The translations under genes and the position numbers were made by a program. A model generated the notes under the pieces. It ran no database searches. It was not told where the DNA came from and saw only the letters and a program-made list of their open reading frames with translations. Shown piece by piece: positions 1-64,000 of a stretch of DNA of 64,000 nucleotides. The DNA is from Halobacteriales archaeon YIM A00013 (lineage in GTDB: Archaea > Halobacteriota > Halobacteria > Halobacteriales > Haloarculaceae). Position 1 is the stretch's first letter. Every line of letters begins with the position of its first letter. The DNA lies in the NCBI GenBank assembly GCA_025041195.1, contig JAKCFM010000001.1, forward strand, positions 1,984,001 to 2,048,000, read 5' to 3'.

Positions 1-264
1 GGCGTGATAGCGCGTGATCCGCTCGATGCCAGGGAGATGTTCGTAGCTCGTCCGTTCGCTCGCAAGATCCGCCATCGTGAGTATCTGCTCGATTCGCGTT
101 GCGTGCGGACAGCCCGTCGACTGGCATGGACGGCACCACGTTCCCTGGCCGATATCCACCACGTGATAGAGCTCAGCTTCGGAGAGCTCACTCCGAGAGT
201 CAACCGTTGAAAGGTTCACGCAGTTACGATCCTCGTCCCTGAACAGAAATAGGGGGAGTGTCAT
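1..264 (-). CDS. CxxCx4CxH (SWIM-like) cassette protein, copy 1, 3' end outside window
   Basis: The first 88 codons of a gene running off the left edge. The product begins MTLPLFLFRDEDRNC and contains ELYHVVDIGQGTWCRPC, so residues around 46-56 carry the C-x2-C-x4-C-x-H cluster, followed by a helix rich in I/L. This resembles a SWIM-type zinc motif, although the classic SWIM spacing begins CxC. It is almost identical to the genes at 34190 and 40210 and related to the one at 7875. The ATG at 264 overlaps the stop of the upstream 45-codon microgene (ATGA), as in the other copies. Function unknown; metal or nucleic acid binding is inference from the Cys/His cluster. Confidence 0.75.
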   Translation of the reverse strand, partial: MTLPLFLFRDEDRNCVNLSTVDSRSELSEAELYHVVDIGQGTWCRPCQSTGCPHATRIEQILTMADLASERTSYEHLPGIERITRYHA

Positions 265-398
265 CGTCGCCCCCACAGTGGACAGCCAAGATGATGATCG
301 CGATGGCCGCGGAGCTGTCGTCGACAGACGACACAGCTGTGACTGTAGTGGTTTAGTGAGCCGGTACAATTACGTACGTCTGTGTTCTCCCATTGCAT
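261..398 (-). CDS. 45-residue four-cysteine microprotein, cassette copy 1
   Basis: ATG at 398, stop TGA at 263-261, 45 residues. It begins MQWENT and carries C11, a CVVC pair (C22, C25) and C39 in GCPLW. This is a C-x10-C-x2-C-x13-C arrangement typical of small zinc fingers. The length, cysteines and the ATGA overlap with the next gene are conserved in four copies of the window, which is strong evidence that it is translated despite its size. It is preceded by a structured leader and a TATA box. Haloarchaea are known to have many zinc-finger microproteins; which family this belongs to I cannot say. Confidence 0.7.
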   Translation of the reverse strand: MQWENTDVRNCTGSLNHYSHSCVVCRRQLRGHRDHHLGCPLWGRR

Positions 399-556
399 GG
401 GTGATCATCCGTTTGAGAGCCCAGCGTCGGGTGATCCTACCACCCGGCGCATTCAACACGAACGCGCAACGCCCGCATGGCGCAGCTCGACCCTCGTGTT
501 GCTATGCCTTCCCGATTGCATATAAAGTTATTTTGGAATAATTGTGAAAGACTGTT
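399..556 (-). promoter_or_regulatory. Promoter and structured leader of cassette copy 1
   Basis: Read on the minus strand: the box AACAGTCTTTCACAA (556-542), a TATA box ACTTTATA near 528-521, then hairpin P1 (AACACGA pairing with TCGTGTT), hairpin P2 (GCGCCGGGTG / CACCCGACGC, 450-424, one C-A mismatch) and a weaker P3 (TGGG / CCCA). The start codon lies in CCCATGCAATGGG, which can itself fold. The same order of elements precedes the copies at 34056 and 40076; the copy at 7741 shares the TATA box, P2 and P3. Confidence 0.6.
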
Positions 557-691
557 ATAATGACAAAACTTGTGTGAACGACTTCGCTCCCTCATGGAGG
601 TACAGCTTCAACAAGTGCGTTCCAGCGCTCGACAGCCACCATACAGACCGGAATTGTGGCTACCACCTCAATTCATACTCCGTAATCACAA

Positions 692-1433
692 ATGATCAAT
701 AAAATGAATAGAGCGAATGAGTCATTTGTCGCCTGTTACGACGAGCGTGGTGGCAGCTGGATCCTTACTGTTCCTGGAAAGATAACGCGGATTTCGGAGC
801 AGATTCAGCGGTATGCGACGGTTGCAGAGCGATTGTTCGATGCCTGTGAAGGCTTCATTCGACCTACCGAGATAGAATATCCTATTCTGACATATTCAAC
901 TGATGGTCCGATTGAGGCAACATATCCAACGGATGGAGATTCTGGCGTCTATCCAGTATCGGTAGAGCGGCGCACAGTTGTTGACAAACACGGGGTAACG
1001 GCAGCCGATATCCCCTTTGGATCATTCGATAGTGCTACAGATGGCGTCCATTGCATCGGAGATATTGAATCCATTCGGGAGCAGTCATACGTCTCACTCC
1101 GTGGCTATGAGGGATGGGTCGATCGAACTGACACAAAAAGTGAAGGTCGCTCGCTATTCTGAAGTCTTTGAGAGCCAGGCCCCCTTCGATCCTATTGGAA
1201 TTATGATCGTCCCCTGGGCCATCCCATTGGACTCTGGAGACGCTTCATACAGATTTACCATATATATTAGCACAACAACCGATATTTGGTTCGAACAGAC
1301 ATCGATTGGCCAGGAAAATCGTCGACGATTGGAATCGTTCTTCGAGCGGGTGTTTGACAATATTAGCGTCTTCGATGTATCGGATACAAGTACGGGACAA
1401 AACGACCAATTCAGAGATGTACTTCCCGAATGA
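692..1433 (+). pseudogene. Unknown gene interrupted by one frameshift
   Basis: Two overlapping reading frames, 692-1162 and about 1137-1433, look like halves of one gene. The first frame reads ...DRTDTK and the second continues VKVARYSEVF. Removing one A from the AAAAA run near 1134-1138 joins them into a single protein of 246 residues. I recognise no family. The N-terminal half contains SWILTVPGK and a Thr/Asp-rich repeat (YSTDG, YPTDG). The C-terminal half has a strand-rich stretch ending in an acidic tail. No operon partner: a cassette copy lies divergently upstream and the creatininase-like gene converges 33 bp downstream. Either a recent pseudogene or a homopolymer error in the assembly. 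Confidence 0.55.
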
Positions 1434-1466
1434 GTAGAAATCCCACTTCGTGGTATTGATTCAGTA

Positions 1467-2222
1467 TCAATTCCCGCTTCGCTCCTCGATCACCGCCGCA
1501 TACTCTTCGGTAACGCGATCCAGCAGCAGTTCACCAGCGTCTGCTGTTGCCGGGTGTGGATCGCCGAGCACGCCGTTTTCGGTGATTGCAGCCATTCCGT
1601 CGCTGAGGAGTGTACTCACAGGAACGTCGCCCTCGTGGCCGGCCTCGAACGCGTCCGTATCGACCAGTCCAGCATCGATTGCGAGCATGATCGCAGTTTC
1701 GATGGCCCCCGCGTGGAGAATGGTCTGCTCGTACTCGATTCCTGCCGCGCTGAATGCATCGCAGAGGATCTCCATGTGGGCATCGATATCGGCGATCGGA
1801 AGTATGCTCGCGTCGATCGATCGTGAGAGCTCCGGCACAACGGTTTGTATCGGGGCGAAGTTCCCGCCATGCGTTGGGACGAGCGCGATCTCATCGAATC
1901 CATGTTCATCAAGCGAGCGACAGTAGCCCTCGATCGTTGCCATCAGCGTCTTTGGTGGGATTGAGATCGTCCCGGGAAAATCCATGTGATGGCCCGAACA
2001 GCCCGGACGGATCACCGGCGCAGCGAGTGCGTCGCCGAGTTCTACCGCAATTCGTCTGGAGAGTTCGTCGCCGTAGCTGGCATCCATCGAGAGGGGCAAC
2101 TGTGGGCCGTGCTGTTCGATTGATCCCACCCCAACGATGGCGGTTCGATTCCCATCGGCAAGCGCTCGCTCGATTTCCGTCGTCGGCAGTGACTCCATGC
2201 GAACCGTCTCGGAAAATTGCAT
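1467..2222 (-). CDS. Creatininase family amidohydrolase
   Basis: About 251 residues, a normal length for the family. Members hydrolyse cyclic or linear amides using two divalent metals: creatinine, FAPy intermediates, or peptides in mycofactocin-like pathways. The metal-binding pattern is visible as GSIEQHGPQLPLSMD near the N-terminus (E, H and D ligands), followed by SGHHMDFPGT and the THGGN motif. An upstream in-frame start would add about 30 poorly conserved residues; the ATG at 2222 (MQFSETV) gives the family-like N-terminus. It is the last gene of a minus-strand trio after the TIM-barrel and ComB-like genes, suggesting a shared catabolic or salvage pathway. The substrate is not deducible. 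Confidence 0.8.
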   Translation of the reverse strand: MQFSETVRMESLPTTEIERALADGNRTAIVGVGSIEQHGPQLPLSMDASYGDELSRRIAVELGDALAAPVIRPGCSGHHMDFPGTISIPPKTLMATIEGYCRSLDEHGFDEIALVPTHGGNFAPIQTVVPELSRSIDASILPIADIDAHMEILCDAFSAAGIEYEQTILHAGAIETAIMLAIDAGLVDTDAFEAGHEGDVPVSTLLSDGMAAITENGVLGDPHPATADAGELLLDRVTEEYAAVIEERSGN

Positions 2223-2299
2223 GTCTGACACGTCGGAACACAGGATACTATTCGTTTCCCAACAGAGCCCACCGGTACCAACTGACACGATATCGGTGC

Positions 2300-3070
2300 C
2301 TACTCCACGCACGCAGCAATATTTGTAAGGGATTTCATCTCTAGAACGTTGTACGGAGCGCCCACGTCGGCTGCGATCTCCCTGAATCTTCGAAGTGGCT
2401 CGTGATCGTCGGCCGTCCCGTCGTTGTCGTGAAGATGGAGAACGTGGATCCGATCACCGAACCGATCGACGAAGCGTTCGTAGGGAACCCCGCTGGCTTT
2501 GGCATGGCCGACATCAAGCGTCAATCGCAGATACTCCGACTCACTGTCGAGGTCTGCAAGAAACGCAGCCAGCCGATCCGGTGTCGCCGTGTGACGCCGT
2601 TCGGATGGCTTGTCCCGGCTATTCTCCAGACAGAGCGGAACACCAACGTCGGCCGCATACCGCGTGCACTCCTCGATCGATTTGAGCGCCTGCTCTCGGC
2701 TGCGTGCCTGCACGTGTGCAGGATACCGGACACGAGACCCCCCACCGTGAACCACCACGCCACCAGCATCCACCGCCGCGGCCATATCGAGCGTGTGTTT
2801 GACCCCCGCCACTGCGGCCGTTCGGAGCCTCTCATTGCGATTTCCCATCGCACAGTCGATGTGAGGCGCGTGAAACGTCACTGAAAAATCACGGGACGTC
2901 AACACGCTCTCAAGGGAGTCCAGCACATCCCCATCCTGAACATCAACATACCCCTGGCGCACCTCGATATGGTTCAATCCATGATGCTCAAGAAACGAGG
3001 CGAATTCCGCTATTGACTCCTCGAATCGGACATCGAGTGACGCGCCAAAGCGAGGATGCTCAGTACTCAT
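2300..3070 (-). CDS. Sugar phosphate isomerase/epimerase-like TIM-barrel protein
   Basis: About 256 residues of the xylose-isomerase-like TIM-barrel superfamily (AP endonuclease 2 family). Typical strands carry metal ligands: FHAPHIDCAMGN, VVVHGGGSRV, LCLENSRD, LRLTLDVGHAKASG and HVLHLHDNDG, giving the expected His, Glu and Asp residues. The ATG at 3070 (MSTEHPRF) is chosen because the longer alternative would run back through the upstream gene. It overlaps the stop of the ComB-like gene by 11 bp, so the two are probably translationally coupled. Family members are isomerases, epimerases or endonucleases; context favours small-molecule metabolism. Confidence 0.8.
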   Translation of the reverse strand: MSTEHPRFGASLDVRFEESIAEFASFLEHHGLNHIEVRQGYVDVQDGDVLDSLESVLTSRDFSVTFHAPHIDCAMGNRNERLRTAAVAGVKHTLDMAAAVDAGGVVVHGGGSRVRYPAHVQARSREQALKSIEECTRYAADVGVPLCLENSRDKPSERRHTATPDRLAAFLADLDSESEYLRLTLDVGHAKASGVPYERFVDRFGDRIHVLHLHDNDGTADDHEPLRRFREIAADVGAPYNVLEMKSLTNIAACVE

Positions 3071-3806
3071 CCTCATTGTAGTCCGTTGCATCGATGAGGC
3101 GGTCATCTCGAAGGACCGGAACGACATCTCGCCGGTTGATGTCGGTCGCAAACTCGTGCAGGTCACGCTGGCGTGTCTCGTGTTTCTCAGCGTACCCAGG
3201 TCCCTTGCTCGTCACCAGCAATGACGCAAAGTGCTCTCGCTGGACTGCCGACAATGGTTCGTCGTTGAGAAATCGATCGATCACCACGGCCCCGAGTAGA
3301 TCGTCCATCGTCTGATGGCCACTCGAACCACAGCTAACTAGGAACGTCGGTCGATCACGGTCGCGGAGCTGCTCGGCAACTGCCTGCGCGTTCGTGTATC
3401 CGCCGACGAAGACGGAAACGTCGTCACCGCCCCGGCGTCGCAACCGTGCGACGGCAGTGCCGCCGTTCTTCGAGGTCATGCTCACTGGCCGATTGGAGAC
3501 CGGAAGATCCTGTACGTAGCTCGGCGAATTGAAAAAATCGTATCCGTCTGCCGGCTCGTACGCTTCGGTCTTTCCACCGCCGATAAGTGCCTCTGGATGG
3601 CGAGCCTGATACGCGAACTCGTCGCCACGCTCGTCAGTAATGTGTACGTATTCTGCGCCGTTGGCCAGCAATTCGGTGACCGTCGTCGAAAAGTGAGTGA
3701 CATCAATGACGACGTAGTCACCGGGGTCGGGAACACCCGGAATGTGCGACCGGCCGTCAATGAGTTTCGACTCGAATGAGGACTGACGGAGAGTGCCTGG
3801 TTCCAT
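3060..3806 (-). CDS. ComB-family 2-phosphosulfolactate phosphatase-like protein
   Basis: 248 residues. Family features include YVVIDVTHFSTTVTELLANG near residues 31-50, LIGGGKTEAYEPADGYDFFNSP, SKNGGTAV and VSCGSSGHQTMDDLLGA. ComB proper hydrolyses 2-phosphosulfolactate in coenzyme M synthesis, but haloarchaea do not make coenzyme M, so the true substrate is probably another phosphoester. First gene of the minus-strand trio, divergent from an ECF transporter operon across a 169-bp AT-rich intergenic region. The acidic C-terminus (DYNEDEY) is halophile-like. The family assignment is firm, the activity is not. Confidence 0.78.
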   Translation of the reverse strand: MEPGTLRQSSFESKLIDGRSHIPGVPDPGDYVVIDVTHFSTTVTELLANGAEYVHITDERGDEFAYQARHPEALIGGGKTEAYEPADGYDFFNSPSYVQDLPVSNRPVSMTSKNGGTAVARLRRRGGDDVSVFVGGYTNAQAVAEQLRDRDRPTFLVSCGSSGHQTMDDLLGAVVIDRFLNDEPLSAVQREHFASLLVTSKGPGYAEKHETRQRDLHEFATDINRRDVVPVLRDDRLIDATDYNEDEY

Positions 3807-3975
3807 CAGCCAATCGTCCGATAGTGGTCCTGTTAATCACTCCTATGATATGTATTGAATGATATTTCATATAATTATGAATATTTGCTATAAATATGCG
3901 TCCATACGACGCTCGTGGGAGATATACATCTCATATAAATCCTCTAGTAGGTCACATCTGAATCACCCGACGTAG
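3807..3975. promoter_or_regulatory. Divergent AT-rich promoter region
   Basis: Separates the ComB-like trio from the ECF transporter operon. A TATA-like CATATAAAT at about 3933-3941 lies roughly 35-43 bp before the transporter ATG, giving a short leader. AT-rich sequences such as TAATTATATG around 3870-3880 could serve the minus-strand operon. No clear riboswitch or palindrome is visible. Shared divergent control of transporter and enzymes is inference. Confidence 0.4.
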
Positions 3976-4833
3976 ATGGCTACAGCAACGTGGTCCGGAT
4001 TCAGGGGAGTTTCATTCGATCGACAGGACATGATGGTGTTCATTCTGATCATGTCCCTATCAGGACTGCAAAATGCGTTTACAGAGATACTCCCCGAGTT
4101 CACGGTTGGACCACTCGAACTCGGCGTCGGCGAGTTCCTATTTATCCCCATCGTATTGGTGCTGCTCTTCCGGACAGTGTGGGCGGCGCTTGCCGTTCCG
4201 GTTGGGGAAATCGTCTTCGGCGAGATACTCCTCGGAGAGTTTAACGGACTGGGAGCAATCGAAGGGCTGTTGCTCATCACAGCCGCGTACTACTTCGCCA
4301 CAACACTGCTGCAGGACCCAGAGAACCGAACACAGTTGGCACTCGTTGTCTTTCTCGCCGAGGCGATTGAGGAGTTTTTCGCGATGTTCATCGACATGGG
4401 AAAAATCTGGATTGGGGTCGAAGAACTAGAAGCCGTTCCAGGACTGCCAGAGAGCATCGTCATCCTTGAGGTGGTTGATTTTGCCACCCAGATGCTCATC
4501 ACCGGCATTGTCTTCGGCGTTATTCCCGCACTGTACCTGTATCCAAAGCTCCACGGGAAGGTCGAACCGTTACTCGGAATGGAACCATACGAAGGAGAGC
4601 GTGGGGCATTGATCTGGCGAGGTTTTAGTATAAAAAAGTTGGCGCTCATCCTGTTGGCGTTTCCGATCGCCTTTGGAGCCGAAGCGGCCAGTGAAACCGG
4701 GAGCTTCATCAACGTGGTCTTTCGCCCGGAGTTTCTCGATCTGTACGGTCAGAATTTCATCGCCGTTCCGATACTCGTCACCACCATCGTCGCTATAGTC
4801 GTCTGGTATCGCGCCAGCCGTCAGGACGCCTGA
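3976..4833 (+). CDS. Polytopic membrane protein, probable substrate-binding (S) subunit of an ECF transporter
   Basis: 285 residues with about seven or eight hydrophobic segments, beginning after a short polar N-terminus (first segment from MMVFILIMSLSG). It lies 9 bp upstream of a duplicated ECF-type ATPase gene and an EcfT-like gene, the position of the S component that binds substrate in energy-coupling-factor importers. It is longer than typical S components (about 170-220 residues), with an acidic loop (AEAIEEFFAMFIDMG). The substrate is unknown; none of the vitamin or metal S-family signatures is recognised. Confidence 0.6.
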   Translation: MATATWSGFRGVSFDRQDMMVFILIMSLSGLQNAFTEILPEFTVGPLELGVGEFLFIPIVLVLLFRTVWAALAVPVGEIVFGEILLGEFNGLGAIEGLLLITAAYYFATTLLQDPENRTQLALVVFLAEAIEEFFAMFIDMGKIWIGVEELEAVPGLPESIVILEVVDFATQMLITGIVFGVIPALYLYPKLHGKVEPLLGMEPYEGERGALIWRGFSIKKLALILLAFPIAFGAEAASETGSFINVVFRPEFLDLYGQNFIAVPILVTTIVAIVVWYRASRQDA

Positions 4834-4842
4834 GCACCACCA

Positions 4843-6603
4843 ATGAACACCCAAAACGACGCCAACATATCCGTCGACAATCTCTCCGTTCGGTATCCAG
4901 GCAGTGACGAATACGTCCTGGACGGAGCGAGTGTTGAGATCGATGCTGGTGAGTTTGTCGCAGTGATCGGGAAAAATGGATCCGGGAAAACGACGCTCTG
5001 TAAGTCGTTCAACGGTCTCATTCCGCATTTCTACGACGGCTCATTTGGCGGGCGTGTCACCGTTGGGGGGATCGATACCGCCGACGCGACGGTTTCCCAG
5101 CTCTCCGAGCACGTGGGCTACGTGTTCCAGGAGTTCGACAATCAGCTTGTCAGTCCAACGGTCTCCGACGAAGTGGCCTTCGGACCAATCAATCACGGAC
5201 ACGATGATTACCGCGAGCGAGCTGCTCGGGCGCTATCCCTGCTCAATCTCGATGGGATCGAAGACCGGTTTCTCTGGGAGCTCTCTGGAGGACAAAAGCA
5301 TCTCGTTGCACTGGCCGCCGTGTTGACGCTAGAACCAGCCATTCTCGTGGTTGACGAGCCGGCTGCGCAGTTGGATCCGGTCCACGCTGGTGAGACCTAC
5401 GATCATCTCGCTGCCCTCAACCACGAACAGGGCATGACCATCGTTACGATTGAACACCAGACGGAGTACATCGCGGAATACTGTGACAGCGTGGTGCTCG
5501 TCGAGGATGGCCGGGTAGCGTGGAAAGCGCCCGTCGAGGAAGCACTCAATCGGCTTGAAGCGCTCCGCAGAAACGATATCCAACCACCACAGATCACCCG
5601 GACGGCTGCAGAGATGGGTGAGACGGACGAACAATTGCCGGTCGGATTCGACGAGGGAGTTCGCTGGTTCAGGAACGTTCTCGATTCGACCACCCCGAAC
5701 GCATCACCACTGACGGGGGCCGATGCCGGAGAAAATCTACCAGCTCGGAATGACAACAGTACTCCACTCATCAGATTCTCGTCCGTTTCGCACACGTATC
5801 CAACGCTCCGTGGCGAAGACAAACAGGTCCTTGATGCGCTGGATCTGAAGGTGTATTCGGGTGATCGCGTCGCACTGGTTGGGAGTAACGGTGCGGGGAA
5901 ATCGACGATTCTCAAGCTGCTAACCGGTCTCAAAACGCCCGCGGAAGGGACAGTGTTGATCAACAACACAGCCACTGCCACGACGCTCCCCGAGCGGATC
6001 GCAGATGACGTGGTGTACGTGCCACAGAATCCCGAATCGATGTTCGTCAAAGACTCGATCCGGGCAGATATCGCCCACTATCTGCAGTCACGCGATCAGG
6101 AGGATGTGGCTGCTCGAACCGACGACGTCATCTCTTTTCTTGATCTGGAGGCGCTTGAAGATCGAGACGGTCGGTTGTTGAGTGTCGGCCAGCAGCGTCG
6201 GGCATCACTTGCGATCGGAGTGGCCACCGCTCCCTCGATCATTCTTCTTGATGAACCAACTGGAAGTCTTGATCTCGCGAGCCGAACGGAAATCGGTCGA
6301 ACACTCTCCAGAGCTGGTGAGCGCGTCGAAGCCGTCATTATGGCAACCCACGATCTTGAGCTGGCTGCTGAGTGGGCCAATCGCATACTCGTCCTCGACG
6401 ATGGCAAAATCCACATGGACGGGCCGCCAAAAACAGTGTTCGCCGCGACAGACGTACTGGCGGAGGCAAATCTCGAACCACCGCAAGTGGTGCGGCTCAG
6501 CAAGGAGCTCGGTTGCACACCAGTCGCTCTCTCAACCGATGAACTGGTCAGTCATCTGTCTTCAGAGCGACCCACTGCCTCTACAGGAGCGAGCCATCAA
6601 TGA
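4843..6603 (+). CDS. ECF transporter ATPase with two fused ABC domains (EcfA1-EcfA2 type)
   Basis: 586 residues containing two nucleotide-binding domains. Domain 1 has Walker A GKNGSGKT (43-50), Q-loop Q96, signature LSGGQ (147-151) and Walker B ILVVDEP (167-173). Domain 2 has Walker A GSNGAGKS (347-354), a degenerate signature LSVGQ (446-450) and Walker B IILLDEP (466-472). Such fusions (YkoD/CbiO-like) provide both ATPases of an ECF importer. The stop overlaps the ATG of the downstream EcfT gene by 4 bp. The altered second signature suggests asymmetric ATP sites, common in such pairs. Confidence 0.88.
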   Translation: MNTQNDANISVDNLSVRYPGSDEYVLDGASVEIDAGEFVAVIGKNGSGKTTLCKSFNGLIPHFYDGSFGGRVTVGGIDTADATVSQLSEHVGYVFQEFDNQLVSPTVSDEVAFGPINHGHDDYRERAARALSLLNLDGIEDRFLWELSGGQKHLVALAAVLTLEPAILVVDEPAAQLDPVHAGETYDHLAALNHEQGMTIVTIEHQTEYIAEYCDSVVLVEDGRVAWKAPVEEALNRLEALRRNDIQPPQITRTAAEMGETDEQLPVGFDEGVRWFRNVLDSTTPNASPLTGADAGENLPARNDNSTPLIRFSSVSHTYPTLRGEDKQVLDALDLKVYSGDRVALVGSNGAGKSTILKLLTGLKTPAEGTVLINNTATATTLPERIADDVVYVPQNPESMFVKDSIRADIAHYLQSRDQEDVAARTDDVISFLDLEALEDRDGRLLSVGQQRRASLAIGVATAPSIILLDEPTGSLDLASRTEIGRTLSRAGERVEAVIMATHDLELAAEWANRILVLDDGKIHMDGPPKTVFAATDVLAEANLEPPQVVRLSKELGCTPVALSTDELVSHLSSERPTASTGASHQ

Positions 6604-7409
6604 CTGCACTCGATTCTCTACGGGATATAGCGTCAGTTGATGCGATCACGACCGATCTCCTGCGGACTGCTTACGACAACGACGGATCGTTCCTCCATCG
6701 ACTCGATCCGAGAGTGTTGTTGCTATGGTACGTCGTGTTTCTGTTCGTTCCGTGGATGTTCTACGAGATGGACGTATTACTCGCACTGTTGGTATTTGTC
6801 TCCGTCCTCGCCGTTCTGTCCCGTGTAAGCGTGTATCTACTCGCCATCATGGCGTTCAGCGTCGTGACGAGTCTCACATCCTATGCGATTGTGACGGCGT
6901 TCACAGGCGATCCGATTGCGGCGATGAAAGCCCTGCTGCCGTTCACGCTCAAGGTGACGATCATCTCGATATCGAGTCTCGCAGTGTTCTCAAGCATGAG
7001 CCCGAAAACGTTGGCACGTGGGCTCTTGAGTCTCGGAGTCCCTCGGCAGTTCACGTTTGTCATCGCCTATGGATATCGCATGTTACCGGTGTTGTTCCAG
7101 GAGTATCACGAACTCGTGAACGCGTTACGACTCCGGAGTGCCGTTCCAGATTCACCGGGACGATTCCGGTGGCGGTATTACCGGTACTTGCTCAGACTCT
7201 CGATGAAAGCGTTCTATCCGATGATATTCAACGTCGCAAAGCGGTCTCGAGTTACCGTCGAAGCAATGGAAGCCCGCGGATTCTCGAACTCACTCGACAG
7301 CGATGCGAGTCGGGAGCTGCAACTGGAGGGGATGGAAATTCGACCGGGTGACGGTGTGTTTTTCTGTGGATCGCTCATCTACGTTGCTATCGTTGCGAGC
7401 GTCCTCTGA
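6600..7409 (+). CDS. ECF transporter transmembrane coupling protein (EcfT/CbiQ family)
   Basis: 269 residues, five or more transmembrane segments between about residues 40 and 130 plus one at the C-terminus. The cytoplasmic part has MEARGFSNSL near residue 222, matching the Ala-Arg-Gly coupling motif of EcfT proteins that contacts the ATPases. A second, less clear coupling helix is LRLRSAVPD. Overlaps the ATPase gene by ATGA. Together with 3976 and 4843 it forms a complete importer. A CRISPR-repeat-like sequence begins 3 bp after its stop. Confidence 0.85.
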   Translation: MTALDSLRDIASVDAITTDLLRTAYDNDGSFLHRLDPRVLLLWYVVFLFVPWMFYEMDVLLALLVFVSVLAVLSRVSVYLLAIMAFSVVTSLTSYAIVTAFTGDPIAAMKALLPFTLKVTIISISSLAVFSSMSPKTLARGLLSLGVPRQFTFVIAYGYRMLPVLFQEYHELVNALRLRSAVPDSPGRFRWRYYRYLLRLSMKAFYPMIFNVAKRSRVTVEAMEARGFSNSLDSDASRELQLEGMEIRPGDGVFFCGSLIYVAIVASVL

Positions 7410-7411
7410 AA

Positions 7412-7441
7412 CGTTCAATCCTATTACGGTGGTGCTGCAAC
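7412..7441 (-). repeat. Solitary 30-nt CRISPR-repeat-like sequence (degenerate)
   Basis: On the minus strand it starts GTTGCAGCACC and ends GGATTGAACG. It matches the sequence at 11080-11109 at 24 of 30 positions. No second repeat, spacer array or cas gene is adjacent. It lies directly after the EcfT stop codon. Confidence 0.35.
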
Positions 7442-7615
7442 AAGAGTTGCGTCGCTCCAGCGAATCTGCGGACGATCACTCGTCCATCAGAATTGATTAG
7501 ATAGTAGTCATCTTCAGCACTGATTGACAGCCAAAAGTGTGTCACCACTGGAATGAAGATCATTGAGACGGTTCTGATTGATCACACAACGCCATTGAAA
7601 TCCAACACATACGAA
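7442..7615. other. Intergenic region without a recognisable gene
   Basis: No credible reading frame or palindrome is seen here. It holds only spacer sequence before the TATA box of cassette copy 2. The AACAGTCTTTCACAA box of the other copies is absent. Confidence 0.5.
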
Positions 7616-7740
7616 ACTTTATAACCCAGTGGGTTGGCACAATCAATTGGGAATGCCAGCCCGAAATGTGGTCGCGCGTATCAAATCGCGCCGGGTGTCA
7701 GAAGCACCCGACGCTGGGGTTCCCATGCGGACAGAAACCC
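7616..7740 (+). promoter_or_regulatory. Promoter and structured leader of cassette copy 2
   Basis: TATA box ACTTTATAA at 7616-7624 is followed by a leader with hairpin P2 (7688-7697 GCGCCGGGTG with 7705-7714 CACCCGACGC) and P3 (7715-7721 TGGGGTT with 7735-7741 AAACCCA). P2 has the same arms as the other copies but an unrelated loop (TCAGAAG). P3 differs in sequence from copies 3 and 4 but still pairs, which supports a real RNA structure. The final A of P3 is the first base of the microprotein start codon. Confidence 0.6.
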
Positions 7741-7878
7741 ATGAAGGGAAATGCACCGCGGTACTGTAATCCTGTCGTATCGTCAATGACTACCACACGC
7801 TGTGCTCGCTGTGGCCAGCCGGTGGCTCGCCAACGGGCGCACGCAACGGGCTGTCCGTCGTGGAGGGTTGGCTCGTGA
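7741..7878 (+). CDS. 45-residue four-cysteine microprotein, cassette copy 2
   Basis: ATG at 7741, 45 residues, same length as the other copies though most residues differ. Cysteines C9, CARC (C21, C24) and C38 in TGCPSW align with those of copies 1, 3 and 4. A longer reading frame opens upstream at 7666 but would start inside the leader. The stop TGA overlaps the GTG start of the next gene. Conservation of length, cysteines and coupling in a divergent copy argues for a real protein, probably zinc-binding. Confidence 0.7.
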   Translation: MKGNAPRYCNPVVSSMTTTRCARCGQPVARQRAHATGCPSWRVGS

Positions 7879-8399
7879 GTCTTCCACAGTTCAGCTTTCG
7901 AACGATAGATGGGCAGGTCAGCACGCTGGAGGGGATCGATACTCGCGAGGAGCTTTCCTCTGCTGAGTTGCATCACGTTGTGGACATCGCCGAAAACTGC
8001 TGGTGTCGGCCCTGTCAGTCAACCGAGTGCCGGCACAGTCGTCAGGTTGAGGAGGTGCTCGCGATTGCTGATCTGAGCGAGCGCTCGGGCGGGGGTCCTG
8101 ATGCGCTTCCGTCGCTTGATCGGATTACTCGGTTTCGCTCGCAGGGCGAGACGATCTACACCGCCTGGTTCGACAATGATGCGCGACTGCGTGCGCACGA
8201 ACAGCGATCGGGTGACGTGACGTTGTTGGCGTTTTCTCCGGATCGACCGGAGGATCCGGCACGGGCGCAGACGCAGGACGAGGCTGTGTCTGCAGCGAGC
8301 TGTTTGCTCAATAGGGTCGTGAAGTTCTGCGACGCACGATCTACCGAGGAACTCCCTGCGCTCCTTGAGCTACTAGTTTCACCAGCACACTGCAACTAA
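7875..8399 (+). CDS. CxxCx4CxH (SWIM-like) cassette protein, copy 2
   Basis: 174 residues from a GTG that overlaps the microprotein stop (GTGA). An upstream in-frame ATG at 7860 would lie inside the microgene. It shares ELHHVVDI, WCRPCQSTECRHSR and a downstream RITRFRSQGET with the group at 40210 (there RITRYRATGET). The Cys/His cluster is followed by a helix (QVEEVLAIADL). The C-terminal third (from about residue 115) is different from the 40210 type and is duplicated at 8536-8717. Function unknown; a nucleic-acid-binding or regulatory role together with the microprotein is inference. Confidence 0.75.
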   Translation: MSLPQFSFRTIDGQVSTLEGIDTREELSSAELHHVVDIAENCWCRPCQSTECRHSRQVEEVLAIADLSERSGGGPDALPSLDRITRFRSQGETIYTAWFDNDARLRAHEQRSGDVTLLAFSPDRPEDPARAQTQDEAVSAASCLLNRVVKFCDARSTEELPALLELLVSPAHCN

Positions 8400-8420
8400 C
8401 CCCCGCGGTGGGTTCTTTTG

Positions 8421-8532
8421 AAACCGCGTGTGGCTAGAATCACCCACCGCGAGCGGAGCGAGCGGCCTTTTTTCATCAACGTTTTTTCGACGAGTGGTGA
8501 GCGGAGCGAACCCGAGTCTAAAAAAGGTTGGA
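8421..8532 (+). repeat. Dispersed repeat A, copy A1
   Basis: About 110 bp beginning AAACCGCGTGTGGCTAGAAT, with a GC-rich imperfect hairpin (CCGC/GCGG) followed by TTTTTT, then a second hairpin-like block (GTGAGCGGAGCGAAC) and AAAAAAGG. It follows the cassette gene stop. The GC hairpin plus T6 looks like a terminator. Copies A2 (8739) and A3 (11293) share the frame but differ in the hairpin sequences. Confidence 0.6.
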
Positions 8533-8535
8533 GGC

Positions 8536-8717
8536 TGACGTTGTTGGCGTTTTCTCCGGATCGGCCGGAGGACCCGGCTCGTGCGCAGACACAAGACGAG
8601 GCTGTGTCTGCTGCGAGCTGTTTGCTAGAAGCTGTCGTTCCGTTCTGTGAAGCTCGATCGACCGAGGAACTTCCAGTGATCCTCCAGCTGTTGGTCTCCC
8701 CAGCGCACTGCGAATAA
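8536..8717 (+). pseudogene. Remnant: C-terminal 60 codons of another cassette gene
   Basis: Ungapped 182-bp homologue of 8218-8399, ending at the same stop codon position. The encoded segment begins LTLLAFSPDRPEDPARAQ, and most differences from the full gene are silent third-position changes. This points to an old paralogue whose front part was lost, not a fresh duplication. An ATG at 8418 opens an in-frame 99-codon reading through repeat A1 into this segment, but that N-terminus is repeat DNA. The unit including the following repeat A2 makes a tandem duplication of about 318 bp. Confidence 0.65.
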
Positions 8718-8738
8718 CCTCTACGACGGATTCTTTTG

Positions 8739-8849
8739 AAACCGCGTGTGGCTAGAATCACCCACCGCGAGCGCAGCGAGCGGCCTTTTTTCATCAACGT
8801 TTTTTGCGGGAGTGGTTGCCGGAGGCAACCCGACCGGAAAAAAGGTTGG
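8739..8849 (+). repeat. Dispersed repeat A, copy A2
   Basis: Same element as A1. Its second hairpin is GTTGCC-GGA-GGCAAC (8816-8830 region), a perfect 6-bp stem with a different sequence from the other copies, indicating that the pairing rather than the sequence is kept. The GC block is followed by TTTTTT as in a terminator. Confidence 0.6.
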
Positions 8850-8855
8850 GCAGTG

Positions 8856-8997
8856 TGACCACAGACCCCCAATACCCCCTGAACCCCCGGGGGGTCTGTG
8901 GTACATGACTGTTCGATGAACCAATAATCGTCCAAAAATCCTCAGAGCACCCAGCGGCTCTGGCATGAGCGCAGCCACAGCTTCCAACCAGTACGAC
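8856..8997 (+). repeat. Dispersed repeat B, copy B1
   Basis: Starts with a perfect 13-bp inverted repeat, ACCACAGACCCCC (8858-8870) and GGGGGTCTGTGGT (8890-8902), and continues through TGACTGTTCGATGAACCAAT to CTTCCAACCAG. A second copy lies at 11162-11291 in the same orientation. Here B follows A; at 11.2 kb B precedes A. Confidence 0.6.
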
Positions 8998-9085
8998 AGT
9001 ACGCTCCTCTAACATTTCTATCGGAGATCCATCACATACTAATAGTGGTAATTCGATGTGGTAGGTATACACATCCGACTGGGAC

Positions 9086-9128
9086 AAAACCGGTTGCCCG
9101 GTTTTCCCCAGACGTGCATCAACACGTC
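9086..9128 (+). promoter_or_regulatory. Two hairpins upstream of the coiled-coil gene
   Basis: AAAACCGG-TTGC-CCGGTTTT (9086-9105) and GACGTG-CATCAA-CACGTC (9111-9128) lie 22-64 bp before the ATG at 9150. They may be an operator or an RNA structure in the leader. Confidence 0.4.
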
Positions 9129-9149
9129 CGAGGATGGGTTGGACTGAAA

Positions 9150-9911
9150 ATGAAGTTCAAACCCAACGAAATCGACGGACGGAGTATAGTTAACACTGAT
9201 GAAACCAGCGATGTACTCGAAGTCGTCTCAAAGCTCTGCGATCAGCAGACAAAGTTGCTTGAGACGATTGCTCAGCAGGGAGAGCGAATCACCCATTTGG
9301 AAGCAGAGATCACGGAGAAAGACGAGACAATCGAGCAGGTACACGAACAGGTTACCGAGCTCGAGGATGAGCTCGAAACTTATCGCGCAGCAAACGAACG
9401 AGATAAAGCCGAGATCAGACAGGACGTAACCGAGAACGCTCGCCAGACGGAGGCCTCAGAGAAACACACGGAAGCAGTTGCGCGGAAGGTCGAGACGCTC
9501 GATGGACGCGAGCAACGCACTCCGCTGGAGCAGATCGTTCGATTGCCGGAGGAAATTATCCACAAGGCAAAACTAACGGCCAACCAGCGACGAGCGCGGT
9601 CGATCGCCATGGAGATCGGTGGACTGGCCACGACAGTCCCAAAAGGAAAGCGACTGGATTCAACGACGATCAAACAGGAGCTCAAACAAGTGTATGGATC
9701 GGCTCACGACCAGACGGTCGCCCGAGTCATGTCGTTCCTTGATCGCCTTGGTGGCGATCGAACGGAGGTCGTCCACACCGGACAAGGGAAAGCGGTGATA
9801 TTCGACGACTGGCTCGCGAGACGACTCCAGACGGCTGAACAGCTCACTGCTGAGGCGGTCGATAGCGTCCTCACGAACGTTGTGAGCGTTACTCCCAGAA
9901 CGGGCAGCTAA
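9150..9911 (+). CDS. Coiled-coil protein with C-terminal winged-helix-like domain
   Basis: 253 residues from ATG 9150. A longer frame starts at 9045 but would include the upstream hairpins. Residues about 25-140 are a charged heptad-like coiled coil rich in E, K and Q. The C-terminal part, from NQRRARSIAMEIGGLA to the IFDDWLARRL stretch, looks like a winged helix. I recall similar proteins from haloarchaeal accessory regions and plasmids; no catalytic motif is seen. It stands alone in a repeat-rich patch with a toxin-antitoxin locus. Role in DNA binding or plasmid-type maintenance is inference. Confidence 0.6.
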   Translation: MKFKPNEIDGRSIVNTDETSDVLEVVSKLCDQQTKLLETIAQQGERITHLEAEITEKDETIEQVHEQVTELEDELETYRAANERDKAEIRQDVTENARQTEASEKHTEAVARKVETLDGREQRTPLEQIVRLPEEIIHKAKLTANQRRARSIAMEIGGLATTVPKGKRLDSTTIKQELKQVYGSAHDQTVARVMSFLDRLGGDRTEVVHTGQGKAVIFDDWLARRLQTAEQLTAEAVDSVLTNVVSVTPRTGS

Positions 9912-10283
9912 GGTGTGAGCAACAGCCCTCCGATAGGAATCTATTCAGGACACACACCTCAGCACGAATGACGGTCGGTTCGGTAGTAGCAGCAGGTGTG
10001 AGCAAACGTCTTTTCGTTCAGTAGTCGTACGCTGGATATTGCTAGCTATTCCTAGTCGAATAACGTCTATCTAGTTACTAGCTCACGACGATCGTGAGCG
10101 AACTACTAATGAATCCTCACCAGGACATCAAGTTAGCAAACCACGAGATATCACCAGTTGGCTGCTCGATCTGGGCATTCCGATGGATGGATGGCGATCA
10201 ATCAGATCGTTTCCCAGGGTCCACGAATTCCGGTTTGCAATAGCGCACAAACTCTTTATGTGATACACTCGTATCACAGAGAT
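9912..10283. other. Intergenic region with hairpin and operator, no gene
   Basis: Carries a perfect hairpin GCTCACGA-CGA-TCGTGAGC at 10081-10099, possibly terminator or operator, and the antitoxin promoter (CTTTATG near 10254) with its palindrome. No credible reading frame is seen. Confidence 0.5.
10260..10277 (+). promoter_or_regulatory. Candidate CopG operator
   Basis: Perfect inverted repeat GTGATAC-ACTC-GTATCAC, between the TATA-like CTTTATG and the antitoxin ATG at 10284. Ribbon-helix-helix antitoxins typically repress their own promoter by binding such palindromes. Confidence 0.55.
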
Positions 10284-10562
10284 ATGAGCGCCGACACAGA
10301 TCGATCGTCGGAAGAGATGGAGAAGATCAATGTCCGAGTCCCACCCACCCTGCTAGCCAAGATTGATGAGACATGGGAGAAACGGGGCTATACGAACAAG
10401 TCAGAGTTCATACGAGATGCACTCCGGGATGCGGTCAATCCACCGACAACACTCTCCGAGGAAGCACTCGAACACCTGTTAGAGAGCAGAGAACAGCGCG
10501 AACGCGGCGAAACGGTTTCACACGATGACCTCCGGGATCGGTTGAACGATGAGACGAGATGA
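10284..10562 (+). CDS. CopG/ribbon-helix-helix antitoxin
   Basis: 92 residues. The RHH fold is visible as the strand KINVRVPP followed by helices LLAKIDETWEKRG and KSEFIRDALRDAV (residues about 15-50). The C-terminal tail (HLLESREQRERGETVSHDDL) is the usual toxin-neutralising region. ATG 10284 is chosen because it lies after the promoter and operator; a longer frame upstream has no support. It overlaps the toxin pseudogene by ATGA. The antitoxin is intact though its toxin is not, so it may persist as a DNA-binding relic. Confidence 0.8.
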   Translation: MSADTDRSSEEMEKINVRVPPTLLAKIDETWEKRGYTNKSEFIRDALRDAVNPPTTLSEEALEHLLESREQRERGETVSHDDLRDRLNDETR

Positions 10563-10817
10563 CTGATATCGAATGGACCACGAAGGCAATCGACCTCCTC
10601 GAAGGACTTGAAGCCGAGAATCAGGAACGAATACTCTCGAAACTGGAGGAAGCACAAAACTGGACTGCACACCGGCTGGATAACGGGATATCCGTAGTAC
10701 AAACTCCGGGCGGGTGAATATCGGGCGATCATTACCTGGGATAGAGAACACGATCGGCTGATCGTTGAGGCTGTTGGCCACAGGAAAAACGTCTACGATC
10801 GACACCTTCCGCCTTGA
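10559..10817 (+). pseudogene. RelE/ParE-type toxin, frameshifted and with an in-frame stop
   Basis: Begins MTDIEWTTKAIDLLEGLEAE, overlapping the antitoxin by ATGA, and reads to HRLDNG before leaving frame. Removing one base of the GGG near 10684-10687 restores the frame as GYP, a TAG (10695-10697), then YKLRAGEYRAIITWD and VEAVGHRKNVYDRHLPP. The C-terminal LRAGEYR and GHRKNVY motifs identify a RelE-superfamily RNase toxin. Both an extra base and a stop codon are needed to explain it, so real inactivation is more likely than a single sequencing error. Confidence 0.75.
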
Positions 10818-11079
10818 GGACACCCATACCTCCCTGAATGGCTTTCAGTGTACTGTGCCAGCCCTCCGCTCTAAATGGCAAGTGTGCAGTTGTGTTGTTA
10901 CTGAGCCGACAGCGTGTTGTTCTGATGAAGTTCCCAGGGGGAGTCTGGAAGCCGGCCTGATGTAATCCGGTGAAGCGCGAGCCGTCACGAGATACTGCTG
11001 GTGCTCCCATTAATTCGGCTGGGTGGATATTCTACATGTTGTGGACCAACAAATCACTGGCAGTTCCGACCGTTGACCT
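10818..11079. other. Intergenic sequence, possible decayed DNA
   Basis: Reading frames exist on both strands but none has a recognisable product, start context or partner. Ends at a lone CRISPR-repeat-like sequence. Confidence 0.4.
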
Positions 11080-11109
11080 GCTTCAATCCTACTAAGGTGG
11101 TTCTGTAAC
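11080..11109 (-). repeat. Solitary 30-nt CRISPR-repeat-like sequence
   Basis: On the minus strand it starts GTTACAGAACC and ends TAGGATTGAAGC. From memory, haloarchaeal type I-B repeats are also 30 nt, begin GTTnCAGA and end GGATTGAAGC; about 23 of 30 positions match the Haloferax form. It is single, without spacers or cas genes. A degenerate relative is at 7412-7441. Confidence 0.45.
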
Positions 11110-11161
11110 GGTAGTCAATCAGCGGTATACAGCCCTTCTACCTAGTACTGCCGAGCCAGTT

Positions 11162-11291
11162 TGACCACAGATCCCCCCAATACCCCCGGAGGGTCTGTGG
11201 TATATGACTGTTGGATGAACCAATGATCGTCCCGGAAATCCCCAGATCAGCCAGCGGCGCTGGTATGAGCGTAACCACCGTTTCCAACCGG
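11162..11291 (+). repeat. Dispersed repeat B, copy B2
   Basis: Starts with the inverted repeat arms ACCACAGA (11164-11171) and TCTGTGGT (11194-11201) and continues as in B1 through TGACTGTTGGATGAACCAAT. It is immediately followed by repeat A3. Confidence 0.6.
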
Positions 11292-11292
11292 A

Positions 11293-11395
11293 TATGACTA
11301 CAATAACCCACCGCGAGCGAAGCTCGCGGCCTTTTTTCATCAACGTTTTTTGCGTGAGTGGTGCACGAAGTGCACCCGAACGGAAAAAAGGTTGT
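11293..11395 (+). repeat. Dispersed repeat A, copy A3, abutting the tRNA
   Basis: Here both hairpins are perfect: CCGCGAGC-GAA-GCTCGCGG (11311-11329) and GTGCAC-GAA-GTGCAC (11361-11375). On the minus strand the tRNA is followed after about 15 nt by TTTTTT (complement of 11384-11389), so this copy probably also ends the tRNA transcript. Confidence 0.6.
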
Positions 11396-11404
11396 GAGGT
11401 ATAA

Positions 11405-11477
11405 TGGGCCGGCGCAGATTCGAACTGCGGTTACGGCCACCCGAAGGCCGAAGGATGCCAAGCTACCCCACCGGCCC
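11405..11477 (-). tRNA. tRNA-Pro (anticodon CGG)
   Basis: 73 nt including the discriminator A. Acceptor arm GGGCCGG/CCGGCCC, anticodon stem CGGCC/GGCCG with loop TTCGGGT (anticodon CGG, reading CCG), T arm CGCAG-TTCGAAT-CTGCG. CCA is not encoded. No intron. It borders a repeat-rich accessory patch, a usual site for integrated elements, though no integrase is seen. Confidence 0.93.
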
Positions 11478-11536
11478 GCAGTTCCTACTGCGGGGACGAA
11501 CCTGTTAACGGTTGCGGGTTCGACTGACGTGATGGC

Positions 11537-12133
11537 TCAGTATCGCGTAAAGCCGTCGGTATCCAGATAGTTGTGCGCGATCGTGATCGAGTGATCAGCA
11601 TGCAATCGCTCGGGACCAAGCGAAACCCGAACGCTCGAAAGATCAGCCAACAGTTCCGCTTCCGCCGTGGTGAAATCCTGATGATCGGAGAGAACAAACA
11701 CCGGATCGTCGGGCACGGAAGCCGACGGAAACGGGTCGCCATCCTCGTGCAACTCGACGATCGACCCATTCTCAGCCGCCGACCGCAGGGTTGCCTCAGT
11801 GTCGCGCTTGAACAGCGATATCCCGGGCGATGGCGTGGCCGGAATCGCACCGATGGCGCGGTCGCGAGCTTCAAGCGTGCTTCGAATCCGGGCCGCCGTA
11901 GAGCGTTCGTCTGGATGCAACCCGCGAAGCTCGCTGCCATCAAACCGAATCGTCAACTCGTCAGAAAGCACGATCTCAATGCGAACGTCCGACCGAATCC
12001 CATGCGAGCGAAACAACGCGGCGTTACAACACCGACAAACGAGATCAAGCCGACCGGCACCGCCCGCGAGATCCGCAAGCGAAAATGAGGGCGACGTCGG
12101 CGCCTCGTGAGCGAGCACGATGAACTGGCGCAT
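11537..12133 (-). CDS. trmY: tRNA (pseudouridine(54)-N1)-methyltransferase TrmY
   Basis: 198 residues, usual family length. TrmY is an archaeal SPOUT methyltransferase that makes N1-methylpseudouridine at position 54 of tRNA. Diagnostic segments are MRQFIVLAHEAPTS at the N-terminus, GRLDLVCRCCNAALF, and the C-terminal knot region VSLGPERLHADHSITIAHN. ATG 12133 (MRQF) is chosen over an upstream start that adds 17 residues not found in the family. It lies downstream of a tRNA gene on the same strand but has a separate function. The DsbA-like gene begins its stop 47 bp upstream. Confidence 0.92.
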   Translation of the reverse strand: MRQFIVLAHEAPTSPSFSLADLAGGAGRLDLVCRCCNAALFRSHGIRSDVRIEIVLSDELTIRFDGSELRGLHPDERSTAARIRSTLEARDRAIGAIPATPSPGISLFKRDTEATLRSAAENGSIVELHEDGDPFPSASVPDDPVFVLSDHQDFTTAEAELLADLSSVRVSLGPERLHADHSITIAHNYLDTDGFTRY

Positions 12134-12180
12134 ATGCGCTCTCGGAGGGCAAGCGCCTTCACCACGTCGATGAGAAGTGC

Positions 12181-13194
12181 TCACTGCACCTCAGCGATCG
12201 CAGCCTTATAGTTGGATATCGGGACCGTCCCCGTCACCTTCGTCGACGCATTCGTCTCCCGATTGTACACGTAGAATATCGGCGTTCCCGGTGGATGCCA
12301 TTTTTTGCGAGCGGCCGCTTTTGCGGCCTTGATGTCGTTCCAGAGCGACTGCGTGTTGCGATTGTAATGGCGCTGGACGCGCTGCATGTTGATGCCGACC
12401 GCTTTGGCGTGTGAAGAAAGCTTCTCGATCGATGCCCAGCCACTGCCGGGCTTTCGTTGGTGTTCGAACACCCGATGATGCCACTGCCAGAACTGTGCTG
12501 GCGATCGCCCTTTCACCGTCTGCCAGATCGCACCTGCCAACATGGCCGCCGGCTTGGAGTTGTCACCCTTGAACGGAAACGGCAGGAAAACGAATCTGAC
12601 CGCCCCGGAAGCGACGTACTGCTCGATCAACTTCGGATGGGTCCGCAACGCGAACGTCGAACAGAACGTGCAGAGATAATCGCTCCAGTAGAGGATCTCC
12701 ACCGGCGCCTCTGGAGCCCCCATCACTGGATATCCCGACCGGTCGACACCAAGCGCAGCCGTCCCCGAACCCGGCCCAAGATACGGATGTGAAAAATCAG
12801 ACGGGGGCTGTGGCGTCTCCGTGGCCGTCTCCGTGGTGGTGTCCGTCGGCGTCGCACTCGCCGTCTCAGACTCCGGCGACGGTGACGCCGTCGGTGTTGC
12901 CGTCGATTCGGGGGCGGCGGTCCCTGTACCAGTCTCCGTGGGCTGCTGTGTGGTGGCCGTCGAGGTCCCATTTCCATGTCGTCGAGCCGTCCGCGTCCAT
13001 CCCGACTGTGGCGGTGGACCGCCGCTAGAGCCAACGTCAAGCGTCGATGGAACGTACGTCTCTTCCCCCGACGGACCCGGTGCGCGTGCAACGTTCTCCG
13101 AATCACCGAGACACCCCGCTGTCGCCGTCAACAACGTGGCCGAAGTCGCCGCCAACAACGATCGACGAGTCGTCGTTCGCCTATCATCACTCAT
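12181..13194 (-). CDS. DsbA-like thiol-disulfide oxidoreductase lipoprotein
   Basis: 337 residues. N-terminal Tat lipoprotein signal: TTRRSLLAATSA followed by the lipobox TAGC, with Cys near residue 28 as the lipidated residue. Residues about 60-135 form a Thr/Pro/Ser-rich low-complexity linker. The C-terminal domain from about residue 160 is thioredoxin-like, with YWSDYLCTFCS holding the CxxC active site and a cis-Pro-like GTPIFYVY. Members oxidise or isomerise disulfides outside the membrane. Single gene with a 127-bp upstream gap. Confidence 0.85.
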   Translation of the reverse strand: MSDDRRTTTRRSLLAATSATLLTATAGCLGDSENVARAPGPSGEETYVPSTLDVGSSGGPPPQSGWTRTARRHGNGTSTATTQQPTETGTGTAAPESTATPTASPSPESETASATPTDTTTETATETPQPPSDFSHPYLGPGSGTAALGVDRSGYPVMGAPEAPVEILYWSDYLCTFCSTFALRTHPKLIEQYVASGAVRFVFLPFPFKGDNSKPAAMLAGAIWQTVKGRSPAQFWQWHHRVFEHQRKPGSGWASIEKLSSHAKAVGINMQRVQRHYNRNTQSLWNDIKAAKAAARKKWHPPGTPIFYVYNRETNASTKVTGTVPISNYKAAIAEVQ

Positions 13195-13321
13195 CTTACA
13201 TCCACCCGCGCCCCATTCCGTAGCCGGAATGGCCAGTCATACGTGTACATACTACGTACTTCATTATGAGAACAGGGCTTAGTAGTTACGAAGCACCTAT
13301 GAAGCCACTCCAGCAAGAAAC

Positions 13322-14287
13322 TCAGCGATCGAATGCGGCGACAACGGACTCGCGCAAACTGTGCTGTGGTTCCCATCCGAGCCCTTCTATCACTTTTCTC
13401 TCATCTACGGTGAACGTGTCGGTGAGCGTCTCCGCACTACGTGGATTTTCGACGAGTTCGATCGGTACGTCGTGACCGAGCTGGTCGGCTGCAACCGTCT
13501 GAACGAGCTCTGCGATTTCCATGACGGATGGATCTTCACCAGAACCCACGGCAAACCGCGTTGCGCCAGTCTCACCGGCTACTTGCGCTTTGAGCAGTTG
13601 CTCGGTGCTGCGAACGTAGAGCCGTGCGATGTCGCTGACGTGGACGTAGTTTCGCGCCTGCGTTCCCGGTTCGTACACTGTCAGTGGCTCTCCAGCGAGT
13701 GCTCGCTCAACGAAAAAGTTGAGCACGACCGATTTCGAGACCGTCCGATCGGGGAGCTGGTGTGTGCCATACACGTTGGAGATCATGAACAGATGGGCGG
13801 GAAACGCACCCGCAGCGAAGGTTGCGACGGCGCGTTCACCCAGGACTTTCGATTTGCCATACCAGTTCAACGGTGTTCGTGGCGCATCGCTGGTTATCGG
13901 AAACGTGGCTGGATCACCGAGAACGGCCATCGAGAACGGAAACGCAAGCGCTGCGCCGTGTTCCTGACACCACCGTGCGATGGCGTTGGTGGCCTGAACG
14001 TTGACGCTGAAACTCCGTTCGGGATCTTCATCGCAGTCTTCAACGCCGCTGATGGCTGCAAGATGGATGACGACAGCTGCGCCATCAAGCGCGCGGGCGA
14101 GTGAATCAGACTGTCGAATGTCGACGTGTTCGACCGAACAGTCGCCGATCTGTCGAACGGTCCCGCGATAGAAGTTGTCGATTGCAGTCAGTTCGTACTC
14201 GGGATGACTCGTCTGTAGCTGATCGATGACGCAGCTGCCAATGTAGCCAGCCGCGCCGGTCACAGCGATTTTTGGGGATGAACTCAT
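13322..14287 (-). CDS. NAD-dependent nucleotide-sugar epimerase/dehydratase (extended SDR)
   Basis: 321 residues. Rossmann motif GAAGYIGS near residue 11 and the catalytic YGKSK (Tyr-x3-Lys) near residue 144. Third gene of a minus-strand operon of three related SDR genes, each overlapping the next by 4 bp. Members interconvert UDP- or dTDP-sugars for surface glycans, N-glycosylation or glycolipids. The substrate is not deducible. Upstream genes are a second epimerase (14284) and an SQD1-like enzyme (15237). Confidence 0.82.
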   Translation of the reverse strand: MSSSPKIAVTGAAGYIGSCVIDQLQTSHPEYELTAIDNFYRGTVRQIGDCSVEHVDIRQSDSLARALDGAAVVIHLAAISGVEDCDEDPERSFSVNVQATNAIARWCQEHGAALAFPFSMAVLGDPATFPITSDAPRTPLNWYGKSKVLGERAVATFAAGAFPAHLFMISNVYGTHQLPDRTVSKSVVLNFFVERALAGEPLTVYEPGTQARNYVHVSDIARLYVRSTEQLLKAQVAGETGATRFAVGSGEDPSVMEIAELVQTVAADQLGHDVPIELVENPRSAETLTDTFTVDERKVIEGLGWEPQHSLRESVVAAFDR

Positions 14288-15240
14288 ACGGTAGTGGGAG
14301 TTGTGGGGTTTCTGGGTGATGCTCGAAACGCCGCGGCGAGCTCTGCAATGCCGTCACGAAGCGTTCGTTTCGGCGCAAAGCCCGTTGACTGGAGCTGATC
14401 GAAGCGAACGTTGTACGATGGCCCCGGCTGTTTGTCTTCGAGATACGTCACGTTACAGCCACCGATAGCGGACTCAACGAGCGATGCGATCTCTTTGATC
14501 TGGTAGTTCTCGTCTGGATCGCCAACGTTGTAGACTGGCTGATCCCAGTTCTCAGGATTGATCGCGGCGTGGGCGTACGCACGGGCAGCATCCTCAACGT
14601 GAATGAATGGCCGCCAGTTCGTCCCGTCGCCGTAAACGGTGATCGGGCTCCCGGTCAACGCTTGAAACACGAACCGATTGACGACGAGATTGAACCGGAT
14701 GCCCGGTGCGAGTCCGTAATTAGTGGCTAGCCGGAGTGCTGTCGTCTCGAAACCATGGGTGTCGCCGGCTTCAACCAGCAACGATTCGCCTTCGAGCTTC
14801 GATTCCGCGTAGGGATTCAGTGGGTTTGGCGTCGTTCGCTCATCAACTGCTCCCTCGATGGCGCCATACACGTTACACGATGATGCGAGCACAAACGACG
14901 ACACGGAGTGGGCTCCACTGGCTGCAAGGACTGTCTCGGTGCCGTCGCGATTGATCGACAGGGTGTGTTCACGCCGATCGTTCGAGCGTTCAGCACCGGT
15001 CACGGCGGCCAGATGGATCACCGTCTCACAGCCCTCGACCGCACGATCGACCGCCGTACGGTCGCGAACGTCACCGCGAACGAACGACACTGACGAGTCG
15101 AGCGAATCGAGCAATGCTCGCGGAGAACCCGACGAACAGTCGTCGAGCACGACGATTTGATCGACGTCGGGCGCTGTGCGGAGCTGGTCGATCAGGACGC
15201 TCCCGATATATCCACACCCCCCAGTAACCAGAACGTTCAT
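14284..15240 (-). CDS. NAD-dependent nucleotide-sugar epimerase (extended SDR)
   Basis: 318 residues. MNVLVTGGCGYIGSVLIDQL gives the GxxGxxG cofactor motif, and NPYAESKLEGE the Tyr-x3-Lys pair. GDGTNWRPFIHVEDAARAY is the typical substrate-domain segment. The start overlaps the stop of the upstream SQD1-like gene (ATGA) and its stop overlaps the next start, so the trio is translationally coupled. Likely a UDP-glucose 4-epimerase-type enzyme of a glycan pathway; specificity uncertain. Confidence 0.83.
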   Translation of the reverse strand: MNVLVTGGCGYIGSVLIDQLRTAPDVDQIVVLDDCSSGSPRALLDSLDSSVSFVRGDVRDRTAVDRAVEGCETVIHLAAVTGAERSNDRREHTLSINRDGTETVLAASGAHSVSSFVLASSCNVYGAIEGAVDERTTPNPLNPYAESKLEGESLLVEAGDTHGFETTALRLATNYGLAPGIRFNLVVNRFVFQALTGSPITVYGDGTNWRPFIHVEDAARAYAHAAINPENWDQPVYNVGDPDENYQIKEIASLVESAIGGCNVTYLEDKQPGPSYNVRFDQLQSTGFAPKRTLRDGIAELAAAFRASPRNPTTPTTV

Positions 15241-16406
15241 TCTTCGAGAACGTCCGGCAGGAACCGATCCTCGTGTCCGACGATCGTTTCGCGGTGCTCG
15301 ATGAGCGTTGCGACGATATCGCGGACACCACTCTCGAACGACTGGCGCTGTTCGCCGATGAGCGACATGTAGCGGTCGTTTTCGATCTCCATCTGGTGGG
15401 TTTCGTCCTCCTGTCGTGGATTCTCCACATGGGTAACGTCCACGTCGAGATCGAACTCGCCGGCCACGTTCGCGATCGTATCGGCCATCTCGACGATGCT
15501 GATCGGCCGAGTTGTCTGATTGTACACCACGTGCTCGTCCGGCCGGGTGTCGGAATCGTCAAGCGCGAGCCGAGTAAGGCCTTCGACAGCATCCTCAAGG
15601 CTCACAAACGGCTTTCGCTGCTCGCCCTTGCCGTACACCGTCAGCGGATAGCCAGCGATCGCCTGGGCGCAAAAGCGGTGTGCCACGACGCCGAAGTAGT
15701 AATCGAAGTCGAATCGCGTCCGGAGCCGCTCATCCGCACTCGTTTCGGTCGTTTCGGTGCCGTAGGTGATCGCTGTTCGAACATCACTGATCGGCAGCCC
15801 AAACTGCGTGTTCGCAAGGCGGAGATTCGCCGCGTCGTGACTTTTCGTCAGATGATACCATGACCCCGCCATCGCCGGAAACGGAACCGAATCGCGATTG
15901 CCTTCGTGTTCCATCACGGCCCCGCCTTCGGGGATCGGAAACTCCGGCGCGCCGTAGACGCCGGTGGTCGTGGTCTCGATGAAATGCGTCTCCGAGAGCC
16001 CCGCTTCGTGGAGCCCCCAGACGAGATTCCGCGTCGCCTGCATATTGTTGTGCTGCGTGTAGTTCGCACGCTCGCCATTGAGCTGTGAGTACGGCGCAGA
16101 GGGCTGTGCAGCCGTGTGAACGACGGTGGCGGGCTCGTGAACCGCGAGCAACTCGTCGACGAACGACCGCTCTGTCAGATCGCCTTCGACGAACGAGAGA
16201 TTCTCAACGCCGTGAACCTCTCGTGTGGCCGCCAATCGCTCGTCAATGCTCACAATGGGCTGAGCACTCGTCGAGCCAACCGATTCCACCCACTCACGAC
16301 GGGCAAAGTTATCCACCAACACGACCCGCTCATCAGTCTGTGTCGCAATACGAAGCCCAGTTGGCCACCCAATATACCCGTCGCCGCCAGTTACGAGGAT
16401 GCTCAT
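15237..16406 (-). CDS. SQD1/Agl3-like NAD-dependent epimerase (UDP-sulfoquinovose synthase family)
   Basis: 389 residues, close to SQD1 length and longer than ordinary epimerases. It shares with SQD1-type enzymes the N-terminal MSILVTGGDGYIGWPTGL, the TTTTGVYGAPE stretch, YHLTKSHDA (catalytic Tyr/Lys), and a C-terminal region with EIENDRYMSLI. SQD1 converts UDP-glucose and sulfite to UDP-sulfoquinovose for sulfolipids, and Sulfolobus Agl3 does so for N-glycans. Whether this protein uses sulfite is not shown. First gene of the trio, with a 23-nt inverted repeat right before its ATG. Confidence 0.75.
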   Translation of the reverse strand: MSILVTGGDGYIGWPTGLRIATQTDERVVLVDNFARREWVESVGSTSAQPIVSIDERLAATREVHGVENLSFVEGDLTERSFVDELLAVHEPATVVHTAAQPSAPYSQLNGERANYTQHNNMQATRNLVWGLHEAGLSETHFIETTTTGVYGAPEFPIPEGGAVMEHEGNRDSVPFPAMAGSWYHLTKSHDAANLRLANTQFGLPISDVRTAITYGTETTETSADERLRTRFDFDYYFGVVAHRFCAQAIAGYPLTVYGKGEQRKPFVSLEDAVEGLTRLALDDSDTRPDEHVVYNQTTRPISIVEMADTIANVAGEFDLDVDVTHVENPRQEDETHQMEIENDRYMSLIGEQRQSFESGVRDIVATLIEHRETIVGHEDRFLPDVLEE

Positions 16407-16407
16407 T

Positions 16408-16430
16408 AGTTACTCAGATAGCGAGTAACT
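16408..16430 (-). promoter_or_regulatory. Inverted repeat before the epimerase operon
   Basis: AGTTACTC-AGATAGC-GAGTAACT, a perfect 8-bp inverted repeat with a 7-nt spacer, starting 2 bp upstream of the ATG at 16406. A TATA-like CTATTTTG lies about 30 bp further upstream. The position would let a bound repressor or an RNA hairpin control the operon. Confidence 0.45.
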
Positions 16431-16500
16431 CGCGCGATCAAAATAGCTTTCCATTCGGCTCCGTTGGCGTTTTCCTGCTCGCCGTGGTGGTGTGTGATCG

Positions 16501-16995
16501 ATGGTAACGATCCGACCGGCAACGACACACGATGTTCCTGCCATCCGGGCGGTAGCGCGTCGCTCATGGCGGGCCGCACACGCTCCACTGCTCGGCGGGG
16601 ACCGCGGTGCGTCGTTTTTCGAATCCGAATACGACCGTCGGACGATCCACAAGAAAGTAGTGGCCGAGCGCTCCCGATTCATCGTGGCGGTGACGATGAC
16701 TGGCGTGGCCGGATTTTCGGTGGTCGCTCCGGTGAGCGACGCCACCGGTGTGTACGGCTTGAGCTGGTTGTATGTCGATCCAGATCACTGGCGGCGTGGG
16801 ATTGGAACCCAGCTGCTCACGCGGATCAAGCGGGCAGTAGAACGACGAAACGGACACCGAATTCGACTCGGCGTCCTCGCCGGCAACCAGCGAGCCATCG
16901 ACTTTTACGAACGGATGGGCTTTCGCCGACACAGCACCTATTTTGATGACCGGATCGATGCGCGTGGCTACATCTACGTGCTGGACATTCCCTAG
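16501..16995 (+). CDS. GNAT family N-acetyltransferase
   Basis: 164 residues. The acetyl-CoA-binding motif A is LYVDPDHWRRGIGTQLLTRI (residues about 90-109, with the R/Q-x2-G-x-G/A loop RRGIGT), and motif B NQRAIDFYERMGFR follows. GNAT enzymes acetylate amino groups of small molecules or proteins; the substrate is unknown. It converges with argF, the two stops overlapping by 4 bp. The gene is divergent from the epimerase trio. Confidence 0.85.
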   Translation: MVTIRPATTHDVPAIRAVARRSWRAAHAPLLGGDRGASFFESEYDRRTIHKKVVAERSRFIVAVTMTGVAGFSVVAPVSDATGVYGLSWLYVDPDHWRRGIGTQLLTRIKRAVERRNGHRIRLGVLAGNQRAIDFYERMGFRRHSTYFDDRIDARGYIYVLDIP

Positions 16996-17879
16996 TCGAT
17001 CACCGCGGTCAACAGCGCGTTCTGTGCGTGCAGGCGGTTTTCAGCCTGCTCGAAGACGAGCGCGCGCGCGCTTTCGAGCACGTCGTTGGTGATCTCCTCG
17101 CCGCGATGGGCGGGCAAACAGTGAAGCACGCGCTGGTCATCGAGCAGCGTGTCGTTCACCTGAAAACCATCGAACGCTTCGAGCTTCTGTTCGCGCTGGG
17201 CTTCCTCACCCATGCTCACCCACACGTCCGTCGCGACGACGTCAGCGGTTGCGACGGCCTCGGTCGGGGTTGTGGTGGTGGTAATCGTCCCCTCAAACGC
17301 GGCCGTCCGATCGAGGACTGCCGAATCAATCCCGTATTCGTGGGGTGTGGCCACCGTGCAGTCAATGCCAACCATCGCACAGCCCAGCACGAACGACTGG
17401 GCGACGTTGTTTCCGTCGCCAACCCACGCTGCGGTGACATCAAGCGAGCCGAACGTCTCGCGAATCGTGAGGAGATCGGCGAGCGTCTGACAGGGATGCG
17501 AAACGTCCGTGAGCCCGTTGATCACGGGAACGGTCGCGTGTTCGGCGATCGTTCGCGCGTCCTCGTGGTCGAAGACGCGAACCATGATCGCATCAACGTA
17601 GCGACTGACCGTCCGAGCCGTGTCTTTGAGTGGCTCGCCGCGACCGAGCTGTGTGTCGTCCGGACTGACGAAGATGGCGTGCCCGCCGAGCTGAGTCATG
17701 CCGGTCTCGAACGAGAGTCGCGTTCGCGTGCTCTCCTTTTCGAACAGCATGGCCAGCGTTCGGTTCGCGAGCGCCGTCGACGGAGTTGACGCTTTCACCG
17801 CGGCCGCCCGGTCGAGCAGCTCGGTGAGCGCGGTTGGCGTGCGGTCGTCGATGTGGAGGAAGTGGTCTGGTGATGTCAT
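16992..17879 (-). CDS. argF: Ornithine carbamoyltransferase
   Basis: 295 residues. It transfers a carbamoyl group to ornithine to make citrulline. Carbamoyl-phosphate site STRTR (residues 50-54), HPCQTLAD (around 127) and the ornithine-site HCLPAHRG near the C-terminus are all present. ATG 17879 (MTSPDHFLH) is chosen over an upstream start that would overlap argE. Last gene of the argWXCBDEF operon, one base after the argE stop. HCLP distinguishes it from aspartate carbamoyltransferase. Confidence 0.94.
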   Translation of the reverse strand: MTSPDHFLHIDDRTPTALTELLDRAAAVKASTPSTALANRTLAMLFEKESTRTRLSFETGMTQLGGHAIFVSPDDTQLGRGEPLKDTARTVSRYVDAIMVRVFDHEDARTIAEHATVPVINGLTDVSHPCQTLADLLTIRETFGSLDVTAAWVGDGNNVAQSFVLGCAMVGIDCTVATPHEYGIDSAVLDRTAAFEGTITTTTTPTEAVATADVVATDVWVSMGEEAQREQKLEAFDGFQVNDTLLDDQRVLHCLPAHRGEEITNDVLESARALVFEQAENRLHAQNALLTAVID

Positions 17880-17880
17880 T

Positions 17881-18945
17881 TCAGTCGCTTGTGAGCGCAG
17901 TGCAGACGGATTCGAGCACTGCAATTGCGTTGTCGAACGATTCCAGTGGGAGGTGTTCAGTCGGCGTATGATCCAGTTCGGAGTCGCCGGGGCCGTAGGT
18001 GACCATCGGACAGTCCCAGGCGTCGGCGAACAGATTCATGTCGCTCGTCCCGGTTTTCCGAAGGAGTCGTGGCTCACCACCCTGCTCGCGAATGGCAACC
18101 CGGAACGCGCGCGCGACTGGCGTCCGTGGATTGGTCATCACGGGTGGCACGTCGTCGTACCAGTGGATGGTTCCGCCGTTGAGCTGTGCGTCGGCGAGCT
18201 CGCGAATCGCTTCGGTCGTCTGTTCGGGTGGCACTCGAAACTGCACGTCCATCGTCGCCTCAACGGAGAGCCCATCGTCGGTGGTGCCGCCCTCAACTGT
18301 GATCGGCTTGGTTGTGACGCGCTCGAAGACGGGCGTCCACTCATCGGGCGCTAACGCGTCGCCAACGGCCTGATACCAGTCCATTGCGTCCTGGATGGCG
18401 TTGTTCTCGGGCCGTGAGGTGTGGCCAGATTCGCTGGTGGCCACGTATGTGCCCGCGAGCAGCCCACGGTAGCCAAGCGTCACGCCGTCCCAGCCGCTTG
18501 GCTCGCCGTTGATCACGGCGCCGGGCTCCGCACGATCTGCAATCAGATGACGCGCTCCCCGCGAGTCCACCTCTTCGCCGACAACGCCAACAAAACTCAT
18601 GCCGGTCGAAACGGCCGCGACGGCCATCGCGACGAGCGGTCCCTTCGCGTCGACGCTCCCCCGGCCCCACAGGGCAGGCAGCTCTTCCTCGGCGGCCGGC
18701 TCGATTCTGACCGGGATCTCGCCGGGCACCGTGTCAATGTGAGAGGTGAGCAGCACGCTGTCGTCGGCCGGTGCGCGAACGTTGCCAACATCGTCGATCC
18801 AGGCCTCCCGATCGTGCTCGGCGAAAAACTCACACAGGCGCTGTGCACAGTCGTGTTCCTCCCCACTCACCGAGGGGATCGAAACGATCGATTGCAACAG
18901 CTCGCGGGGTGTGGTTTTCCTCGCGGCGTCGGCGTGCTGGTTCAT
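17881..18945 (-). CDS. argE: [ArgW/LysW]-ornithine/lysine hydrolase
   Basis: 354 residues of the M20 metallopeptidase family. It releases ornithine (or lysine) from the C-terminus of the carrier protein. Metal-site motifs are TSHIDTVPG (His/Asp near residue 70), GRGSVDAKGPL and VGEEVDSRGA (Glu pair), with a C-terminal HTPTEHL histidine. The start overlaps the argD stop by 4 bp. It lies between argD and argF, the expected step order. In haloarchaea this LysK-type protein replaces acetylornithine deacetylase. Confidence 0.9.
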   Translation of the reverse strand: MNQHADAARKTTPRELLQSIVSIPSVSGEEHDCAQRLCEFFAEHDREAWIDDVGNVRAPADDSVLLTSHIDTVPGEIPVRIEPAAEEELPALWGRGSVDAKGPLVAMAVAAVSTGMSFVGVVGEEVDSRGARHLIADRAEPGAVINGEPSGWDGVTLGYRGLLAGTYVATSESGHTSRPENNAIQDAMDWYQAVGDALAPDEWTPVFERVTTKPITVEGGTTDDGLSVEATMDVQFRVPPEQTTEAIRELADAQLNGGTIHWYDDVPPVMTNPRTPVARAFRVAIREQGGEPRLLRKTGTSDMNLFADAWDCPMVTYGPGDSELDHTPTEHLPLESFDNAIAVLESVCTALTSD

Positions 18946-20072
18946 CTGATCACCGCCGTGATGGCCTCTGTGATCCGCTCTGCGTGGTGTTTCTCGATGA
19001 CCAGCGGCGGGAGCAACCGCACCACCGACCGACCGGCCGGGAGCGCAAGCACACCCTCTTCGAGTGCGAGCGTCGGCAGCAACCGATTCGCGCCGCGCTT
19101 TACCTCGATCCCGATCATGAGCCCCTGGCCACGAACGTCGCGCACGTCATCGCCGATCGCGTCGACCAACCCCTCCTGGAGCGTCGTGCCGACCTCGGCT
19201 GCATGGTCATCAAGCGACTGATCGGTCAGAACGTCAATCGTGGCGCTTGCAGCTGCACAAACCACGGGCGTTCCGCTGAACGTCGAGCCGTGATTGCCTG
19301 AGGCATCCGCAATCCACTCCCGACAGAGGGTTGCCCCCATTGGGAACCCACTGGCGAGCCCTTTCGCCGTGGTGAGGATGTCCGGGACGACACCGGCCTG
19401 CTCGGTCGCCCAGATCGATCCGGTGCGACCGAGCCCCGTCTGGATTTCATCAAGGACGAGTGCCGCGCCGGTATCAGTCGTTAGCTCGCGTGCGCGTTCG
19501 AGGTAGCCGTCCGGCGCTGGGTTGATGCCGCCTTCACCCTGCACGGGTTCGAGCAACACGGCCGCAGTCTCCTCGTCGATCGCGGCTTCAAGCGCCGCTT
19601 CGTCGCCATATGGGACGAACTCGAAGTCTCCGGCCAGCGGTTCGAACGACTGTTTATACTTCTGTTTCCACGTTGCGGCGAGCGCACCGAGCGTCCGCCC
19701 GTGGAAACTCCGCTGGGCAGCGATGATCTTCGAGCGGCCGGTTGCGCTCCGGGCGAATTTGATGGCGGCCTCGTTGGCCTCCGTGCCCGAATTGCAGAGC
19801 CACACCTTCGAGATATCGCCGGGTGCAAGCGCCGATAGCTGGGCGTACAGCCGATCCCGAACGTCCATGGGATACGATCCCTGCACGTAGGTGAGCGACT
19901 GTGCCTGCTCGGTCACCGCATCGACAACCGCCGGATGGCTGTGACCGATCGGCGTGACGGCATAGCTTGCGCCAGCGTCGAGATACTCCGTGCCGTTCGC
20001 ATCGTAGAGATACGGCCCCTCGCCGCTCTCGATCCGCAGCGGCTTCTCGTTGAAGACGAATCCAGCCGTCAT
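18942..20072 (-). CDS. argD: [ArgW/LysW]-aminoadipate/glutamate semialdehyde aminotransferase
   Basis: 376 residues, class III PLP aminotransferase. It transaminates the semialdehyde bound to the carrier protein. Typical segments are [37 protein letters not shown] and the PLP lysine in [14 protein letters not shown] (around residue 240). Overlaps argB and argE by 4 bp each. It can serve ornithine and possibly lysine synthesis; haloarchaeal context favours arginine. Confidence 0.92.
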
Positions 20073-20890
20073 ACTGCCTCCGGGAAGATCGTCGTTCCAG
20101 TCGCACGCTTTAGCGCATCACCGACCGGCGCGTCACTGTTCGCACTCGAAATCGTCGCACTGCGAGCGCCGCCATCCAGCGCCTCGGTCGCGGCCATCAC
20201 TTTCCGGGTCATGAACCCCTCGGCGGCTTCGGCGAGTCGTTCGTAGCCGGCTGGCGTTTCGACCGTCTCAATCACCGAGGACGTATCGTCGAGGTCCGCA
20301 AGGACGCCGGGCACATCAGTGAGCAAGATGAGCTCACCACCGAGCGCGCCAGCGATCGCTGCAGCCGCCCGGTCGGCGTCGGCGTTGACCGCCACACCGT
20401 CATCCGCGAGCATCGGGACGGTCACCACCGGCGTGTAGCCATCCTCAAGCAGCGTGGTGAGCAGCGTGTCGTTGACCGAGTCGATCCGGCCAGAGTGATC
20501 ACCACGGCGGATCTTCTTCTTCCCGTCTTCGAGCACGCGAACCGCTGACTTTCGCGGTCCAGTCAGTAATCCACCATCGACGCCCGAGAGCCCAACCGCA
20601 TCAACCCCGGCGTCGGTGAGCTGTGTCACTAGCGACGTGTTGAGCTTGCCGGGAAGCACCATCGAAAACACCTCCATCGTCCGCTCGTCGGTGAAGCGGC
20701 CGACGACACCGGATGGCGTTTCGACGTATTCTGGGTTCTCCCCGAGCGATTCGAGCGTATCATCAACCGCGGTTGAGCCGCCGTGAACGACGACCACATC
20801 GGTGCCGTCTTCGCTGAGACCTGCGATATCAGAGAGCGCGCCTGCGGGATCGACCGCGCGCGCGCCGCCGATTTTCACGACAACCGTCAT
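20069..20890 (-). CDS. argB: [ArgW/LysW]-aminoadipate/glutamate kinase
   Basis: 273 residues of the amino acid kinase family. It phosphorylates the gamma-carboxyl of the carrier-bound glutamate. MTVVVKIGGARAVDP gives the phosphate-binding glycine loop with Lys6, VVVHGGSTAVDDTL the substrate loop, and VNADADRAAAAIAGAL the nucleotide region. Overlaps argC upstream and argD downstream by 4 bp, in a tightly coupled operon. Confidence 0.92.
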   Translation of the reverse strand: MTVVVKIGGARAVDPAGALSDIAGLSEDGTDVVVVHGGSTAVDDTLESLGENPEYVETPSGVVGRFTDERTMEVFSMVLPGKLNTSLVTQLTDAGVDAVGLSGVDGGLLTGPRKSAVRVLEDGKKKIRRGDHSGRIDSVNDTLLTTLLEDGYTPVVTVPMLADDGVAVNADADRAAAAIAGALGGELILLTDVPGVLADLDDTSSVIETVETPAGYERLAEAAEGFMTRKVMAATEALDGGARSATISSANSDAPVGDALKRATGTTIFPEAV

Positions 20891-21924
20891 GGTGCCCCCA
20901 CGGGGTGGAGCCCCTGGAACTGTAATCCTGCAGTCTCGTCGAAGCCGAGCGCGATATTCGTCGCGTGGATCGCCTGCCCGGCCGATCCCTTCATCATGTT
21001 ATCGATCGCGGAGAACACCACGATCCGGCCGTTCGACGGATCGAGCTCGAAGCCAACCTCCGCAATATTCGTGCCGGCGAGGGCCTTTGGCTCCGGATAG
21101 CGGTAGACCCCACCGCCCCCGGATACGAGCCGGACGAACGGCTCGTCGTCGTACGCCTCGCGGAACGCACCCCAGAGATCGCCCGTCGTTACTGGATCGT
21201 CGGGGAAGACGTGACAGGTTGCGCTTGCACCGCGCACCATCTCCACCGCGTGAACGGTGAAGCTGACCGGACCGACAAACTGCTCGATCTCGGCCTCGTG
21301 ACGGTGACCGGTCGGCGCGTACGGCCTGACAACACCCGACCGCTCGGGGTGTGATGAGCTTTCCCCACCACCGGCACCGCCCTCTGAGGAGCCGACTTTC
21401 ACGTCGACAACAATCCGTTCGTCGTTGCCGAGAATGCCGGCATCAACGAGCGGCTTCAACCCCAAGATCGTGGCCGTCGCATTACACCCACCCGACGCGA
21501 TCAGTGACGCACCGGGAAGCGCTTCACGCGTCAGTTCAGGAAGTCCGTACACCGACTCGGAGAGCAGTTCCGGCCGACTGTGGCCGTCGTAAAACTCCTC
21601 GTACTGTTCTTCGGTGTGCAGCCGGAAATCAGCGCTCAGATCTACCACCGTGTCCGCAACGTCGCGGAACTGGTCGATCCGGTCCATTGAAACGCCGTGG
21701 GGCGTCGCTGCGAACAGCACATCAACCGATTCGAGCTCATCTGGCGGGCTAAAGCGCAGCTCCATCCCCCGCAGATTCGGGTGGACATGGCCAATCGTTT
21801 TGCGACTGTACTGGCGACTGGTGGCCTGTGTGAGCCGCAGCTCCGGATGGCCGGCGAGCAACCGGCAGAGCTCGCCACCGGTAAAGCCGCTCGCGCCAAC
21901 AACACTCGCTGTCAGGGGCGCCAT
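20887..21924 (-). CDS. argC: [ArgW/LysW]-glutamyl-phosphate reductase
   Basis: 345 residues. It reduces the carrier-bound acyl phosphate to the semialdehyde with NADPH. ASVVGASGFTGGELCRLL is the dinucleotide motif, and SGGCNATATILGLKPL contains the catalytic cysteine (around residue 148). KVGSSEGGAGGGESS and HRHEAEIEQ are typical of ArgC/LysY. Start abuts the argX stop (1-bp overlap); stop overlaps the argB start. Confidence 0.93.
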   Translation of the reverse strand: MAPLTASVVGASGFTGGELCRLLAGHPELRLTQATSRQYSRKTIGHVHPNLRGMELRFSPPDELESVDVLFAATPHGVSMDRIDQFRDVADTVVDLSADFRLHTEEQYEEFYDGHSRPELLSESVYGLPELTREALPGASLIASGGCNATATILGLKPLVDAGILGNDERIVVDVKVGSSEGGAGGGESSSHPERSGVVRPYAPTGHRHEAEIEQFVGPVSFTVHAVEMVRGASATCHVFPDDPVTTGDLWGAFREAYDDEPFVRLVSGGGGVYRYPEPKALAGTNIAEVGFELDPSNGRIVVFSAIDNMMKGSAGQAIHATNIALGFDETAGLQFQGLHPVGAP

Positions 21925-22787
21925 CAGGCAACCACCTCCGCGGTGCGCTGTTGCTCAAGCCAATCGACAACCCTGGCTGGCACGTCAACGTCGGTCGTCT
22001 CCGCGAGCGCTTTGAACTCGACTGTGTGGTTCACTTCATGGACGGTGTAGTCACCGTCTGCGGTCTCCATCAGATCGATGCCAAGCAGCCCGCCCCCGAC
22101 CGCGTCGCTCGCCGCGGCTACTAACTCGCGAGCGCGCTCGTCAGGTTCGAACGTGGCCGTCTCGGCTCCTTTTGCCGCATTGGTCAGCCAGTGATCTGAC
22201 GACCGAACCATGCCCGCGATCGGCTCGCCATCCGTGGCGAGCACCCGCACGTCACGGTCAGGCTTTGCAACGAACTCCTGGATGTAGAACACCTTGTGTT
22301 CGTAGTGACCAAGCGTCGCTTTGTGCTCAAGAATCGCTTCGGCCGCCGACCGGGAGTCAATCTTCGCCATCAACCGACCCCAGGATCCGACAACCGGCTT
22401 GAGCACGCAGGGGTAGCCGAACGACTCGATGATCTCGAGGGCGCTCTCTTTTGTGAATGCTACCTCTGTCCGTGGCGTTGGGACGCCCGCCGCAGCAAGG
22501 GCGAGGCTGTTTTTGGCCTTATCGGCACACACAGCCGCAGTCTCCGGGCCGTTGACGATCGGAATCCCGTAGCTGTCAATGAACCGACTCGCGTAGATGC
22601 TTCGCGACGTGGCCAGACACCGATCAACCACGAGATCACACTCCGAAAGCGGTGGTTCTGGCGTTTCCACGTCGAATCGGAGATTGCGAACATCCAGCTT
22701 GACCACATCGTGGTCGCGGTCACGCAGTTCGTTCAACAGCAGCTTCTCGTCGTGGCGTATCCGTGAGTAGAGCACTCCAATGGTCAT
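21924..22787 (-). CDS. argX: Glutamate-[ArgW] ligase
   Basis: 287 residues, ATP-grasp fold, RimK/LysX family. It attaches the amino group of glutamate to the C-terminal carboxylate of ArgW. Visible parts are MTIGVLYSRIRHDEKLL, PCVLKPVVGSWGRLMAKI and VHEVNHTVEFKALAE. ATG 22787 matches the family N-terminus; a GTG at 22814 would add nine residues and place the start 1 bp after the argW stop. The NHTVEFK segment near the C-terminus is the region in which LysX and ArgX specificity differ; which amino acid is bound cannot be judged with certainty. Confidence 0.92.
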   Translation of the reverse strand: MTIGVLYSRIRHDEKLLLNELRDRDHDVVKLDVRNLRFDVETPEPPLSECDLVVDRCLATSRSIYASRFIDSYGIPIVNGPETAAVCADKAKNSLALAAAGVPTPRTEVAFTKESALEIIESFGYPCVLKPVVGSWGRLMAKIDSRSAAEAILEHKATLGHYEHKVFYIQEFVAKPDRDVRVLATDGEPIAGMVRSSDHWLTNAAKGAETATFEPDERARELVAAASDAVGGGLLGIDLMETADGDYTVHEVNHTVEFKALAETTDVDVPARVVDWLEQQRTAEVVA

Positions 22788-22815
22788 GGATTCTGGTGTG
22801 TGCCGGGTAGACACC

Positions 22816-22980
22816 TTACTCGCCCCAGTCCTCTTCGAGCTCGGGCGCGGTGTCGAGCGAAACGGGTTCGGTCTCGATTATTTCGAGCTCGCTCCCGCAC
22901 GTTCCGCAGTCAATGATTTCGCCGTTCTCTACGTCGTCGTGGAGCTGGACAGTTGCTCCACATTCGATGCATTCTGCCAT
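22816..22980 (-). CDS. argW: Amino-group carrier protein ArgW/LysW
   Basis: 54 residues, MAECIECGATVQL... ending in EDWGE, the hallmark C-terminal motif whose terminal glutamate is conjugated to the pathway intermediate. Two CxxC pairs (CIEC, CGTC) form a zinc knuckle. Highly acidic, as carrier proteins of this family are. ATG 22980 is chosen over an upstream in-frame start because a TATA box (TTTAAGT, 23012-23006) lies about 29 bp before it, giving a leaderless transcript. First gene of the argWXCBDEF operon. Confidence 0.95.
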   Translation of the reverse strand: MAECIECGATVQLHDDVENGEIIDCGTCGSELEIIETEPVSLDTAPELEEDWGE

Positions 22981-23005
22981 GTGACACACAGTCGATTGCC
23001 GATTC

Positions 23006-23012
23006 ACTTAAA
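23006..23012 (-). promoter_or_regulatory. TATA box of the arg carrier-protein operon
   Basis: TTTAAGT on the minus strand, centred about 29 bp before the argW ATG, which predicts transcription starting at or next to the start codon. Confidence 0.5.
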
Positions 23013-23117
23013 CCCATCGAACTTATCAGAAAATTAATAAATTGTGGACGCTACGCTAACGGTGTTTCAAGGCATATTAGCGCCGATCTCGAATTGAATA
23101 TCACGAGTTTGTTATAT

Positions 23118-23133
23118 GTCCCCAAGGGGGGAC
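23118..23133 (-). terminator. Hairpin after argH
   Basis: GTCCCC-loop-GGGGAC, 22 bp beyond the argH stop. It lacks a following T run, so it may be a terminator, a processing site or an upstream element of argW. Confidence 0.35.
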
Positions 23134-23154
23134 GGGATCGGTGGTCGTCGCGGT

Positions 23155-24630
23155 TCAGACATACTGGTGGGTCACCTCTGCGAGCTGTTCGTGGGCACTC
23201 ACAAGCGATTGATTCCGTGCTTCGAGTGCAGTTTCGTGATCAGTTAGTTCAGACGAAACCAAATCGAGTTGGTGGTCGATCGCCTCTGGTGCGGGGCCAC
23301 CACGCGAACGCCGGTCGAGGACGCTCCGAGTTGGATCGAGAAGCTTCTCGATGGTTTCCGCAGCGCAGTAGGTTTCGAGCGGCTCCTCGAGGATTTCGTC
23401 TGCAGCGTCGAGGATGGCCTCGAGATCGCTCCCGTGTTGGGCCGCTTGCGCGACAATCTCGTGAGCCGTTCTGAACGGGAGGCCACCCATGGCGAGCTGA
23501 TCAGCCACGCCGGTTGCCGTGGTGAAGCCCTCCGTTGTCGCCGCCGCTAGCTCCTCGGTATCGAATGTGGCCGTGGCGATCGCCCCTGCGGTGACCGTCG
23601 TTGCTTGGGTCACCGCATCAATGGTGTCCCAGGCGTGTGGCGTCGCGTTCTGGAGATCGATATTGTACGCCCGTGGAAGGCCCTTCAGCGTGTTCAACAG
23701 GCCAGTGACGCCGGCATGAGCGATGCCGGCTGTCGAGCGCACGAGTTCGATCGAATCCGGATTTTTCTTCTGTGGCATGATCGAGGAGGTCGATGCATAA
23801 TCGTCGTCGAGTTCGACGAAGCCACGGTTCGCGTAGATGACGATATCCTCCGCGATGCCCGACAGCGTGGTCGCCAGGCCGGCAAGTGCGGTCGTTGCCT
23901 CAAGCAGGAAGTCACGACTTGAGGCCCCGTCCATCGCGTTCTCGACGAGCCCATCGAAGCCCAGCAGCGAGGCCGTCCGCTCGCGGTCGATCGGAAACGG
24001 CGTTCCACCGAACGCACACGATCCGAGCGGTGACTGGTTCGTCCGGTCGAACGCCGCAATGAGCCGCTCGGTATCGCGCGTGAGCGCGCGTTCGTACGAC
24101 ACTGCCCAGTGGGCAAGCGTCGTCGGCTGAGCCGGCTGGAGGTGGGTAAACCCACACATGATGGTCTCGCGGTGGTCGGTTGCCACTGCGGCAAACGCCT
24201 CGCGGAGCCCGATCGCGGCGTCAATCGCCTCCAGCAGATCCTCACGCAGCCGATACCGAATGCAGGTCGCCACCTCATCGTTCCGTGAGCGTGCCGTGTG
24301 CATCTTCCCGCCTTCGGGTCCGACCTGCTCAATCACCGCGGATTCGATCGCTTCGTGGACGTCTTCGCCGCCTTCGAGCGCATCGTGGCCCTCGATGGCG
24401 ATCGTATCCAGTGCCTGTAAGATCGCTCCGGCCGCTGTGGCGTCGATGATCTCCGTTTCTGTCAGCATCACCACGTGCGCGCGATCGACGGCGATATCAG
24501 CCTCGAAGATCCGGGCGTCGGCCGCCAGTGATGAGAGAAACCCACGGGCAGGGCCACCACTGAACCGATCACCACGAACGGCAGTGCCATCGGAATGGGC
24601 TGTCGACTCCGCGCCGGTCGGCTCAGTCAT
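23155..24630 (-). CDS. argH: Argininosuccinate lyase
   Basis: 491 residues. It splits argininosuccinate into arginine and fumarate. The fumarase/aspartase signature is STSSIMPQKKNPD, and GFTHLQPAQPTTLAHW and TARSRNDEVATCIRYRL are diagnostic. ATG 24630 (MTEPTG) is chosen: it overlaps the argG stop by 8 bp, whereas a longer frame would run far into argG. Cotranscribed with argG and located upstream of the carrier-protein operon. Confidence 0.94.
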   Translation of the reverse strand: MTEPTGAESTAHSDGTAVRGDRFSGGPARGFLSSLAADARIFEADIAVDRAHVVMLTETEIIDATAAGAILQALDTIAIEGHDALEGGEDVHEAIESAVIEQVGPEGGKMHTARSRNDEVATCIRYRLREDLLEAIDAAIGLREAFAAVATDHRETIMCGFTHLQPAQPTTLAHWAVSYERALTRDTERLIAAFDRTNQSPLGSCAFGGTPFPIDRERTASLLGFDGLVENAMDGASSRDFLLEATTALAGLATTLSGIAEDIVIYANRGFVELDDDYASTSSIMPQKKNPDSIELVRSTAGIAHAGVTGLLNTLKGLPRAYNIDLQNATPHAWDTIDAVTQATTVTAGAIATATFDTEELAAATTEGFTTATGVADQLAMGGLPFRTAHEIVAQAAQHGSDLEAILDAADEILEEPLETYCAAETIEKLLDPTRSVLDRRSRGGPAPEAIDHQLDLVSSELTDHETALEARNQSLVSAHEQLAEVTHQYV

Positions 24631-25855
24631 CGTCAGAGTGTGTGGGTGAAACGACAGCGTCCTGGTCGGTACTCGCAATCGCATTGCGTGCGAGCCGGTC
24701 CTGGTAGCCGTGGTATTTGGCAACGCCGGTGGCGTCCGCCTGTTCGATCCCATCAACAGTCTCAGTGTTGAACGACGCCGCAGATTCGGAGTAGACGGCG
24801 TACTCGCTTTCGCGGGCGACCGCGCGGGCGTGGCCGCCTTCGAGCTTGACCGTGACCGAACCAGTCACTCGGGCCTGGGTGGCGTCGATGAATCCCTCAA
24901 GTGCGTCCACGAGCGGCGCGGACAACAGCCCCTGGTATGCGTTTTCTGACCACTCCTGATCGATCGTCGATTTCGTGGCGCGCTCGTTGGCGGTCAACAC
25001 CAGCCCTTCGAGTGCCTCATGCGCAACACCGAGCACGGTCGCTGCCGGATGTTCGTAGTTTTCGCGCACTTTCAGCCCGAGCATGCGATCTTCCATCATG
25101 TCGGTCCGACCGATACCGTGTGCGCCGGCGAGTTCGTTCAGCGTCTCGATCAGCGCAACTGGCTCGATCTGCTCGCCGTCGATGCTCGTCGCGTAGCCGT
25201 CTTCGAAGCCGATGTCGACGAGCTCAGTCTCGACGCCGCCCGGCGAGCTGGTCCACTCGTAAATCGACTCCGGTGGCACGTAGCTCGGATCCTCAAGCGC
25301 ATCACCTTCTATCGAGCGACTCCAGAGATTCGTATCGATCGACCAGGCGCCCTCGTTGCCACCCTCAACCGGAAGGTCGCGTTCTGCGGCGTACTCCATT
25401 TCGTACTCACGAGTGAGCCCCAGCTCACGAACTGGCGCGATCACGTCGAGCTCGCTGGCCCGCCAGACGGCCTCAAACCGCAGCTGGTCGTTACCTTTCC
25501 CAGTGCAGCCGTGCGCGATTGCGCTACAGCCATCACGCCGGGCCACGTCGAGAATGGCCTCTGCAATCACTGGCCGAGCAAGCGCCGTTCCGAGCGGGTA
25601 GCCCTGATAGTCCGCGTTCGCACGCACGGCCGACAGACAGAGCTCTGCAAACTCCTCGCGAGCGTCGACAACGTAATGGTCGAGTCCGAGCGCGTCTGCC
25701 GTCTCTCTGGCTTCTGCAAACTCCTCGTCTGGCTGGCCAACGTCGACGGTAACGCCGATAACCTCGTCGTAATCGTACTCCGATTCGAGCAGCGGTACGC
25801 AAACGGTCGTGTCGAGCCCACCAGAGAAGGCGAGCGCGACGGTGTTTTCTGTCAT
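24623..25855 (-). CDS. argG: Argininosuccinate synthase
   Basis: 410 residues. It condenses citrulline and aspartate with ATP. The N-terminal PP-loop reads TVALAFSGGLDTTV, and CTGKGNDQLRFE and EGGNEGAWSIDTNLWSRSIEG are typical. ATG 25855 (MTENTVALAF) matches the family; a start 57 bp upstream adds a non-conserved tail. First gene of the argGH pair. Confidence 0.95.
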   Translation of the reverse strand: MTENTVALAFSGGLDTTVCVPLLESEYDYDEVIGVTVDVGQPDEEFAEARETADALGLDHYVVDAREEFAELCLSAVRANADYQGYPLGTALARPVIAEAILDVARRDGCSAIAHGCTGKGNDQLRFEAVWRASELDVIAPVRELGLTREYEMEYAAERDLPVEGGNEGAWSIDTNLWSRSIEGDALEDPSYVPPESIYEWTSSPGGVETELVDIGFEDGYATSIDGEQIEPVALIETLNELAGAHGIGRTDMMEDRMLGLKVRENYEHPAATVLGVAHEALEGLVLTANERATKSTIDQEWSENAYQGLLSAPLVDALEGFIDATQARVTGSVTVKLEGGHARAVARESEYAVYSESAASFNTETVDGIEQADATGVAKYHGYQDRLARNAIASTDQDAVVSPTHSDDD

Positions 25856-26117
25856 TGTTGTTGTAGTGGAGATGGGACTGACGATGCTCGTCAGTGGTCG
25901 ATTGTAGTGCAAATTCTATGAGGAAAGTGTAGAGTCGGGCCTAACGGCCCGGTCGTCGTCGTCGGAGAACGAGCGTCGAGAGCCCACGGCTCACGGTGGC
26001 GTCGGCGTGAGTGGTGGGCGCTGTGAGCATGTACTTCCGTCTACTACGAGCGTGCTATTAAACGCTTTTGGCCCGGCAACTTTTCTTTGATGTGGGTTTG
26101 CGTACCACTCGGTTTGC
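25856..26117 (-). promoter_or_regulatory. argG upstream region with hairpins
   Basis: Contains GGGCC-TAAC-GGCCC near 25938-25951 and a perfect CTGACGA-TGC-TCGTCAG at 25878-25894, 23 bp before the argG ATG. A TATA-like TTTAATAG (minus strand) near 26055-26062 would give a leader of about 175 nt that contains both hairpins. The helicase gene upstream ends at 26118. No gene is seen. Confidence 0.4.
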
Positions 26118-28304
26118 TCACGGCGTTGGGGGTCCTTCGACCCAGCCATCCATGTCGGTGTAGAAGTTTAACAGGCCAAATTTGAGCTTCTTCGGGTCGA
26201 TATCGATCATTTCGCGTCGCTCTTCGGTTGGGAACGTTTCTACGACGCTGTACTGAGTCATCTCCCGGTAGCCCCGAGCTGTGTATCGTTCGTCGACGAG
26301 CAGTCGCGCTCCGAAATCCTCCGGCGAGCGAACGACACGACCGAGCGCCTGACGCGTTTTCCTGACGGTTGGCACTTCGACGGCGTACTCCCAGCCGGCA
26401 TCGTTGTTCTCCTCGCCAAAGGCGTTCTGGTAGGCCACTTGAACGCCGTCCATTCGATCATCGAGCCGTGGATACGGGACGCCAACCACGACCACGGTTC
26501 GGGCGTCATCCCCGTCGAAGCTGACACCCTCGGTGAGCGTTCCCCAGAGCGAACTGAATAGTACACCGTTGTCGTCGCTGGTGAACGACTGTTTCAGCGT
26601 TTCGACGGCCGTTCCCGGTTCATCACAGTAGCACGTGGCATCGACGCGATCGACGAGTCGGTCGTGATACCGGCGTGCTTCCCGATAGCTCGGGAAAAAG
26701 CAGAGGACGTTTCCGGGCGTGAACTCGATCGCATCCTCCAGAATGCCCGAGAGCAACACCTGGAGCTCGTGCTCGTCACGCCGTCGCGCAAACAGGGCCG
26801 GTGTGTCCACGGCGTACGTTCGACGCCTATCGTTTGGAAACTGTGGGCCGTACGCAAGCGTCGCCGTATCGTCATCGGATTCGAGACCGAGGACGGACGC
26901 TAGCACGTCAAACGGCCGCAGTGTTGCACTCATCAGCACGCTCGCGTGGAGCTCATCAAACAGCGGTTCGGTTACTTCTCTTGGCAGACAGGTGTACAGT
27001 TCGGCGCGCCCGTACACCCCGTCGTCGGAGCCATCGTCACGGACGCTCAGCAGTGGGTAGGTCCCCTCAGCGCCGCCTTCAAGCAACCATGCGTCAATGA
27101 ACGAGGCCGCCTGGAGGATGCGACACTCCTTTCGCGACTGGTTTTCCCCGTTCTTGTAGGCGTCTTCGTACGCCTGATCGAGGGTTTCACCGAGTTCGAC
27201 GGCCGCTTCGAGATCGGAGTGGATTCCGTTGCCGCTGTAGGTGTCCAGAAACGCAAGCGTCAGCGCATCCCTCCGGTCGTCGTTGGCTATTGAGAGGTCA
27301 TACCACTCATCGTCGACGGATTCGATTTCTCCAAAACCGAGCGTTTCGTCGTACGTCTCACGGAGAGCTCGTAGAAACGCTTCGAGCACGTTTTGAGTGG
27401 GCGCAACTCGGGAATCCTCGAATTCGGCGAGTTCATTCAGCGCGCTGTCAACTGTGTGCTCGGTGAGCGTTCGTGTTGCGTGGTCTCTCGCCGCCGATTC
27501 GATGTTGTGGGCTTCATCGAACACCACCACCACGTCTTCCGGGTCGCGACCCAGCCAGCGAAAGAAGTGCTCTCGGATCATCGGATCGAGCACGTGGTGA
27601 TAGTTGCAGATGACGAGATCGACGCCTTCGATTCCCTCTTTTAACAGTTCGTAACCACAGAGGCCAGCCTGTTCGGCGTAGTCGTAGATTTGATCGGGCG
27701 TGCGGACATCATCAAACAACCACTCGTAGAACGCGTCGGTTTCTTCGGTGAGATTCGCGTGGTATCGCTCACAGATTGTCTGCTCTTCGAGGTGCTCGAT
27801 CGTCTCCTCAAGGGCGTCAAGTTCGTCGGTGACCGCGTCCTGTCCGTCGACGACCGCTGGTGCGTTCTCGTCGGTGGCCTCTTCGATCAGTACGCGTTGG
27901 GTTTCGAGCAGTTCCTGGCGCTCCTGTTCGGTCTCGGCCAGTTCTCGGGTCGTATCACGGAGGGCCTGACACTCATCATAGCCCACGTCGATGTGACACA
28001 TGTCGAGTTTTCCGCGAAACACGACCGCTCGAATCGGTTCGGCATCCACGATCGCCCTGGCTTCCTCGATGAACTGACGGGTTTGCTGGTGGACGTTCGT
28101 CGTGATGACGACGGTTTTGTCGTCATCTCTGGCCCGTTCCAGCGCGGGAGCAAGGGCTGCCAGCGTTTTGCCGGTTCCACACGCGCCCTCGAACAGCACA
28201 TCCGATCCCGACGCGATCGCGTCGTCGATCGTTTCCATCGCTTCCAGCTGGTGGTCGTACGGCGTCTCGTATGGAAAGAACCGGAGATACGATGGCGTTG
28301 CCAC
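26118..28304 (-). CDS. ATP-dependent DNA helicase, XPD/DinG superfamily 2
   Basis: 728 residues. Walker A GACGTGKT (40-47), DEAH box in VVVVFDEAHN, motif SVLMSATLRP and C-terminal ALGRVVRSPEDFG are in order. Between motifs I and II lie four cysteines (in DMCHIDVGYDECQAL, TICERY and GLCGYE), placed as in the 4Fe-4S domain of XPD. Such enzymes unwind DNA 5'-3' in repair; the archaeal role is not settled. Residues 130-175 are a charged coiled coil. Single gene, downstream of the 12-residue-repeat gene. Confidence 0.88.
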   Translation of the reverse strand: MATPSYLRFFPYETPYDHQLEAMETIDDAIASGSDVLFEGACGTGKTLAALAPALERARDDDKTVVITTNVHQQTRQFIEEARAIVDAEPIRAVVFRGKLDMCHIDVGYDECQALRDTTRELAETEQERQELLETQRVLIEEATDENAPAVVDGQDAVTDELDALEETIEHLEEQTICERYHANLTEETDAFYEWLFDDVRTPDQIYDYAEQAGLCGYELLKEGIEGVDLVICNYHHVLDPMIREHFFRWLGRDPEDVVVVFDEAHNIESAARDHATRTLTEHTVDSALNELAEFEDSRVAPTQNVLEAFLRALRETYDETLGFGEIESVDDEWYDLSIANDDRRDALTLAFLDTYSGNGIHSDLEAAVELGETLDQAYEDAYKNGENQSRKECRILQAASFIDAWLLEGGAEGTYPLLSVRDDGSDDGVYGRAELYTCLPREVTEPLFDELHASVLMSATLRPFDVLASVLGLESDDDTATLAYGPQFPNDRRRTYAVDTPALFARRRDEHELQVLLSGILEDAIEFTPGNVLCFFPSYREARRYHDRLVDRVDATCYCDEPGTAVETLKQSFTSDDNGVLFSSLWGTLTEGVSFDGDDARTVVVVGVPYPRLDDRMDGVQVAYQNAFGEENNDAGWEYAVEVPTVRKTRQALGRVVRSPEDFGARLLVDERYTARGYREMTQYSVVETFPTEERREMIDIDPKKLKFGLLNFYTDMDGWVEGPPTP

Positions 28305-28461
28305 GATCCACCCTTGTTCATTCTGGGTGAAAAACGTTCGCGGTTTTTCTCACCGGGGTCTCGGGGGACAGTGACCGGCCCCCTACCACGCGCCGAATGG
28401 GTGGACAGCCCGGTGGCTGATCGGTTGGTGCTCCGAAAAATCGGCCGAAATTTGGTCGACG

Positions 28462-28968
28462 TTACAGGATTCCAAGTGGAACGATTCCCAGGAGATCACC
28501 AAGGATTCCAAGCGGAACGATTCCCAGCAGGTCGCCGAGAATTCCGAGTGGGATGCTCCCCAGCAGGTCGCCAAGGATTCCAAGCGGAAGGGTGCCCACG
28601 ATGCTGCCGAGTGGTCCCAGCGGAACGTTCCCTAGGACACCACCGAGAAGTCCGAGCGGACCCAACGGAACGTTACCAAGGAGACTACCCAGAAGGCCAA
28701 GCGGAACGATTCCCAGCAGGTCACCGAGGATTCCCAATGGAAGGTTTCCAAGGAGGTCACCCATGAGACCCAACGGGGCGATCCCGAGGAGGCCGCCAAG
28801 AAGTCCAATCGGCGTTACCGTGATTGCCTCAGTGACTGGCAGGCTGAGCTCACCCATTCCCAGCGCAAGCGGGAACAGTCCCACAACGCCGAAAACCGGA
28901 GAGCTTGACACCTGATCGTCAGTGTCGATGTCCAGCTGCTCGTTATCGAGCGTGTCTGATTGTGACAT
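28462..28968 (-). CDS. Protein of tandem 12-residue PLGxLGxLLGxx repeats
   Basis: 168 residues. Acidic N-terminus (MSQSDTLDNEQLDIDTDDQ), then from residue 53 to the end about nine and a half copies of a 12-residue unit such as PLGILGDLLGIV; one unit is 15 residues. The body is made almost only of G, L, I, P, V with periodic D or N. No signal peptide. A TATA box (ATATATATTAAT) ends about 29 bp before the ATG, so it is probably transcribed leaderless. I recognise no family. A structural or membrane-associated role is possible. The repetitive DNA makes unit number prone to change. Confidence 0.65.
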   Translation of the reverse strand: MSQSDTLDNEQLDIDTDDQVSSSPVFGVVGLFPLALGMGELSLPVTEAITVTPIGLLGGLLGIAPLGLMGDLLGNLPLGILGDLLGIVPLGLLGSLLGNVPLGPLGLLGGVLGNVPLGPLGSIVGTLPLGILGDLLGSIPLGILGDLLGIVPLGILGDLLGIVPLGIL

Positions 28969-29091
28969 CTTCCCTTGTTGCTGGGATGGATTAATATATA
29001 TTGTCTTCGATCTATCTGCAGAGTGATATTAGAATATGCATTCAAATTGTACAATACAGGCCCTCTATCAGAACTACTGATATATGTTTGA

Positions 29092-30048
29092 TTAATTACT
29101 CGTTGTTCGTTCAGGATGAGAAATGAGATGTGGATAGTCACAGATGAGTCCATTGACGCCAGCGTCGGCGAGTTGAGTGGCTTGAAACCAGTCGGTGATA
29201 GTGTAGACGTTGACCACGCGGTCTTCCGCTCGTGCGACGTCAATGAGATCGATGTTGGCAAAGGGGCCACTGGTGTAGTACGCATCGCCGAAAAACGGCG
29301 TTCCTTTGATCATATTTCTCGGTGGATGGATCGCCTCACAATCGTAGCGACGAACCACTTCGAGTCCGTCCACGATGGAATCCCAGAAGAGGAAGCCGAC
29401 CGGCAACGTAGGGGCCTGTTCGCGAACTTCGGCGATTGCGGCCTCGTAGAACGAGGAGACGAGCACCGGATTGTCGACCCCAGTGCAGATATCGAGAACG
29501 CGCTCGGTGAACGGCCGCCAGATCGCACGCTGGTTCTCGATCGCATCGCCTGCTGGTCCGAAGACCACGTCGTGGGAACCCGGATTTTTGAACTCGACGT
29601 TGACGCCGACGTGTGGTGGAATTTCTGCGAGAACGTCGGACAACAGTGGGACGGTCTCGGTGCTTTCGAGCACCGTTGCACTCGTGACCACATCCGTCGG
29701 TGTCTCCCAGACGACCCCCGATTCGTCTGTGAGACCGCGCTCTCCGCCATCCCGACTTGAGAGCCGATCGTCGTGGAAGACAACCACGTCACCGTCACCG
29801 GTTGGCATCACGTCGATTTCTATCATCGCTGCGCGCGAGTAATGTGGTCCACGGGCGGCCCGGCGCGCGGCCATAGCCGTGTTTTCGGGATAGATCCCGG
29901 CGAACCCACGATGAGCAACGATCGATGGCCCCCAGTGCGATGGCGAATCGGGATCGTCGGGTCGGGCGTTTGCAGTTCCGAGCGCGCCAAACAACGTCAT
30001 GCCTGTGCCAGCTACGAACTCCCGCCGGTTCAGTCTGGGTGTCGTCAT
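29092..30048 (-). CDS. Exported glycerophosphodiester phosphodiesterase
   Basis: 318 residues. Tat signal LNRREFVAGTGMTLFGALGT at the N-terminus. The GDPD active site is visible as AHRGFAGIYPENT (His/Arg, Glu/Asn), MIEIDVMPTGDGDVVVFHDD (Glu-Asp pair and second His), and NVEFKNPG. The family hydrolyses glycerophosphodiesters to glycerol 3-phosphate and an alcohol. A calcium- or magnesium-dependent extracellular enzyme is expected. Divergent from thrC. Confidence 0.9.
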   Translation of the reverse strand: MTTPRLNRREFVAGTGMTLFGALGTANARPDDPDSPSHWGPSIVAHRGFAGIYPENTAMAARRAARGPHYSRAAMIEIDVMPTGDGDVVVFHDDRLSSRDGGERGLTDESGVVWETPTDVVTSATVLESTETVPLLSDVLAEIPPHVGVNVEFKNPGSHDVVFGPAGDAIENQRAIWRPFTERVLDICTGVDNPVLVSSFYEAAIAEVREQAPTLPVGFLFWDSIVDGLEVVRRYDCEAIHPPRNMIKGTPFFGDAYYTSGPFANIDLIDVARAEDRVVNVYTITDWFQATQLADAGVNGLICDYPHLISHPERTTSN

Positions 30049-30274
30049 CGACAGCTAACTCATTACCACATATTGATTCAAGCGTTGCTAATGGAGATAT
30101 ATAGTGGCATATACGGATGGGAATCGCTCACTCGTGGTCAGGATACTGGTGTTCGCAACGACCGAAACCACTCTGTGGCAGTGGTCACGCTTACAGTTCA
30201 ACATTATAAGAGACAGTGACACCGATTCGCACCGGACCGCTTTGCTTATGCGTCCCATGGAATAAGAGCCGACA

Positions 30275-31522
30275 ATGACGAACCTTGCGCTCACCGAGCG
30301 AGTGCCCGATGTCGCCACGGATGGGGTCTGGCTCGAATGCATCGAGACGGGAGAAACGTACGCGCCGTTCGAGGAGATCCGATACACCTCAGAGGAGGAC
30401 CATCTGCTTGAGGTCCGCTACGCGGAGTATCCGGGATTCGAGGCGTTTTCCGGCCGTGGCGTCTGGCGATACGCCGAGGCGTTGCCGTTCGATTCGGGGG
30501 TGTCAATTCCAGAGGGTGACACGCCGTTGTATCACGTCCCCCGGTTAGAAGATGACATTGGCGTCCAAAATCTTCGAATCAAACACGAGGGGATGAATCC
30601 CACCGGGAGTTTCAAGGATCGAGGCATGACCGTCGGCGTCGGTGTCGCACAGCGACTCGGCGTTGACCGGCTCGTTTGTGCCAGCACGGGCAACACGAGT
30701 GCTGCGCTGGCGGCGTACGGCGGCCGCGCCGGGCTCGAAACGCTCGTGTTGCTCCCGTCCGGAAAGGTCGCCGCCGGGAAGGTGGCCCAGGCCAGTCTTC
30801 ACGGCGCACGCATTCTGGAGGTGGACGGCAACTTCGACGACTGTCTCGATATCGTTCGCGAACTGGCCGATCGAGGGGAGGCGTATCTGCTCAACTCGCT
30901 CAATCCGTTCCGGCTTGAGGGCCAGAAAACGATCGGCTTCGAAATCCTAGAGCGGTTCTACGCCGATGAAGGTCGGTTCCCGGACCGGATCGTGTTGCCG
31001 GTCGGCAACGCTGGAAACACGGCCGCGCTGTACAAGGCGTTCCGGGAGTTGGTTGCCGCCGGCGAACTCGATGCAAAGTCTGTTCCAAAGCTCACGGGCG
31101 TGCAGGCTGAAGGAGCCGCACCGATGGTCGAAGCGATCGAAACCGGCAGCGACACCGTCACGCGCTGGGAGTCGGTCGAAACCCGTGCCACGGCGATCAG
31201 AATTGGCAATCCTGTCAACGCACCGAAGGCACTCCCCGGCATTCGCGAGACCGGCGGCACTGCCGTCGCCGTGAGCGATGACCAGATCACGGACGCCCAG
31301 CGCTCGCTTGCTCAGGAAGGAATCGGCGTCGAGCCCGCCAGCGCAGCCAGCGTCGCCGGACTCCGGCAGTTGCGTGCCGATGGAGTCGTCGGATCAGAGG
31401 AGGATGTGGTCTGTCTGACGACCGGCCATCTACTGAAAGACCCGGACGCTGCAGCCACAGCCGGTAACGACCCCGAACCGATTGCTAACGACGCGGACGC
31501 CGTGCTGGAACTGCTGGAGTGA
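30275..31522 (+). CDS. thrC: Threonine synthase
   Basis: 415 residues, fold-type II PLP enzyme converting O-phosphohomoserine to threonine. PLP lysine K114 lies in NPTGSFKDRGM; STGNTSAALAAYGG and PVGNAGNTAALYKAF bind the cofactor phosphate. N-terminal LECIETGETY resembles the short threonine synthase zinc-like start. A TATA-like CATTATAAG near 30205-30213 lies about 60 bp upstream. Single gene. Confidence 0.92.
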   Translation: MTNLALTERVPDVATDGVWLECIETGETYAPFEEIRYTSEEDHLLEVRYAEYPGFEAFSGRGVWRYAEALPFDSGVSIPEGDTPLYHVPRLEDDIGVQNLRIKHEGMNPTGSFKDRGMTVGVGVAQRLGVDRLVCASTGNTSAALAAYGGRAGLETLVLLPSGKVAAGKVAQASLHGARILEVDGNFDDCLDIVRELADRGEAYLLNSLNPFRLEGQKTIGFEILERFYADEGRFPDRIVLPVGNAGNTAALYKAFRELVAAGELDAKSVPKLTGVQAEGAAPMVEAIETGSDTVTRWESVETRATAIRIGNPVNAPKALPGIRETGGTAVAVSDDQITDAQRSLAQEGIGVEPASAASVAGLRQLRADGVVGSEEDVVCLTTGHLLKDPDAAATAGNDPEPIANDADAVLELLE

Positions 31523-31588
31523 GTCAGTTTCAGTAGTCAAGTGATAGTATAGAAACTCTTTTTTGCAGACCGATCCGAAATTGTGGAG

Positions 31589-32188
31589 ATGGCTGCGATA
31601 TTTTTCGATCTGGATGGGACCTTGCTAGAATTCGATCGGGCGTACAGTTCGATTCTCTCGGCTGCGTTCCGATCAGTTGGTGGTGAGTCGCGACGGGCCT
31701 GGGTTGATGGCTACAGCGAGGCCTTTTTCGAGGCGTTTGAGGCGTGCGAATCGGAGCCGTATCGGCGTGCGTTCGACGCGATCGACGTTGCACATGAAAC
31801 CGAACTGCTTGTGGAGGCGCTACAGAACCAGGAGGTCGCGGCCTGTCAGCCGTCTCCAGACGTCCATTCGGCACTGGACCGGTTGGCTGGCGAGTTCGAG
31901 CTTGGCGTGGTAACGAACGGAGTTCCCGATTGGCAGCGCGAGAAGCTTCGTGCCTACGAGCTTGAAGAGCGGTTTGACGTGATCGTTGCCTCATATGCGG
32001 CCGGCGCGCACAAACCAGATCCTGCGCCGTTTCGGCTCGCAGAACAGCGCTTACCAACAGAAAAATACACGATGGTTGGTGACGACGATGCGGATATCGC
32101 TGGTGCCAACGGTGTTGGCTGGTCGTCGGTTCGATACACTGGTGGAGGATTCGCGACGGTCGCTGATGAGTTGTTGGCCGAGCGCTGA
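31589..32188 (+). CDS. HAD-superfamily hydrolase
   Basis: 199 residues. Motif I FFDLDGTLLEFD near the N-terminus (catalytic Asp pair), motif II GVVTNG, motif III lysine in AAGAHKPDPAPF and motif IV MVGDDDADIAGA. The cap is helical, as in phosphoglycolate phosphatase-like proteins. ATG 31589 is chosen over a GTG 6 bp upstream. Substrate unknown. It follows thrC by 66 bp on the same strand and may be cotranscribed. Confidence 0.85.
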   Translation: MAAIFFDLDGTLLEFDRAYSSILSAAFRSVGGESRRAWVDGYSEAFFEAFEACESEPYRRAFDAIDVAHETELLVEALQNQEVAACQPSPDVHSALDRLAGEFELGVVTNGVPDWQREKLRAYELEERFDVIVASYAAGAHKPDPAPFRLAEQRLPTEKYTMVGDDDADIAGANGVGWSSVRYTGGGFATVADELLAER

Positions 32189-32256
32189 TCACGAAGTCGC
32201 GTATGAATATTTTTGACGATCGGTAATATTTTTGAAATTGAATGATTTGAAACCGT

Positions 32257-33447
32257 ATGGAGCTGTCCCGTCGTCACTGGCTCGCAGTCTGTGCATCGAC
32301 AGCTGTCGCCGGTGGCAGTTCACCTGCGATGTGGACTGACAGTCAGCCATCAGCCGACGGGGGAGACTGGCGGATGGTGAACTATGGCCCAGCACAGACG
32401 AGCCATGCTCCGACCGCGAGTCTTGACGTGGATGCCCCGGGAATTGACTGGTTCGTTCCAATTCCCCAGCCCAACACGTCGCCAATTGTAGCCAATGGAA
32501 TGGTGATTGCAGGCGGCAGTCATTCCGGTCTCCGTGCGTTCGATCAAACCGGTTCAACAGTGTGGATTCGAAACAATCTCGGCGAGAACGTATCTACCCC
32601 GGCAATTGCTGAAGACGGATCAACACTGTTCGTTTCCAGGCGCATTCAGAGCACTCATGGCGGACCGAATTGGGCAGTTCGGGCTCTGGATGCAACAACT
32701 GGAGTGGATCGCTGGCAGACAACACTCCCTGGGTCAGAAAACCGTGGCTATGTCCCGACGGCAACAGACGGTGCTGTCTACGTTCGAACCCGTTCCGGAG
32801 TGATCGCATTGGAAGCTTCTGATGGGAGCGTTCGCTGGCGGCTATCCTCACTCCCTTATCCGTCGGGAGCTGAAACGCTTCGCACGGAGATTAGTCCCGC
32901 CATCAGCGGTGATATGGTTGTCGTTCCGGATGCAGATGGCATTACGGCGATCGATCGGACAGACCATTCGATCGTTTGGAGAAAGCGGACGGGAATGGTT
33001 CGCACGACACCCGCGATTGCGGGCTCGACCGTGTATTTCGCAGACGTGATGGCGGGAGTCTACGCACTCGACCTCGAAACGGGCGACCAACGGTGGGGTG
33101 GAATTGGTGGGACTGGTGTCTGGACACCGCCGGCAGTCGGCAGTGAGCGTGTGTATTTCGGTACTAGCGGTAATATCATCGCAGTGAACGCAAGCGATGG
33201 TTCGAGTGACTGGTTAACGAGCTTCAACGGAGGTATTTCTGCACCGATTGCAGTGGGTGATGGTTTCATCGTCGCCGGGCCCGATCTCGCAATTGTCGAT
33301 GCAGACGGTGAGGGTCGCTGGTTTTCGGATGAAATACTCTGGCGGATGTATGGAAATCGGGTTTTCTCACCTGCGCTTGCCAACGCCACTGTGTATGCGA
33401 CCGTCAGTATGGGACTGCTCGGAGGCGGGCTGTACGCCATCAGCTAA
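32257..33447 (+). CDS. Exported PQQ-like beta-propeller protein
   Basis: 396 residues. Twin-arginine start ELSRRHWLAVCAS. The rest is made of repeated blades with WQTTLPG, VYVRTRSGVIALEASDGSVRW and VYALDLETGDQRW, the tryptophan-docking pattern of PQQ/pyrrolo-quinoline-like propellers. No catalytic residues for a dehydrogenase are seen, so a structural or binding role outside the cell is more likely. Convergent with a small membrane gene. Confidence 0.82.
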   Translation: MELSRRHWLAVCASTAVAGGSSPAMWTDSQPSADGGDWRMVNYGPAQTSHAPTASLDVDAPGIDWFVPIPQPNTSPIVANGMVIAGGSHSGLRAFDQTGSTVWIRNNLGENVSTPAIAEDGSTLFVSRRIQSTHGGPNWAVRALDATTGVDRWQTTLPGSENRGYVPTATDGAVYVRTRSGVIALEASDGSVRWRLSSLPYPSGAETLRTEISPAISGDMVVVPDADGITAIDRTDHSIVWRKRTGMVRTTPAIAGSTVYFADVMAGVYALDLETGDQRWGGIGGTGVWTPPAVGSERVYFGTSGNIIAVNASDGSSDWLTSFNGGISAPIAVGDGFIVAGPDLAIVDADGEGRWFSDEILWRMYGNRVFSPALANATVYATVSMGLLGGGLYAIS

Positions 33448-33452
33448 GCGGC

Positions 33453-33753
33453 TTACACCGGACAGGGGGCCTGAACACACCCCAACAGTGCGAGCTGGGG
33501 AACGCCAGTGAGTACCGGGACACCACCAAACTCCAGCAGCGCACGATGCAAGTCGGGCGATCCGATCGATGCCACACGGACGACAACCCAGGCGAAAAGC
33601 GTCATGAAACCCGTTGCGTTCACCAGCAGCACCAAGATCCAACGGCTGGGGAAAGAACGCATACAGCTCGGCCATCACGAACGAGATGACTCCGATGAGC
33701 AGTGCCATTTTGATGGGATGTCGATTCAATATCGCTGACTGTGTTACACCCAT
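33453..33753 (-). pseudogene. Small membrane protein gene with a one-base frameshift
   Basis: The first frame (ATG 33753) reads MGVTQSAILNRHPIKMALLI and a hydrophobic segment up to AFFP. The second frame continues SRWILVLLVNATGFMTLFAW and ends in ALLGCVQAPCPV. Deleting one base of the four-G run at 33648-33651 (plus strand) joins them into a 99-residue protein with about three transmembrane segments. No family recognised. Could be a sequencing error or a real pseudogene. Confidence 0.55.
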
Positions 33754-33808
33754 GTCGAAATTGTGACGCAGTTATTTTGTCAATTTTATGATAGAATTAT
33801 CAGAGAGA

Positions 33809-33821
33809 ACGACAGTGTCGT
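33809..33821. promoter_or_regulatory. Short palindrome upstream of cassette copy 3
   Basis: ACGACA-G-TGTCGT, perfect 6-bp arms, about 76 bp before the conserved AACAGTCTTTCACAA box. No such palindrome precedes the other copies, so its link to the cassette is doubtful. Confidence 0.25.
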
Positions 33822-33896
33822 GGACAGGCGAGTTCGAACAGCCTCAGATCCCATGGAAGAACGATTGTGTGGTTCACAACCAGAAGATGTTATTCG

Positions 33897-34055
33897 AACA
33901 GTCTTTCACAAATATTCCAACATAATGTTATAACCAATCGGGAAGGTATTGGAACACGAGAGCACAGATGCGCCACGGGGCGTTGTGCGTTCGTGTATGA
34001 ACGCGCCGGGTGGTAAGGTCACCCGACGCTGGGCTCTCGTCAAGGCGATTTGCCC
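33897..34055 (+). promoter_or_regulatory. Promoter and structured leader of cassette copy 3
   Basis: Box AACAGTCTTTCACAA (33897-33911), TATA-like GTTATAA (33927-33933), P1 (ACACGA / TCGTGT), P2 (34003-34012 with 34020-34029) and P3 (TGGGC 34030-34034 with GCCCA 34052-34056). P3 competes with CCCAT-GCA-ATGGG (34053-34065), which contains the start codon. Confidence 0.65.
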
Positions 34056-34193
34056 ATGCAATGGGAGAACACACGCAACCGTAATTGTACCGACTCGTTG
34101 AACCACTACAGCTACAGCTGTGTCGTCTGTCGCAGACACCTTCGTGGGCACCGTGATCATCATCTTGGCTGCCCGCTGTGGGGGCGGCGATGA
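34056..34193 (+). CDS. 45-residue four-cysteine microprotein, cassette copy 3
   Basis: ATG 34056, 45 residues, nearly identical to copies 1 and 4: MQWENTRNRNC, then CVVC and HHLGCPLW. Its frame is intact even though the coupled downstream gene carries a stop codon. The stop overlaps the ATG of that gene. Confidence 0.7.
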   Translation: MQWENTRNRNCTDSLNHYSYSCVVCRRHLRGHRDHHLGCPLWGRR

Positions 34194-34720
34194 CACTGCC
34201 GCTGTTTCTCTTTCGTGATGAAGATCGCAACTGTGTGAACCTCTCCACGGTGGGTTCCCGAAGCGAACTTTCTGAAGCGGAGCTCTATCATGTGGTGGAT
34301 ATCGGCCAAGGGACGTGGTGTCGGCCGTGTCAATCGACCGGTTGTCCGCATGCCACCAGGATCGAGCAGATTCTAACAATGGCCGATCTGGCGAGTGAAC
34401 GAACGAGGTTTGAGCACTTGCCTGGGATCGAGCAGATCACGCGCTATCGTGCCACCGGGGAGACGGTCGTGGCCGCGACGTTCGACACTGCCGCGAAGGT
34501 TCGATAGCACGAGACGAACACCGGCGAAATTCATCAGCTCACCTTCTCCGCTGACGATCCGAAATCACCACTCGAACGGATCGACCGACCTGGCTGTTCC
34601 AGTGCAGCAGATGGGTTGATCGACCTGCTCGATGCGTACGGACGCTATCGCAGTCTCGGCTGTCCAACCGGCCTCAAAGATCAACATCCTGCGGTGGCTC
34701 GGATTACAACCGATAGCTAG
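34190..34720 (+). pseudogene. CxxCx4CxH cassette gene, copy 3, with an in-frame TAG
   Basis: Reads as an intact homologue of the gene at 40210 through TFDTAAKVR, then TAG at 34505-34507 where copy 4 has TAT (Tyr). The frame continues without further damage (HETNTGEIHQ...) to TAG at 34718-34720, 176 codons in all. The N-terminal 105 residues, including the Cys/His cluster, could still be made. A single point mutation explains the break, so the loss is probably recent. Confidence 0.75.
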
Positions 34721-34890
34721 GAAGCAGGGCTGGCTGGCGAGCTATTCATCCAAGCGTGAGGCCACATGCACCCTCGCCGTCAGAATCGGCGATCGAATAT
34801 CGACGGACCCATGACGAAAACAGCACGACAGCGCCGATTCCACTGTGTTTCCGTCATCCGTTTATAGCAGTGAGAATCACGCGCAAGTGA

Positions 34891-36297
34891 ATGTCAGTTT
34901 CGCAGATTGGCCGAGTCCGCCCGCAGTCGATACGGCACCTCCCCGTGCTGGCTGGCAATGTAGGCCCACTCGTTGGTGTCCTCCAATTCGGCTGGGATCC
35001 GAACATACTTGCCGTGGTGTACGGAATCGAATTCCTCCTGTTGTTCCCACTCGCTGCGGTGAAAGCACTGTTCGCCCAGCAACCACCGGGAGAAGACCGC
35101 GACGACGATGCGGAGAGCGACAACCGAAGCGGTCTCAAAGAAAAACGCGGAAGCGTGAGATTTCACGAACGTCTCCCGCCGATCTATTTGCGAACTGTTC
35201 CGTTTTCGCTGGAGATACTAGAACGCGGCGCGTTTGGCAGCGCCTTTTTACTACTTTGTATGTCTCAGATTGTTCCACTGGACGCAACACTCATCGATCC
35301 CGCAGTGTTCACTGGTGGACTATCGCTCGTTGCCGGGCAGTTGATCGACACCGGCTACAACTACTTTCATCGAAAACAGTACGTCGAGGGCTCCCCGTAT
35401 GCCGTCACCGAGCGTCCATTTCGACTGGTGTTCGTTCTCTTTTTCGTCCTGATTCTTCTCGGAAATATTGATAGTTCAGAGACGCTGCTGGTCGCAGGAT
35501 TTGTGGGCGTTAAAACGCTCTCAGATTGGTCCGCCATTCGCGCAGAAGACGGCGGTGGCGGCCGATTCACCAGTTGGCTCGCCGGACCGGATGAAGTCAC
35601 TTCGCTTGCGCCAATTGATGTGCCCGACAGCACCCCCTCGGTAGCGGTCGATGTGGACCGACGAGCAGCAGTTGCCACGGCGCTCTGGCGGACCACCGCG
35701 AAAATAGCCCCACTCTACGTCGGAATGGTTGCACTTACCACGATTGCCTGGTTTGCTGTCTTCGCCGACAACGGGACGCCACTATTCATTGCCATCGTCG
35801 CTGGCGGGCTGTTTGTCGTGCTGTTTAGTGTAGCTCTGACCGAACGCGTACTCGCAACCGGCTGGATGCGATATCAACGATTTGAGGACCAAATCGTTGC
35901 GATCGATCGACTAACGGGCGAGCCACAGTGGAGCGCTCCGATTGAGACACTCCGAAACGTCTCGGCCGATGACTCCACGGTCGTGGATCGACTGTTTGGC
36001 ACACGAACGATCGAACTAACCGTGGGATGGGACGAAGACAACGAACGGGCGATCGGTCCGATTGATCAGCCGGACGCCCTCGTTGAGGCATTCGACTTCT
36101 CCGAGGACGTGATCGAACTCCAAGAACCCAATCGGTGGCTCGCTGGCAGCGCCATCGTGTCAGCTATTGGCATTCTCGTCGGCTTCGCCTGGCTACCATG
36201 GGCAACCATGCCTGTCGGAGAAATCGTCTACGCACTGGTGGTGTTTCCGTTTCTTGTTGGTGTGCCAAAGATTCTCTGGTATTTCGCCCATCGGTAA
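34891..36297 (+). CDS. Polytopic membrane protein, DUF6498-like
   Basis: 468 residues. An N-terminal membrane part (about seven segments between residues 15 and 215) begins with NVGPLVGVLQFGWDPNILAV, resembling haloarchaeal DUF6498 proteins. Then a polar stretch (residues 225-265), two hydrophobic segments (AKIAPLYVGMVALTT and ATPLFIAIVAGGLF region), a PH-like strand-rich domain (RYQRFEDQIVAIDR... and LFGTRTIELTV), and two C-terminal segments. Function unknown. Lies between two copies of the microprotein cassette. Confidence 0.65.
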   Translation: MSVSQIGRVRPQSIRHLPVLAGNVGPLVGVLQFGWDPNILAVVYGIEFLLLFPLAAVKALFAQQPPGEDRDDDAESDNRSGLKEKRGSVRFHERLPPIYLRTVPFSLEILERGAFGSAFLLLCMSQIVPLDATLIDPAVFTGGLSLVAGQLIDTGYNYFHRKQYVEGSPYAVTERPFRLVFVLFFVLILLGNIDSSETLLVAGFVGVKTLSDWSAIRAEDGGGGRFTSWLAGPDEVTSLAPIDVPDSTPSVAVDVDRRAAVATALWRTTAKIAPLYVGMVALTTIAWFAVFADNGTPLFIAIVAGGLFVVLFSVALTERVLATGWMRYQRFEDQIVAIDRLTGEPQWSAPIETLRNVSADDSTVVDRLFGTRTIELTVGWDEDNERAIGPIDQPDALVEAFDFSEDVIELQEPNRWLAGSAIVSAIGILVGFAWLPWATMPVGEIVYALVVFPFLVGVPKILWYFAHR

Positions 36298-36313
36298 TCC
36301 TCGTTATACGCAG

Positions 36314-36970
36314 TTAATCATCCGTCTCAAATTCCTCGTAATGGAGTGTTTCTTTCAATTGGAGCATCTCGGTTCCAACGATTTCAGTTGAGATAGGAGC
36401 GGCGACTTCAACGCGAACCAGTGGTGATCCGCCTTCTACATCCTCGGGGCGAGAAAACGTCGTGGCGAACGTGTAGCCGGTCGTTTCTTGCCCCGTTTGT
36501 AGCCGTACACGCCAAACACTGGTCGTCTCCGTGTGGTTCTCGTGCAGTATCGCATCTGAGGACTCCGTTTCGTCGGTCGGAGTGACGGTTGAGCGTCGCG
36601 TCGGATTCGCCATACGGCTCCGGTCTGTCGGACCCATTCGAATATGTGTAACATCGATTCCGTTGTTGGCTCGCACTTCTTTGCAGTCCGTGCCGCCCGT
36701 GAGCACGTTTATTCGTGTCATACAAACCAGCAACCGCTCCTCACCACGGTCGTATTCCTGAACAGAGGCATCGAGGTAAACGGTGCCGTTTGGACACCCC
36801 CCGACCGATCGTGTTACTGCCGCAACCCGTGGAGCAACGGTGTATGAGGGGGTCTGAACGTTTCCTCCGAGCGACGCCGGCGTTCCAGTTCCTGTGTCGG
36901 TAAGCGCACTCCCAACGAAACCACCGACTGCAAAACTACCAATCTGCAACACTCGGCGACGCGTGAACAT
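36314..36970 (-). CDS. Tat-exported protein of unknown function, paralogue of 39177
   Basis: 218 residues. Twin-arginine signal MFTRRRVLQIGSFAVGGFVG. Shares with the gene at 39177 the signal, QEYDRGEERLL, PTDET, a nearly identical HTETTSVWRVRL, and YTFATTF. Four mature-part cysteines (CPNG, LVC, DC region) may form disulfides. The strand-rich middle suggests a beta-sandwich. ATG 36970 gives the usual Tat N-terminus. The two paralogues flank an MFS/regulator module. Function unknown. Confidence 0.7.
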   Translation of the reverse strand: MFTRRRVLQIGSFAVGGFVGSALTDTGTGTPASLGGNVQTPSYTVAPRVAAVTRSVGGCPNGTVYLDASVQEYDRGEERLLVCMTRINVLTGGTDCKEVRANNGIDVTHIRMGPTDRSRMANPTRRSTVTPTDETESSDAILHENHTETTSVWRVRLQTGQETTGYTFATTFSRPEDVEGGSPLVRVEVAAPISTEIVGTEMLQLKETLHYEEFETDD

Positions 36971-37131
36971 ACCTACACCTACTCTCGGCACACTACAATG
37001 ATTTTTGAAATATAATTTAAACAGTAGTTCCCCGATCCACCCTGTTGGGCAGGGGACTCTGCACTTGATTGATCACTTCAAGCAGATCAAAGGCCGATCA
37101 TTATGGGGAGAGAACTATCATTGGTGATATG

Positions 37132-38331
37132 TTATACCGTATCCGTGGCCAGCGTCTCGACGGTTCCCTGTGAGAGTCGTCGGCCCCAGAGCATCACCAC
37201 AGCCCCAACGAGAACTCCGAGCCCACCAGCGAGCGAAAACGTCGAGGCGTAGCCGAGCCACTCGATCAGCGGCTGGCTCACCAGCGGCGAGCTGAACTGC
37301 CCCAGATACAGCGTCATCGTGACACCGCTCATTGCCCGTCCGCGAATTCGTTGGGGAGCCAGCCGAGCGATCCAGAGGTTGGCGGTTGGGAGCATCAGCC
37401 CCCAACCAAGGCCGACAACAATCAGTCCGGTGAGAATCACGGCGATGCTGGATGAACTCCCGATGACGAGATAGCCAAGGCCCATCATTCCGAACACCGA
37501 GACAAATAATCCAGTTGGGCCAACCTGACGTTTGATCCAGCTCACCCTGACGGCGACGACCATAGCGACGAGGTTGTACGAGCCGATGAGGAGCCCCGAG
37601 CCGGTGGCTGTCATCGCACCAGCGCCCTGGAGATAGAACGGCAACTGGACCGTGAGCAGATAAAAAACGATTGCGCAGAGATATGTGAGCAGATACACCC
37701 CACTCAGCAGCCCCACTGGTGTGGATTCCAGCAGATCGAACGAGAGTGTGGCCGAACTCGACGTTGTCTCCGGTTCGTCGATGACGACGAACACGAGCGG
37801 AACGAGCACGATGGCGGCCCCATACACTAGAAACGGAACCCGCCAGCCCAGCGCCGCAAGCGAGCCACCACCCGCCAGCGAGAGAAAACCAGTGATGTTG
37901 AACGTCGCTCCCTGCCAGCCGAGCACCGTATCGCGCCGGTCGCCGCTGAAGTAATCCGCAATGAGCGTTGTCGTCGCTACCGTTAGTGCGCCAGCACCGA
38001 CGCCTTGAATCGCCCGAACGACCAGAAGCTGCCACAGTTCCGTTCCCAGATAGCCAGCTGTTCCCCCAGCGGCGTACACCATGATTGCGCCACAGAGCAC
38101 CGCCCGCCGCCCGAGTCGATCGACCAGGGTTCCAGCAATTGGTGCGGAGACGACGATCAGCGCGGCCGGCAACGTCAGCACCATCCGGGACAGCGTCGCC
38201 ACGTTTGGTGTCGCGTGAAACGACGATTCGATCGCCGGCAACGCTGGCGACAGCAGCGTCGAACTGAGGACCGTGAGCGAACTGGCGAGCAACAACGACA
38301 TCGTCACCCGACGAGTGGGCTGGTGGCTCAT
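37132..38331 (-). CDS. Major facilitator superfamily transporter
   Basis: 399 residues, 12 predicted transmembrane segments. The MFS loop 2-3 motif is GTLVDRLGRRAVL, and GWRVPFLVYGA is typical of drug/proton antiporter types. MSHQPTRRVTMSLLLASSL starts it. Divergent from the HTH-10 regulator at 38518, with facing TATA boxes (38400-38408 and 38427-38433). It is paralogous to the MFS gene at 47040, which also sits beside an HTH-10 regulator. Likely an efflux pump under local control; substrate unknown. Confidence 0.82.
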   Translation of the reverse strand: MSHQPTRRVTMSLLLASSLTVLSSTLLSPALPAIESSFHATPNVATLSRMVLTLPAALIVVSAPIAGTLVDRLGRRAVLCGAIMVYAAGGTAGYLGTELWQLLVVRAIQGVGAGALTVATTTLIADYFSGDRRDTVLGWQGATFNITGFLSLAGGGSLAALGWRVPFLVYGAAIVLVPLVFVVIDEPETTSSSATLSFDLLESTPVGLLSGVYLLTYLCAIVFYLLTVQLPFYLQGAGAMTATGSGLLIGSYNLVAMVVAVRVSWIKRQVGPTGLFVSVFGMMGLGYLVIGSSSSIAVILTGLIVVGLGWGLMLPTANLWIARLAPQRIRGRAMSGVTMTLYLGQFSSPLVSQPLIEWLGYASTFSLAGGLGVLVGAVVMLWGRRLSQGTVETLATDTV

Positions 38332-38398
38332 CCGTGGATCGCTCCCCCAATGTGTGACCGTGAGTGACAGTCCATACCAGAGTGTCTCACCGGAGGGC

Positions 38399-38433
38399 AG
38401 TATATAACAGCGTGTAGATGATTACGCGTTTAT
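38399..38433. promoter_or_regulatory. Facing TATA boxes between MFS and HTH-10 genes
   Basis: TTATATAC (minus, 38408-38400) for the transporter and TTTATAG (plus, 38427-38433) for the regulator, about 25 bp apart, so one bound regulator could influence both. Confidence 0.4.
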
Positions 38434-38517
38434 AGCACGGCGGTAATGGGGCTGCAGAATGGCACTAGCGCAGAGCCGAGGGTAAGGTAGTAGTGGCAGT
38501 ATCCTCGAAGGGGACCA

Positions 38518-39156
38518 ATGGCTCGTGTGGAAATTCGTATCGACGGGCGTCCAGTTGAGGACTGGCTTGCCGGCCTCTCCGAGTCGATGGCGAGCGCCCA
38601 GTTCACGCTGCTCGCCAGCCAGGATTCCGGCGACACGCTCAGGGAGATCATCGACGTTCGAACCGAGTCGCCGGCGACGATCGTCGAGCGACTCTGTGCA
38701 GATGCACACGTCACGTCGCATGATGTCCTTCACCGAGAGCACCGGCGGTTGCTGGTGCAGTTTCAGATTCCGATCTCGGAGACGTACGCCGTGCTCAGAC
38801 GGGCCGGCATCCCGCCGCATTATCCCGTCCATCTCCAGGCCGGCTGGTACACCCACGAGTTCAGTGCCGACCAGGACCGGATCGACGAGTATGTGGCCGG
38901 CCTCAGGGAGGCAAACATTCCGTTTGAGGTGCTCTCGGTCAGGGATTCGCCTGAACAGGCGACGGTGCTCACTGATCGACAGCAGGAGTTTCTCTCAGTA
39001 GCGATCGAGCACGGGTTCTACGAAACGCCACGGGAGTGTACGCTCACTGAGCTTGCCGAGGTGTTCGAGATCAACGCCTCCGCGCTGAGTCGACTTCGCC
39101 ATCGGACCGAAAGCCGGCTCGTTCACGCGTTTATGGCGTCCGGTGGCGGCTCCTGA
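38518..39156 (+). CDS. HTH-10 (bacterioopsin-activator type) transcriptional regulator
   Basis: 212 residues. N-terminal sensor-like domain (residues 1-150) followed by the HTH-10 domain LTDRQQEFLSVAIEHGFYETPRECTLTELAE..., continuing with ALSRLRHRTESRLVH. This helix-turn-helix type is common in haloarchaea. It shares length and layout with the protein at 45809. Adjacent and divergent to an MFS gene, which it probably controls. Ligand unknown. Confidence 0.85.
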   Translation: MARVEIRIDGRPVEDWLAGLSESMASAQFTLLASQDSGDTLREIIDVRTESPATIVERLCADAHVTSHDVLHREHRRLLVQFQIPISETYAVLRRAGIPPHYPVHLQAGWYTHEFSADQDRIDEYVAGLREANIPFEVLSVRDSPEQATVLTDRQQEFLSVAIEHGFYETPRECTLTELAEVFEINASALSRLRHRTESRLVHAFMASGGGS

Positions 39157-39176
39157 GCCCCGTTAGTCTGGACCAC

Positions 39177-39830
39177 TTACGAATCTTCGATTTCGTCGTA
39201 TCTCAGCGTCGCCGTCAATCGCATTGTGTGGGTTCCGTAGAGTAGCTCTGGAACCGGAACGTCGGCCGTGACATCGAGAAGCGGCGTTCCGGCGTTTACG
39301 TCCACGGGTCGTTCGAAGGTGGTCGCGAACGTGTAAGAGATCGTGCTTTGCTTGCCAGACCGCAGGCGCACTCGCCAGACGCTGGTCGTCTCCGTGTGAT
39401 CCTCATTCAACAGCGCCTCGTAGGGGTCCGTCTCATCCGTTGGAACGACCGTCGAGCGCTGTGTCGGTTTTGATGAAAACCGATCCAGTTCACCCAGCAG
39501 GGTGTGTTTCAGATCAATCCCTTCGTGTCCCTTTCCAGACGAACAGCCCGAGTGACCGGAGACCACCATCACCTCTGTGGTGCACGCCAGCAGTCGCTGA
39601 TCGCCGCGGTCGTACTCCTGGACACGAGTGTCGATCCCCAATTTGCCGTACGGACAGTCCTCGAATTCTCGTCTGCTGGACGCAACCGTGGGCGCAACGC
39701 TCGATGGCAGCCGCTGGATGGAGCCCTTGATGTTCGCTGGCGTTCCAGCGCCGTTGCTCGTGAGCGCACTCCCAACGAGTCCCCCAACCGCGAAGCAGCC
39801 GAGCTGTAAGACACGGCGTCGCGTTGGCAT
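39177..39830 (-). CDS. Tat-exported protein of unknown function, paralogue of 36314
   Basis: 217 residues. Signal MPTRRRVLQLGCFAVGGLVG, then QEYDRGDQRLLACTT, VPTDET, HTETTSVWRVRL and YTFATTF shared with 36314. Divergent from cassette copy 4. Shared motifs mark a family of at least two members in this window; no known domain recognised. Confidence 0.7.
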   Translation of the reverse strand: MPTRRRVLQLGCFAVGGLVGSALTSNGAGTPANIKGSIQRLPSSVAPTVASSRREFEDCPYGKLGIDTRVQEYDRGDQRLLACTTEVMVVSGHSGCSSGKGHEGIDLKHTLLGELDRFSSKPTQRSTVVPTDETDPYEALLNEDHTETTSVWRVRLRSGKQSTISYTFATTFERPVDVNAGTPLLDVTADVPVPELLYGTHTMRLTATLRYDEIEDS

Positions 39831-39916
39831 ACTCGTTCGGTGTGCTACCTGAGGAAGTGTTATTTGGATATCAGCTCGGGAGCATGTGGATCACCGCAGC
39901 GATAATCTGTAATCTA

Positions 39917-40075
39917 AACAGTCTTTCACAATTATTTCAACACAACTTTATAAGCAATCGGGAAGGCATTGCAACACGAGAGCACAGGTGCGCCGCGCGG
40001 GCGTTGCGCGTTCGTGTTGAATGCGCCGGGTGCTAAGGTCACCCGACGCTGGGCTCTCAAACGGAGAGATTGCCC
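39917..40075 (+). promoter_or_regulatory. Promoter and structured leader of cassette copy 4
   Basis: Box AACAGTCTTTCACAA (39917-39931), TATA ACTTTATAA (39945-39953), P1 (AACACGA / TCGTGTT), P2 (40023-40032 with 40040-40049), P3 (TGGGC-TCTC 40050-40058 with GAGA and GCCCA ending at 40076). The alternative P4 is CCCAT-GCA-ATGGG (40073-40085) over the start codon. Expected transcript start about 25 bp after the TATA box gives a leader of about 100 nt. Confidence 0.65.
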
Positions 40076-40213
40076 ATGCAATGGGAGAACACACGCGACC
40101 GTAATTGTACCGACTCGATGAACGTCTATAGTCACAGCTGTGTCGTCTGTCGTCGCCAACTCCGTGGCCACCGTGATCATCATCTTGGCTGTCCGCTGTG
40201 GGGGCGACGATGA
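40076..40213 (+). CDS. 45-residue four-cysteine microprotein, cassette copy 4
   Basis: ATG 40076, 45 residues: MQWENTRDRNC, SHSCVVC, HHLGCPLWGRR. Cysteines 11, 22, 25 and 39 match the other copies. Its TGA overlaps the ATG of the next gene, so translation is coupled. Probably a zinc-binding microprotein. Confidence 0.72.
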   Translation: MQWENTRDRNCTDSMNVYSHSCVVCRRQLRGHRDHHLGCPLWGRR

Positions 40214-40737
40214 CACTGCCGTTATTTCTCTTTCGTGACGAGGATCGCAACTGTGTGAACCTCTCGACGGTCGATTCTCGGGGCGAGCTCTCGGAGGCCG
40301 AGCTCTACCACGTGGTGGATATCGGTCAGGGGACGTGGTGTCGGCCGTGTCAATCGACGGGCTGTCCACACGCAACGCGTATTGAACAGATTCTGACGAT
40401 GGCTGATCTCGCGAGTGAACGGACGAGTTACGAGCACCTGCCTGGAATTGAGCGGATTACACGCTATCGCGCAACGGGAGAAACGGTCGTGGCAGCGACG
40501 TTCGATACGGGTGCGAAGGTCCGCTATCACGAAACGAACAACGGCGAAATCCACCAGTTGACCTTTCCGGCAGAAGATCCGAAATCACCACTCGAACGGA
40601 TCGACCGACCTGGCTGTGCGAGTGCGGCGGATGGATTGATTGAACTGCTTGACTCGTATGGTCGGTATCGCAGTCTCGGCTGTCCGACTGGGCTCGCGGA
40701 TCAACATCCTGCGGTGGCTCGGATTACGACCGAGTAG
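40210..40737 (+). CDS. CxxCx4CxH (SWIM-like) cassette protein, copy 4 (intact)
   Basis: 175 residues from ATG 40210 (a GTG 12 bp upstream lies inside the microgene). The N-terminal region ends in ELYHVVDIGQGTWCRPC, with the C-x2-C-x4-C-x-H cluster followed by helix ATRIEQILTMADLA. A middle strand-rich part (RITRYRATGETVVAATFDT) and a C-terminal helical part (GLIELLDSYGRYRSLGCPTG) follow. It is the only complete member of the group I type here. No enzyme motif; nucleic-acid or protein binding by the Cys/His cluster is inference. Confidence 0.78.
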   Translation: MTLPLFLFRDEDRNCVNLSTVDSRGELSEAELYHVVDIGQGTWCRPCQSTGCPHATRIEQILTMADLASERTSYEHLPGIERITRYRATGETVVAATFDTGAKVRYHETNNGEIHQLTFPAEDPKSPLERIDRPGCASAADGLIELLDSYGRYRSLGCPTGLADQHPAVARITTE

Positions 40738-41418
40738 GGTGAATGGGGTGGGATGTGGAATCCGACAGCCTCCGACTAGATCGACATTTTATGTCCGGCC
40801 CAATAATGAAGAAAACCTTCCGAAGTTGTCAAAAATTAGTCATTAAGATGAATCTAGTCATATCTTCTGACTTCAAAGCTCGTGTATACATTTGCAAGAA
40901 TTAGAAAGGTTACAAAAAGGCCCACTCCTCCCCAGTTTTTGGTAAAAACCCATCAACCTGGTCGGCAGGGACGTTGTGATCTCTGAACATAGGATGTATC
41001 ATCACCAAAATCGGCTGAACCATACAATCAAAAACGGGAAATATAACTAGATAGATGGTAGTAATTTTAATATATCCCTTCAATCTATGATCCATACTAG
41101 AAGAGTAAAGTATAACAGAATATATCCTCTACGGCATCGACATCCTAACCGATGGTAAATTTTTCCCAAATTCAACTTGGAAACATCTTCAGATGACAAT
41201 TATACGGAATGACTACTGGAAACGCAATGATTAGAAATATCCACTTTGCAGTCGTTTTGGAGAAAGTTCATTCAAGCTAGCTGGAGCAGCCCTAGTTCGA
41301 GTAACCCCCTCCACAAACCACCGACCTCCACGATGATTCGAGTAGTCACCTATAGGTTCCCTGATAAATATCAACTGATTAATTAAGAACGAGATCTTAT
41401 TATGAATCAGATCAAACT
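40738..41418. other. AT-rich intergenic region
   Basis: Clearly more AT-rich than its surroundings. Holds one possible small gene (41095-40910, minus) and the promoter of vapB. No repeats, tRNA or palindromes noticed. Confidence 0.5.
40910..41095 (-). CDS. Possible small membrane protein
   Basis: 61 codons, with a hydrophobic segment (TTIYLVIFPVFDCMVQPILV) and a polar C-terminus ending GEEWAFL. AT-rich codon use unlike neighbouring genes. No homologue recognised and no clear start signal, so it may be chance. Confidence 0.2.
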   Translation of the reverse strand: MDHRLKGYIKITTIYLVIFPVFDCMVQPILVMIHPMFRDHNVPADQVDGFLPKTGEEWAFL

Positions 41419-41709
41419 ATGAGTGTGGCCGAAGAAATAATCGATCAAACCGTCTCTGTCACACGGAACGGTCAGGCTACAATTCCCAAGGAGATACGGG
41501 AGAAGTTGGGAATCTCAGCGCCAGGGAAAGTCCGTTTCAAGCTCGATGAGCATCAGGAGCTGACGGTAGAGAAGGTCCCACATCCATCAGAATTCAAAGG
41601 AATGGGAGCAGATTCAACGGAGGGGCCGTACGCTGCAACTCGGGAACTCCGCAGTGAGCGGCAAAAAGAAAAAGAGCGAGACGATCGGCTCCTCGGTGAT
41701 GATGAGTGA
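41419..41709 (+). CDS. vapB: VapB-type antitoxin, AbrB/SpoVT domain
   Basis: 96 residues. The swapped-hairpin AbrB domain is visible as VTRNGQATIPKEIREKLGI, followed by GKVRFKLDEHQELTV. The charged C-terminus (RSERQKEKERDDRL) likely wraps the toxin. Overlaps the PIN-domain toxin by GTGA, forming a VapBC pair. Expected to repress its own promoter; the AT-rich region upstream would hold the operator. Confidence 0.85.
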   Translation: MSVAEEIIDQTVSVTRNGQATIPKEIREKLGISAPGKVRFKLDEHQELTVEKVPHPSEFKGMGADSTEGPYAATRELRSERQKEKERDDRLLGDDE

Positions 41710-42128
41710 GCAACAACCGGGCCGTTTTCGACACAGAGGCGTTTATCGCCCACTATTTCGATGAACCCGGTGCAGATTTCATCGATGAGTGGCTGGACCA
41801 GATATACAACGGCGAGATTGCCGGATTTGTAAGTACAGCAACACTTGTAGAAGTTCGCTATATCATCTGCCACATTGAAGGTGTAGCGATCGAAGCGACT
41901 GATGAATACGTCGAGCAGGTACTGTGGACGAACTTCGAGGAGATCACTCCCAATCCACGGCAAATTGCCGAGATCAAAGCAGAGTATTCGATCGCTCTTG
42001 GAGATACGTTTGCTCTGGCGACCGCTGCTAGTCTCGATGCGCGCCTGATCGTGGGTGCTGATGATGATTGGGAGGGCCCGATCGAAGACGGATTTGATAT
42101 CGAGCGGTTCCGTTCGGAACCGTCCTAA
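41706..42128 (+). CDS. vapC: VapC-type toxin, PIN domain ribonuclease
   Basis: 140 residues from a GTG overlapping vapB. PIN acidic residues: Asp in NRAVFDTEAFIAHY near the N-terminus, Glu in TLVEVRYI, Asp in ALGDTFALATAASL and Asp in VGADDDWEG. Family toxins cleave RNA. Intact, unlike the RelE-type toxin at 10559. Confidence 0.85.
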   Translation: MSNNRAVFDTEAFIAHYFDEPGADFIDEWLDQIYNGEIAGFVSTATLVEVRYIICHIEGVAIEATDEYVEQVLWTNFEEITPNPRQIAEIKAEYSIALGDTFALATAASLDARLIVGADDDWEGPIEDGFDIERFRSEPS

Positions 42129-42160
42129 ACAACCCGAACGCCATCTCCTCTCCCCACAAC

Positions 42161-42739
42161 TCACTCCACCAGCTGCTCGACGATCCACTCGGTCTGTTCG
42201 ATCACGTCCTCTGGCGGCTGCGTTGCATCCACGCGAACGAACCGCTCCTCGTCGTACTCAATCAGCTGTTCGTAGTTCGACTGGACCGCTCGAAGATACT
42301 CGGCGCTCTCGAACTTATCGGTCGCTCCCGCCCGCTGTGCGCCCTGTTCTGGTGGAATTTCGAGATAGATCGTTGCGTCTGGCTCGCGAGTGAACGGCTT
42401 GTGAATCCCCCGAATATACTCCATCGGCCGTCGAATCTCGTCCTCAAGCGCCGCCCCCTGATAGGCATAGCGTGAATCGGCATACCGATCGGAGATCACG
42501 ACCTTGTCGTCTTCGAGCGCCGGCCGAACTATGTCGGCAAGATGCGCGGCGTGATCGGCAGTGTAGAGAAACAGCTCCGCCAGCGGATCGGCGTCAGCGT
42601 CGGCCACCGACTCGCGCACACAGTCGCCGTACCACGACTGCGTTGGCTCACGGGTGAACTCCGCATCGACGCTGTCATGGAGCGCCTCCCACACGGTCGT
42701 CTTTCCCGCCCCGTCGATCCCTTCGAGCGTGATGAGCAT
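42161..42739 (-). CDS. tmk: Thymidylate kinase
   Basis: 192 residues. It phosphorylates dTMP to dTDP. P-loop [11 protein letters not shown] at residues 5-15, FTREPT (dTMP-binding region), and [14 protein letters not shown] (DRY motif) are conserved. A LID region ([11 protein letters not shown]) follows. Convergent with vapC, divergent from the epimerase-like gene at 42835. Confidence 0.93.
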
Positions 42740-42834
42740 GGCCGGGCTTTGCGGGCGAGATAGAAAGCACCGGGGATTGTGGTTCGATGCGCCGTGCCTG
42801 TAGGCTTACCACGCCCGGGAACGAACACTATGCC

Positions 42835-43713
42835 ATGAACGTGCTTATCACGGGCGGCACCGGCTTCATCGGCAGCAAGCTTTGTTCCGCGCTCGCAGAT
42901 CAAGGCCACTCGGTGACGGCACTGGCGCGAACGCCAACCGACACCGACGACGAAATCGAACTCGTGGTCGGCGACGTGACGGCCTACGAGTCGATTGCAT
43001 CCGCATTCGAAGGCATCGACTGCGTTGTGAACCTCGTCGCGCTCTCACCACTCTTTCGACCGCGCGGCGGCAACGACACACACTTCGATGTCCACCTGGG
43101 CGGGACTGAAAACGTCATCGACGCTGCCAGCGAGCACGATGTCGAGAAGATCGTCCAGATGAGCGCGCTCGGTGCTGATCCACACGGCCCAACGGCGTAT
43201 CTCCAGGCGAAAGGCGACGCCGAAGTCGCCGTCGAATCGGCCCCAATCGATCACGTCATCATCCGACCGTCGATCGTCTTCGGCGACGGCGGCGAATTCA
43301 TCCCGTTCACCGAACGACTGATGACGCCGTACGTAACTGGACTGCCCGGCGGCGGGCGCACACGATTCCAGCCGATCTGGGTGGAGGACATGGCCGAAAT
43401 CCTAGTGAGGGCCGTCGAATCCGAATCGCTGACGAACGACAGCTACGAAATTGGCGGGCCAGCAGTCAAAACACTCGCCGACGTAACGCGACTGATAGCC
43501 CGCTCACAGGATCGAACCGTCCGAATCGTCCCAATTCCGATGGCGCTCGTCGCGGTTGGCCTGTCGGTGCTCGGCCACATTCCATACGCACCGATGGGAC
43601 CAGACCAGGCAAAATCGCTACAGCTGGACAACACGACTGACAATGGTGACCTTGCGGCCTTTGACAGGGGCAAATCAGAACTGCTGACGCTCGAGGCGTA
43701 TCTCGGCGTGTGA
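42835..43713 (+). CDS. NAD(P)-binding atypical SDR, NDUFA9-like
   Basis: 292 residues. MNVLITGGTGFIGSKLCSAL holds the Rossmann glycine motif, and VEKIVQMSALGAD, HVIIRPSIVFGDGGEFI and QPIWVEDMAEI are typical of the NDUFA9-like/NmrA-type atypical SDRs that lack the usual Tyr-Lys pair. Archaeal role is uncertain: either an epimerase, or a helper protein of respiratory complexes or quinone/lipid metabolism. ATG 42835 is chosen over a longer frame. Confidence 0.75.
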   Translation: MNVLITGGTGFIGSKLCSALADQGHSVTALARTPTDTDDEIELVVGDVTAYESIASAFEGIDCVVNLVALSPLFRPRGGNDTHFDVHLGGTENVIDAASEHDVEKIVQMSALGADPHGPTAYLQAKGDAEVAVESAPIDHVIIRPSIVFGDGGEFIPFTERLMTPYVTGLPGGGRTRFQPIWVEDMAEILVRAVESESLTNDSYEIGGPAVKTLADVTRLIARSQDRTVRIVPIPMALVAVGLSVLGHIPYAPMGPDQAKSLQLDNTTDNGDLAAFDRGKSELLTLEAYLGV

Positions 43714-43753
43714 GTCCGGGGAAGTAAAATAGCCAGACGAAGTAGTACTGAAC

Positions 43754-45781
43754 GTGTCACGACAGGTGTCGGCAGTCGAATGCCTGTTTCTCCACGAGCG
43801 CGCGGACGACTTCGCGGTCGTCACCGAACGCGATGGCGAACGGCTCTTCCAGGCTGTCCTCGAACTGAAATCGACAAACGCTGGCCCACGACCCGCCAGA
43901 CTCCGGGTCAAAGAGGGCGATGACGAGGACCTCCGCCCGCCAGAGGAGTTCGTCGATATCGCACGCCGGGCCGAACGAATCCGGATCTCCGAACAGACCT
44001 CGAAAGCGGCCCGCGAGCGACTCACGTCGATGCTTGCTGGCTATCAGCTTGAGGCCACCGCCGTTCGAACGTGCCGTCGGTGTGCGAACGCCAACCGCTA
44101 CTCACCATTGACGAGCGAAACGGCGATTCAGGCCGACAACGAAGAGATCTGTCTCTCCTGTGCGAGAAAGGAGCTGGACTCGGAGCTGAACTACCGGAGT
44201 CTTCGATCCGGTGCTCGCAATCGTCTTGAGGAGCTACTGCTCGAAACCGGCGATCTCGATCGAATCATCAATCTCCTCTCCGGACAGCTCGATCCCGAGC
44301 TCACGAAATTCGACGAAATCAGCGCAACGGTTGACGCGATCGATCCCGTTCCAACAGACGAGCTGGAAATTCATCAACAGCTGCAACCGAAAATCGCCGG
44401 GCAGTTCGACTCACTGCTACCGGTGCAGAGTCTGGCCGTGAATAACGGCGCACTCGACGGAACGGACCAGCTCGTGGTGAGCGCAACCGCGACGGGGAAA
44501 ACGCTGATCGGCGAACTGGCCGGGATCGATCGCGTGCTCCGTGGCGAGGGGAAAATGCTGTTTCTCGTTCCGCTGGTGGCACTCGCCAACCAGAAACACG
44601 AGCAGTTCACCGAGAGATACGGCGACATCGTCGACGTGACGATTCGTGTCGGTGCAAGTCGGATTCGCGATTCGGGCGCGCAGTTCCACCCGGATGCTGA
44701 TGTCATCGTTGGAACGTACGAAGGGATCGATCACGCGCTCCGGACTGGGAAAGAACTCGGCGATATTGGAACAGTGGTGATCGATGAGGTGCACACGCTG
44801 GGCGAAACCGACCGAGGTCACCGCCTCGATGGATTGATCTCTCGGTTGAAACACCACTGCGAACGGGCGCGTGGCGACACACAGTGGGTGTATCTCTCAG
44901 CGACCGTTGGCAATCCCCGCGAACTCGCCGGCTCACTTGAGGCAACGCTCGTCGAGTTCGAGGAACGACCGGTGCCGATCGAGCGCCATGTCACCTTTGC
45001 CGAAGCGAGAGAGAAATCACGCATCGAAAACAAGCTCGTCAGACGCGCCTTCGATACGAAATCCTCGAAAGACTTCCGCGGACAGACGATCATCTTCACC
45101 AACTCCCGACGGCGCTGTCATTCGATCAGTCGATCGCTGGAGTATGACAGCGCACCGTATCACGCCGGCCTCGACTACAAACGGCGCAAAACCGTCGAGC
45201 GAAAGTTCGCCGACCAGGAGCTGGCGGCTGTTGTCACTACCGCCGCACTGGCAGCCGGCGTCGACTTTCCGGCCTCGCAGGTGATCTTTGACTCGCTGGC
45301 AATGGGGATCGAATGGCTCAGCGTCCAGGAGTTCAGCCAGATGCTGGGACGGGCTGGCCGACCAGATTTCCACGACGAAGGAACCGTCTATCTGCTGGTC
45401 GAACCGGATGGCGTCTATCACAACTCGATGGAGATGACCGAGGACGAAGTGGCGTTCAAACTCCTGAAAGGAGATATGGAGTCCGTCATCACCCGCTATG
45501 ATGAGTCCAGCGCGATCGAAGAGACGCTTGCCAACGTCGTCGTTGGCGGGACGAATGCGAAACGACTGAACGATCGAATGATCGGTGATGTACCGACCAA
45601 ACACGCGCTCGGAAAACTCCTCGAATATGATTTCATCGACGGAATCAGTCCGACGCCACTCGGTGAAGTAATCTGTCGGCACTTTCTCGACCCGCGCAGG
45701 GCGTTTGTGATGCTCGATAGCATCCGACAGGGCGACGATCCGTACGAACTCATCGGTACTGTCGAGCTGCTTGATGAGTGA
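43754..45781 (+). CDS. DEAD/DEAH helicase, Hel308-like, with N-terminal zinc ribbon
   Basis: 675 residues from GTG 43754. N-terminal domain (1-115) of unknown type, then a zinc ribbon CRRC...CLSC (about residues 117-141). The helicase core follows: SATATGKT (Walker A, near 250), VIDEVHTLG (DEVH, near 346), LSATVGNP, QTIIFTNSRRR and FSQMLGRAGRPDF (motif VI). The order is that of superfamily 2 Ski2/Hel308 enzymes. Probably acts on branched DNA or RNA. Single gene, 40 bp after the epimerase-like gene. Confidence 0.82.
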   Translation: MSRQVSAVECLFLHERADDFAVVTERDGERLFQAVLELKSTNAGPRPARLRVKEGDDEDLRPPEEFVDIARRAERIRISEQTSKAARERLTSMLAGYQLEATAVRTCRRCANANRYSPLTSETAIQADNEEICLSCARKELDSELNYRSLRSGARNRLEELLLETGDLDRIINLLSGQLDPELTKFDEISATVDAIDPVPTDELEIHQQLQPKIAGQFDSLLPVQSLAVNNGALDGTDQLVVSATATGKTLIGELAGIDRVLRGEGKMLFLVPLVALANQKHEQFTERYGDIVDVTIRVGASRIRDSGAQFHPDADVIVGTYEGIDHALRTGKELGDIGTVVIDEVHTLGETDRGHRLDGLISRLKHHCERARGDTQWVYLSATVGNPRELAGSLEATLVEFEERPVPIERHVTFAEAREKSRIENKLVRRAFDTKSSKDFRGQTIIFTNSRRRCHSISRSLEYDSAPYHAGLDYKRRKTVERKFADQELAAVVTTAALAAGVDFPASQVIFDSLAMGIEWLSVQEFSQMLGRAGRPDFHDEGTVYLLVEPDGVYHNSMEMTEDEVAFKLLKGDMESVITRYDESSAIEETLANVVVGGTNAKRLNDRMIGDVPTKHALGKLLEYDFIDGISPTPLGEVICRHFLDPRRAFVMLDSIRQGDDPYELIGTVELLDE

Positions 45782-45808
45782 ACACTGTGGCCGCTGCCGG
45801 ACGACAGA

Positions 45809-46465
45809 TCAGTCCCCCTGGTGATTGTCGTCGATGGACAAAGAGTCCGAAAAGCTCTCTTTGATGAGCGTCGCTTCTGCTCGGTGGAGCACCCCGCTAG
45901 CAGCAGAGGGATTCACGCCAAATGCATCAGCCAGTTCCGTGAGCGTACACTCGCGTGGACTCGCGTAGTAGCCCTGCGCAAGAGCTGCACTGATGAACTC
46001 GTGCTGTCGATCCGTGAGCAGTTCACGAGGATCGTACGACTGGGTGATTGACTCGATTTCGTACGGAATCCCTGCAGCGGCCATCGCTTCGGGTAATCGG
46101 GCCAGTTGCTCGTGAGAGCCGGTGTGTTCGGCCTGCAGCCAGCCATCCTGCAACGTCGCCGGAAATCGTGGTAAGACACCAACTGACCGAAGAATTCCAT
46201 TCGTCTCCGTTGGTGGGATGTGATACTGTATTGCGAGCATCTGGTCGTCGTCGTACAGCAATTCGTGCGTCACTGACGGTGCGTCCTCGAACGCTCGTTT
46301 GACCCGTTCAGGTGTCGTAGTATCGAGTTCGATGAGTCCAACAATTCCATCGTCTGTTGGGTGACTCGAACAGATTGTGAACTCCACAGCAGGCAGCTTC
46401 GCAGAAACTGCTGCCAGCGGATCTGCACACGCCGTGGCATCGAACGAAAATCGAACACGGGCCAT
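45809..46465 (-). CDS. HTH-10 (bacterioopsin-activator type) transcriptional regulator
   Basis: 218 residues from ATG 46465 (MARVRFSFD); a longer frame has no support. The C-terminal domain LTDRQHEFISAALAQGYY, SPRECTLTELADAFGVNPSA is the HTH-10 fold. The layout matches the regulator at 38518. Divergent from the DUF5519-MFS operon, with a palindrome in between. Likely regulates itself and the operon. Confidence 0.85.
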   Translation of the reverse strand: MARVRFSFDATACADPLAAVSAKLPAVEFTICSSHPTDDGIVGLIELDTTTPERVKRAFEDAPSVTHELLYDDDQMLAIQYHIPPTETNGILRSVGVLPRFPATLQDGWLQAEHTGSHEQLARLPEAMAAAGIPYEIESITQSYDPRELLTDRQHEFISAALAQGYYASPRECTLTELADAFGVNPSAASGVLHRAEATLIKESFSDSLSIDDNHQGD

Positions 46466-46507
46466 CGTCTGATACACGCAGCCCTCCGGCAAAATCCTTT
46501 CACGAAG

Positions 46508-46521
46508 GTGAATATATTCAC
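46508..46521. promoter_or_regulatory. Perfect 14-bp palindrome between regulator and MFS operon
   Basis: GTGAATATATTCAC, 43 bp upstream of the HTH-10 start and overlapping an AATATATT TATA-like sequence. Candidate operator for the adjacent regulator. Confidence 0.5.
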
Positions 46522-46638
46522 GAGAATCTACACGGCTGAATGGCACCACTGTTCACACATGGTGACAGCAAGCCACTTTCGAACGGCACTGCCATTCGAC
46601 CAACAGCCGACGATAGTATCACCCCAGGAGGGAGACCA

Positions 46639-47043
46639 ATGAGTTCGATCGAACAGGACGTTCGTGCGTGGCCTGGCGTAACGGTCCGCGATCACGACCG
46701 CGGTGGCCGTGAGTTCACACTCGATGAGCGCGAGCTGGGTCACATTCACGGCGAGTCGCTCCTCGACATTCCGTTCACCAACCGCATTCGAACCATACTC
46801 GTCTCGGAAGGACGGGCCGAAAAACACCACGTGGTTCCCGACTCCGGATGGGTGTCGTATCGCATCACCGACGAGGATGACAGAGCGGGGGCGATCTGGC
46901 TGCTTCGACTCTCGTATTGCTATCACGTGCTCGCGACGGCAGACGAAGCGTGGAGAAATCAGATCGATATCGAGTCAGAGCTCGAGGCGCTTGATCTGAG
47001 CGACGACCTGAGAGCGGAGTTCGAGGCGATCGGTGACATATGA
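46639..47043 (+). CDS. DUF5519 (luciferase-domain-like) protein
   Basis: 134 residues from ATG 46639 (MSSIEQDV). GGREFTLDERELGHIHGESLL, PFTNRIRTILVSEGRAE and HHVVPDSGWVSYRI are the DUF5519 pattern, with paired histidines; despite the family's name luciferase activity is not implied. Overlaps the MFS gene by ATGA. Function unknown; possibly accessory to transport. Confidence 0.75.
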   Translation: MSSIEQDVRAWPGVTVRDHDRGGREFTLDERELGHIHGESLLDIPFTNRIRTILVSEGRAEKHHVVPDSGWVSYRITDEDDRAGAIWLLRLSYCYHVLATADEAWRNQIDIESELEALDLSDDLRAEFEAIGDI

Positions 47044-48251
47044 GTTCCCGGACGGTGCTTTCACGACCGCGGCTCGCACAGGGAACGTTGTTACTCGCCA
47101 GCATGCTCACGATTATGGCTGGCGCAACGATCGCCCCCGCGCTTGTCGTCATAGAGCAGCGATTCGCGACCGCACCGAACGCCGAGATTCTCATTGGACT
47201 CGTACTGACGATGCATGGGCTGTTCATCACGATTTGTTCGCCCATCATGGGGGTGCTCACCGACCGATACGGCCGCCGATGGGTGCTTTTGGGATCAACG
47301 GTCATCTACGCCATCGCCGGCGGGTCTGGACTCGTCGTGGATTCGTTGGTCGGGATTCTCATCGGTCGGGCCGTGCTCGGCGTCGCCGTTGCAGGCGTGA
47401 TGGTGACGGTGACGGCACTCATCTCCGACTACTACGACGAACACAAACGCGAAACCGTCCTCGGCCGACAGGGTGCATTCATGTCGTTTGGCGGTGTCGT
47501 TCTCTTGCCCCTGGCAGGCGTGCTCGCCGATATTGGCTGGCGGATTCCCTTTCTCGTCTACACGCTGGCGCTGTTGTTGCTCCCAGCGATGGCAATCGCA
47601 CTCCCGGAACCAGAATCGCATCCGTCTCCCGAAGCTGTCGATTCCAACAACGGGCGAACAGGGGCGGTTCCACTCGGCACGCTCGGTGTCATCGTCGCGC
47701 TGGGATTAATCGGCCAGATATTCTTCTATATGATTCCGGTACAGCTCCCGTTCTATCTCGAAAGCCAGACTGGGGCAACTGGCTCACTGATCGGCACTGT
47801 TCTCGCGGTCTCGGCTGGGGCTGGAGGAATTACCTCGCTGACCTACGGCCGACTCCGCAGAACGCTTCGTGTGCACGATATCGTCGTGCTCACGTTCGGG
47901 CTTATGGGCATTGGCTACGCCGTGATCAGCACGAATGGGACCCTCATCGGTATCGTCTCAGGCGTCGCAATCGCCGGCTGTAGCAGTGGATTTCTCATCA
48001 CGAATCTCAACGCCTGGATCGTGACGGTGGTGCCGGCACAGGTTCGCGGGCGAGCGCTCAGTGCACTGACGAGTGCCACCTTTCTCGGGCAGTTCCTCTC
48101 ACCGATCGCCGTTCAGCCACTCCGCTCCTCGCTCGGCGTCGGTGCCACGTTTTTCAGTGCTGGTCTGCTCCTTGGAGGGTGTGCTATCGCCATCGGCCTC
48201 CTGTCGCAGTTCGGAGAGTGGCTGCCGAGTGCAGAACGTGAACCAGTGTGA
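47040..48251 (+). CDS. Major facilitator superfamily transporter
   Basis: 403 residues, 12 predicted segments. GVLTDRYGRRWVLLG is the MFS signature, and GWRIPFLVYTLALLLLP resembles the protein at 37132. Coupled to the DUF5519 gene and divergent to the HTH-10 regulator. Likely an efflux pump; substrate unknown. Confidence 0.82.
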   Translation: MSSRTVLSRPRLAQGTLLLASMLTIMAGATIAPALVVIEQRFATAPNAEILIGLVLTMHGLFITICSPIMGVLTDRYGRRWVLLGSTVIYAIAGGSGLVVDSLVGILIGRAVLGVAVAGVMVTVTALISDYYDEHKRETVLGRQGAFMSFGGVVLLPLAGVLADIGWRIPFLVYTLALLLLPAMAIALPEPESHPSPEAVDSNNGRTGAVPLGTLGVIVALGLIGQIFFYMIPVQLPFYLESQTGATGSLIGTVLAVSAGAGGITSLTYGRLRRTLRVHDIVVLTFGLMGIGYAVISTNGTLIGIVSGVAIAGCSSGFLITNLNAWIVTVVPAQVRGRALSALTSATFLGQFLSPIAVQPLRSSLGVGATFFSAGLLLGGCAIAIGLLSQFGEWLPSAEREPV

Positions 48252-48396
48252 ACACCTCATAACTACGCAGTCGAGCGCGGTCCAGATTCCAATCTTCAAT
48301 GGAGGTTGCGTGCCGTTTAGTCACCAGCACAGAGAGCAAAGCCATCACCGACTCGCAACTACGCCTTTTGAGCTCATCGCCGATCGTTTGCCCGAG

Positions 48397-48867
48397 ATGC
48401 GCGAGCAACTGAGCAGGCGGGATACACTCGGACGGATCGGCGGCGCGATTGGAGCAGGGCTGTTTTTCACCATTCCAGCAGTTCCCCGTGTGCGGGCCGC
48501 AACTACCGGTGTGATATCGGCGAGTGCAAGCAACGGAACGCCCGGCGCAGAGGCAGTGCAAACCGCGACAACGGTCGAACTCGACGACGGACAGTTCGCC
48601 GTGGCTGCGCTCAAGACGTCAGGAACCGCTCCAGAGATCACCGTCGACAGAAACGGCAACGAAGTTGATTTCACAGTAACAGTCAACGGAATAACAATTG
48701 GAAGTGGAGACGTGTCGATCAGCGGCGACAAAGCGATCGACGTGAACGCGAATCTGTTCAAATTCAAAAACAAAATAAAACTCAAAAACAAGATCGACAT
48801 TCACGTCGGGTCGAAGGCCGCGGTCAAACAAGCGCTGGCGAACCAGCCCGAGGCGATGGCACTGTAG
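48397..48867 (+). CDS. Exported small protein of unknown function
   Basis: 156 residues from ATG 48397, MREQLSRRDTLGRIGGAIGA, a Tat-like signal with a hydrophobic core ending near PRVRAA. Mature part is short and strand-rich (VELDDGQFAVAALKT; VDFTVTVNGITIG) with a lysine-rich KFKNKIKLKNKID stretch. A much longer upstream frame (from 48073) overlaps the MFS gene and is rejected. No family recognised. Confidence 0.6.
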   Translation: MREQLSRRDTLGRIGGAIGAGLFFTIPAVPRVRAATTGVISASASNGTPGAEAVQTATTVELDDGQFAVAALKTSGTAPEITVDRNGNEVDFTVTVNGITIGSGDVSISGDKAIDVNANLFKFKNKIKLKNKIDIHVGSKAAVKQALANQPEAMAL

Positions 48868-48900
48868 CCACGTTCAAGCCAGGGGAGAGGGTATTGTCGA

Positions 48901-49785
48901 TCAGCTGGCTGCTTTTGCCTCATCAAGCCAGTCGGGCTCGTTCACGGTGGTGTCATCGAGCTTGGTGAATTCGAGACTGCCAGTCCGGGTGAACGTTCCA
49001 CGACCCGCAATCGTGTAGGTGATCTCGTACTCTATTTGGCGGATCATTCCATCACCGTCGACGATCGTCGTCATGGAGAACTCCTCGGCAGTCGTCTCGC
49101 CTAACACCGGCGGAACGAAACTGAGCGTCCCGTTCGGTTGCAGCTCGTTCGATTGGTATTCAAACATCGTCTCGCCATCCCTGACAATCCGTTCAGCACC
49201 GTCGTAGTAAACGTCGCTCACGGCGTAATACACCGGACCGCTGCGCGCATACGGCCTGTTCGTCCGGTGTTTCATATAGGAGTCGTACGAGTATCGCTCC
49301 GCGTGCTCGTAGTTGCGCGAGTCTGTGCCATTCATGAAGTAATACTGTTTTTCTGACTGATACTCGCCCTGCTCCATGATGGTCGAGCCGTTCTCCGTCA
49401 CATTGTACGCGATGTCCAGCAGCTTTGCGTCCTGGTCGTAGCGACCGATGCTGGATAGCGTCTGGTGGGGCTCTAGATACGGCGAGCGTTCGATACGCGT
49501 GAAGCTATTGTAGGTGTACAGCGCCTCATAATGGGCGTGATACGCCTCCAGGCCGTCTGCAATCCCCGATTCATTCCACCCGGTTGGATGATCAATGGAT
49601 TCCGGCGTCGGTTCAGGCGTTTGTGTTTGGGTTGCGGTTTGTTCGTCGGACTGTCCCGTCGCAGGGGCGTCAGTGTCCGATGTGGCTGCTGGTGTGCCAG
49701 AATCGCCGCTCTCAAAGGCAGCACAGCCAGACAGGACGACCAGCGCGACGAGACAGAGGGAACCAACTGTCTTCAGGCGGGACAT
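48901..49785 (-). CDS. Haloarchaeal lipoprotein
   Basis: 294 residues. Lipoprotein signal MSRLKTVGSLCLVALVVLSG then Cys in SGCAAF. A Thr/Pro/Glu-rich linker (residues 25-65) is followed by a strand-rich domain that resembles the DUF7537 type, found in haloarchaeal lipoproteins. Function unknown; probably anchored on the outer face of the membrane. Confidence 0.7.
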   Translation of the reverse strand: MSRLKTVGSLCLVALVVLSGCAAFESGDSGTPAATSDTDAPATGQSDEQTATQTQTPEPTPESIDHPTGWNESGIADGLEAYHAHYEALYTYNSFTRIERSPYLEPHQTLSSIGRYDQDAKLLDIAYNVTENGSTIMEQGEYQSEKQYYFMNGTDSRNYEHAERYSYDSYMKHRTNRPYARSGPVYYAVSDVYYDGAERIVRDGETMFEYQSNELQPNGTLSFVPPVLGETTAEEFSMTTIVDGDGMIRQIEYEITYTIAGRGTFTRTGSLEFTKLDDTTVNEPDWLDEAKAAS

Positions 49786-49847
49786 AACCGCCCTTCACGC
49801 TAGTCGTAATTGATAGTTGTGGTTATCATACCATTTGTGATGAACAC

Positions 49848-50840
49848 TCACGCGAGGGGCGTCCGTTCGACGACAGTTCCGTTGACGGTCGGATACTGCT
49901 CGACGATCTCGCCCTTGGTAGTGTCTCCATCCTCGACCATCTCCTCAAGGAGCCACCACGCGAGTTCGACGTGCTCCGATTTGACAGCGTAAAACTCCTC
50001 GGGGACGCCAAGCGCTTCGAGTTCACTCTCCGAGAGCCAGGTTTTCCCGTAGACGAGCGTGCCATCGTCGGTCACCGTATCGAACGGCCGGCTGATGTTT
50101 TTGGCCATGCGCTTGAGCCTGTTGCGGTGCTGCGCTGCGTCTTTGAACACGCTGGTGCAGAAATAGACGCGTTCGTGGTCCGCCATCGTTTCGAGGACCC
50201 CGTGACTTCCTTCGACGGCGCTCATGTGGCCATCCCGGAGTTCGTATCCGGCCTCTTTCATTCGCTGGGCGTTGCCATCGCTCATTTCGAACTCGTTGAT
50301 GTTACAGAACTCGGCCGCGCCTTCGTCCAGAAACTCCAGAAATTCGGGTTCTGCACGGATGCCAGGGATTTCGAACGCCGGCGTGAGTCCTTCCTCGCGA
50401 GCAATGTAGAGGATTTCCTCCCACTCGGTGCCGTGGAGGTCACCCCACAGTTCGAGCGGTGGATGAAACCGTATCTCATCGAGGCCGGCCTCGCTGAGTC
50501 GGCGCATGTTCTCACGACCACCGGTGATTCCGGTGTACAGATGCGTGTGATGGTCGTCGCCGAACTCATCTTTCAGGAGCGATAGATACCGACAGGTTCG
50601 CTCCATTGCCTCCTGGGGCTCACCGCCGGTGATCGAGGTGCCAAGCGCTTCCATTCGGTGTGCTTCCGCAAGCACGTCGGCGTCTGATTCGACTCGGCGC
50701 TCGTTTGCGTACACATCGGTGACGTTCTTTCGATTCTCCCCAAGTGGGCAGTAAAAACAGTCACGCTGGTCGCAGTAGCCATAGACGAACAGCACCATCT
50801 TGCCGCCCTCGGCGCACTGTTCACAGCCCTTCGAAATCAT
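49848..50840 (-). CDS. Radical SAM protein with a CX4CX2C cluster motif
   Basis: 330 residues. An N-terminal CEQC pair (residues 6 and 9) is followed by YCDQRDCFYCP, in which cysteines are spaced C-x4-C-x2-C rather than the classical C-x3-C-x2-C. GGEPQEAMERT is the SAM-binding GGE motif. The C-terminus is helical and acidic with a winged-helix-like stretch (VEDGDTTKGEIVEQYPTVNG). The nearest resemblance is to pyruvate formate-lyase-activating-like enzymes. Substrate unknown. Confidence 0.78.
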   Translation of the reverse strand: MISKGCEQCAEGGKMVLFVYGYCDQRDCFYCPLGENRKNVTDVYANERRVESDADVLAEAHRMEALGTSITGGEPQEAMERTCRYLSLLKDEFGDDHHTHLYTGITGGRENMRRLSEAGLDEIRFHPPLELWGDLHGTEWEEILYIAREEGLTPAFEIPGIRAEPEFLEFLDEGAAEFCNINEFEMSDGNAQRMKEAGYELRDGHMSAVEGSHGVLETMADHERVYFCTSVFKDAAQHRNRLKRMAKNISRPFDTVTDDGTLVYGKTWLSESELEALGVPEEFYAVKSEHVELAWWLLEEMVEDGDTTKGEIVEQYPTVNGTVVERTPLA

Positions 50841-50852
50841 TCGTTGACTGGA

Positions 50853-51488
50853 CTACTCCGTGGAGCCGGAAAAGTCGACCGTTTGGCCAGTTTGCCGGTC
50901 ATACGTGGCGGAGATTTCGGCACTGCTCCGTTGGTGGTCGTCAATAGCGTTCACGACCGCCCCACGACGGGCTGCAGACGCAAGCGCAAGACGGGAATCG
51001 AGCTCATAGAGGCGAAACCGGTAGGTGGTGGCGAGCGGCCGGTCGGTTGGACACGGGCCAGCATAGCCGATCGTGTCACGATAGTTGGTTCCCTGTACGA
51101 ACGGGTGATCGGCTGCGCGTCGTTCAAGCCCCGGATCGGGTGTGAGCAGCGACGCTGAAACGGTCGGTCGCTGTGGAACGCCGGATGGAACTGTCGCCGT
51201 CTCCGGTGGCAGATTCCACACTATCCAGTGAGCAATTGGCTCGCTGGCCGCGTTTGCGAGCGCGTCGACCACGAGCGCGAGCGCATTCGTCTTTCGTGAT
51301 ACGTTCGTGATCTGTATCTCTGGAGAGTGATCGCCACCGTCGCAGGTGTTGTCGGGCTGAATCGTTCCCTGCTCAAGCGACGGCACAAACAGCCCCGGTG
51401 AAGACGCCTGTGAGACCGACCGATCGACACAGCCGCTGACCACCGTAGTAGCGACGGCGGCTCCGAGAAACTCTCGTCGCGTTCGCAT
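50853..51488 (-). CDS. Exported PEBP (YbhB/YbcL) family lipoprotein
   Basis: 211 residues from ATG 51488 (MRTRREFLGAAVA), a Tat signal with lipobox Cys in VVSGC. The PEBP fold appears as NTCDGGDHSPEI, ALVVDALANAASEPIAHWIVWNLP and GTNYRDTIGYAGPCP, giving the ligand-site Asp, His and GxxxYxGPCP elements. A longer start at 51515 is possible. Ligand and role unknown; may bind phospholipid headgroups. Confidence 0.78.
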   Translation of the reverse strand: MRTRREFLGAAVATTVVSGCVDRSVSQASSPGLFVPSLEQGTIQPDNTCDGGDHSPEIQITNVSRKTNALALVVDALANAASEPIAHWIVWNLPPETATVPSGVPQRPTVSASLLTPDPGLERRAADHPFVQGTNYRDTIGYAGPCPTDRPLATTYRFRLYELDSRLALASAARRGAVVNAIDDHQRSSAEISATYDRQTGQTVDFSGSTE

Positions 51489-51583
51489 AGCATCGAGTGC
51501 GTCCGGAACGCCCATATACTCTTGTCCGGACGGGTTGTCGTCGCCCGACACATTAGTTAGTCCCCGCATCTCTAGTCCAGATA

Positions 51584-52681
51584 ATGCTGGTGGTCCTCTG
51601 TGTCGATCTCGACGACGACCTTGGCCGCAAAACCGACGTGCAGACGCCGGTTATTGGCCAATCCGATGTCGAGGCGGCAGCCGTCGCGTTAGCCACTGCC
51701 GATCCGGAGGATTCGGACGTGAACGTGCTGTTCGAAGGAGTTCATCTCGGTGAAACGATCGAAGACGAAACCGTGACCGTGGCCGCCGTCACCGGCACGG
51801 ACGGTGGTGACGTGGCAGCCAACAGGGCGGTTGGCGAAGAGGTTGACACCGTGTTGGCCTCGCTCTCGACCGCAGAAGACGTCCACGCGATCGTTGTCAC
51901 GGACGGCGCACAGGACGAAAGCGTGATTCCCGTCATTCGCTCGCGCGTCCCGATCGACAGCGTCCGTCGAGTCGTCGTCCGCCAGGCACAGGATCTGGAA
52001 TCGATGTACTACACCATCAAACAGGTGCTCGCCGATCCTGAAACGCGGGGCACCCTGTTGATCCCGCTCGGGATGTTGTTGCTCATCTACCCGCTCGTCG
52101 AGTTCACCCGACAGTTCGAGCAGATTCCGAATCTGACGCTCGGCGTGGCGAGTGGCATTCTGGGTGCGTATCTCCTCGTGCGCGGGCTCGGACTCGACCG
52201 GACGCTCGACACCGCCGTCGAGCGGGTTCGCCGTGGATTGTTTACCGGTCGGATCACCGTCGTCACGTATGTCGTTGCGCTTGCGCTCGTACTCATCGGG
52301 AGTGTCAACGGTGCTGAGGATCTGGCGATGCCGGAGACCACCGCCGAGACGATCAACGCCGGCGCACGGCTGGTGTATGACACCATCGTCTGGATTGCTG
52401 GGGCAGGAATCATCGCGAGCCTGGGTCATATTGCCGATGAGTATCTCCGGGATCGGTTCCGCTGGCGGCATCTGAACGCGCCGTTCTACGTGGTTGCGAT
52501 CGCTGCGGTCCTCTACAGCGTCGCCGGCTACGTTCTTGAGGCGCTCTCGCCAACCGCGCTCGCCATCACCCTGACCGCAAGCACGCTTCTTGGCGTTTTC
52601 AGCACGCTCGTGTTTGCAATCGCCGAATCGAAGCTCGGTGCCAACGGTGCTCGAAGCGATCCGCGCGACGCCTCACCCTGA
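51584..52681 (+). CDS. DUF373 membrane protein
   Basis: 365 residues. MLVVLCVDLDDDLGRKTDV and TPVIGQSDVEAAAVALA at the N-terminus are the DUF373 signature, an archaeal family. The soluble N-terminal part (1-150) is followed by six or so membrane segments. Convergent overlap with 52673. Role not established. Confidence 0.82.
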   Translation: MLVVLCVDLDDDLGRKTDVQTPVIGQSDVEAAAVALATADPEDSDVNVLFEGVHLGETIEDETVTVAAVTGTDGGDVAANRAVGEEVDTVLASLSTAEDVHAIVVTDGAQDESVIPVIRSRVPIDSVRRVVVRQAQDLESMYYTIKQVLADPETRGTLLIPLGMLLLIYPLVEFTRQFEQIPNLTLGVASGILGAYLLVRGLGLDRTLDTAVERVRRGLFTGRITVVTYVVALALVLIGSVNGAEDLAMPETTAETINAGARLVYDTIVWIAGAGIIASLGHIADEYLRDRFRWRHLNAPFYVVAIAAVLYSVAGYVLEALSPTALAITLTASTLLGVFSTLVFAIAESKLGANGARSDPRDASP

Positions 52682-53020
52682 CAAATCCGCTACCGCCATT
52701 TCACAGCCGACACCCCACAGCGCGCCGCCGAATCCGATCATCAACCAGACAAGCGTCAATCCAACACCAGAACCAATTCCCAGCGAGCTGTGAATGCCGA
52801 ACAACGGCACCACGAGCAAGAGCACAACCGCGAGCGCTTCTGCGGTGCCCGAGCTCTCAAGCCAGATCTTCCGGTGACGATAGCAGAGGACGCCCGCAAC
52901 CGCAACCACAATTCCGACCGCTCCAACGAGTCGCAGTCGAAACGGGTCGCCAAGCGCAAGCATTCCCGCGACGAAGCCGCCACACAGTACCCCTGCCAGA
53001 AGTTCACGTGGTTCGATCAC
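52673..53020 (-). CDS. Small membrane protein
   Basis: 115 residues with three or four hydrophobic segments (LLAGVLCGGFVAGML, LVGAVGIVVAVAGVL, ALAVVLLLVVPLFGI, LTLVWLMIGFGGALW). No known domain recognised. Overlaps the DUF373 gene convergently by 9 bp. Confidence 0.6.
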   Translation of the reverse strand: MIEPRELLAGVLCGGFVAGMLALGDPFRLRLVGAVGIVVAVAGVLCYRHRKIWLESSGTAEALAVVLLLVVPLFGIHSSLGIGSGVGLTLVWLMIGFGGALWGVGCEMAVADLSG

Positions 53021-53080
53021 GTCCAGACATCACTTTGCGATGACATAAAATCACCGTCAGTGGGTGCGCGACCGTCTCAA

Positions 53081-53644
53081 TCAGGTGGCCTTCGCCACGT
53101 ATTTCGCCACCAGATCCGCCTCCCAGTGAAGTTGATCACCTGAAGTGGCTCCGGCGAACGTCGTTCGATTCCGGGTTGCGGGTATGAGCGCCACGGTAAA
53201 CGTCGACACTGCCACGGACGCAACGGTCAAACTCACCCCATCGAGCGCAATCGCACCCTTTTCGACGAGCCACGGTTCGAGTTGGGGTGGGGTAGCAATC
53301 GTCAGCCGTTCGCCGTCGATCGCTTTCAGTTCGGTCGTCCCATCGACGGTTCCGGTCACGAGATGGCCGTCGAAACTATTGTCCACGCCAACCGGTCGCT
53401 CAATGTTGATCGAACTCCCCACATCAAGGGAACCGAGATACGTCCGCTCGATCGTTTCTGTCGAACAAAACGCCGTGAATCGGTCGGGGCCAACGGATTC
53501 CGCCGTCAGACAGACCCCCTGGATAGCGATCGAATCGCCCGCAGACAATCCCGTCGTGTCCGTCGCAATTGCTAGCTCGTGGCCTGCTCCACGACGTTCG
53601 CTCCGCGCAACCGTTCCCATCGTTTCGACAACACCCGTGTACAT
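53081..53644 (-). CDS. ribE: Riboflavin synthase, alpha subunit type
   Basis: 187 residues, with two repeated lumazine-binding barrels. MYTGVVETMGTV and GDSIAIQGVCLTAESVG mark the first barrel; GHLVTGTVDGTTEL and GAIALDGVSLTVASV the second. It forms riboflavin from two molecules of 6,7-dimethyl-8-ribityllumazine. ATG 53644 (MYTG) is family-like; a start 48 bp upstream is rejected. Bacterial-type enzyme; from memory haloarchaea use this type instead of the archaeal RibC. Confidence 0.9.
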   Translation of the reverse strand: MYTGVVETMGTVARSERRGAGHELAIATDTTGLSAGDSIAIQGVCLTAESVGPDRFTAFCSTETIERTYLGSLDVGSSINIERPVGVDNSFDGHLVTGTVDGTTELKAIDGERLTIATPPQLEPWLVEKGAIALDGVSLTVASVAVSTFTVALIPATRNRTTFAGATSGDQLHWEADLVAKYVAKAT

Positions 53645-53932
53645 GACACCAGTTCGTATCGATCGTATTTCCATAGATGTTACGAATTCCAAAACTGTGA
53701 CGATGGATCAAATAGCCATTGAATCCATCAGTATTCTTATCAAAACACTGGCCATACGAAATCATGCCGCAGAGAGGAGATAACTCGCATACCCATCTCT
53801 CTGTTGGTGCATCACCCATCGGTTCGTTTTCGGCCCCGTTTTTTCACGAGTCTATATAAGTCAGTGTTAGAGGGGTTTGATTATCACATACTAGCCATAA
53901 TGGCCATTTTCAGTGCGACCGTAGGAGATCCC

Positions 53933-54352
53933 ATGACCGACCCCGAAACGGTACTCACCAGACTGTACGACGCAGTGTGGAACCGAGCCGATCCATCACT
54001 CGCAGACGAACTGATCCACGAGGAGTACGTCATTCACGACCGCGAACTGGCAGAGGAACTCCGTGGGCCAGCGCTGTACAAAGCGCTTGCAAGCCAGACG
54101 GAAGCGGTATTCCCGGATATGGAGTTCACGATCGAGGAGACGATCACCGCAGGAGAGATGGTCGCACTCCGGTGGACCATGACGGGAACCCACCAGGGCG
54201 AACTGTTTGGAGTTCCACCAACCGAGCATCCTGTCGAACTCTCGGCCATCGAAATGAATCGATTCGAAGACGGAATGCTACTCGAAACCTGGACCGAGAG
54301 CGATCAACTCGGACTCCTCCAGCAAATTGGCGCCACAATCGAACCACCCTGA
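53933..54352 (+). CDS. SnoaL-like ester cyclase-type protein
   Basis: 139 residues, from ATG 53933 with a GGAG ribosome-binding site 8-11 bp upstream. A TATA box (TATATAAG near 53853) lies about 80 bp before. The NTF2-like fold is recognisable from TVLTRLYDAVWNRADPSLAD and EMVALRWTMTGTHQGE. The family includes polyketide cyclases and many of unknown function. Alternative upstream starts (53804, 53900) precede the ribosome-binding site. Confidence 0.75.
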   Translation: MTDPETVLTRLYDAVWNRADPSLADELIHEEYVIHDRELAEELRGPALYKALASQTEAVFPDMEFTIEETITAGEMVALRWTMTGTHQGELFGVPPTEHPVELSAIEMNRFEDGMLLETWTESDQLGLLQQIGATIEPP

Positions 54353-54681
54353 CGCGCACGCTTTACCGGCGCATTCAAACCTGCCAGCGCGACAGTTCAC
54401 GCGAGGCGACGTTCCTAATACGGATAATAACAATCATTTCTATGAATATTGTAAAAATACTTGCGTTCGCTCGGCAGATGTACGGTAATGATTCTCAAAG
54501 GGCGGTCTAAATCCATTGGATGTCCAAAGGTACAGGCCAGATATTCACTAACTCAACAAATACTGTTTTAATAGCCGTCTTCGTATCCATAATTGATGGT
54601 AGACAATTGTGATTCAACAGTAATATCAGCCATAATCAATCGAGTGTTCAGTAATCAGATCGATTTCGAGGTGGTACAGGG
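54353..54681. promoter_or_regulatory. Upstream region of the nitrate operon
   Basis: TATA-like TTTTAATAG at 54566-54574 gives a leader of about 85 nt before nasA. No palindrome stands out; no gene seen. Confidence 0.4.
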
Positions 54682-56754
54682 ATGAGTCGCTGGGTACAGA
54701 CGACGTGCATGCGGTGTGCAGTGGGTTGTGGTCACCTCCAGCGTGGTGTCGACGCGGGCTACGGGCTCGATGTGGTTCGGGGCGACGCCCAGCATCCGAC
54801 GAACCGCGGGCTCGCCTGCCGTCGCGGCGTTCGCGAGACGGCATCACCAGAAGGCACGTGGTTGAGTCGGCCCCTCATTCGCAAGGACGGCGAGCTCGTC
54901 CCAACGACGTGGGACGTGGCGCTAACACGGGTTGGTGACCGGTTCAGGGAAACCATCGCGCGGTCACCGAACGGAATTGGTGTGCTCGGAAGCGGTCAGC
55001 AGACGAACGAAGCCGCCTACGCGCTCGGGAAGTTTGCCAGGGGTGTGCTCGGGACGCGCTACTACGACGCGAACACGACGCTGTGTATGGCCAGCGCCGT
55101 TGGAGCGTACTATCGCGCGTTTGGCTCGGACGCACCGCCGCCCACATACGACGACGTACCGGAGGCGACAACACACGTGGTGTGGGGTGCAAACCCGGCC
55201 GTGGCGCATCCCGTGCTGTTCCGCTGGATCCGTGAAAGCGCCGACGAGGGGACGCTCTGTGTCGTCGATCCGGTCACAACGGAGACTGCCGAGGCGGCCG
55301 ACTACCATATTGCTCCCACGCCAGGCGGCGATCTGGCGCTGGCCAGGGCCGTTCTCACGTTTCTCGACTCGACCGATCGAATCGACGCGTCCTTTGTCGA
55401 CTCTGCGACAAGTGGGCTCTCGACGCTGCTTGATGATTGTCCACCGCTGGAAACGGCGGCGAACGCGGCCGGCGTCGATCCTGCAACGGTCGCGCGGCTC
55501 GGTCGACTGCTCGACGATCGAACGATCATCTACTGGGGAATGGGGATCAACCAGTCCGTGCGTGGCACTCTGAGCGCACAGGCGTTGATCGATCTCTGTC
55601 TGGCCAGCGGAAACATGGGGCCGGGAAGCGGCCCGTTCTCGCTGACCGGGCAGGCCAACTCGATGGGAACCCGCGTCTGTTCCTCGAAAGGCACCTGGCC
55701 CGGCCACCGGTCGTTCGAGAATCCAGCCGCCAGACGGGCCGTGGCAGCCCACTGGGACGTTCCACTCGAACGACTCCCTGCCGACAGCGGCCCAGGGCCG
55801 GTTGGTGTTGTCGAGGCGATCGAAACCGGACCCGTCGAGGCGCTCTACTGTGTGGCAACGAATCCAGTCGCTGGCCTGCCCGACGCAGACACTGTCCGTG
55901 AACGACTCGACGACGCGTTTGTCGTCGTTCAGGACGCGTTCCACACCGTGACAACTGAGTGTGCGGACGTGGTGTTGCCCGCCGCAACGTGGGGGGAATC
56001 GGACGGAACTGCGATGAACATGGAGCGAACCGTTTCTCGGGTTCGCCCGGCGACGGAAACACCCAGCGGAGTCCGTGCTGATCTCGCGATTATCGATGCT
56101 ATCGCCAAACAGCTCGGCGTAACGCTGTTCGAATCACAGTCGGGGACGCCGATACCGGAGGCGGTGTTCGAAGAGTTTAGTGCCCTGACAGCAGACACTC
56201 CGGCAGACTGTTCCGGGATTTCCTACGAGCGACTCGACAGGGAGCTCGCCGTTCGGTGGCCAGCACCAACATCGACCACCAGCGGTGGCTACCGATACGT
56301 CGACGATGGATCTGTCTCGTTCGCAACAGCTGATGGTCGCGCTCGGTTCTCGAACAGCGCATTCGGTGATAGCCTGCCTGAACCCGCCGATGAAACGTAT
56401 CCGCTCGTGCTGACGACTGCTCGTGAGGGTGATCAGTACAACACTGGCGTTCGATCCGGACCAGCAGATATCGTCGAAGGGCGCATCAATCCGGTGACGG
56501 CGGACCACAGCCCGGAAGAAGTGCTCACGATCGACTCCAGACGCGGCGCAATCCGGGCTCGGCTCAGATTCGACAGCTCAATTCCGGAAGGGATGGTGTG
56601 GCTTCCCATTCATCACCCAGACACCAACCGCTTGACGGTCCCCGAAACGGATCCAGATTCGGACGAACCAAACTACAAGCAGTGTGCTGTCCGACTCCAG
56701 CAGTCAGAGGACGCAACCGCCAAATCTACCGAACCGTCGGAGGCCAACGCATAA
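54682..56754 (+). CDS. nasA: Assimilatory nitrate reductase, molybdopterin subunit
   Basis: 690 residues. It reduces nitrate to nitrite using ferredoxin or a similar donor. The 4Fe-4S cluster cysteines are C9, C12, C16 and C46 ([10 protein letters not shown]... GLACRRG). Molybdopterin-binding segments [22 protein letters not shown] and [10 protein letters not shown] are present. Stop overlaps the start of narK by one base. First gene of the nitrate cluster with narK and nirA. Confidence 0.92.
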
Positions 56755-58088
56755 TGGGGATCCGAATGACGAAATGGCGGACGCTTGTGCTGGCAACCGT
56801 CGGATTCAACGTCTCGTTTCTGGTCTGGTTTTCGTTTGCGCCGTTTACTGAACAGATCGGTGGGGCGTTCGGCCTCGGGCTCGCACAAATCGGCCTGCTC
56901 ACGAGTGCGGCCGTCTGGATCACTCCACCCGGTCGATTTCTGGCGGGCTGGCTCGCCGATCGGTACGGCGCACCACGCGTGTTCGCCGTCGTGCTGAGTT
57001 ATGTGGGGATTTTCTCCGTCTGGAGTGCGTTTATCACCAGCTACGAGCTGTTCTTTCTCACTCGGCTGGTCGTTGGCTCGGCAGGCGTGACGTTTGTCGT
57101 CGGCATTCAGCACATTGCGCAGTGGTTTCCCAAAGAGCAGCTCGGCACAGCGGAAGGGATCTATGGCGGTATCGGCGACGCCGGGGTGGCCGTCGGCGCA
57201 CTGTTGTTGCCACGGCTGTTTGCCAACTGGTCAGGACCACTGTTCGAGACCGGCTGGCGGGCCGCATTTTTCTATTCGGGGATTCTCGCCGTGGTGGTGG
57301 GTGTGATCTACGGACAGTGGGGTGAATCCGCAGCGACCAAAGCGAAAGCCACCAAGGCACGCAAATCGGCCGGGCTCAAGCAGTGGCTCCACACCGCGAC
57401 TCGATATGGCGTCGTTGCGCTCTCACTTGGCTATCTGATGAGCTTTGGCGTAACACTCTCGTTGAACGGCTGGCTTCCAACCTACTTCCAGGAAGGCTTT
57501 GGCGTCGAAATGGTGCTCGCAAGCACGTTCATGGCGACATTTTCGCTCTCGGCTGGGCTGTTGCGCCCGCTCGGTGGCTGGCTCAGCGACGTTCTCGTCA
57601 GACGCGAGCTCGATCTCCTGCCGATATTTCGCGGCCGCTATCGAGAGCAGTGGACCGTCATCTGCCTCACTGCGGTGGTGCTCTCACTGGTTGCGTTCTG
57701 GATCGCCGGGCGCACCGGAAGCGTCCTGCTCACCGTCAGTGTCGGGCTGTTCGTTGGGCTCTGCTGTGGCTTTGGCGCCGGCGCAATCTTCGCACAGCTC
57801 CCGGCAACGTTTCCACATCGCTCGGGAACGGCTGCGGGCATCGTTGGAGGCATCGGAACGGTCGGCGGCATTGGCTTTCCCCTGCTCTACTCGACGGCCG
57901 GCGCAGCCGGATTCATTCACTCTGGCTATCTCGTCGTCGCGCTCGCAGTGTTGCCGATCGTGTTGTTCAACGCCTGGCTCGCCATCCCACGCCGTGCAGT
58001 GAGAGCCCACGTCGACGGCGTGCTTTCCGTCGGTGTCGAACAGCCACAATCGGTCTCCGATGACGATCGATCGACGACGATCGAGTAA
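56754..58088 (+). CDS. narK: Nitrate/nitrite transporter, MFS NarK family
   Basis: 444 residues from ATG 56754 ([10 protein letters not shown]). [14 protein letters not shown] and [16 protein letters not shown] are NarK-type stretches with the glycine-rich nitrate signature; [14 protein letters not shown] is the MFS loop. Twelve segments. The start overlaps the nasA stop by one base. Imports nitrate for NasA. Confidence 0.9.
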
Positions 58089-58351
58089 TCACAATTTGGG
58101 AATTCTCACAGTCAGTTCCGTATTTTTTCAAAGTGAGCTAAAAAGACCTGACAGAAGATTCGATATGTACACCCTTATATTCACAAAGTAACATTCAATT
58201 CGGAACGTTCGTCCCATTCTATCCCCAGCGATTCCGAGATATTCAACGATTACAACTATGAGTCTATGAACTAATCGTTCTACCGGACAATGAATTTCGA
58301 TTGGTCACAAATTAACCCAAAAGTTGGACTAATGAATTTCATGGTGTTTCG
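58089..58351 (+). promoter_or_regulatory. Region between narK and nirA
   Basis: Direct repeat AATGAATTTC at 58289-58298 and 58331-58340 (42 bp apart, four helical turns). A TATA-like CTTATATT near 58173 is possible but far from the ATG (58352). No gene. Confidence 0.35.
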
Positions 58352-60106
58352 ATGACACACAAAAAGGAGGCGTACAAGGCAGACTGTTATGGTGATGCGC
58401 TCCGCGAGCGGATCATCGAGTTTGCCAACGCTGGATTCGATTCGATCCCGGCAGACGAGCGCGAGGCGTGGTTTTCGCGGTTTAAATTTTGGGGGCTGTT
58501 CCACCAGCGGAGCGGACAGGAGGGCTATTTCATGCTCCGATTGAGCAACTGTGGTGGCGTGCTCACGCCGGGGCAGTTGCGTGTCATCGGCGAGATAGCC
58601 CGCGAGTTTGCGACGGGACCGGTCGAGAATCCAGTGTTCGGCAACGGCTATCTCGACCTGACGACCCGACAGTCCGTTCAGCTCCACTGGCTTGAACTTG
58701 CGGACATTCCGGCGGTGTTCGAGCGGTTGGAGTCAGTTGGGCTCTCCTCGCGGTCCTCTGGTGGCGATTCGATGCGCAACATATCGGGCTGTCCCGTTGC
58801 TGGGAAAGACCGCCATGAGTTTCTGGAGACGCGCCCACTCCTCGATCGGCTACAGACAGAACTCCGGGGCGACGACTCGCTCTGCAACATGCCCCGGAAG
58901 TTCAATATCAGTGTTACTGGCTGTCGCGAGGGCTGTGCACAGGATTCGATCAACGATGTGGCCTTAGAGCCGGCACAGACGCTCATCGATGGCGAACGTA
59001 TCAAGGGGTTCAACGTGCGGGCTGGCGGGGGGCTTGGCGGGCGAGAACCGCGTCGCGCTCGCTCGCTCGACATCTTCGTCCAGCCCGACCACGCCTACGA
59101 AATCGTCCGTGCATTCGTCGAATACTACCACGAAACCGGCGATCGGACGAATCGAAACCGGAATCGGGCTCGCTTTTTCGTCGATGAGCACGGCACCGAC
59201 ACGATCCGTGAGGAGCTGACGACCCGCGTCGATTTCGAGCTCCATCGCGCCGGGACGAACCTTCGCGATGAGTACACCTACAACGCAGGCAGATCGAGCT
59301 CGGCGGGGAAATACGACCACAGCGGCGTCCACAAGCAACCGGATGGACGAAACTACGTTGGCCTGAGCGTGCCGTGTGGCCGGCTCCGCGCAGACGAAGC
59401 CATCGAGCTAGCCGAGCTTGCCGATCGGTACGGTTCCGGTGAGATTCGGCTGACAAGACGACAGAACCCGATCGTGACGGACGTCTCCGACGATGCACTC
59501 GATGGGTTGCTTGCAGCGTCCTTGCTTGAGGAGCTGCCACCAGAACCAACGCCGTTCAGTCGGGGTGCAATCGCCTGTACGGGGACGGAGTTTTGCCCGC
59601 TGGCACTGACAGAAACGAAAGCAAGAATGGCTGTGCTGCTCCGCTGGCTGCGTGCGAACGTCACTCTGCCGGCGGACGTCTCACAGCTCAAGATCCATTA
59701 TTCGGGCTGTACAGCCGACTGTGGGCAGGCACTGACCGCAGATATCGGCTTGCAGGGAATGCGAGCACGAAAGAACGGGGAGATCGTCGAGGCGCTCGAC
59801 GTCGGTGTCGGTGGCTCAATTGGAACGGAGCCGTCGTTTATCGAGTGGGTCCACCAGCGCGTGCCAGCGGATGAGGTGCCGGGGCTGTTGAAAAACCTCC
59901 TTGAGGCGTTTGGCGCCCTTCGGAGTGACGGCCAGACGTTTCGTGACTGGGTCGATGCCACCGGACACGAGACGCTGATCGAACTCGCACAGCCAGAAGA
60001 AACCGATTACGAAGATCCCTGTCTCTACGATGGAAAGCAGTCGTGGTACCCGTTTGCGTCGGACGAACGGCCTGTCGGTGACAGACCGGCTACCGCAGAC
60101 GACTGA
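58352..60106 (+). CDS. nirA: Ferredoxin-type nitrite reductase
   Basis: 584 residues. It reduces nitrite to ammonium with a siroheme and a coupled 4Fe-4S cluster. The siroheme-cluster cysteines are C409 and C415 (CTGTEFC) and C453, C457 (SGCTADCG). NISVTGCREGCAQ is a further ferrodoxin-nitrite/sulfite reductase repeat. The substrate arginine/lysine region (TRRQNPIVTD) is present. Converges with the Lrp gene. Confidence 0.92.
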   Translation: MTHKKEAYKADCYGDALRERIIEFANAGFDSIPADEREAWFSRFKFWGLFHQRSGQEGYFMLRLSNCGGVLTPGQLRVIGEIAREFATGPVENPVFGNGYLDLTTRQSVQLHWLELADIPAVFERLESVGLSSRSSGGDSMRNISGCPVAGKDRHEFLETRPLLDRLQTELRGDDSLCNMPRKFNISVTGCREGCAQDSINDVALEPAQTLIDGERIKGFNVRAGGGLGGREPRRARSLDIFVQPDHAYEIVRAFVEYYHETGDRTNRNRNRARFFVDEHGTDTIREELTTRVDFELHRAGTNLRDEYTYNAGRSSSAGKYDHSGVHKQPDGRNYVGLSVPCGRLRADEAIELAELADRYGSGEIRLTRRQNPIVTDVSDDALDGLLAASLLEELPPEPTPFSRGAIACTGTEFCPLALTETKARMAVLLRWLRANVTLPADVSQLKIHYSGCTADCGQALTADIGLQGMRARKNGEIVEALDVGVGGSIGTEPSFIEWVHQRVPADEVPGLLKNLLEAFGALRSDGQTFRDWVDATGHETLIELAQPEETDYEDPCLYDGKQSWYPFASDERPVGDRPATADD

Positions 60107-60120
60107 CCACGCCCACTCAC

Positions 60121-60585
60121 TCAGCGCTCGGTATCCCCAAGCGCGACCGGTTCGTTCTCGATGACCGTCTCATGGACGATATCGGTGCTGCCTGCCCTGA
60201 TGGCCGGATCGCTGAGCACTGATTGGACGCGCTCACTCATCGTGATCGAATCCGGAAATCGACCAATGGCGAGCAGGTCGAACTCGCCCGTCACCTCATA
60301 GCAGCTGATGATGTAGCGGTCGGCTTCGAGCGCTTCCGTGATCGATTCTGTAACCTGATTGACGACAAGCTTGAAGACGACCGTGAGCTCGAACCCCAGC
60401 TGGCCGTAGTCCACGATTGATTCGTAGCCGTCGATCACTCCTTCCTCGTCGAGTCGTTGCAGTCGCTTCTGGATGGTTGTCGCAGGGATGTTCGTGCGGT
60501 CTGCGATATCCAGAATCGTCGCTCGGCCGTTTCCCTGGAGCGCATTCACTACGGTCCTGTCTACTGAATCGAATTCGGTCGTCAT
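60121..60585 (-). CDS. Lrp/AsnC-family regulator
   Basis: 154 residues. N-terminal winged helix (DSVDRTVVNALQGNGRATIL, TIQKRLQRLDEEGVIDGY), then an RAM ligand-binding domain with GEFDLLAIG. Lies between nirA and the Amt-GlnK gene, 39 bp upstream of the latter's stop region on the same strand. May sense an amino acid and regulate nitrogen genes. Confidence 0.88.
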   Translation of the reverse strand: MTTEFDSVDRTVVNALQGNGRATILDIADRTNIPATTIQKRLQRLDEEGVIDGYESIVDYGQLGFELTVVFKLVVNQVTESITEALEADRYIISCYEVTGEFDLLAIGRFPDSITMSERVQSVLSDPAIRAGSTDIVHETVIENEPVALGDTER

Positions 60586-60624
60586 CTGTGATAGCTCAAA
60601 ACGATCGGAAACAATACGGGGGGT

Positions 60625-62283
60625 TTACACGGCGTCGCGGCCGGTTTTGTCGGTTCGAATCTGGCGTGCACTCTCGACTGGCAGGACGAACACCTTGCCG
60701 TCACCCGGATCGCCAGTTTGTGCGGCATCGCTGATCGCCAGCTCGACCTCTTCAGCCGGGATGTCCGCGACGACGCACTCGATTTTTACCTTCTGGTGGA
60801 GATCAACGGTGTACTCTTCGCCACGCCATTGGCCCTTTTTCGCCGGCTGTGAGCCACGGCCAGAGACGTTGGTCACCGTCAGCGACGGCGCTCCAACCTC
60901 TGCGAGCGCGCGTTTGACGTCGCCCAGTTTGTCGGGCCGAATGTAGGCCATCACCATTTTGATCTGCCCGTCGTTTGGCTCGCCGCCGTCAGTCCGCAAC
61001 CGGCCACCGTCCGTGGCGGTGGTGTTCTCGTGTCCAAACTCGGGATACGTTTCGACGCCGTGTTCACTCACGTCGAGTCCGTCGCGTTCGTGTGACTGTG
61101 AAACGCGAATCTGGCCGAGTGCCTTCAGCGAGCCGAAGACAGCTCCAGTTGTGGCGATCGTCCAGAGCGCGATGACAGCCACACCGACGATCTGTGCCAC
61201 CATGCTGATGTCTGCGGTTGGCACCGTCAGAAACGGCACTCCCATCAGGACCGCACCGAGAACGCCTGCACTCCCGTGGACGGAAAACACCGCACAGACG
61301 TCGTCGATGTTGAGGTTCTTCTCGATGAACTCGAAGACGATCGGGAGCTGTGCGCCCGCAATCCCGCCGATGATCAGCGCGCCGTACCAGGTGATCAGAT
61401 CCGTGTTCGACGTGATCCCAACCAGGCCCGCGAGCATCCCGTTGGCAACGTACAGCGTGTCAACTTTCTGCGTCTTGTACAGCGAGACCGCACCAGCGCC
61501 GATCGCCCCGGCAGCCATTCCGAGCGTCGTTGTCAGCGCAACCCGACCGACGGTCGCAAAGGAGCCGAGACCGCTGGCGTCCGACAGCAGCGGCGTTGCC
61601 GACGTGCCGACGTTGAAGCCGTACCAGCCAAAGCAGAGTATCAGCGTTCCAAGCACCGCGAACGTGATTGAGTGGCCAGGAATGACGTTCGCACTCCCGT
61701 CGTCGTTGAATCGATCAATCCGCGGGCCGACGATCCACGCCGCCGTCAGCCCTGCAATACCGCCCATCCCGTGGACGATCATGCCACCGGCAAAGTCACC
61801 AAAGCCAAACGCGTCCAGCCAGCCGCCACCCCAGGTGAGCCCCGTCACAACCGGATAGATCACCGCAGCGAGCAACACCGTGTACGTGATGTACGCCCGC
61901 AGTTTCATCCGGCCGGCGACGGCACCGCTGACGATCGTCGCCGCCGTCATCGCGAACACCGCACCGAACAGCCAGGTAACCCAGCCTGTGGACCCAGCAC
62001 TGAGAGTGCCAAGGAGTTCCCCGACGCCACCACCGGTCGTCAACGATCCGACGGCCCCACTCACACCAGCCCCGATGATGAAGAAGGTGATCGCACCCAC
62101 CGACCAGGTGAGCATGTTCTTCGTCAGCTGGTTGGCCACGTTCTTCGAACGGACCTGTCCGGCCTCAAGCATCGCGAATCCGGCGTGCATGAAGAAGATG
62201 AGAAACGTCACCGTCAACACCCACACCATGTTCACCGAGTTCGCGATCGCTCCCGGATCAACCGCCAGAAGGTGCGTGCTCAT
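60625..62283 (-). CDS. amt: Ammonium transporter fused to a C-terminal GlnK (PII) domain
   Basis: 552 residues. Residues 1-395 are Amt: 11 membrane segments, twin pore histidines H171 (HGMGG) and H336 (VHGSAG), and the [13 protein letters not shown] tail that PII binds. A linker (about 400-440) leads to a complete PII domain, 441-552, with [12 protein letters not shown] at the start, T-loop Tyr491 in [14 protein letters not shown], and B-loop [17 protein letters not shown]. Usually amt and glnK are separate adjacent genes. A fused version would place the PII plug permanently beside its pore. The frame is continuous through the linker, so the fusion is not an annotation artefact of this sequence. 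Confidence 0.9.
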
Positions 62284-62644
62284 TCACACACCTCCGTGAT
62301 TACGGCAGCACTTTGTTTATGTTCGTCCACCATTACGCCATTCTGCTGTGGAAACCAGTAGCGTCTCACGTCGAAACACCACGGAATAGTCACACATAAA
62401 GCTTGAGTTGAAAATATGTGATTTCAATACTCAGAATCGTACGGTCGTCCCATTTACCGCACACTGAAGAGAATATAAGGTTGTATTTTGTCCAACCCTT
62501 GCACGATTGGCCATTGGTTTCTGGACGGGCGTCCACTGCAAATGTTGCCAGACGGCGCTGTGAGCCTCGTGCGCGCCCCAATCTTTGTGAGTCCTACACA
62601 GGGGTGGAAAACTGCTTTCCAATGATGGTTCTGATGGTGGATGT
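62284..62644. promoter_or_regulatory. Divergent region between amt-glnK and a methyltransferase
   Basis: 361 bp. A TATA-like CTTTATGTG (minus strand) near 62395-62403 would serve amt. No gene, palindrome or structured element is obvious. Confidence 0.4.
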
Positions 62645-63280
62645 ATGGCGGAAAAAACTGCTGTGCGGGAGGGCTACGATCAACTCGCCGAAACCTACAC
62701 CGAGAGTCGAACAATTACGTCGCCGGCAACAGAGATTGCCCGATCGTTTGCCGGTGGTTTTTCGTCGGGAGATCGGCTGCTCGACGCTGGCTGTGGTGGT
62801 GGCAAGCCAGTGCTCTCGTTGCTCACCGAGCACGCCCGCACGGTCGGTATTGATTTTTCACGGGCACAGCTCGACATTGCCAGATCAAACGCACCATCGA
62901 GTGAACTGGCGATGGGCGACCTCACACAACTTCCGTACGGTAACGATACGTTTGCGGGGATCGTCTGTTACTGGGCGTTGATTCACGTTCCGTTGGACGA
63001 GCACCAGGCTGTTATCGATGAGTTCGCGCGGTTGCTCGAACCAGGCGGTCGGTTGCTTCTCATCGAAGGAACAAACGCGTGGACTGGCGAGAACGACGGC
63101 TGGCTTGAGACTGACGTTCGAATGGAGTGGGAAATCGCGGGCGAAACAACAACGGCAACGCAGCTCGAACGCGCCGGATTCGAGATCATCGATCGGACGC
63201 GGGTTGCAGAAAACATGACAGACGATGGTTCGGATGAGCTGCCCTGGGTCGTGTTCGAGGGAGCGGTTGTGGATTACTGA
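62645..63280 (+). CDS. Class I SAM-dependent methyltransferase
   Basis: 211 residues. Motif I LLDAGCGGGKPVLSLL, followed by VGIDFSRAQL and motif LPYGNDTFAGIVCYWALIHV, the typical SAM-binding order. FARLLEPGGRLLLIEG is motif III-like. Converges with and overlaps the propeller-type gene by 7 bp. Substrate unknown. Confidence 0.85.
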   Translation: MAEKTAVREGYDQLAETYTESRTITSPATEIARSFAGGFSSGDRLLDAGCGGGKPVLSLLTEHARTVGIDFSRAQLDIARSNAPSSELAMGDLTQLPYGNDTFAGIVCYWALIHVPLDEHQAVIDEFARLLEPGGRLLLIEGTNAWTGENDGWLETDVRMEWEIAGETTTATQLERAGFEIIDRTRVAENMTDDGSDELPWVVFEGAVVDY

Positions 63281-64000
63281 TTGGCGGTGAGCTCCAGATA
63301 GCCACCGAAACCACTCGAGATGAGTCCGCCAACCAACACGAGCACGTGGAGTTCAGTCACCCAGAACGGGAGCGCAACCACGTGTCGCGCGCTGTCGAGT
63401 AGATAGGAGACCACCGGAATGGAGATTCGACTGTTGCTGTTGACCGATGAATCATCGGTCGAGAGCACGGGGCCGGTCGCGTTCTCTCCAACGCCGACGT
63501 AATCGGCCTCGTATGGCAGGTAGTTTGCCTGATGGCTCCAGAGCTCCGTTCCGTTCTCATCAACCATGACGACGCGGTTGTTCAGCGTGTCAGTGATAAG
63601 CGTCCGGCCATCGGGGAGTCGGTCGGCATCGCGTGGCCAGTCGAACGGCACCTCGCCGGTGTCGTGGAGCGTCCACCCTGGTGTCCAGTCGCCGTTTTCT
63701 CGGATCAGTTCGACGACGCGGTCGTTGTGGCTGTCAGCGACGAGCACTGCATCCTCGGTCAGTTGCTGTGGGTTGTGTTGCTGATTCAGCACGCGTTTCG
63801 ATTCGTCGGCGTTGATCACCTGCTGGACGCCAGCCCCGCGTTCGATGATCACGAGCTGTTTTGCGTTTCTGACGCTGACGAGAAAGCGATCATTACCAAG
63901 AAAATCCACGTCGTTGATGTGGAGCCAGTCGGTTTTCGTTGGGTCTGGGGGCGCGTCGTATCGACTCGATGCGTTCCAGCTCCAGGTGATTTCGTCGCCG
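63274..64000 (-). CDS. Arylsulfotransferase/NHL-like propeller protein, 5' end outside window
   Basis: At least 242 residues in frame to the right edge, so the start lies outside. WLHINDVDFLGNDRFLVSVR, VADSHNDRVVELIREN and DRLPDGRTLITDTLNNRVV show repeated propeller blades of the arylsulfotransferase (ASST)/NHL kind seen in haloarchaea. Ends in a hydrophobic C-terminal segment (HVLVLVGGLISSGF). Sulfotransferase activity is not shown; the catalytic histidine may lie in the missing part. Confidence 0.65.
   Translation of the reverse strand, partial: GDEITWSWNASSRYDAPPDPTKTDWLHINDVDFLGNDRFLVSVRNAKQLVIIERGAGVQQVINADESKRVLNQQHNPQQLTEDAVLVADSHNDRVVELIRENGDWTPGWTLHDTGEVPFDWPRDADRLPDGRTLITDTLNNRVVMVDENGTELWSHQANYLPYEADYVGVGENATGPVLSTDDSSVNSNSRISIPVVSYLLDSARHVVALPFWVTELHVLVLVGGLISSGFGGYLELTANQ

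Follow-up and report, generated by a model that had tools for sequence, protein, structure and literature searches.

The window, i.e., the whole 64-kb stretch of DNA that was analyzed, corresponds to G000:C1:1984001-2048000 of a 3.73 Mb haloarchaeal genome, G000. It contains four copies of a cassette in which a TATA box and a structured RNA leader precede a 45-codon microgene and a second, overlapping gene. A fifth tail lies downstream of copy 2. All five are found where a reading made from the sequence alone had placed them, with TATA boxes and leaders as that sequence-only reading described. The features are as follows.

409..516, minus strand: copy 1 leader RNA (covariance-model match; loop GTAGGAT at 434-440)
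261..398, minus strand: copy 1 gene for the 45-aa microprotein
1..264, minus strand: copy 1 second gene, truncated at the window edge (complete at G000:C1:1983740-1984264)
7628..7730, plus strand: copy 2 (group 2) leader RNA (covariance-model match; loop TCAGAAG at 7698-7704)
7741..7878, plus strand: copy 2 gene for the 45-aa microprotein
7875..8399, plus strand: copy 2 second gene, 174 aa, with a GTG start
8536..8719, plus strand: duplicated tail of the copy 2 second gene, 81.5% identity
33937..34044, plus strand: copy 3 leader RNA (covariance-model match; loop GTAAGGT at 34013-34019)
34056..34193, plus strand: copy 3 gene for the 45-aa microprotein
34190..34720, plus strand: copy 3 second gene, interrupted by an in-frame TAG at 34505-34507
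39946..39953, plus strand: copy 4 TATA box CTTTATAA (sequence; same position in the aligned copies)
39957..40064, plus strand: copy 4 leader RNA (covariance-model match of 87.5 bits; covariation)
39978..39983, plus strand: copy 4 P1 5′ strand GAGAGC (sequence, covariation)
40027..40045, plus strand: copy 4 P4 hairpin CGGGTG-loop-CACCCG (sequence, covariation)
40033..40039, plus strand: copy 4 hypervariable loop CTAAGGT (comparison of copies)
40048..40058, plus strand: copy 4 P1 3′ strand GCTGGGCTCTC; alternative pairing with the start-codon region (P5) possible
40076..40213, plus strand: copy 4 gene for the 45-aa CCHC microprotein (codons 1-18 almost without synonymous change across copies)
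40210..40737, plus strand: copy 4 gene for the 175-aa CxxCx4CxH protein, with an ATGA overlap

The microgene is 45 codons long in the window copies, as first read, and the second gene overlaps it through ATGA in copies 1, 3, and 4 and through GTGA in copy 2. The division into two sequence groups also stands: group 1 copies in the window are 81-85% identical in DNA, and group 2 aligns with them only in short stretches. Proteins of group 1 are 90-100% identical to one another and about 42% identical to those of group 2, the second protein having 175 residues in the former and 174 in the latter. Copy 3 (33897-34720) is the one broken member. The apparent concentration of copies in 41 kb holds for the window but needs correction for the genome, where 23 full copies (12 of group 1 and 11 of group 2), plus tail fragments, are dispersed, one of them on contig 3. 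A copy on this small contig (L111, G000:C3:203779) lies near an apparent CRISPR array whose repeat ends in CGGGATTGAAAC. The claim of selection is upheld, and a chance origin is excluded, because the dN/dS of the second gene is 0.06-0.16 among intact copies and the leader covaries.

Between the end of copy 2 and its duplicated tail lies a palindromic element. Such palindromic, MITE-like elements (CCCACC...CGCGAGCGGAGCGAGCGGCCTTTTTT...AAAAAAGGTGGG) occur at the 3′ ends of group 2 copies, with duplicated gene tails between them, at 8400-8535 and 8720-8800 of the window and also at L014, L015, L019, and L202. Other neighbors include two paralogous proteins with a secretion-type N-terminus, encoded on the minus strand at 36314-36991 and 39177-39830, between or beside copies 3 and 4, and a repetitive protein of LGILGDLLG-like units, possibly membrane-embedded, encoded on the minus strand at 28462-28968.

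Both gene products are Cys/His proteins, as first described. Without exception, 27 members carry the microprotein motif C-x2-C-x9-H-x3-C, from which we infer zinc binding. The Haloferax C(P)XCG proteins are one-domain zinc-finger micro-proteins (PMC11241148), and the microprotein resembles them in being haloarchaeal, shorter than 70 aa, and equipped with zinc-finger-type Cys motifs. It differs in the spacing of its motif, in standing behind a putative RNA switch, and in overlapping a second gene. The second protein bears C-x2-C-x4-C-x-H and has no match in Pfam or NCBIfam and no significant match among PDB sequences. Its AlphaFold model is weak (pLDDT 66) and gave no structural match with E <= 0.001, although it places a helix after the motif, as in SWIM proteins (PF04434). 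A further likeness is that the leader elsewhere stands upstream of true SWIM proteins, two of which exceed the Pfam cut-off (L366 and L376) while a third falls just below it (L232). Membership of the SWIM zinc finger family was rejected, as no profile matched and the motif begins with C-x2-C instead of C-x-C (CxxCx4CxH, not CxCxnCxH). The CCHC microprotein and the SWIM-like second protein are both probably nucleic-acid or protein binders.

Several copies carry a 46-50 nt insert of two hairpins (CCGAGC-GAA-GCTCGG-CTGCTAACC...GGTGATG) at one and the same codon in the CxxC motif: L090, L091, L092, L093, and L122 of genome G005 and L144, L145, L146, L147, and L150 of G004. The insert adds in-frame stops or a frameshift, while the frame downstream is still mostly conserved (dN/dS 0.11-0.18) and the insert's stems differ compensatorily. 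Such an insert may represent a small element or a spliced intron.

The cassette and its leader differ in distribution. Among 59 relatives searched, the 175-aa protein was found only in genomes of the same genus, at 1 to about 31 full copies each. A 391-genome sample of the class gave just two short, weak matches outside the genus, and in a collection of named genomes the protein occurs only in Actinarchaeum halophilum YIM 93972 and strain YIM A00010. The former forms hyphae and spores, and the latter is one of six morphogenetic strains sequenced alongside it (PMC10067837). Searches of IMG/VR, phages, and plasmids gave no match to the protein, and a viral or plasmid origin was discarded; a loose scan of viral contigs returned scattered matches to a very short pattern, which were taken as background. 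The three-part cassette is therefore confined to one genus, Actinarchaeum included, in which genome G002 has a single copy of the same architecture. The sequence-only reading had treated the cassette as the conserved unit, with the microprotein and 175-aa protein expected as a pair in many genomes. This is not supported: in many genera the leader is present but neither this microgene nor this protein follows it, an outcome that the sequence-only reading had itself named as refuting. In addition, locus L202 (G005:C1:969782) has an orphan leader and microgene without the second gene, a palindromic element beginning where that gene would be expected to start.

The widespread conserved element is the leader alone. 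A first covariance model, built from 83 leaders, found it in three new genera of the family, four in all, ahead of different genes, among them a SWIM protein in G099 and CxxC proteins in G002, G003, and G004. A second model found it in 70 of the 391 Halobacteria genomes and in 33 of 86 genera, at a cut-off of E <= 1e-4 per genome, which at face value predicts about 0.04 chance genomes, the E-values being rough. Several genomes have eight or more copies by this model. Outside the cassette, the genes downstream are small, SWIM, HalOD1-like, or CxxC genes. In Natrialbaceae, the leader is followed by a short ORF with a conserved start (e.g., MIGLLLRGLKHPVRQTNRS) and then by small HalOD1-like or CxxC genes. 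Megaplasmids of Natrinema, Natribaculum, Halomontanus, and Halopiger bear the leader, unannotated. A phylum sample, its make-up outside the order only partly listed, gave no leader match outside the order. The claim of a multi-copy, undescribed unit with a structured leader is borne out. No Rfam family matches the leader (best weak match 15.2 bits, against a gathering threshold of 39). The leader is also absent from the open-access papers searched, a narrow base and hence weak evidence of novelty.

The leader is about 100 nt long. A long closing helix, P1, encloses hairpins that include P3 and P4, and P4 has a near-invariant GGGUG/CACCC stem beneath an open loop of 6 or 7 bases. In one group the stem reads AGGUG/CACCU, a change that is itself compensatory. 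The order TATA box, leader, ATG is kept in the aligned copies and at loci outside the genus; with the transcription start inferred, this order places the leader in the 5′ UTR. The predicted secondary structure is supported by two tests. First, P1 pairing is -21.2 kcal/mol within a copy versus -19.4 between copies of the same group (0 of 2000 permutations). Second, in a cross-genus alignment, 17 of 23 pairs show compensatory changes (0 of 500 shuffles) and 95% of cells pair versus 35-48% when slid; this alignment was fitted to the structure and is thus biased toward pairing, a bias of which the within-copy P1 test is free. Folding energies were computed under standard conditions, not haloarchaeal salt.

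The bases that lead up to the start codon, and part of the codon itself, are complementary to the 3′ strand of P1 as well, which gives an alternative helix, P5. Examples are CGUGGCUUC with GAAGCCAUG in Natrialbaceae, GGGCUCUC with GAGA..GCCCAUG in copy 4, and GGGUUCU with AGAACCCAUG in G005. P1 and P5 are mutually exclusive, i.e., they cannot form jointly. Averaged over 132 loci, P5 pairing of a leader with its own start region is -11.56, compared to -9.35 +/- 0.20 for permuted partners (0 of 2000). The 42 out-of-genus loci taken alone also pair better with their own partner (0 of 5000), and the start region lay outside the model that found these loci. Eight Halomontanus copies have an altered apical P5 stem in which pairing is kept. 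In G003 and G004, the start regions of the copies are so alike that a leader's own start region gives no better P5 pairing than that of another copy. P1 is predicted to be more stable than P5 in all groups, with a mean difference of -0.7 to -9.5 kcal/mol (37 °C, without high salt), and therefore switching would need a trigger.

At 36 loci outside the genus, a further hairpin begins at a constant +20/21 from the ATG. As its second pair, 19 of these loci have A-T and the other 17 G-C, with no mixtures. In this genus, microgene codons 1-18 show a synonymous change of 0.02-0.09 versus 0.27-0.35 in the remainder. Because the hairpin covaries and these codons are near-frozen, the RNA element probably extends into the reading frame. 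Taken together, the pairing data suggest that the leader is a translational on/off switch acting at the start codon. This putative two-state switch is the best supported part of the mechanism proposed below.

The putative switch and the hypervariable P4 loop are the two most telling features of the cassette, and the sequence-only reading missed both. Among 91 copies there are 79 distinct loops, while the remainder of the leader is near-frozen. Across 15 orthologous pairs from G000 and G001, with orthology judged from a few kilobases of flanking sequence, 48 of 102 loop positions differ (47%), compared to 7% and 5% in the adjoining leader, 10% downstream, and 12.5% in the promoter. Natrialbaceae orthologs include TCCATAG versus CTGTAA (flanks about 90% identical) and CTCAAGA versus GTTACAG (87-92%); other loop pairs of this family differ little. 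At one locus of Halomontanus rarus, strains KZCA124 and TS33 have CTTGTGA and CTAGAA, with upstream sequence 97.8% identical over 2261 bp, and two paralogs with a 100%-identical upstream leader have CTTGAA and CTAGAA. Within a genome nearly all loops are distinct (22/22, 19/19, 30/30, and 14/15). The variation has rules, as follows. One closing Watson-Crick pair is found in 132 loops versus 40.4 expected (0 of 5000). Of the 93 7-mer loops, 89 have a purine at position 6, 3 have T at position 4, and most have a pyrimidine at position 2. Loops of 6 bases make up more than a quarter of the total. By this composition the loop is apparently held open and exposed while its letters turn over. The pyrimidine-2/purine-6 pattern resembles the U-turn loops that serve RNA-RNA contact in antisense RNAs. 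We know of no RNA of this kind with a loop that differs at almost every copy.

A variable spacer between inverted arms could also belong to DNA. In that case the cassette would be a mobile element, with GGGTG-N7-CACCC serving as its recombination core and each insertion altering the spacer in the manner of Tn916-like coupling sequences. The inverted arms do flank a variable 6-7 base spacer, and copy number is lineage-specific. However, no half-sites or core insertions were found: the 3′-half occurrences examined in six genomes are intact hairpins, and the avoidance of closing pairs and the strand asymmetry point to RNA. As for the element, G000 and G001 have most copies at matching chromosomal sites, with fewer sites in common with G003 and G005, and the cassette has no recognizable transposase or recombinase, only two ORFs, the larger without a Pfam match. 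We consider this explanation very improbable. Of the earlier proposal that the cassette spreads and decays, the broken members and lineage-specific copy numbers stand, and mobility is not supported. An empty-site search at one site found the corresponding region absent from G001. The loop as address of an insertion site or cis target was rejected also: neither the loop nor its complement is enriched in the cassette that bears it, in the flanks of that cassette, or in sibling cassettes of the genome.

Flanks of some cassette copies are exchanged between G000 (1502225, 382755) and G001 (905521, 909828), and likewise between G000 (1984449, 2092574) and G001 (1372722), as if chromosomal rearrangements broke at cassette copies.

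Alternatively, the leader may sense a protein or metabolite, its apical loop being a mutation hot spot that is free of pairing constraint, with ectopic gene conversion spreading the loops. The hot spot could arise through, e.g., cruciform formation or hairpin processing of the DNA. Loops do move between loci with neighboring sequence, as GTCCAAG with a similar spacer is found at non-orthologous sites of G000 and G001, and the same loops recur in distant genera (e.g., TCCATAG and GTAAGAG), although such recurrence also fits a limited functional vocabulary. Composition weighs against neutrality: the near absence of closing pairs, the purine at position 6, and the near exclusion of T from position 4 are far from random, which argues for selection on the loop itself. 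Both the sensing leader with its unconstrained loop and the suggested DNA-level cause are rather unlikely but deserve to be kept in mind.

Much less probable is that P4 reads or mimics tRNA anticodon loops, either as a T-box-like tRNA sensor or as a decoy for an anticodon nuclease. The 5-bp stem and the frequent 7-base loop with U33-like and purine-37-like positions recall an anticodon arm, and triplets at positions 3-5 equal an anticodon of the genome somewhat more often than in column shuffles (42 versus 32.6), a weak excess because the loops are not independent. Yet over a quarter of loops are a base short, and stop-codon triplets are present. Complementarity to anticodon loops is not enriched (14 versus 17.5), no exact complement was found, and a T-box or tRNA-sensing leader was accordingly set aside.

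We propose instead that the structured mRNA leader is itself the conserved unit and switches translation in cis. With P1 and the junction folded, the start codon of the first small ORF would be free; opening of P1 would allow P5 to form and hide it. The P4 loop, being open and variable, is taken as the contact site of a partner that would stabilize or destabilize the folded state. Since nearly all copies differ in their loop, each would have an address of its own. The partner is most likely another RNA, either a cis-encoded antisense RNA or an RNA acting in trans. Against it, searches in cis, among sibling cassettes, and among anticodon loops turned up no such partner. The products are small Cys-rich proteins, in this genus the CCHC microprotein overlapped by the SWIM-like protein. 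We give a probability of roughly 0.55 to this reading, in which the leader is a riboregulator acting in cis and its loop, specific to each copy, is where a partner, most likely RNA, makes contact. Its stronger form, that a fixed switch is joined to a rapidly renewed 6-7 base address through which each family member answers its own RNA partner, is put forward tentatively.

A different use of antisense RNA would be escape from self-silencing: each locus would make an antisense RNA over its leader that represses every copy with a matching loop, so that new loops escape and diversify fast. This would account for the distinct loops within a genome, for the divergence between orthologs and strains, and for the open loop, and it requires no second copy of the loop in cis, as an antisense RNA matches automatically. 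An AT-rich, TATA-like antisense motif after the start codon was dropped as evidence, since it falls in the covarying +20/21 hairpin, which indicates an RNA rather than a promoter constraint. Recent, near-identical duplicates sharing one loop (GTTAGGT in G001), and GTAAGAG present twice in G373, also speak against escape, which we regard as a minority possibility. Antisense-controlled loops are found in ColE1 RNAI/II, R1 CopA/CopT, and IS10 RNA-OUT, and in ColE1-type plasmids new loops define new incompatibility groups. The P4 loop resembles these in that a short, exposed, U-turn-like loop diversifies on a fixed stem. Unlike them, it belongs to chromosomal and megaplasmid gene families rather than to one replicon or insertion sequence, and its antisense RNA is hypothetical.

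Few archaeal cis-regulatory RNAs are known (PMC7247131, PMC8241225). They include the S15 leader of Halobacteria (PMC7247131) and the fluoride riboswitch of Thermococcus kodakarensis, as cited in PMC8241225. Like archaeal translational riboswitches and ribosomal-protein leaders, the RNA described here is a structured 5′ leader with covarying helices, and, as in translational riboswitches, a mutually exclusive helix can form at the translation start. It differs from them in its hypervariable apical loop, in its tens of dispersed copies per genome, in lacking an Rfam match, and in preceding mostly small Cys-rich proteins. A loop wholly changed between strains of one species, in an RNA otherwise near-frozen, is the pattern expected of recognition conflicts or private addressing, not of ordinary riboswitches. 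If the stronger form of the proposal, with its rapidly renewed address, is correct, haloarchaea would have an RNA-level private-key system whose key is renewed within species by an active or strongly selected mechanism. The leader is class-wide, multi-copy, and outside Rfam, and its apparent two-state start-codon switch is directly testable. What reads the loop is a tractable question, as the archaeal group has working genetics, and in this genus the leader occurs in hypha- and spore-forming archaea.

Four plasmids of Halomontanus rarus KZCA124 carry RNA copies (L437, L438, L439, and L440) with the same divergent neighbor, a gene for transcription initiation factor IIB (TFB), and the distance from the RNA to this gene is nearly constant on all four.
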